NCBI GenBank assembly: GCA_025774205.1
Contig: JALGWK010000037.1
Span: 1 to 22,201 of the forward strand
Direction of reading: 5' to 3'
DNA from: a bacterium
Lineage (GTDB): Bacteria; Blakebacterota; Blakebacteria; Blakebacterales; Blakebacteraceae
Length of the DNA stretch: 22,201 nt
Shown: positions 1-22,201 of the stretch, piece by piece
How positions within the stretch are numbered: the first letter of the stretch is position 1
Layout of the letters: each line of letters begins with the position of its first letter
Notes under the pieces: generated by a model
The model's input: the letters and a program-made list of their open reading frames with translations, nothing else
The model's database searches: none
What the model was told of the DNA's origin: nothing
Made by a program: the position numbers and the translations under genes

Positions 1-1258
1 GGGTAAGATTGATCAACGCCTGGAGTGCCAGCCCCTTCCAGATCGGGATCTCTGTCGTGGCGCTCACATCGAGGTAGAAGAAATCACTGTCCCACTCGGT
101 GTCGGACGCGAAGGCCCGCCAGCCGCCCTCGAAGGTGAGGAAGGTCCAGAACCCTGCGTCGGATATCACGCTGGCTTCCGTGAAAAGGAAGGGTTGGGCC
201 CAGGAATCTGTGATCTGTGTTACCCCGAAGAGATCGACCCAGGTGGTGTCGGTGAAACTCTCGGTCCGGTGCCGCTGCCAGCCGGCGCCGAAACGCACCT
301 CCCAGGCCTCACCGGGGTGCCAGGACGGTCCCGCCGCGAGTCGCAGGTCAGAGCCGTCGGTATAGATGATCGTCTGTTCGCTATAAGCCCGTTCCTCGAT
401 CCCGGCCTCGTACCAGAGTCCCCAGCGGTTCAGGGGGGCGAAACGACCATCGAGACGGAGGCCCAGGAGCGTTCGGTCGGGACGCGCCGCCGCGCTGCGA
501 TAGTCACGGTCGTTCCGATAGAAGGTCGCCTGCAGGTCACCACCGGCAGGGAGTACCCAGCCGAGGACCAGCCGCAGATCGAGATCCCCATAATCGAGGG
601 CGGTGGTGTCGGGAGCCGATCGGCTCCTGAGGCCGGTCTCCAGCTCGAACCACGGCCCGGTCCAGCCGCCGCCGCGCAGGGTGAGGCTGCCGCTCGTGGT
701 CCGGGTGTCGTAAAAGAAGGTGTTGTGGTGGTCGTAATCGAACCGCTCCATCCTTGCCCGGCCAGAAACGCTCCATTGCCCCGACCAGCGGTAGGCACCC
801 CGCAGGGTGGCAAGGAGGGCATCGTGATCGTTGGAGAAGGCCAGTCCGTCCTCATTATTGAACCGCTTCGTTTCCCACCGGGTCTCGGCCGAGGCGCTCA
901 GACCGTCCCAGCTGCCCTTCCTCCAGATTGCGCTGAATGAGTTCCAGGTGTACTGCCGCCCGAGAAAGAAACGGTCTCCGAATTCGAGGGTGTGGTCATT
1001 CCCGGAGAGAGGAGTGTAATGGAGGTTCAGACGGACATTGCCGTCACTCATGGTGGTGGCGGTATCAGCGCTCAGGACGGTGTAACTGTGCGAGAAGAAA
1101 TCGTAGCCGGTCCCGATCTCCAGGCGGAGAGGTCCCCCTATCCCCGGCAGAGTGGGGAAGGAGGTGTTCTGCTGGCCGTGGGTTGCCTCCAGCGGCAGTG
1201 TCGCCAGCAGTCCCGCGACGAGCGGCAATACCCGCCTGATTATCAGCATCGGATGCAT
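1..1258 (-). CDS. Putative outer-membrane beta-barrel protein, 3' end outside window
   Basis: An open frame runs from an ATG at 1258 off the left edge, giving at least 419 residues with no stop. Residues 1 to about 28 look like a signal peptide: a basic start (IIRR), a hydrophobic core (VLPLVAGLLATLPL) and a possible cut near THG/QQ. The rest is a chain of short alternating polar/aromatic strands rich in W, Y and F (for example LRLEIGTGYDFF, ALLATLRGAYRW, WEVRFGAGWQ) separated by D/N/G-rich turns, as expected of an outer-membrane beta-barrel. No family was recognised. It starts 8 bases after the stop of the coiled-coil gene on the same strand, so the two probably form one transcript. A second ATG three codons in is an alternative start. 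The barrel call rests on strand pattern only. Confidence 0.6.
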   Translation of the reverse strand, partial: MHPMLIIRRVLPLVAGLLATLPLEATHGQQNTSFPTLPGIGGPLRLEIGTGYDFFSHSYTVLSADTATTMSDGNVRLNLHYTPLSGNDHTLEFGDRFFLGRQYTWNSFSAIWRKGSWDGLSASAETRWETKRFNNEDGLAFSNDHDALLATLRGAYRWSGQWSVSGRARMERFDYDHHNTFFYDTRTTSGSLTLRGGGWTGPWFELETGLRSRSAPDTTALDYGDLDLRLVLGWVLPAGGDLQATFYRNDRDYRSAAARPDRTLLGLRLDGRFAPLNRWGLWYEAGIEERAYSEQTIIYTDGSDLRLAAGPSWHPGEAWEVRFGAGWQRHRTESFTDTTWVDLFGVTQITDSWAQPFLFTEASVISDAGFWTFLTFEGGWRAFASDTEWDSDFFYLDVSATTEIPIWKGLALQALINLT

Positions 1259-1266
1259 TATCCCGA

Positions 1267-2358
1267 TCACACACCGACAGGGGTGGCAGGAGGAGGCACG
1301 GCGCCCGCACGGCGGACGGCCGTCATGATCAGTTTAGAAGCGCTCTGGGCTCTCTCGAGCGCTACCCGCAGGTTGCCGGCCAGGAGCCGGGACCTGGCCT
1401 GTTCGAGCTGCCGGTCGGCCTGCTGCATGAGCCGGCTCACGCCCTGGACGGGACTCGCGGCGAGGCCGGAGTGTGCCTCCCGCAGTTCTTCGGCATGGGC
1501 TAATGCCAGGGCCACGTCCTCCGCGGTGAGGGCTCTGATGGTCAGACGCTCGGCCAGCCTCAGGGCGGTACGGGCGGTCAGAGTGTGTGCCAGGGCCTGA
1601 CGGAGTTCACCAGCGGCCAGGAGCCGGGTGGCTTCGGCCTGGGCGGTTCTGGCCCGTTCGAGCGCTTCGGCGGCAGCTTCCACCTGGATCTCACTGGTCT
1701 CGAGACGCTCGATGCGGCGAGCGGTCTCGTCGATCTCACGCTGGACCGATTCAGGGATCACGCCCGTGCGGTCGACGTGCCGGAGGACCTGTTTCAGAAG
1801 ATTGTCAGCCTGCTCCATCAGCCTGAAGGAGAGCATATGATTGTTCTGCTGCCGGGCCTGTCCGGCGCGGTGCAGGGCGTCGGCTGCCAGGGTGATCTGG
1901 CGCCTGACCTCAGGGGGCGCGTCCGGTCCGATCGCGGAGCGGAGGAACTGCATCATCTCCATATTTCGCTCGGAGAGCCTGGTGTACTGGGGCAGTCGCT
2001 GGGCCAGCTGTCGGATCTTCACCGAGAGCAGCCGGAGCTGGTCCAGATTCCGCTTGGCCAGAGTCCCGGCCTGCTTGTATCGACCACCCTGCAGGTGACC
2101 CTGGGCCTGGACCCACTGGGTCCGGATGCTCCTGAGCCGGGTCATCATGGTGGGATCACCGAGCTGCCGGGCCATGGGCATCAGTTCCTCATACAGCTGC
2201 CGGGCCTGCTCCAGCGTCTCACGTATAGCGTCCGGTCCGGGGGATTGCGCCCTGATGTCGCGGATGGGGGTTCCGACCAGTGTCATGGTGGCCGCGATGA
2301 CAAGCGCAAGCCCCCCGATTCCGGATTTCTGATAGGGTATCATTCTGAACGTTTTCAT
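1267..2358 (-). CDS. Exported alpha-helical coiled-coil protein of unknown function
   Basis: The protein has 363 residues. The start at 2358 is chosen because GAGG lies 7 bases upstream and the product then opens with a signal peptide: basic start, hydrophobic core GGLALVIAATMTLVG, probable cut after IRAQ. A frame opening 42 codons further upstream adds only a non-signal-like extension. The mature part is almost entirely helical and rich in A, L, R, E and Q, with repeated units such as EQARQLYEELMPMARQL, AAEALERARTAQAEATRLL and QADRQLEQARSRLLAGNL, suggesting long helical hairpins or a coiled coil in the periplasm. It lacks cysteines and visible catalytic motifs, and the C-terminus is Pro/Ala-rich. 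The next gene downstream is the barrel protein, so the pair may act together in the envelope. Function unknown. Confidence 0.7.
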   Translation of the reverse strand: MKTFRMIPYQKSGIGGLALVIAATMTLVGTPIRDIRAQSPGPDAIRETLEQARQLYEELMPMARQLGDPTMMTRLRSIRTQWVQAQGHLQGGRYKQAGTLAKRNLDQLRLLSVKIRQLAQRLPQYTRLSERNMEMMQFLRSAIGPDAPPEVRRQITLAADALHRAGQARQQNNHMLSFRLMEQADNLLKQVLRHVDRTGVIPESVQREIDETARRIERLETSEIQVEAAAEALERARTAQAEATRLLAAGELRQALAHTLTARTALRLAERLTIRALTAEDVALALAHAEELREAHSGLAASPVQGVSRLMQQADRQLEQARSRLLAGNLRVALERAQSASKLIMTAVRRAGAVPPPATPVGV

Positions 2359-2482
2359 CTCTGATCCTCGTACTTCGGATGCTCCCCTGACGGGCCAGCA
2401 GTACCTCTCTACCCGGTCGGGATATGGCCATGAATACGCAACTCCCGTGCCAGATCGGGCGGGCACCCTCTCCATCCCGGGC

Positions 2483-2509
2483 ATTATGATATAACTGGCG
2501 GATCTGCAA
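2483..2509 (-). promoter_or_regulatory. Weak sigma70-like promoter candidate for the coiled-coil gene
   Basis: On the minus strand TTGCAG (2509-2504) is followed after 15 bases by CATAAT (2488-2483), which matches TATAAT at five of six positions. The spacing is short and the -35 is poor. It would give a leader of about 120 bases before the ATG at 2358. Judged by eye only. Confidence 0.25.
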
Positions 2510-2594
2510 TCGATTACATCATCGGCAGTGGGGTCCGGGGGGGTGGCAGAGGACTGGCGGAGGGGGGCCGTGCAGCCTGAGCATGTCCCAAATG

Positions 2595-2629
2595 GTACAC
2601 TCAGCGTACGGTCGGGTACACCTGAGTAC
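2595..2629. repeat. Four GTAC cores at 10-11 base intervals
   Basis: GTAC occurs at 2595, 2606, 2616 and 2626, with intervals of 11, 10 and 10 bases, about one helical turn each. The first and third sit in a direct repeat GGTACAC (2594-2600 and 2615-2621). The array lies upstream of the candidate promoter of the coiled-coil/barrel pair, where a protein bound to one face of the helix could act. Chance is a real alternative. Confidence 0.35.
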
Positions 2630-2658
2630 CTGCAGGTCAGGTCAGTTTTGAGACGGGA

Positions 2659-3576
2659 TCAGCTGCCGTACAGAGTGAAGGCGTATTCGATCAGGGCCAG
2701 GAGGGCCGCCGGATAGGTGGAATAGGTCGTGCTGTCAACACTCCAGCTGGAGGGGAGGGCGGGATCGAGAGCGTTGCCTGACACCAGAAGGTCGAGCAGG
2801 TTCTGGGCTTCATCGAAAAGCGACTCCCCGTTGAGGAAGTAAACCTGGGTGAGCATGAGCCGGACGAGGTCGGCATCGATCGAGGGATCGTGACTGAAGA
2901 CATAGGTGGGATCGTTGGTCAGTGCCGCGCGACCATACGCCATGGCGATCGGCAGGCCGCCCTGCAGTTCCCGGTGCACGATCAGCCCGCCGACGCGCGG
3001 ATCCTCATTGACCGGTCCGCGCGTGACGGCCTCGCTGAAGCGGTCAGCGGCCGCCTGCAGTTCTCCCTCCTTGAGGGAGGTCCAGCCCAGACCGTTGAAG
3101 GCTTCGGCGTGGTTGGGATTGTGCCCCAGGGCCGACAGGAAGTTCTGTTCGGCGGTCGTGTAATCGGCAGCCTCCCATGCGGTCCAGCCCGCTGCCGTGA
3201 GACTCTCCTCATTATTCGGAGTGGCGGTCACTTCCGATGAACGATCACTCTCGTTCCCGGCCTCATCAATGGAGGTCACGGCGAAGACATAATCGACGCC
3301 GTTTGTAAGACCGCTGGCGGTATGTCCGGTCCCGATGAGGAGGGCGCTTTTCTGCTCGGTTCCCCCGGGGGTTTCCCGATAGTAGATATGGTAGCCGGCC
3401 AGATCACCGGCCGCGACCGCGAGCCAGGTCAGGGTCACGCTGCCGTCCCCGGCGTTAGTGATGAGCCCGATCGGCGTATCGGGCGCCCGCGTGTCGGGAT
3501 CGGGACCGGAACAGCTGCAGGCGGTCAGCAGGATAATCACGACCAACGCGCCGAACATGTTCGTGAAGCACCTCAT
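2659..3576 (-). CDS. Lipoprotein with fibronectin type III domain and TPR repeats
   Basis: The protein has 305 residues. It opens with a lipoprotein signal, a hydrophobic run ending LLTAC with Cys20 as the lipidated residue, followed by a Cys/Asp/Pro linker. Residues about 33-120 form a fibronectin type III domain (APDTPIGLITNAGDGSVTLTW, YHIYYRETPGG, YVFAVTSIDEAGNES, EVTATP). Residues about 128-190 look like tetratricopeptide units (AGWTAWEAADYTTAEQNFLSALGHNPNHAEAFNGLGW, then LKEGELQAAADRFSEAVTRGP). The rest is helical and may continue the solenoid. Its ATG overlaps the stop of the upstream protease gene as ATGA, so translation is probably coupled. FN3 and TPR modules bind proteins or glycans, so a surface partner or anchor for the protease is plausible, but that is inference. 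Confidence 0.8.
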   Translation of the reverse strand: MRCFTNMFGALVVIILLTACSCSGPDPDTRAPDTPIGLITNAGDGSVTLTWLAVAAGDLAGYHIYYRETPGGTEQKSALLIGTGHTASGLTNGVDYVFAVTSIDEAGNESDRSSEVTATPNNEESLTAAGWTAWEAADYTTAEQNFLSALGHNPNHAEAFNGLGWTSLKEGELQAAADRFSEAVTRGPVNEDPRVGGLIVHRELQGGLPIAMAYGRAALTNDPTYVFSHDPSIDADLVRLMLTQVYFLNGESLFDEAQNLLDLLVSGNALDPALPSSWSVDSTTYSTYPAALLALIEYAFTLYGS

Positions 3577-6410
3577 CGCAGCAGCGTCACCTTCCGGGAG
3601 AGTCTTCCGGATGAAGTCTCCAGCACATACAGGTAAATCCCGCTGGCCACCTGGTTCCCGTGGCGGTCATCGCCCTGCCAGGTCACCGCATGCCGCCCGG
3701 CGGGGAACATGTCGTCGGCCAGGATCCGTACTGTCTGTCCGCGCGTGTTCATGATCAACAGGCGGACGTGATCGGCCGCCGGCAGGCGGAAGGCGATCCG
3801 GGTGGAGGGATTGAACGGATTGGGCCAGGCGGGTTCGAGCTCCAGGAGGTCGTTCCCGGCAGCCGACTCTCCTCCCTCGGAGCGCAGTTGGAAAAGGCCG
3901 AATTTCTCGACCTGGACCGAGGCGCTGGAAGCGCTCAAATCGACCGTGGTCGGCAGAGAGGTCCACTCCTCTCCATCGAAGGTCCAGATCGCGGGCATCT
4001 CTCCCGCTCCGACCGCGCCGGGAACCCATGTAATGGTCACGGTGCTCTTCCGGCCCGGGACCAGATCGGGAACATCGATCCACCAGGTCGGGGAGAGCGC
4101 CTCACCGGTGGGGACGTCGGCGGGAGCAGCTGGCCGGCCCGCTCGGGCGAAGAGCATCGGCTCCCGGTCACTGCTCTCGAGCAGCAGAGCGATACCGTCG
4201 CGCCACAATCCTCCGCGGGGGATGAGGACCCGCAGCTGTCCGCCGGTCGAGAGGAGTTCATTGTCCGCGCCCACCGCGACCGTGGTCGTCGAGAGCTGAG
4301 CGTCGGCCGTCGCCAGGTTACCGGCCGCGTCAGCGCCCTCGGCGTGCAGGGCGATGGTGCCGCCGGTGGTGATCTGATAGTCGGCGCGCCGGATGAAGGC
4401 CGAGGTGGCTGGCACCGCAAGCAGGGTCAGGTCGGTTCCGTCGGCGCTCAGGGAGAAATCGAGGAGCGGTTCGCTGGCCACCAGGAGCAGGTCGACATGA
4501 TCGCTGAGGACCGGATTCCTGAGGAGACCGAGGGTGAGATCCGGAACGGAGACATCCACGCTGAAGGAAGCCGTGCCGCCGTTATTCGGACGGGAGTTAC
4601 CCAGATCGTCGAAGACGCTGACCCGCCAGTAGAAGGTGATGTTCTCGCTCAGGGCCGCAGGCCACTCAAGTGAGGAAACGGCACTCGTGTCACGGCGCGC
4701 GGTGGTAAAGGTGTCGAGGGTGTCGAGTTCGATAGCGTATGAGAGGGTGCCCCAGGTACCCGGCGCGGAGTAGTCATCCCAGTCGAGCAGGGGGGTGGTA
4801 TCGGCCACGACGCTGTCTTCGGCCGGTGCCGTCAACAGGAAGGCCGGGGTGGCGAAGAGGTCGACCACCATCGTGTCCTGGCTGCCGGTCAGCAGGGTGA
4901 GGTCGACGTAACTTTCTTCTCCGTCGGCTGTCTTTGAGTCAGGGAAACTGAAATCCCAGAAGTGGTCCTTGCCGGTCAGACCGGGCCACGGATCGCCGCT
5001 GTCACCCCGATTGACATCGTTCTGCAGGTGGAAGAGGCCGTCGGCCTGCTCGAGGGCCCATTTCAGATTCAAGGGATCCCGGTTGTTGCCATTCGCCTCG
5101 TTGATGTGGTAGATGAGCAGTCCGGTGCCATGGAGGTACTGGTCGAATCCGAGCGCCTGGCGGTTCTCGATGAGGAAGTATTCATCTGCGGCCATCTGCC
5201 CGGTGTGGACCTTTACCGCGAATTCATGCTCGTTGATGTTCGGGATCTCAAGTCCGGGAGCGTCGCTGTCGGTGATCTCCAGCGGTGTGACCCACCCCAG
5301 ATCGATCTTCGACCAGGCGCTCATGTGAGCCGGGCTCCACTGCTTATTCCAGTTCCCGGCCGACATCAACGCCCAGTGGCCCAGCCCCTCGCTGTCCCCC
5401 CCCGAATCGCTGCCGTCGGTGTCGTACATGTCGGGCAGCCCGAATCCGTGGCCGAGTTCGTGGGCGTAAACGCCGATCCCCTGCAGGTCGGTCCCGTTGC
5501 AGTTCTGCAGCGGCTGCATGACGTAGTCGCTGATCCTGATCTTGCCGCCGTTGATCGGATCGTCGTCCTGCGTCTCTTTGATACGGGAGGTATTGCTGCC
5601 CTCGAGCCAGTAGGTGGCGCTCTCGTAGCTCCAGCGGTGTGACCAGTAGCCCTTCTGCGAGAAGGGGGCGCTGCCGCACTCGAAGCCGCGCAGGTTGTGG
5701 GCCAGGATCAGGATATCCACATAGCCGTCGCCGTCAGAGTCGTACTGGCTGAAGTCGATCAGGGGGTCAAGGGAGTCGATCACGGCGTCGATCCAGTCGA
5801 CCATGTGTTCACCGTAGCCCCGGTCGACTCCTCCCTCGGTCGTAATATTGCGGTAGTAATCGACGCTGGAATCGGGATGGGCGTATCCGAACACATCCCC
5901 CGTCATCTGAACACGACCGTAGGAGATCTCGTTGTAGAAGTCGCGCAGGGAACCGGTGTGCTCCATACCGGTCGTGCCGCCGGAATAGCCGTTCTGGAAG
6001 AGGCGCTTCTCGAATTCATTGAGATCACCGGTGACGCCCGTGGTGTCCCGGGTGTCGGCGAAGGTGCCGACCAGCACGGGATACCTGAACGTCCCGCTCA
6101 CGGCCGGCGACATGCCCATCTCATCAGCCGCGGTGGCGCTGAGAGCCCCCTGGGCGATCGACTCCCGCACCTGTCGGGCGCGCTCGGTGACCTTGAAATG
6201 GGCCCGCTGGAATTCGAAGGCGGTGGGATCGATCTCCTTGATCTGGAGCATCCAGTCGGAGTACTCCTGGTCACGGTTCGAGGGTTCCTGCGGGACCTGG
6301 GGGACAACCCGAGCCCAGGCAACGGCACTCCCCGAGAGGAGCATGAGGACCAGCCAGGTGCGCCGCCGGAACCGGGCGTTCTGTCGGAGGTGGTTCGACA
6401 TGCCGGCCAT
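3573..6410 (-). CDS. Secreted M6-family (immune inhibitor A-like) zinc metalloprotease with C-terminal FlgD-like sorting domain
   Basis: The protein has 945 residues if it starts at 6410. ATGs at 6464 and 6401 are alternatives, and none has a strong ribosome site. The start at 6410 or 6401 puts a basic N-terminus (RQNARFRRR) before the hydrophobic segment TWLVLMLLSGSAVAW, a signal peptide. The catalytic domain holds HELGHGFGLPD, with zinc ligands His317 and His321, catalytic Glu318 and Asp327, and a downstream LGHWALMSAGNW that fits the Met-turn. YDSDGDGYVD (about 223-232) resembles a calcium loop. Ig-like beta domains follow. The last 85 residues (PNPFNPSTRIAFRLP, GRHAVTWQGDDRHGNQVASG, SRKVTLLR) match the FlgD-like/type A sorting domain used for type IX export in Bacteroidota and common in FCB candidate phyla. 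The substrate is unknown. It is coupled to the downstream lipoprotein gene by ATGA. Confidence 0.9.
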   Translation of the reverse strand: MAGMSNHLRQNARFRRRTWLVLMLLSGSAVAWARVVPQVPQEPSNRDQEYSDWMLQIKEIDPTAFEFQRAHFKVTERARQVRESIAQGALSATAADEMGMSPAVSGTFRYPVLVGTFADTRDTTGVTGDLNEFEKRLFQNGYSGGTTGMEHTGSLRDFYNEISYGRVQMTGDVFGYAHPDSSVDYYRNITTEGGVDRGYGEHMVDWIDAVIDSLDPLIDFSQYDSDGDGYVDILILAHNLRGFECGSAPFSQKGYWSHRWSYESATYWLEGSNTSRIKETQDDDPINGGKIRISDYVMQPLQNCNGTDLQGIGVYAHELGHGFGLPDMYDTDGSDSGGDSEGLGHWALMSAGNWNKQWSPAHMSAWSKIDLGWVTPLEITDSDAPGLEIPNINEHEFAVKVHTGQMAADEYFLIENRQALGFDQYLHGTGLLIYHINEANGNNRDPLNLKWALEQADGLFHLQNDVNRGDSGDPWPGLTGKDHFWDFSFPDSKTADGEESYVDLTLLTGSQDTMVVDLFATPAFLLTAPAEDSVVADTTPLLDWDDYSAPGTWGTLSYAIELDTLDTFTTARRDTSAVSSLEWPAALSENITFYWRVSVFDDLGNSRPNNGGTASFSVDVSVPDLTLGLLRNPVLSDHVDLLLVASEPLLDFSLSADGTDLTLLAVPATSAFIRRADYQITTGGTIALHAEGADAAGNLATADAQLSTTTVAVGADNELLSTGGQLRVLIPRGGLWRDGIALLLESSDREPMLFARAGRPAAPADVPTGEALSPTWWIDVPDLVPGRKSTVTITWVPGAVGAGEMPAIWTFDGEEWTSLPTTVDLSASSASVQVEKFGLFQLRSEGGESAAGNDLLELEPAWPNPFNPSTRIAFRLPAADHVRLLIMNTRGQTVRILADDMFPAGRHAVTWQGDDRHGNQVASGIYLYVLETSSGRLSRKVTLLR

Positions 6411-6493
6411 TATGGTGTCACGGCCCCGGGGAACACAAGCCTCCTCGTTTCCACCGGTTGCCAAAGGGGACCGGGAACCGTTCCTTTATCAGC

Positions 6494-7384
6494 ATGAACC
6501 TCATGATCTTTACCGACCTCGACGGAACCCTGCTGGATTTCGAGTCGTATGAGCCCGGTCCGGCCGCCGCGGCGGTCGCCCTCTGCCGGCAGGCAGGGGT
6601 TCCGGTGATCCCCGCCACCAGCAAAACGACGATAGAGGTGATCCGGCTCAGGGAGTCGCTCGGTCTCGATTCACCCTTCATCGTCGAGAACGGCGCCCTC
6701 CTCTACCTCCCTGAGAAGCATGAATACACCGACGTGATAAAGGAACTCGCGCTCGGGAAGGGCCTGACGGTCACCCGGGTGAGTGGTTTCCTGAAGATCA
6801 TTTTCGGGGTGGAACGACCGATCCTCCAGGAACGGCTGGCAGCGATCACCGGGGAACTGGGCGTGACGGTCCGACCTCTCTCGCGGATGTCGGAAGCTGA
6901 GATCACCGCGGAGACAGGCCTGCCGGCAGCGTCGGCCCGGGCAGTGAACGAGCGGGAGTACAGCGAACCGTTCCTTCTCGGCCATGAGGATGACGATCTT
7001 ACGACCGCGGAACGGTACGCTCTCCTCGACCGGTTCCGTGAGGGAGCGGCCCGGTCTGGACTCAACTGCCTCCTGGGCGGGCGCTTCTTCCACCTGCTGG
7101 GGGACCATTCCAAGGGGACGACCGCCCGGTTCGTGATTGATGGCTTCACGACGGCATCGGGCGACGGATGGGATTCGATGGCGCTGGGCGACGCCCCGAA
7201 CGACTTCGATCTGCTCCGGGAAGTGGACCACCCGGTCCTCGTGCGCCGGCCGGACGGCAGCCACGCTCCGGGCCTGGAGATCCCCCGTCTGATCGCCACC
7301 GACGGGATCGGTCCGGCGGGCTGGCACGAAGCCGTTACGGCCCGGCTGGAGATGGCCGCGGTCGTCGACACCTCCCGCATCTGA
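6494..7384 (+). CDS. gpgP: Glucosyl- (or mannosyl-) 3-phosphoglycerate phosphatase, HAD-IIB family
   Basis: The protein has 296 residues from the ATG that leads directly into MNLMIFTDLDGTLLD. An in-frame upstream start adds 12 residues that the fold does not need. All HAD motifs are visible: motif I D8-L-D10-G-T with nucleophile Asp8, motif II around T42/S43 (PATSKT), motif III Lys207 (HSKG), and motif IV GDAPND with Asp233 and Asp237. The cap contains REYSEPF, typical of the mannosyl-3-phosphoglycerate phosphatase group. It should remove phosphate from glucosyl- or mannosyl-3-phosphoglycerate to give the compatible solute. The synthase gene follows 32 bases later. That synthase looks like the glucosyl type (GT81), which favours glucosylglycerate, but the sugar cannot be fixed from sequence alone. 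Confidence 0.88.
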   Translation: MNLMIFTDLDGTLLDFESYEPGPAAAAVALCRQAGVPVIPATSKTTIEVIRLRESLGLDSPFIVENGALLYLPEKHEYTDVIKELALGKGLTVTRVSGFLKIIFGVERPILQERLAAITGELGVTVRPLSRMSEAEITAETGLPAASARAVNEREYSEPFLLGHEDDDLTTAERYALLDRFREGAARSGLNCLLGGRFFHLLGDHSKGTTARFVIDGFTTASGDGWDSMALGDAPNDFDLLREVDHPVLVRRPDGSHAPGLEIPRLIATDGIGPAGWHEAVTARLEMAAVVDTSRI

Positions 7385-7416
7385 TATCGGCCGTCCGTCC
7401 TCACCGGAGGAAACCG

Positions 7417-8628
7417 ATGGGTGATTTCTATCAGAGTCGTACGATCGCCACCTTCCATAAACTGGGAGATCAGCGGCTGGACGACCTGGAAGCCGAACTG
7501 GTCTCCCTGTCGGAAAGGACCCACTCCACCCTCGTTCTTCCCGCCCTTTTCCGGGAATTCGAGGGCCCGGCCCTGCCGAACATCATCGAACACCTGAAAG
7601 GGGCGACCTACGTGGATGAGATCGTCCTCGTCCTCGGCCGGGCCAATGCCGACCAGTTCGCCCACGCCTGCTCCGCCCTCGCCGATCTGCCGCAGGAAGT
7701 CAAAGTGATCTGGATCGATTCACCGGTGGTCCAGGACGTGATGCGAAAGATACAGGAGCGCGATCTCAGCATCGGGGAGAACGGCAAGGGACAGGCAGTC
7801 TGGATCGCCTACGGGTACGTGCTGGGCAGGGATGAGTCGGACGTCATAGTGGTGCATGACTGTGATATCCTCTCATACGACCGGAGCCTCCTGGCGCGCC
7901 TGATCTACCCGGTCATGAATCGCAACCTCGGACTCGAGTTCGTGAAAGGGTACTACGCCCGGGTTACCGACCGGATGTACGGACGGGTCACCCGACTCTT
8001 CATCACGCCGGTCGTGCGCGCCATGCAGGAACTCCTCGGAGACCGTCCATTTCTATGCTATCTCGATGATTTCCGTTATCCCCTTTCCGGTGAGATCGCC
8101 ATGACAAGCGAGCTGGCCCGGTTGATACGGATCCCGGGAGGGTGGGGTCTGGAAGTGGCCACTCTGGCTGAGGTCTATCGGAACGTGAACCCGAAAAGGA
8201 TCTGCCAGGTCGATCTGGCTGACACCTACGAACACAAACATCAGCCCCTCTCCACGGGGGATCCTTCAGCCGGGCTGATGAAGATGTGCGTCGATATCAC
8301 CCGCAGCATCCTCAACACCCTGGCCAGCGAGGGGGTGAGCTTCAGCGAGGGATTCTTCCGGAGCCTTCAGGCGGCCTACCTCCGGCACGCGCAGGACACG
8401 ATTCGCAAATGCGCCGGAGACGCGGCCGTGAACGGTCTTCATTACGACCGTCACGAGGAAGGATTGGCGGTGGAGACATTTCTGAAAGCCCTCCAGGTCG
8501 GCGGGGAGAACTTCACCGCCCACCCTGATGATCCCACCGAGATCCCTAACTGGAGCCGTGTCGCTGACGCCCTGCCCGATATCCAGAACCAGCTCGTGGA
8601 GGCAGTCGAAGAGGACAACAGGGTCTGA
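7417..8628 (+). CDS. gpgS: Glucosyl-3-phosphoglycerate synthase-like glycosyltransferase (GT81)
   Basis: The protein has 403 residues. The start is fixed by GGAGG at 7406-7410, six bases before the ATG. A longer frame opening near 7168 lies inside the phosphatase gene and is not credible. The GT-A fold is seen from LVLPALFREFEG (about 39-50), the donor/metal motif DCD at 148-150, and the GT81-like stretch GYYARVTDRMYGRVTRL followed by RYPLSGE (222-226) and GWGLEVATL (about 242-250). YEHKHQ near 271-276 fits the late histidine motif. The family transfers glucose from an NDP-glucose to 3-phosphoglycerate, and the adjacent phosphatase finishes the osmolyte glucosylglycerate. Such solutes build up under salt stress or nitrogen limitation. 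The gene ends 37 bases before the next promoter, with no clear terminator between. Confidence 0.85.
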   Translation: MGDFYQSRTIATFHKLGDQRLDDLEAELVSLSERTHSTLVLPALFREFEGPALPNIIEHLKGATYVDEIVLVLGRANADQFAHACSALADLPQEVKVIWIDSPVVQDVMRKIQERDLSIGENGKGQAVWIAYGYVLGRDESDVIVVHDCDILSYDRSLLARLIYPVMNRNLGLEFVKGYYARVTDRMYGRVTRLFITPVVRAMQELLGDRPFLCYLDDFRYPLSGEIAMTSELARLIRIPGGWGLEVATLAEVYRNVNPKRICQVDLADTYEHKHQPLSTGDPSAGLMKMCVDITRSILNTLASEGVSFSEGFFRSLQAAYLRHAQDTIRKCAGDAAVNGLHYDRHEEGLAVETFLKALQVGGENFTAHPDDPTEIPNWSRVADALPDIQNQLVEAVEEDNRV

Positions 8629-8665
8629 CCACAGTCCCCTGCGACGTCCATTCCGGTTAATGGTC

Positions 8666-8695
8666 TTGACTCCCTGAAACGCCCTCCGGTATACA
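8666..8695 (+). promoter_or_regulatory. Sigma70-type promoter of the Rrf2-like gene
   Basis: TTGACT (8666-8671) is separated by 18 bases from TATACA (8690-8695). Transcription would start near 8702, giving a leader of about 57 bases before the GTG start at 8759. Confidence 0.55.
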
Positions 8696-8708
8696 AGATA
8701 AAAAGGTC

Positions 8709-8724
8709 TTAAATCACGTTTTAA
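8709..8724. promoter_or_regulatory. A/T-rich inverted repeat just downstream of the promoter, candidate operator
   Basis: TTAAA (8709-8713) and TTTAA (8720-8724) form an inverted repeat around TCACGT, a rare A/T-rich patch in this GC-rich DNA. It lies just past the expected transcription start of an Rrf2-family gene. Such regulators often repress their own promoter from a palindrome in this place. Assignment to this regulator is inference. Confidence 0.35.
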
Positions 8725-8730
8725 CTGGAG

Positions 8731-8749
8731 AGGCGCCCCGGCGGCGCCT
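8731..8749 (+). promoter_or_regulatory. Perfect 7-bp hairpin next to the Rrf2-like start codon
   Basis: AGGCGCC (8731-8737) and GGCGCCT (8743-8749) are exact inverted repeats around a 5-base loop, an all-but-one G/C stem. The stem ends 9 bases before the GTG start, against the only GGA available as a ribosome site (8750-8752). A GGAG further upstream (8727-8730) would be brought closer to the start if the hairpin folds. It may tune translation. Confidence 0.4.
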
Positions 8750-8758
8750 GGATTTGCC

Positions 8759-9247
8759 GTGATCTATTCAAGTTCATGTGAGTACGCGATTCGGGCCCTG
8801 ACCTATCTGGCCAGGGAACAGAAGGAGTATGAGAGGCGCCGGAAGCCCGAGGATCCGGTATACGTCTCCATCCCCAAAAGCACGATCGCCGAAGAGGCGG
8901 ACGAGGAAAGGCTCCCCGAGCACTTCCTGGCCAAGATCATGCAGACGCTGGCCAGATCAGGGGTCCTCGGCTCCCAGAAGGGACCGAAGGGAGGCTTCTC
9001 CCTCGCCCGCCCCTCAGATGAGATCACTCTCTATGATATTGTCGAGGCGCTCGACGACCTGTCGAACTACAACCACTGTGCCGTCGGGCTGGCGGAGTGC
9101 AACGATGAGGTCCCCTGTCCGCTGCACAACATGTGGGTCGGTGTGCGGACCGCGGTACTCGACTACTTCCGCCGCACCACCCTGGTCGATCTGGCTACGG
9201 CGGTGGAGGAAAAGAAGGCGATCAGACCCACCCCCTCCGGCAATTAG
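8759..9247 (+). CDS. Rrf2/IscR-family transcription regulator with Fe-S-type ligand set
   Basis: The protein has 162 residues and starts at GTG. The N-terminus IYSSSCEYAIRALTYLA is the typical Rrf2 first helix. The winged helix follows, with IPKSTIAEEADEERLPEHFLAKIMQTLARSGVLGSQKGPKGGFSLAR. The wing motif GPKGGF and the segment ITLYDIVEALDD are family hallmarks. C107, C114, C120 and H123 are spaced C-x6-C-x5-C-x2-H, close to the ligand set of IscR, so it may sense Fe-S status, oxygen or NO. Residues about 21-38 (EYERRRKPEDPVYVSIP) form an insertion between the first two helices compared with typical members. A receiver-domain gene follows after 24 bases and is likely cotranscribed. The target genes are not known, though autoregulation is likely. 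Confidence 0.85.
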   Translation: MIYSSSCEYAIRALTYLAREQKEYERRRKPEDPVYVSIPKSTIAEEADEERLPEHFLAKIMQTLARSGVLGSQKGPKGGFSLARPSDEITLYDIVEALDDLSNYNHCAVGLAECNDEVPCPLHNMWVGVRTAVLDYFRRTTLVDLATAVEEKKAIRPTPSGN

Positions 9248-9271
9248 CCGGGGGAGTCCGCCTCCTCTCCC

Positions 9272-9646
9272 ATGGCTCTGATCCTCATCATCGATCGTGA
9301 GTACGGTCCGGCTGATGAACTCACCCGCCAGCTTGAGGAACAGGGCTACGAGGTCGAAGTGGTACGCGATTCTCCGTCGACCTATGAGTTCCTCCGGGGT
9401 CAGACACCTCGCCTGGTGATCCTCGACCTGATGGCCGCCATCAGGGGCCGACCGGCCGAACAGCCGGAAGGTGTCCGTCTGCTGGCCCAGCTTTACCTCG
9501 ATCATCCCGAGATCCCGCTGGTGGTCTACTCCCGTTCACGCAAGTACCGAAAGCAGTTCTGGTCGTGGGCCGCTGCGGCCCATCTGAGCAAGACGAACGG
9601 TCCCGGGCCTCTCATCGACCTGGTTGAACGGCTGCTGGGGGATTAA
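9272..9646 (+). CDS. Stand-alone response-regulator receiver domain protein
   Basis: The protein has 124 residues and is a single receiver domain with no output domain. LILIIDREYGPADELTRQL is the first strand and helix, with acidic Asp8. Asp52 in LVILDLMA is the phosphoacceptor position. Ser87 (VVYSRS) fills the Thr/Ser switch position and Lys107 (LSKTNG) the conserved lysine. The second acidic residue of the usual pair is replaced (D8-R9), with Glu10 nearby, so magnesium binding may be altered. The loop RGRPAEQPEG after Asp52 is longer than usual. It follows the Rrf2-like gene and faces the kinase-like gene, whose stop is 32 bases away. Proteins of this size relay phosphate or bind partners. 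Whether the neighbouring kinase-like protein is its partner is unproven. Confidence 0.75.
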   Translation: MALILIIDREYGPADELTRQLEEQGYEVEVVRDSPSTYEFLRGQTPRLVILDLMAAIRGRPAEQPEGVRLLAQLYLDHPEIPLVVYSRSRKYRKQFWSWAAAAHLSKTNGPGPLIDLVERLLGD

Positions 9647-9651
9647 CCGGA

Positions 9652-9670
9652 CCGGAGAGAGCCTCTCCGG
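9652..9670. terminator. Perfect 8-bp hairpin between convergent genes
   Basis: CCGGAGAG (9652-9659), loop AGC, CTCTCCGG (9663-9670) is a perfect stem in the 32 bases between the convergent stops of the receiver and kinase-like genes. It has no T-run on either side, so it is a bidirectional hairpin that may end or stabilise transcripts rather than a classic intrinsic terminator. Confidence 0.5.
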
Positions 9671-9678
9671 GCAGGGTG

Positions 9679-10884
9679 TCAGGGGACCTGGATCTGCAGC
9701 GGGAACCAGAGCCGAGCCCTGGTGCCGTTTCCTCGATGGCTCGTCAGGGAGAGGCTCCCGCCATGCCGGCGGACGCACCCCTCCACCATCGACAACCCGA
9801 TACCGGGGTGCTCACCCGGACGCCGGGTACTGAAGAAGGGGATGACGGCCTGTCGAAGGATCTCATCGGTCATCCCGAGCCCTTCATCGGTGACCGTGAC
9901 CGTGAGGCCGTCCTCTTCCGGCTCGATGGCGATGGTGACCTCGGTCCCCTCGGGAGCCGCTTCGAGGGCGTTTCGGACGACCTCCATCAGGGCCGCGATC
10001 ACCTGGATGCGATCCGCGACGAAGAGGGGGAGTCGGGTGGGGATCGAGGCTGTGAGCCTGACTCCGTGGGAACGTTCAGGTTCCAGTCGGCGGACCGCTT
10101 CCGCGACACAGTCTCCCATGCTGACCGATTCGGCGATCAGGGGCGCATCACCGCCGAACGTCAGGAGCCGGGAGAGGAGCCCCGAAGTCCGATTGAGACC
10201 CTCATCCACGTAGCGGAGGAATCTGAGTGCCGGTTCCTCCCTGTCGAGGAGCCGGATCGCGCGTTCCAGGGAAGGCAGGACCGTCGAGAGCTGTTCGTTG
10301 ACCCTGCGGGCCAGACCACCTGTGACCATATGGAGATCGTCCAGCCGGTGGTGGATCTCTCCGCCCATCGGCATCGTCCCGCCTCGCGCCGGGGTTTCTC
10401 CGGGCAGCATCCGACTGATGACGCTCGTCCAGCGGGCCCACTCGAAGAGGGACGCAGCGGGATCACGGGGGAGCCGCGGAAGATGGAGAGAGAGAGCTGC
10501 GGGCCGGGACGCGTCCTCCCCACCGACGGGGATCACTGCCACGGCGGACGAGCGGAGCCGGTCCTCGAGCAGGGAGATGGGGGAGAAGTCGAGATCGTCG
10601 GAGGGCATGCGCACGAAGCGGAGCACGCCATCCTCGGCGGCTTCCCCGATCGCGCCGCCGGGGAAGGGGAGCAGTTCACCGACCGGCAGGTCACCGGGAT
10701 CGGCGGTCCGGAGACGCATCCCTCCCTCGTCCCTCAACCAGAGGCAGATCGCCGAGGCACCCGCCTGCCGTTTCAGAACTGCCAGGAATTCGGGCAGCAG
10801 ACTTCGGTCGACAGTTTCCCGCGTCGGGCTCTCTCCGGTGGTCACCGGGTGCCGGTTCTCATCTGTGGTGTGGTTGTCAGACAT
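9679..10884 (-). CDS. Histidine-kinase-like protein with intact ATPase domain but no H-box histidine
   Basis: The protein has 401 residues from the ATG at 10884, which has GGGA a few bases upstream. A GTG six codons earlier is possible. Residues about 25-160 look like a GAF-type sensor (FLAVLKRQAGASAICLWLRDEGG, SSAVAVIPVGG). A dimerisation-like helix follows at about 185-245. The C-terminal HATPase domain is complete: N box EVVRNALEAA (N305), G1 box VTDEGLGM (D333), F box PFFSTRR and G2 box GIGLSM. At the H-box position the sequence reads LARRVNEQLSTVL, which lines up with the usual HDFNNLLTVI, so the phosphoacceptor histidine is replaced by Arg193. H178 and H179 lie before it but not in the expected context. 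No membrane segment is seen, so it is probably cytosolic. Confidence 0.8.
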   Translation of the reverse strand: MSDNHTTDENRHPVTTGESPTRETVDRSLLPEFLAVLKRQAGASAICLWLRDEGGMRLRTADPGDLPVGELLPFPGGAIGEAAEDGVLRFVRMPSDDLDFSPISLLEDRLRSSAVAVIPVGGEDASRPAALSLHLPRLPRDPAASLFEWARWTSVISRMLPGETPARGGTMPMGGEIHHRLDDLHMVTGGLARRVNEQLSTVLPSLERAIRLLDREEPALRFLRYVDEGLNRTSGLLSRLLTFGGDAPLIAESVSMGDCVAEAVRRLEPERSHGVRLTASIPTRLPLFVADRIQVIAALMEVVRNALEAAPEGTEVTIAIEPEEDGLTVTVTDEGLGMTDEILRQAVIPFFSTRRPGEHPGIGLSMVEGCVRRHGGSLSLTSHRGNGTRARLWFPLQIQVP

Positions 10885-10895
10885 TTCGATCCCAC

Positions 10896-10924
10896 AATAC
10901 ACGACTGGTCCGACTACCTGTCAA
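10896..10924 (-). promoter_or_regulatory. Promoter candidate for the kinase-like gene
   Basis: On the minus strand a perfect TTGACA (10924-10919) is followed after 17 bases by TGTATT (10901-10896), a weak -10. Transcription would start very close to the ATG at 10884. It is divergent from the ribonucleotide reductase promoter about 105 bases away. Confidence 0.35.
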
Positions 10925-10995
10925 CCTGCGGACATCGATCTGGCAGAAAACTTTCATGTCCGTATCAGGTAAAGAGACAGAATTCCACGAGATCT

Positions 10996-11049
10996 CACAA
11001 TCTTCCACAAGTTGTGCACAAATGAATTTGACAGCACCAGATATTGTGG
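10996..11049. promoter_or_regulatory. Cluster of CACAA/TTGTG half-sites, candidate NrdR operators
   Basis: Five half-sites lie in 54 bases: CACAA at 10996, 11006 and 11017, TTGTG at 11012 and 11044. GCACCAGATATTGTGG at 11034-11049 matches the NrdR box (ACACWATATATWGTGT) at about 12 of 16 positions and fills the spacer between the -35 and -10. CACAAGTTGTG (11006-11016) and the exact palindrome TTGTGCACAA (11012-11021) lie about 30 bases upstream, close to the usual spacing of paired NrdR boxes, although they fit the box poorly. TTGTGCACA also matches a DnaA box (TTATNCACA) at 8 of 9, so DnaA is an alternative binder. Confidence 0.45.
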
Positions 11050-11055
11050 TATAGT
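11028..11055 (+). promoter_or_regulatory. Strong sigma70-type promoter of the ribonucleotide reductase gene
   Basis: A perfect TTGACA (11028-11033) is separated by 16 bases from TATAGT (11050-11055). Transcription would start near 11062, leaving a leader of about 115 bases before the chosen start at 11176. Confidence 0.65.
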
Positions 11056-11125
11056 CAGCCCCTTGCTCACCTCTCGGGGGCCTGTCAAACGCTGAAACGA
11101 AAGAATCTGTCGTGGTCTCGGGGGA

Positions 11126-11179
11126 ATGATGTGGGCTTCTGCGGCAGGTGTACCACCAGGATGGGAGAGTTGTGGATGA
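11126..11179 (+). CDS. Possible 17-codon leader ORF overlapping the nrdJ start
   Basis: In the nrdJ leader, GGGGG (11120-11124) precedes tandem ATG codons at 11126 and 11129. The frame encodes MMWASAAGVPPGWESCG and stops at TGA 11177-11179, which overlaps the nrdJ ATG (11176) as ATGA. This geometry fits a leader peptide coupled to nrdJ. The ribosome site is close to the first ATG and chance is possible, so this is a weak call. A direct repeat TCTCGGGGG (11072-11080 and 11116-11124) lies in the same leader. Confidence 0.25.
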   Translation: MMWASAAGVPPGWESCG

Positions 11180-13983
11180 GTCCGGAGGCACAGGTCAAAA
11201 CGATCACCGAACACATGAAGAAATTCGAAGAGAGCCGGTTCGCGAATCCCTCCCGGGCCGGCATTTCCATGTCGCGGTTCTTCACCACCGAAGGCCGTCA
11301 CCCCTTCGAGGAGGTGGCCTGGGAGAAGCGTGACGCGGTCATCACCAACCACGAGGGTGAGGTGATCTTCGAACAGAAGGATGTGGAGGTTCCCGAATCG
11401 TGGTCCCAGCTGGCCACCAATGTGGTCGTCTCCAAGTACTTCGCCGGACCGGGCAAGAACTACCCGAGGGAGAACTCGATCAAGGAGCTGCTCGGCCGGG
11501 TCAGCACGACCCTGGGACGGTGGGCACGGGAAGGGAACTACTTCCGCACCGAGGACGCCGCCGCAGCGTTCGAGGCGGAACTGGCCCACCTGACCCTCAA
11601 CCAGTACATGGCCTTCAACAGCCCCGTCTGGTTCAACATGGGGGTGGAGGAAGTGCCGCAGTGTTCGGCCTGTTTCATCAACAGCGTCGAGGACTCGATG
11701 GAGTCGATCCTCGACCTGGCCAAGACGGAAGGGCTCCTCTTTAAATACGGTTCGGGCACGGGATCGAACCTCTCGACGCTCCGCTCCTCGAAGGAGAAAC
11801 TGTCAGGGGGAGGGATTCCCTCCGGTCCGGTTTCATTCATGCGCGGGTACGACGCCTTCGCGGGTGTGATCAAGTCGGGCGGCAAGACCAGGCGCGCGGC
11901 CAAGATGGTGATCCTCAACATCGATCATCCCGACGTGGAGGAGTTCATCGAATCGAAGGCCGCTGAAGAGCGGAAGGCGTGGGCGCTGATCAATTCGGGA
12001 TACGACGATGCGATCGACGGGGAGGCCTACGGATCGGTCTTTTTCCAGAATGCGAACCACTCGATCCGGGTGACCGACGAGTTCATGCACGCCTATCTGA
12101 ACGACGAGGATTTCACCCTCAAGGCGGTCACGTCAGGGGAGCCGCTGGAGAGCGTCCCCGCCCGGTTGCTCATGCGCCGGATGGCGGACGCGGCCTGGCA
12201 GTGCGGTGATCCCGGTATCCAGTACGACACGACCATCAACGATTGGCATACCTGCCTGGCGACCGACCGGATCCATGCCAGCAATCCCTGCTCCGAGTAC
12301 ATGTTCCTGAATGATTCGGCCTGCAACCTGGCCAGCCTCAACCTGATGAAGTTCCGTCGCGAGGACGGCAGTTTCAATATCTCCGCCTACATCCAGGCGG
12401 TGAAGGTCACCATCATCGCCCAGGAGATCATCGTCGATCGGGCGGGATATCCGCGGGAGATAATCGGGATCAACTCCTGGGACTTCCGTCCCCTCGGTCT
12501 CGGGTACGCCAACCTCGGGGCGCTCCTGATGGGCCGCGGGCTGGCGTACGATTCCGATGAGGGCCGGAATTTCGCGGCGGCTGTAACGAGCATGATGCAC
12601 GCCGCGGCCTATCTGACGAGCGCCGAACTGGCCTCGAGCCACGGTCCCTTCGCCGGCTACCCGGAGAACGAGGAGAGCATGCTCCGGGTGATAGCCAAGC
12701 ACCGCGAGGCGTCACAACAGATACCCTCGGAAGGCGTCCCCGCCGCGCTGCAGGCCGCCCACCAGGAGATCTGGGACCAGGTGGTCGAGCGGGGTGCCGA
12801 GCACGGATTCCGCAACGCGCAGGTGACCGTGCTGGCACCGACCGGGACCATCGCCTTCATGATGGACTGCGACACGACCGGCGTCGAACCGGACATCGCC
12901 CTGGTGAAGTACAAAAAACTGGTGGGCGGCGGCATGCTCAAGATCGTCAACCGTACCGTCCCGCTGGCGCTGGAGAGCCTCGGCTACTCTTCCGATCAGA
13001 TCCGGGGGATCATCGAATACATCGACGAGTACGATACCATCGAGGGCGCTCCCGAGCTCATGAGTGAGCACCTGACTGTCTTCGATTGTGCCTTCAAGCC
13101 GGCGGGCGGGGTGCGCAGTATTGACTGGATGGGGCACCTGAATATGATGGGCGCGGTACAGCCCTTCCTCAGCGGAGCCATTTCGAAGACCGTCAACATG
13201 CCGAACGAGAGCACGGTCGAGGATATCGAGAGAGCCTTCCAGGAGGGCTGGCGTCTCGGCCTGAAGGCAGTGGCGATCTACCGTGACGGCTGCAAGTTCT
13301 CCCAGCCGCTGAATACCTCGGCCACCACGGACCGCGGGGCGTCGACAATAGACGGCAAGGCTGTTCCACCCCGACGGCGGCTGCCCGATGAGCGGCGGGC
13401 GATCACCCACAAGTTCACCGTGGGGGGGCATGAGGGCTATCTGACGGTCGGGATGTACGAGGACAGCCAGCCGGGCGAGATCTTCATCGTCATGGCCAAG
13501 GAGGGCTCCACCATCTCCGGCCTGATGGATACGATCGCCACCATGATCAGTCTCGCCCTGCAGTACGGGGTGCCCCTCTCGGCGCTGGTGAACAAGTTCT
13601 CCCACATGCGCTTCGAACCGGCCGGGTTCACCAACAACAAGGAGATCCCGCTGGCGAAGTCGATCATCGATTATATCTTCCGCTGGCTCGGTCTCAAGTT
13701 CATGCCGATCGAGGAGCAGGGAGGGGGTTTCCCGGAGGTTCCGGCGGATGAGAATTCCAGCCCTGTCAACAAGGTCGCCGCGGCAGCCATCACGAAGGGC
13801 GATGATCTGCTGGAGGTCGATCGGGCGAAGGGCTTCCTGCCGCAGAAGATGGAAGCCTCCGAGGTGAACCTGATCCAGTCGCAGATGGACGCGCCAGCCT
13901 GCCAGAACTGCGGCAGCATCATGGTCCGGAACGGCGCCTGCTACAAGTGCCTCAACTGCGGGGCGACGAGCGGCTGTTCTTAG
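11176..13983 (+). CDS. nrdJ: Adenosylcobalamin-dependent (class II) ribonucleoside-diphosphate reductase
   Basis: The protein has 935 residues from the ATG at 11176, preceded by GGGAG at an 8-base gap. The in-frame ATG at 11161 is the next best, and a TTG at 11044 lies inside the promoter. It reduces ribonucleotides to deoxyribonucleotides with a cobalamin-generated thiyl radical, without oxygen. The finger loop NPCSE (370-374) carries the radical Cys372 and Glu374. Cys166 (CSACF) and Cys383 (SACNLASLN) fit the redox pair, 11 residues separating Cys372 and Cys383 as in the Thermotoga enzyme. LAPTGTIAFMMDCDTTGVEPD (about 553-573) and KYKKLVGGG are class II hallmarks. The last 30 residues (C909, C912, C922, C925, C928, C934) form the zinc-ribbon tail that re-reduces the active site. 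Full length and intact. No cobalamin riboswitch was seen in the leader. Confidence 0.96.
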   Translation: MSPEAQVKTITEHMKKFEESRFANPSRAGISMSRFFTTEGRHPFEEVAWEKRDAVITNHEGEVIFEQKDVEVPESWSQLATNVVVSKYFAGPGKNYPRENSIKELLGRVSTTLGRWAREGNYFRTEDAAAAFEAELAHLTLNQYMAFNSPVWFNMGVEEVPQCSACFINSVEDSMESILDLAKTEGLLFKYGSGTGSNLSTLRSSKEKLSGGGIPSGPVSFMRGYDAFAGVIKSGGKTRRAAKMVILNIDHPDVEEFIESKAAEERKAWALINSGYDDAIDGEAYGSVFFQNANHSIRVTDEFMHAYLNDEDFTLKAVTSGEPLESVPARLLMRRMADAAWQCGDPGIQYDTTINDWHTCLATDRIHASNPCSEYMFLNDSACNLASLNLMKFRREDGSFNISAYIQAVKVTIIAQEIIVDRAGYPREIIGINSWDFRPLGLGYANLGALLMGRGLAYDSDEGRNFAAAVTSMMHAAAYLTSAELASSHGPFAGYPENEESMLRVIAKHREASQQIPSEGVPAALQAAHQEIWDQVVERGAEHGFRNAQVTVLAPTGTIAFMMDCDTTGVEPDIALVKYKKLVGGGMLKIVNRTVPLALESLGYSSDQIRGIIEYIDEYDTIEGAPELMSEHLTVFDCAFKPAGGVRSIDWMGHLNMMGAVQPFLSGAISKTVNMPNESTVEDIERAFQEGWRLGLKAVAIYRDGCKFSQPLNTSATTDRGASTIDGKAVPPRRRLPDERRAITHKFTVGGHEGYLTVGMYEDSQPGEIFIVMAKEGSTISGLMDTIATMISLALQYGVPLSALVNKFSHMRFEPAGFTNNKEIPLAKSIIDYIFRWLGLKFMPIEEQGGGFPEVPADENSSPVNKVAAAAITKGDDLLEVDRAKGFLPQKMEASEVNLIQSQMDAPACQNCGSIMVRNGACYKCLNCGATSGCS

Positions 13984-14162
13984 GAGCCTGTCGGAGTAAG
14001 CCACCGGCTGCGGTCCGCGCTGACATCCGACCGACGTCGTTGGCTTTCACCGGATGTCCTCAACGTAGCACAGTGGCTACGTTTCCGGGCCTCCGGCTCA
14101 GCCGCCTGGTCGGCCGGCGCCAGTCCGAACCTCGCGATCGCCGGTTACTCCGGCAGGCTCCT
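13982..14162. repeat. 181-base element with 18-bp terminal inverted repeats and internal hairpins
   Basis: AGGAGCCTGTCGGAGTAA (13982-13999) and TTACTCCGGCAGGCTCCT (14145-14162) are inverted repeats with one mismatch. CCGG pairs just inside, after a 4-base offset on the left. Between them lie GACATCCG/CGGATGTC (14022-14029, 14051-14058), enclosing the palindrome CGACGTCG, and AACGTAGC/GCTACGTT (14062-14069, 14076-14083). The left end includes part of the nrdJ stop codon. It resembles a MITE or REP-like element without coding capacity, placed between the convergent nrdJ and DtxR-type genes, where it may also block read-through. No clear target duplication was seen. Confidence 0.6.
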
Positions 14163-14204
14163 GATCGGAAATCTTTTCTGACAGAGGCCGTTCGGAGGAG
14201 ATCG

Positions 14205-14879
14205 TTAGAGCGATTCTCCCGCTATCAGGGCGGCCAGCTCGTACGAGAGGGAGACCTCGCCACCTTCTGACCGGAGGCGGAGGGCGTCTCCCTTTTCAAT
14301 TCCGATCACATCGACCTCGATGCCCGGCCCGAGTCCGAGGGAGGCCAGTTCCGCCAGACTCGCCCGATCCTGAGCCAGGAGCCGTGAGATCCGGAAGCAG
14401 GTGCCTGCCCCGCTGTCGACCAGCCGCCGATCGGGAGTCTCGGGAAGGTTTCCGTCGACGGTCGGGATCGGATCTCCATGAGGATCGTGGGTGGGAGCAC
14501 CGAGCAGGCTGTCGAGACGATCCACGAACCGGTCCGAGACGGCATGCTCAAGGATCTCCGCCTCCTCATGGACTTCATCCCACGCATATCCGAGATGCCG
14601 GACCAGGAACGTCTCCACCAGCCGATGCCGGCGTACCAGCAGCAGGGCCTCCTTCATACCTCTGGAGGTGAGCGTGGCGCCGTGATACCTCTCGTGAGAG
14701 ACAAGTCCCGCTTCGTGGAGCCGGGCCAGCATGCCCGATACGCTCGGGGCCGAGACCTCGAGTCGCCGGGCCAGATCGGTGGTTGAAACCGGTTCGCCGG
14801 CGCCGATCGTCCAGATCGCCTTCAGATAGTCTCCAACAGAATCGGAAACGGGACTGCGCCCACTCATGGAATTAGTCAT
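14205..14879 (-). CDS. DtxR/MntR-family metal-dependent transcription regulator
   Basis: The protein has 224 residues from the ATG at 14879, with an ATG at 14867 as an alternative. A longer frame opening near 15359 overlaps the opposite gene and is not credible. Residues 12-75 form the winged helix (DYLKAIWTIGAGEPVSTTDLARRLEVSAPSVSGMLARL). The metal-site residues line up as Asp17, His85, Glu89, His104, Glu108, Glu111 and His112. Glu108 replaces the cysteine of DtxR/IdeR, and Asp17 matches MntR Asp8, which favours manganese over iron. HDPHGDPIP (131-139) is the family loop, and residues 150-224 form the FeoA/SH3-like C-terminal domain. A DtxR-type palindrome overlaps its own start. No transporter gene is adjacent, so the target is unknown. 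Confidence 0.88.
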   Translation of the reverse strand: MTNSMSGRSPVSDSVGDYLKAIWTIGAGEPVSTTDLARRLEVSAPSVSGMLARLHEAGLVSHERYHGATLTSRGMKEALLLVRRHRLVETFLVRHLGYAWDEVHEEAEILEHAVSDRFVDRLDSLLGAPTHDPHGDPIPTVDGNLPETPDRRLVDSGAGTCFRISRLLAQDRASLAELASLGLGPGIEVDVIGIEKGDALRLRSEGGEVSLSYELAALIAGESL

Positions 14880-14890
14880 GCCTAATCTAA
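14872..14890. promoter_or_regulatory. DtxR/MntR-type operator overlapping the regulator's start codon
   Basis: On the minus strand TTAGATTAGGCATGACTAA matches the DtxR/IdeR consensus (TTAGGTTAGGCTAACCTAA) at 14 of 19 positions, with the outer TTAG/CTAA arms exact. It covers the -10 and the ATG of the regulator gene, which fits autorepression with bound metal. Confidence 0.6.
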
Positions 14891-14914
14891 GGTCACCCCG
14901 GGAAGATGAGTCAA
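14885..14914 (-). promoter_or_regulatory. Promoter of the DtxR/MntR-type gene
   Basis: On the minus strand TTGACT (14914-14909) is separated by 18 bases from TTAGAT (14890-14885), which is also the left arm of the operator. The predicted transcription start, near 14878, coincides with the ATG at 14879. The mRNA would be leaderless or start translation at 14867. Confidence 0.5.
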
Positions 14915-14993
14915 GCAGGAAGGGATCGGCGACCATGACCTGCAGGGAACGATACATCCTTGATTCGGTGGCCGTGATGTGCGAAAAAGGGGT

Positions 14994-15494
14994 ATGAAAT
15001 CCTCTCCGAACTATCATCAGGGTCACCTTGTGGTGGCGGCCGCGCGTGTCCTCGGACACACCAGCGAGAAACCTCCCACCATGGAGGAGATCGGCGAACT
15101 CCTCCATATATCCCATGAGGTCGTGGGGGTGATAGCCAGGGGGCTGGCGAGCAAGGGAATCGTGAAGATACACACGACGCCGTTCGATACCCGGGTCGAC
15201 GTGGCCGACCATACCCTCCTGGAGGACCTCCCCCGGGATGAGTCGGGTGCTGCCATGACGGAGGAACTCGAGGAATTTCGACAGCGGATCGAGGAGAAGC
15301 AGGCCAAAATCGACAAGCTCTTCGATGGGGAATACCAGCAGCAGAAGCAGGAGAAGCACGCCGGCCTCGATGCCCAGCTGAAGGAATGGCAGCAGAAACG
15401 GGCCATCAATCCCTTCGCCGGAGCGGCCGATGAGGAGGGCGACGAAGCGGATGATGAAGGGAATGATGAAGAGGGTGACAGCCCCGGAGAGTGA
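14994..15494 (+). CDS. Unrecognised winged-helix protein with coiled coil and acidic tail
   Basis: The protein has 166 residues from the ATG at 14994. A GTG at 14979 is possible and neither has a well-spaced ribosome site: AAGGGG ends one base before the ATG. An in-frame stop at 14961 bounds the start. Residues about 8-75 look like a winged helix (HLVVAAARVLGHTSEKPPTMEEIGELLHISHEVVGVIARGLASKGIVKIHTT). Residues about 88-135 are a charged coiled coil (EELEEFRQRIEEKQAKIDKLFDGEYQQQKQEKH). The last 20 or so are almost all Asp, Glu and Gly. It is divergent from the DtxR/MntR gene, sharing a 114-base control region with the metal operator, and lies upstream of the antiporter operon. A DNA-binding role is likely, and an acidic tail can bind cations or mimic DNA, but no family is recognised. 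Confidence 0.7.
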   Translation: MKSSPNYHQGHLVVAAARVLGHTSEKPPTMEEIGELLHISHEVVGVIARGLASKGIVKIHTTPFDTRVDVADHTLLEDLPRDESGAAMTEELEEFRQRIEEKQAKIDKLFDGEYQQQKQEKHAGLDAQLKEWQQKRAINPFAGAADEEGDEADDEGNDEEGDSPGE

Positions 15495-15587
15495 GGCTTT
15501 ATCTCTTTCCTGACTGGCAGCGACCGATCCTCACGACACTCCGAACTCCCCACTTGAGATTTTTTTCACGATTCAGTCAATCTGCGC

Positions 15588-15615
15588 TTCACGTTGTCGG
15601 ATGGAAGACTATATT
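15588..15615 (+). promoter_or_regulatory. Promoter candidate for the antiporter operon
   Basis: TTCACG (15588-15593) and TATATT (15610-15615) are separated by 16 bases. The leader would be about 100 bases. It contains a perfect ribosome-site-like AAGGAGG (15624-15630) with no start codon at proper distance, and GGAGG (15626-15630) can pair with CCTCC (15643-15647) over a 12-base loop. Confidence 0.4.
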
Positions 15616-15720
15616 AGCGCCTCAAGGAGGCCGGCCCAGTCTCCTCCGGATTGATCGACAGGCGATTCTCAGCTCTGTCGGTCGTGGCGTCAGGATCGCG
15701 AGAACGGACTTCAAGAGCGA

Positions 15721-16218
15721 ATGATTCTGAAGAGACACCCCCTGCTGCTGGCCATCGGGCTCTTCGTCATCCTCCTCCTTTTATGGCTGCTCTCCTCCGG
15801 TCATTACACGACCCTGATCATCTCGTTCGGTGTCGTCTCCTGCGCCCTCGTACTCGTACTCTCACTGAAGATGGAGATCGTCGACTCCGAAGGGGTCCCG
15901 ATCCATCTGTTCGGGCGCGGTCTGGTCTATGCCCCCTGGCTCCTCTGGCAGATCTTCCTCTCGAACGTGGATGTCGCGAAGCGGATACTCAGTCGGAAGG
16001 TCGCCATAAGCCCGCAGCTGATCGAGGTGGAGACGAGCCAGAAGACCGACCTCGGTCGGGTGATCTACGCCAACTCGATCACGCTGACCCCCGGCACGGT
16101 CTCGATCCAGGTCCACGACGACAGGATCCTGGTGCACGCCATCGCCCGCGAGGTCGCCGACGACCTTCAGCAGGGTGAGATGGACCGTCGGGTGACACGA
16201 CTGGAGGGTCAGAGCTGA
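15721..16218 (+). CDS. mnhE: Mrp/Mnh Na+/H+ antiporter subunit E
   Basis: The protein has 165 residues. Two N-terminal membrane segments (LLLAIGLFVILLLLWLLSSG and TTLIISFGVVSCALVLVLSL) are followed by a third hydrophobic patch (GLVYAPWLLWQIFLSNVDVAKRIL) and a soluble tail with the family signature KTDLGRVIYANSITLTPGTVSI and a closing hydrophilic region. Length and order fit MnhE/MrpE (about 160 residues), a core subunit needed for assembly of the complex rather than for ion conduction itself. It opens the operon, and its stop overlaps the next start as TGATG. Only a weak ribosome site (AAGAG) precedes the ATG. Confidence 0.93.
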   Translation: MILKRHPLLLAIGLFVILLLLWLLSSGHYTTLIISFGVVSCALVLVLSLKMEIVDSEGVPIHLFGRGLVYAPWLLWQIFLSNVDVAKRILSRKVAISPQLIEVETSQKTDLGRVIYANSITLTPGTVSIQVHDDRILVHAIAREVADDLQQGEMDRRVTRLEGQS

Positions 16219-16505
16219 TGTTCAGTGCGGCGATGGCGGCTCTCCTGGTCTGCATGGTCATGACCATGATCCGGGCGGTGAAGGGGCCGACGGTCTTCGA
16301 CCGGATCCTGGCCCTGAACAGCTTCGGCACCAAGACGGTGCTGGTGATCGCCGTCGTCAACTTCCTGGCCGGCCGTCCCGAGTTCCTCGACCTGGCGATC
16401 GTCTACGCTCTGATGAACTTCATCGTCACCATCGCGGTCCTCAAGTTCACGCACTTCGGCCACCTGGCGGGCATTCCCGACCAGGAGAAGGACGGGGAGT
16501 CGTGA
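16218..16505 (+). CDS. mnhF: Mrp/Mnh Na+/H+ antiporter subunit F
   Basis: The protein has 95 residues with three membrane segments, the usual size for MnhF/MrpF. The family motif is clear: RAVKGPTVFDRILALNSFGTKTVLVIAV, followed by LDLAIVYALMNFIVTIAVLKF. The ATG shares its A with the stop of mnhE (TGATG). Its own stop lies just before the mnhG start. The C-terminus ends in a charged tail (QEKDGES). Confidence 0.93.
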   Translation: MFSAAMAALLVCMVMTMIRAVKGPTVFDRILALNSFGTKTVLVIAVVNFLAGRPEFLDLAIVYALMNFIVTIAVLKFTHFGHLAGIPDQEKDGES

Positions 16506-16507
16506 CC

Positions 16508-16832
16508 ATGGCCGCCGTCCTCGACATCGCCAGCTGGGTTCATCGCCGGTTCGATCTTCGTGATCATCGGCGGGATCGGCCTGCTCCGACTGCCCGACTT
16601 CTACACCCGGGTCCACGCGGCCAGCATTACCGACACGGTCGGCGCCTGGCTGATCCTCCTCGGCCTGCTGCTGCAGGTGGAGCACACCCTGGTGGGAATC
16701 AAGCTGGTCCTCATCCTCGTTTTCCTCATCCTGACCTCGCCCCTGTCGAGCCACGCGCTCACTAAAGCCGCCTATTTCCGCGAGACCCCGATGCTCAGGG
16801 GCAGACCGGACCAGCCGGGGGACGGGGAATGA
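16508..16832 (+). CDS. mnhG: Mrp/Mnh Na+/H+ antiporter subunit G, interrupted by a frameshift near the N-terminus
   Basis: The start at 16508 has GGGGAG eight bases upstream (16494-16499) and gives MAAVLDIASW, a normal MnhG opening. The rest of the protein (GFIAGSIFVIIGGIGLLRLPDFYTRVHAA, then three membrane segments, about 100 residues) is in the next frame, open from 16506 to 16832. The break lies between about 16532 and 16545, at CAGCTGGGTTC: removing one G from GGG would restore SWFIAGSIF. As written the only complete in-frame gene starts at GTG 16560 and lacks most of the first helix, while the upstream frame reads on as unrelated sequence to 16765. Either an indel error or a real lesion. 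The 3' end overlaps the next ATG by four bases. Confidence 0.8.
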
Positions 16833-17407
16833 TCGATATCATCCACGTGATCCTCTTCGTCTTCCTGGCAGCGATCGGCGTCGCCATCATCCGGCTGCGC
16901 GACCTCTTTGCCGCCGTCATGCTGGCCGGGATCTTCAGCCTGCTGTCGGCCACTCTGTTCACGGTGATGGATGCCGTCGACGTGGCCTTCACCGAAGCGG
17001 CGGTCGGCGCGGGGATATCCACCCTGCTCATGCTGGCGACCCTCTCGCTCACTTCGAGTGAGGAGAAACCGGCCGTGAACCGGCGCCAGGCCATGATCGG
17101 GCTCGTCGTCGTCACCATCACCGGCGCGGCACTCATCTACGGTACCCTCGACATGCCCCGCTACGGCGATCCCGACGCGCCGATACACCATCACATGGCG
17201 CCCCGCTTCATCGAAGACTCCCCCGAGGAGATCGGCATCCCCAACGAGGTCACTTCGATCCTGGCCTCCTACCGCGGCTACGACACCTGGGGAGAAACGA
17301 CCGTGATCCTCGCCGCGGCGATCGGGGTGATGCTCCTTTTCGCTGCGCCACCCGTTTCACGTCGGCGTGAGGATGAGCTGTTCACACCGGGGGAGGGGAC
17401 CGGCTGA
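16829..17407 (+). CDS. DUF4040 + MbhE-type antiporter subunit (equivalent to MrpA C-terminal part)
   Basis: The protein has 192 residues. Residues 1 to about 75 carry three membrane segments and the DUF4040/MbhD pattern (IRLRDLFAAVMLAGIFSLLSATLF, then AFTEAAVGAGISTLLMLATL). Residues about 88-172 carry two further segments (AMIGLVVVTITGAALIYG and TVILAAAIGVMLLFAAPP) around an exposed loop with EDSPEEIGIPNEVTSILASYRGYDTWGETTVIL, typical of MbhE and the MrpA C-terminus. In canonical Mrp systems these regions are part of the large MrpA. Here they are one separate fused gene, as MbhD plus MbhE. The start overlaps the mnhG stop (ATGA), and the stop overlaps the mnhB start (TGATG). Confidence 0.85.
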   Translation: MIDIIHVILFVFLAAIGVAIIRLRDLFAAVMLAGIFSLLSATLFTVMDAVDVAFTEAAVGAGISTLLMLATLSLTSSEEKPAVNRRQAMIGLVVVTITGAALIYGTLDMPRYGDPDAPIHHHMAPRFIEDSPEEIGIPNEVTSILASYRGYDTWGETTVILAAAIGVMLLFAAPPVSRRREDELFTPGEGTG

Positions 17408-17838
17408 TGGTCGTCCGGCACGTCATCCTGCGGTCCCTGAGCAAGATGCTCATCCCGCTCATCATGCTCTTCGCCCTCTACGTGCAATTCCACGGCGATT
17501 ACGGTCCCGGCGGCGGATTCCAGGCCGGGGTTATCTTCGGAGCCGGGATCATCCTCTACTCGCTGATATTCGGCCTGCCGAAGGCCAAGATGGTCTTCCG
17601 CCCGCGCGTCCTTCAGTACCTGATGGCCTTCGGGGTCTTCCTCTACGGATCGGTGGGGCTCGCGGCGATCCTCAAGGGCGGCAACTTCCTCGACTACAGT
17701 CACCTGGCTCACGACCCGGTCCACGGCCAGCATCTCGGCATCCTGCTGGTGGAGCTGGGTGTCGGCATCACCGTCGCTTCGGTCATGGCTACGATCTTCT
17801 TCCTCTTCACGGAGCGGAGGAGACGCGAAGATGTTTGA
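17407..17838 (+). CDS. mnhB: Mrp/Mnh Na+/H+ antiporter subunit B
   Basis: The protein has 143 residues with about four membrane segments, a normal length for MnhB/MrpB. The family motif is seen in LIMLFALYVQFHGDYGPGGGFQAGVIFGAGIILYSL, with the conserved H-G-x-x-x-P-G-G-G-F-Q-x-G. HGQHLGILLVELGVGITVASVM closes the domain. The ATG shares a base with the preceding stop, and the 3' end overlaps mnhC by eight bases. Confidence 0.93.
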   Translation: MVVRHVILRSLSKMLIPLIMLFALYVQFHGDYGPGGGFQAGVIFGAGIILYSLIFGLPKAKMVFRPRVLQYLMAFGVFLYGSVGLAAILKGGNFLDYSHLAHDPVHGQHLGILLVELGVGITVASVMATIFFLFTERRRREDV

Positions 17839-18190
17839 TCCCGGCCTCTTCAACTACTGGATCATCATGATCCTGATGATGACCGGGCTCTACACGGTCA
17901 TCGTCAAAGGGAACCTGATCAAGAAGGTCATCGGTCTGGGCATCTTCCAGGTCTCGGTGATCATGTTCTTTGTCAGCATGGGGAAGGTGCGCGGCGGCAC
18001 CGCGCCGATTGCGAGTGAGAGCTTCGAGGTCTACTCCAATCCGGTGCCCCACGTGCTGATGCTTACCGCCATCGTGGTGGCTGTTGCCACCCTGGCGTTC
18101 GCGCTGGCCCTTATCGTCCGGATCAAGGAAGCCTACGATACGATCGAGGAGGATGAGATCAGGGAGCTGGAAGCGGGGGAGGAGGGATAA
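17831..18190 (+). CDS. mnhC: Mrp/Mnh Na+/H+ antiporter subunit C (NuoK-like)
   Basis: The protein has 119 residues with three membrane segments, homologous to NuoK. The start at 17831 has GGAGG at 17816-17820. A frame opening at 17759 adds 24 residues that lie within mnhB and do not look like this family. Family features are GLYTVIVKGNLIKKVIGLGIFQVSVIMFFVSMG and the segment NPVPHVLMLTAIVVAVATLAFALALIVRI, with the conserved P-x-x-L-x-L-T-A-I-V-V. The C-terminus is acidic (EEDEIRELEAGEEG). It overlaps mnhB and ends five bases before mnhD. Confidence 0.92.
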   Translation: MFDPGLFNYWIIMILMMTGLYTVIVKGNLIKKVIGLGIFQVSVIMFFVSMGKVRGGTAPIASESFEVYSNPVPHVLMLTAIVVAVATLAFALALIVRIKEAYDTIEEDEIRELEAGEEG

Positions 18191-18195
18191 CCGGT

Positions 18196-19692
18196 ATGCA
18201 CGGTAGCGGCCTCTCCATATCCGCCCACCTTCCGGCGCTCCAGATCGCCGTCCCGCTCCTCTCGGCGGTGATCTGTGTCCTGATCCGCAAGGCCCGCGCG
18301 GCCTGGCTACTGGCCACAACGGTGGCCTGGGCGGCCTTCGCGGGAGCGTGCGTCCTCCTCAACCGGGTGATCCTGCACGGTACGATCAGCTATGAGCAGG
18401 GGGGATGGTCGCCACCCTGGGGGATCGAACTGCGGATCGACCTCTTCAACGCCCTGGTTCTGATCATCGTCACCGGGATCTGCGCGGTGGTGATCAGCGC
18501 GAGCCTCACCTCTCTCTCGATGGAGGTGCCGGAGAAGAGGCACAATCTCTTCTACGCCGCCTTCCTGCTCTGCATGACCGGGCTGGCGGGGATGACGATC
18601 ACCGGTGATGTCTTCAATATCTTCGTCTTCCTGGAGATCTCATCTCTCTCCTCATACGCCCTTATCTCCCAGGGAGCCACGCGTCGCGCGCTGACTTCCT
18701 CGATCCAGTACCTGGTGATGGGCACCATCGGCGGGACCCTGCTCCTGCTGGGGATCGGCATGCTGTATATGGTCACCGGCACGCTGAACATCGTGGATAT
18801 GGCGGACCAGCTGGCCATGGTCGGCCCGAACCGGACGGTCCTGGTCGCGCTGGCCTGTGTCACCGTCGGCACGAGCATCAAGCTGGCCGTTTTCCCGCTC
18901 CATATCTGGCTGCCGAACGCCTACACCTACGCTCCGGCCATCGTGACCGCCTTCCTCGCAGCGACGGCCACCAAGGTCGCCTTCTACGTCCTTGCGCGGT
19001 TCATCTTCAGCATCTTCGGTGTGGAACTGGCCTTCGAACAGATGCACCTCGACCGGGTGCTGATGCCGCTTGCGATCGTGGCGATGTTCGCCGGATCGAT
19101 CGTGGCCATCTACCAGACCGACATCAAACGGATGCTGGCCTACTCGAGTGTCGCCCAGATCGGCTACATGCTGCTGGGGCTCAGCATGGCCACTGTCCCG
19201 GGTCTCACGGGCGGTATCGTCCACCTCTTCAACCACGCCCTGATGAAGAGCGGGCTCTTCCTCGTGATGGCGTGCGTTCTGTTCCGTGTCGGGTCAACCC
19301 ATATCGACGCCATGCGTGGTCTCGGGAAGCGGATGCCGCTGACCATGGCCGCCTTCGTGATCGCGGGATTGAGCATGATCGGCGTGCCGCTGACAGTGGG
19401 ATTCGTCAGCAAATGGTACCTGGTGAGCGCTGCGATGGAGGCGGGACAGTGGCCGGTGGCGGTGTTGATCCTGCTCAGTTCACTCCTGGCCGTGGTGTAT
19501 ATCTGGCGGGTCGTGGAGGTCGCCTATTTCCAGGAGGCTCCTGAGGATGCGCCCGCAGTGAAGAAGGCGCCGATTGGTCTGCTGGTGCCTGTCTGGACAC
19601 TGGTATTCGCCATCATCTTCTTCGGTATCTTCACCTCGCTGAGTGCCGGTGTTGCCGGCGACGCGGCACGCATGCTGCTCGGAGCCGGTTAA
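18196..19692 (+). CDS. mnhD: Mrp/Mnh Na+/H+ antiporter subunit D (first of three proton-antiporter-like subunits)
   Basis: The protein has 498 residues and about 14 membrane segments, the normal length for MnhD/MrpD. GGAGGG (18181-18186) precedes the ATG. The ion path residues are present: Glu147 (FNIFVFLEISSLSSYAL), Lys229 (GTSIKLAVFPLHIWLP), His236 and Lys260 (AATATKVAFYVLARF). The helix QTDIKRMLAYSSVAQIGYMLLG is also typical of the NuoL/M/N family. It couples cation export to proton entry with the other subunits. The stop overlaps the next ATG by one base (TAATG). Confidence 0.94.
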   Translation: MHGSGLSISAHLPALQIAVPLLSAVICVLIRKARAAWLLATTVAWAAFAGACVLLNRVILHGTISYEQGGWSPPWGIELRIDLFNALVLIIVTGICAVVISASLTSLSMEVPEKRHNLFYAAFLLCMTGLAGMTITGDVFNIFVFLEISSLSSYALISQGATRRALTSSIQYLVMGTIGGTLLLLGIGMLYMVTGTLNIVDMADQLAMVGPNRTVLVALACVTVGTSIKLAVFPLHIWLPNAYTYAPAIVTAFLAATATKVAFYVLARFIFSIFGVELAFEQMHLDRVLMPLAIVAMFAGSIVAIYQTDIKRMLAYSSVAQIGYMLLGLSMATVPGLTGGIVHLFNHALMKSGLFLVMACVLFRVGSTHIDAMRGLGKRMPLTMAAFVIAGLSMIGVPLTVGFVSKWYLVSAAMEAGQWPVAVLILLSSLLAVVYIWRVVEVAYFQEAPEDAPAVKKAPIGLLVPVWTLVFAIIFFGIFTSLSAGVAGDAARMLLGAG

Positions 19693-20426
19693 TGAGCGTC
19701 CCGACCGCCATCGGCCTGGCCGTCATCTGGCCCCTCTTCGGGGGGATTCTCGTCCTCCTGCTGCGGAAGCGACCCAACCTGAGACCCAACCTGAGGGAAG
19801 GCGCCAGCCTCCTCACTGCCGCCACGCAGTTCATCCTGATCGCCTCCACGATCCTGCCGGCGGTCCGGTCGGGCCTGCGACCGGGACTCGACATCATCGA
19901 GGTTCTGCCCGGGCTGTCGCTCTCCTTCGAGGTCGAACCGCTCGGCATGCTCTTCGCGCTGGTGGCATCAGGCCTCTGGTTCGTCACCACGCTCTACTCG
20001 ATCGGGTACATGCGGGGGCACCACGAGGAGAACCAGACCCGGTTCTACTTCTTCTTCGCCCTCGCCATCACCGGGGCGGTGGGAGTCGCCTTTGCCGGCA
20101 ACGTCTTCACCCTCTTCGTCTTCTACGAGGCGATCACCCTGTCGACCTTCCCTCTGGTCACCCATCACGGGACCGAGAAGGCGAAGAAGGCCGGCCGGAT
20201 GTATCTGGGGATCCTCATGGGGACCTCGATCGCCTTCCTGCTGCTGGCCATGGTGTGGACCTGGCTGGTGGCCGGCACTACCGACTTCAGGCCGGGCGGG
20301 ATCCTGGCCGGCAAGATCACCGACGGCAACCTGGTGTTGCTGCTCGCGCTTTACGCCTTCGGGACCGGCAAGGCGGCCCTGATGCCGTTCCATAAGTGGC
20401 TTACGTCTTCGGCCCCGAACTGCTGA
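19692..20426 (+). CDS. Second MnhD-like subunit, N-terminal part (gene interrupted by an internal deletion)
   Basis: This 244-residue frame is normal proton_antipo_M protein up to KAALMPFHKWL (about 227-237), with Glu146 (FVFYEAITLSTFPL), Lys227 and His234, and then ends in seven out-of-frame residues. The continuation is the overlapping frame at 20396-21115. Compared with the intact paralogue just upstream, about 31 residues are missing at the junction, including the helix with the equivalent of Lys260. Near the start, ACCCAACCTGAG is present twice in tandem (19772-19795), giving RPNLRPNL. As written the product would be truncated and unlikely to conduct protons. It may be a pseudogene or an assembly artefact. 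Confidence 0.8.
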   Translation: MSVPTAIGLAVIWPLFGGILVLLLRKRPNLRPNLREGASLLTAATQFILIASTILPAVRSGLRPGLDIIEVLPGLSLSFEVEPLGMLFALVASGLWFVTTLYSIGYMRGHHEENQTRFYFFFALAITGAVGVAFAGNVFTLFVFYEAITLSTFPLVTHHGTEKAKKAGRMYLGILMGTSIAFLLLAMVWTWLVAGTTDFRPGGILAGKITDGNLVLLLALYAFGTGKAALMPFHKWLTSSAPNC

Positions 20427-21115
20427 CGTCCACCGGCGCCAGCGTCTGGCTCATGTGGGTGGCCGCCTTCACCATTCTCACCGCCAGCATCATCGCGATC
20501 CGCAAGGACAACCTGAAGGCGCGGCTGGCCTACTCCACCATCAGCCAGCTCTCCTACATCGTGCTCGGGGCTGCCCTGGCGACCCACTGGGGGATCGTGG
20601 GGGGTAGCATGCACATCGTCATGCACGCCTTTGGCAAGATTACGCTCTTCTTCTGTGCCGGAGCGATCCTGGTAGGAGCCCATAAGTCAGAGGTCAGCGA
20701 GATGGATGGTCTTGGCCGGAAGATGCCGCTGACCTTCATTGCCTTCCTGATCGGCTCCCTCAGCATCATCGGACTTCCGCCGCTGGGCGGCTCGTGGAGC
20801 AAGTGGTACCTCATGCTGGGCGCCGCCGACGCGGGACAGATGGTCATGATGGGCGTACTGATGGCCAGCTCGCTGCTGAGCATCGCCTACCTGATGCCGG
20901 TCGTGGCCCGCGGCTTCTTCCGGCCCCTGCCGGAGGGCGGAGACTCCCACGGAGAGCACGACGGTCATGACGATCACGGCGAGCGCAAGGGCGCGGCCGG
21001 ATGGGATCTGGCGCCGGTCCTCTGCTGGCTGCCGCCGGTCCTGACGGCGATCGGATGCATCATCCTCTTCTTCAGTGCCCAGGGTATCTTCGAACTCCTG
21101 AGCGGGATCGGTTAG
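20396..21115 (+). CDS. Second MnhD-like subunit, C-terminal part
   Basis: This 239-residue frame has GTG as its first possible codon, but it begins in the middle of the family fold (AYVFGPELL) with no ribosome site of its own, so it is the remainder of the gene starting at 19692. It carries the later family motifs (IAIRKDNLKARLAYSTISQLSYIVLG, HIVMHAFGKITLFFCAGAIL, LTFIAFLIGSLSIIGLPPLGGSWSKWYL) and the final membrane segments. A loop at about residues 180-198 is rich in histidine and acidic residues (DSHGEHDGHDDHGERKG) and could bind divalent metal. Together with the upstream part, and with about 31 residues restored, the protein would have about 507 residues, normal for this family. Confidence 0.8.
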   Translation: MAYVFGPELLTSTGASVWLMWVAAFTILTASIIAIRKDNLKARLAYSTISQLSYIVLGAALATHWGIVGGSMHIVMHAFGKITLFFCAGAILVGAHKSEVSEMDGLGRKMPLTFIAFLIGSLSIIGLPPLGGSWSKWYLMLGAADAGQMVMMGVLMASSLLSIAYLMPVVARGFFRPLPEGGDSHGEHDGHDDHGERKGAAGWDLAPVLCWLPPVLTAIGCIILFFSAQGIFELLSGIG

Positions 21116-21117
21116 CC

Positions 21118-21363
21118 ATGTACGAGGAACGGAAACGCTGGACCGACAATCCGCGCAACGTGAACTGGATCGTCCGGGGTGTCTTTATCGCGGCGGCGGT
21201 GTTGATCCTCTTCGATCTCCTCTACAGCAAGCACCCCCATTTCGGCATGGAGGGGATCTTCGGTTTCTACGGTATCTACGGGTTCGTGGCCTGTGTGGCC
21301 CTGGTCATCGCCGCCAAGGGACTCCGTGTCCTCCTGAAGCGGGACGAGGACTACTATGATTGA
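21118..21363 (+). CDS. Small two-helix membrane protein within the antiporter operon
   Basis: The protein has 81 residues from the ATG at 21118, two bases after the preceding stop. It starts with a charged stretch (YEERKRWTDNPRNVNW) followed by two membrane segments (VFIAAAVLILFDLLYS and GFYGIYGFVACVALVIAAKGLRVLL) joined by KHPHFGMEGIF, and ends KRDEDYYD. The charge pattern puts both ends in the cytoplasm. It is not one of the seven canonical Mrp subunits. It overlaps the next gene by eight bases, so it is made in step with the flanking D-type subunits and is probably an accessory part of the complex. No function is assigned. Confidence 0.75.
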   Translation: MYEERKRWTDNPRNVNWIVRGVFIAAAVLILFDLLYSKHPHFGMEGIFGFYGIYGFVACVALVIAAKGLRVLLKRDEDYYD

Positions 21364-22201
21364 GTTCCTCCCGCCAGGAACCCTGCTCATCCTCGGAGCG
21401 CTCCTCTTCATAGTCCTGAAGGGGCGGGCGGCGACAGTCGCCCTCCTCGTGCTGCCCGTACTCAGCTTCCTCCACCTGCTTAGTTTTGACATGGGCTACC
21501 TGATGCAGTTCTCCCTCTTCGGGTACGAACTGACACCCATCAGGATCGACAAACTCAGCATGGTCTGGGGGGTCATCTTCCACGGCGCGGCCTTCCTCTG
21601 TGCCCTCTACTCCATCCATGTCAAAGACCGGGTCCAGCACATCTCGGGGCTCATGTACGTCGGATCGGCCATCGGGGCGATCTTCGCCGGCGACCTGATC
21701 ACCCTCTTCATCTACTGGGAACTCACCGCGGCCACCTCGGTCTTCCTGATCTGGGCCAGTGGGACCGAGCGAGCCTACAAGTCGGGGATGCGCTACCTGA
21801 TCATCCAGGTTCTCTCCGGAGTCCTCCTGCTGGCAGGGGTCATCATCCGGGTCTCGGACGGCCTGGGCCTAGACTTCAACCTCATCACCAACACCTTCGA
21901 CTGGAGCGACACCGGGAGTCTCCTGATCCTCATCTCCTTCGGGATCAAGGCCGCCTTCCCGCTGCTGCACATGTGGCTCGGGGATGCCTACCCCGAGGCT
22001 ACCGTGACGGGGACGCTCTTCCTGAGCATCTTCACTACCAAGCTGGCGATCTACGCCCTGGCGCGCGGATTCGCCGGCCTCGACATCCTGATCTGGATCG
22101 GTGCCATCATGGCGATGTTCCCGATCTTCTTCGCCGTGATCGAGAACGACCTGCGGCGGGTGCTGGCCTACAGCCTGAACAACCAGCTCGGCTTCATGGT
22201 A
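21356..22201 (+). CDS. Third MnhD/NuoM-like antiporter subunit, 3' end outside window
   Basis: An open frame from ATG 21356 runs off the right edge, at least 282 residues without a stop. It belongs to the proton_antipo_M family: Glu122 (LITLFIYWELTAATSVFLIW), Lys198 and His205 (FGIKAAFPLLHMWLGDAYPEA), Lys229 (FTTKLAIYALARGFAG), and VIENDLRRVLAYSLNNQLGFM at the end of the window. All ion-path residues seen in the intact first D subunit are kept. The ATG lies inside the end of the small membrane protein gene (ATGATTGA). It may be a true antiporter subunit or the start of a larger respiratory-type module beyond the window. Confidence 0.9.
   Translation, partial: MIEFLPPGTLLILGALLFIVLKGRAATVALLVLPVLSFLHLLSFDMGYLMQFSLFGYELTPIRIDKLSMVWGVIFHGAAFLCALYSIHVKDRVQHISGLMYVGSAIGAIFAGDLITLFIYWELTAATSVFLIWASGTERAYKSGMRYLIIQVLSGVLLLAGVIIRVSDGLGLDFNLITNTFDWSDTGSLLILISFGIKAAFPLLHMWLGDAYPEATVTGTLFLSIFTTKLAIYALARGFAGLDILIWIGAIMAMFPIFFAVIENDLRRVLAYSLNNQLGFMV

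Follow-up and report, generated by a model that had tools for sequence, protein, structure and literature searches.

Three residues of the Mrp antiporter of Bacillus pseudofirmus, MrpA His248, MrpA Lys254, and MrpD Lys250, have been discussed as belonging to its ion path (PMC9568556). An operon for a cation/proton antiporter of this Mrp/Mnh (CPA3) type fills the right third of the window, by which we mean the whole stretch of 22,201 nucleotides analyzed here. The window corresponds to contig C106, one of the 527 contigs of a 3.09-Mb draft genome (G000) with 85.9% completeness and 4.8% contamination. Pfam and NCBIfam matches identify mrpE, mrpF, mrpG, an MbhD/MbhE-type gene, mrpB, mrpC, and three genes for D-type subunits, referred to here as D1, D2, and D3 (Table 1). 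The genes for the B, C, D, E, F, and G subunits are codirected, as is required of an Mrp/CPA3 operon, and the gene set fits the families PF00361 and PRK08375/PRK12662/PRK12668 ("subunit D"). The operon departs from the Mrp/Mnh pattern in two respects: three D-type genes and a free MbhD/E-type gene replace one full-length MrpA, and D2, as assembled, is frame-shifted and lacks helix 8.

Table 1. Features of the Mrp/Mnh-type operon in the window, with the junction in D2 and the length difference in mrpG
Feature	Coordinates	Strand	Basis
mrpE, mrpF, mrpG, MbhD/MbhE-type (DUF4040), mrpB, mrpC	15721..18190	+	Pfam and NCBIfam matches
mrpG, second length error, 5 bases fewer than relative, frame shifted	16540..16541	+	Comparison with G001
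D1, intact D-type paralogue, Lys260	18196..19692	+	97.6% amino acid identity to G001; profile matches
D2, N-terminal part, up to junction (…PFHKW-L)	19692..20401	+	PF00361 profile positions 1-107; PF00662; NCBIfam PRK08375
D2 junction, 97 bases absent, frame shift	20401..20402	+	Alignment with relative; homologue spacing
D2, C-terminal part, other frame, mechanical GTG start at 20396	20402..21115	+	PF00361 profile positions 143-293
D3, third D-type subunit, runs off contig end	21356..22201	+	PF00361; NCBIfam PRK12668

The reading frame of D2 that opens at 19692 breaks at 20396-20402, after which an out-of-frame run leads to a stop at 20426 (244 amino acids); the C-terminal part lies in a different frame, which stays open between 20396 and 21115. 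This is the frame jump that had been reported in a first-pass annotation of the same DNA. The N-terminal part matches PRK08375, the NCBIfam model for a putative monovalent cation/H+ antiporter subunit D, and the two parts match complementary ranges of the 294-position PF00361 (Proton_antipo_M) profile, with a gap between the ranges that is the missing segment. A D-type subunit is expected to have an unbroken frame that includes transmembrane helix 8 and the conserved lysine of this helix; D2, as assembled, does not.

The same-genus comparison was made with one genome, G001, whose matching contig is public record JALGVQ010000034.1. There D2 is an intact open frame of 507 amino acids, to which the N-terminal and C-terminal parts in the window show 88.6% and 79.3% amino acid identity, respectively. 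The nucleotide alignment is clean to 20401 and resumes at 20402, and exactly 97 bases of the relative lie between. In each of the 22 homologues measured, the Tyr of the Y-[IV]-FG motif lies 34 codons after the Trp of the PFH-x-W motif; the window has 5 bases at this place, so that the spacing kept by the family also gives a loss of 97 bases. The earlier estimate of about 90 bases, or about 31 residues, was right as to the loss itself and too small as to its size; 97 bases amount to 32 codons plus 1 base, and the loss, as had been stated, is not a multiple of three.

In G001, the absent segment corresponds to the rest of LPAAMVAPTPVSALLHAVAVVKAGVFTIMKVSV, which is helix 8, with His248 and Lys254 (G001 numbering). 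The helix aligns with a helix of MrpA of solved structure (7d3u chain A), with His and Lys in register. According to the first-pass annotation, the loss takes in the helix that bears the conserved lysine, and the equivalent residue of the intact paralogue is Lys260; both statements are correct. We infer that a protein without the helix 8 segment would be very unlikely to work. The helix 8 histidine of the relative's D2 is MrpA-like.

Searches of the draft's own genome for the missing segment, made with the sequence of the relative, returned nothing but the left flank already known and some short matches due to chance, and no copy of the left flank was found among viral contigs. By the test set in the first-pass annotation, the short junction would not be a lesion if homologues shared it; it was found neither in the 18 loci from the genome collection nor in the loci from 386 genomes.

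The same draft contains further lesions of this kind. The comparison took in about 447 kb of G000 and about 318 kb of G001, many short contigs that read as N being set aside; the roughly 87 kb that the two have in common, a part of the genome, contains six clear frame-breaking length errors inside conserved genes of G000 (-97, -83, -71, -31, -20, and +22) and a less certain one of -32 (L126). The -97 change is the one in D2. The others fall in an ABC transporter gene (-83; L129, ~3375, contig C223), just after the start of a gene (-71; L069, ~3867), in elongation factor G (EF-G) (-31; L079, ~604), in a glycosyltransferase-like gene (-20; L080, ~8970), and in pyruvate phosphate dikinase (PPDK), where the additional 22 bases are a perfect tandem copy (L069, ~396-418, contig C10). 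The tatC gene contains a run of 23 Ns (L080, ~12730-12752) at which the relative shows no base to be missing. When the five deletion junctions and the duplication were modeled, the position of each was ambiguous by only 0 to 1 base. Raw rows reporting a stop inside a gene were not counted as lesions; those inspected proved to be matches on the antisense strand or in an alternative frame, as is typical of G+C-rich DNA.

A search of the whole draft for core families likewise showed EF-G in two frames on contig C111. In the same search the higher-scoring copy of dnaE, on contig C208 (L216, ~nt 1300), was split in two frames with a gap that falls between …LFERFLNPER and YERRSEIIRYVVEKYGEKSVAQIITFGTM; the lost stretch is the segment with the catalytic PDIDID motif of Pol III alpha. 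Because rpoB, rpoC, pheT, and alaS are intact, the errors of the draft are patchy. The draft also contains another EF-G-like gene and another member of the polC family (C174), so the broken EF-G and dnaE genes are not strictly the only copies and essentiality alone is no proof that their lesions are artificial. Within the operon itself, mrpG (~16510-16832) has 5 bases fewer than its counterpart in the relative near its start, at 16540, which is probably an error of the same class. The G001 draft has a frame-breaking lesion of its own, a loss of 37 bases in L178 (~13070), in a gene that is intact in G000. Further rows of -76, -49, and -7 were listed for G001, and -37 was the one among the G001 rows that was followed in detail. 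Since the lesions of G001 lie in other genes, their positions are not conserved between the two drafts, and errors of the same class seem to be present in the G001 draft. The L178 gene was named by eye and resembles RelA/SpoT.

Because the same draft has further short, non-triplet errors in core genes, we favor the explanation that the 97 bases are missing through an artifact of assembly in a metagenome-type draft and not through biological loss, and we put the probability of this at about 0.9. Lesions of the same class occur elsewhere in the draft, core genes included, and the lesion in D2 is absent from homologues and from the sister genome. The lesions resemble the scaffold-join or gap-closing errors of short-read drafts in their short non-triplet losses and blunt junctions, in the tandem duplication of abutted ends, and in the presence of N runs where no base is missing; the perfect tandem copy of 22 bases is what would be expected when overlapping contig ends lie side by side without being merged. 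Most likely the contig ends flanking an unassembled stretch in D2 were placed end to end, with neither the intervening bases nor Ns between them, perhaps in a step of scaffold joining or gap closing that used a wrong estimate of the gap. Under such a scheme the reads of the sample would hold the missing bases. We searched the literature on draft-assembly errors and found no paper on exactly this error class. Among the three possibilities originally offered, namely, loss of function, a site variable in the population, and assembly error, the last is strongly favored. In the organism itself the MrpA/D-like subunit is most likely intact.

A genuine and very recent deletion, either fixed or segregating, that inactivates D2 and with it the Mrp-like antiporter is unlikely. 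The deletion does stand in the sequence as given, it removes a helix with residues important in Mrp complexes (PMC9568556), and the loss of 5 bases in mrpG is a second frame-breaking loss in the same operon, so that the two lesions together could mean real decay of the operon. However, the same type of lesion is found in EF-G, PPDK, and dnaE of this draft, the neighboring subunits D1 and D3 are strongly conserved, and a test for relaxed selection on D2, based on conserved columns and on dN/dS, gave no sign of sequence decay on the branch leading to the window. Of the 176 columns that 18 homologues conserve, 1 is changed in the window only and 5 are changed in G001 only. The dN/dS values against G001 are 0.10 and 0.22 for the two parts of D2, and those of the other mrp genes range from 0.04 to 0.22. 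On these comparisons, D2 was under constraint until very recently, or is so still. The D2 junction also has no direct repeats. A more specific form of this explanation, in which a recent 97-base deletion that did not involve repeats segregates in an uncultured lineage, disabling the MrpA-like member of an Mrp complex that has three D-type subunits and leaving the other genes of the operon in place, is quite improbable.

The particular route to a real deletion that had been suggested, deletion between two copies of GTGGCT, is highly unlikely. The hexamer does occur at 20396-20401, in frame with the right-side reading of Val-Ala-Tyr. For such a repeat, the residue that precedes the Tyr must be Ala (GCT), and that position is occupied in the 22 homologues by Val (12), Thr (4), Ile (3), Leu (2), or Met (1) and by Ala in none; most of the codons there end in C, and the relative reads TCG GTC TAC before and at the Tyr. 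The flanks in the relative, CGGTGGCT followed by CCCC on the left and GGTTTCGGTC followed by TAC on the right, permit one optimal split, which shows no microhomology. Judged on the allele of the relative rather than on an intact allele of the species itself, no direct repeat flanks the lost segment, and a search near the junction turned up weak direct repeats at most, none of them bracketing the gap. The proposed repeat is not supported, because Ala does not precede Tyr in the homologues and because the split against the relative is unique. The suggestion that the two halves function as separate proteins that jointly form a shortened subunit is scarcely credible: each half is an open frame about 240 codons long, but neither contains helix 8, its His and Lys included, the second half has only a mechanical GTG as its start, which lies within the old coding sequence and is not preceded by an obvious ribosome-binding site, and all of the listed homologues are single open frames, none of them split at the junction.

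The explanation by assembly error implies that the break in D2 is most likely not a real biological feature. It also calls for caution in a more general sense, as lesions in single genes of a fragmented draft should not be taken as pseudogenes until the rate of lesions in core genes is known. In the approximately 87 kb compared with the sister genome, there is about one frame-breaking error per 12 to 15 kb, in genes such as EF-G. Counts of pseudogenes and claims of loss of function for G000 would be inflated as a result, and probably those for the sister genome as well.

Synonymous divergence from G001 is uneven over 15721-22201. The dS value is about 0.2 to 0.3 in D1, D3, and a small gene, 0.34 in mrpC, and 0.5 to 0.8 in the others; D2, with a dS of about 0.6, is flanked on both sides by blocks of low dS. 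Recombination is a possible cause of the uneven divergence within the operon.
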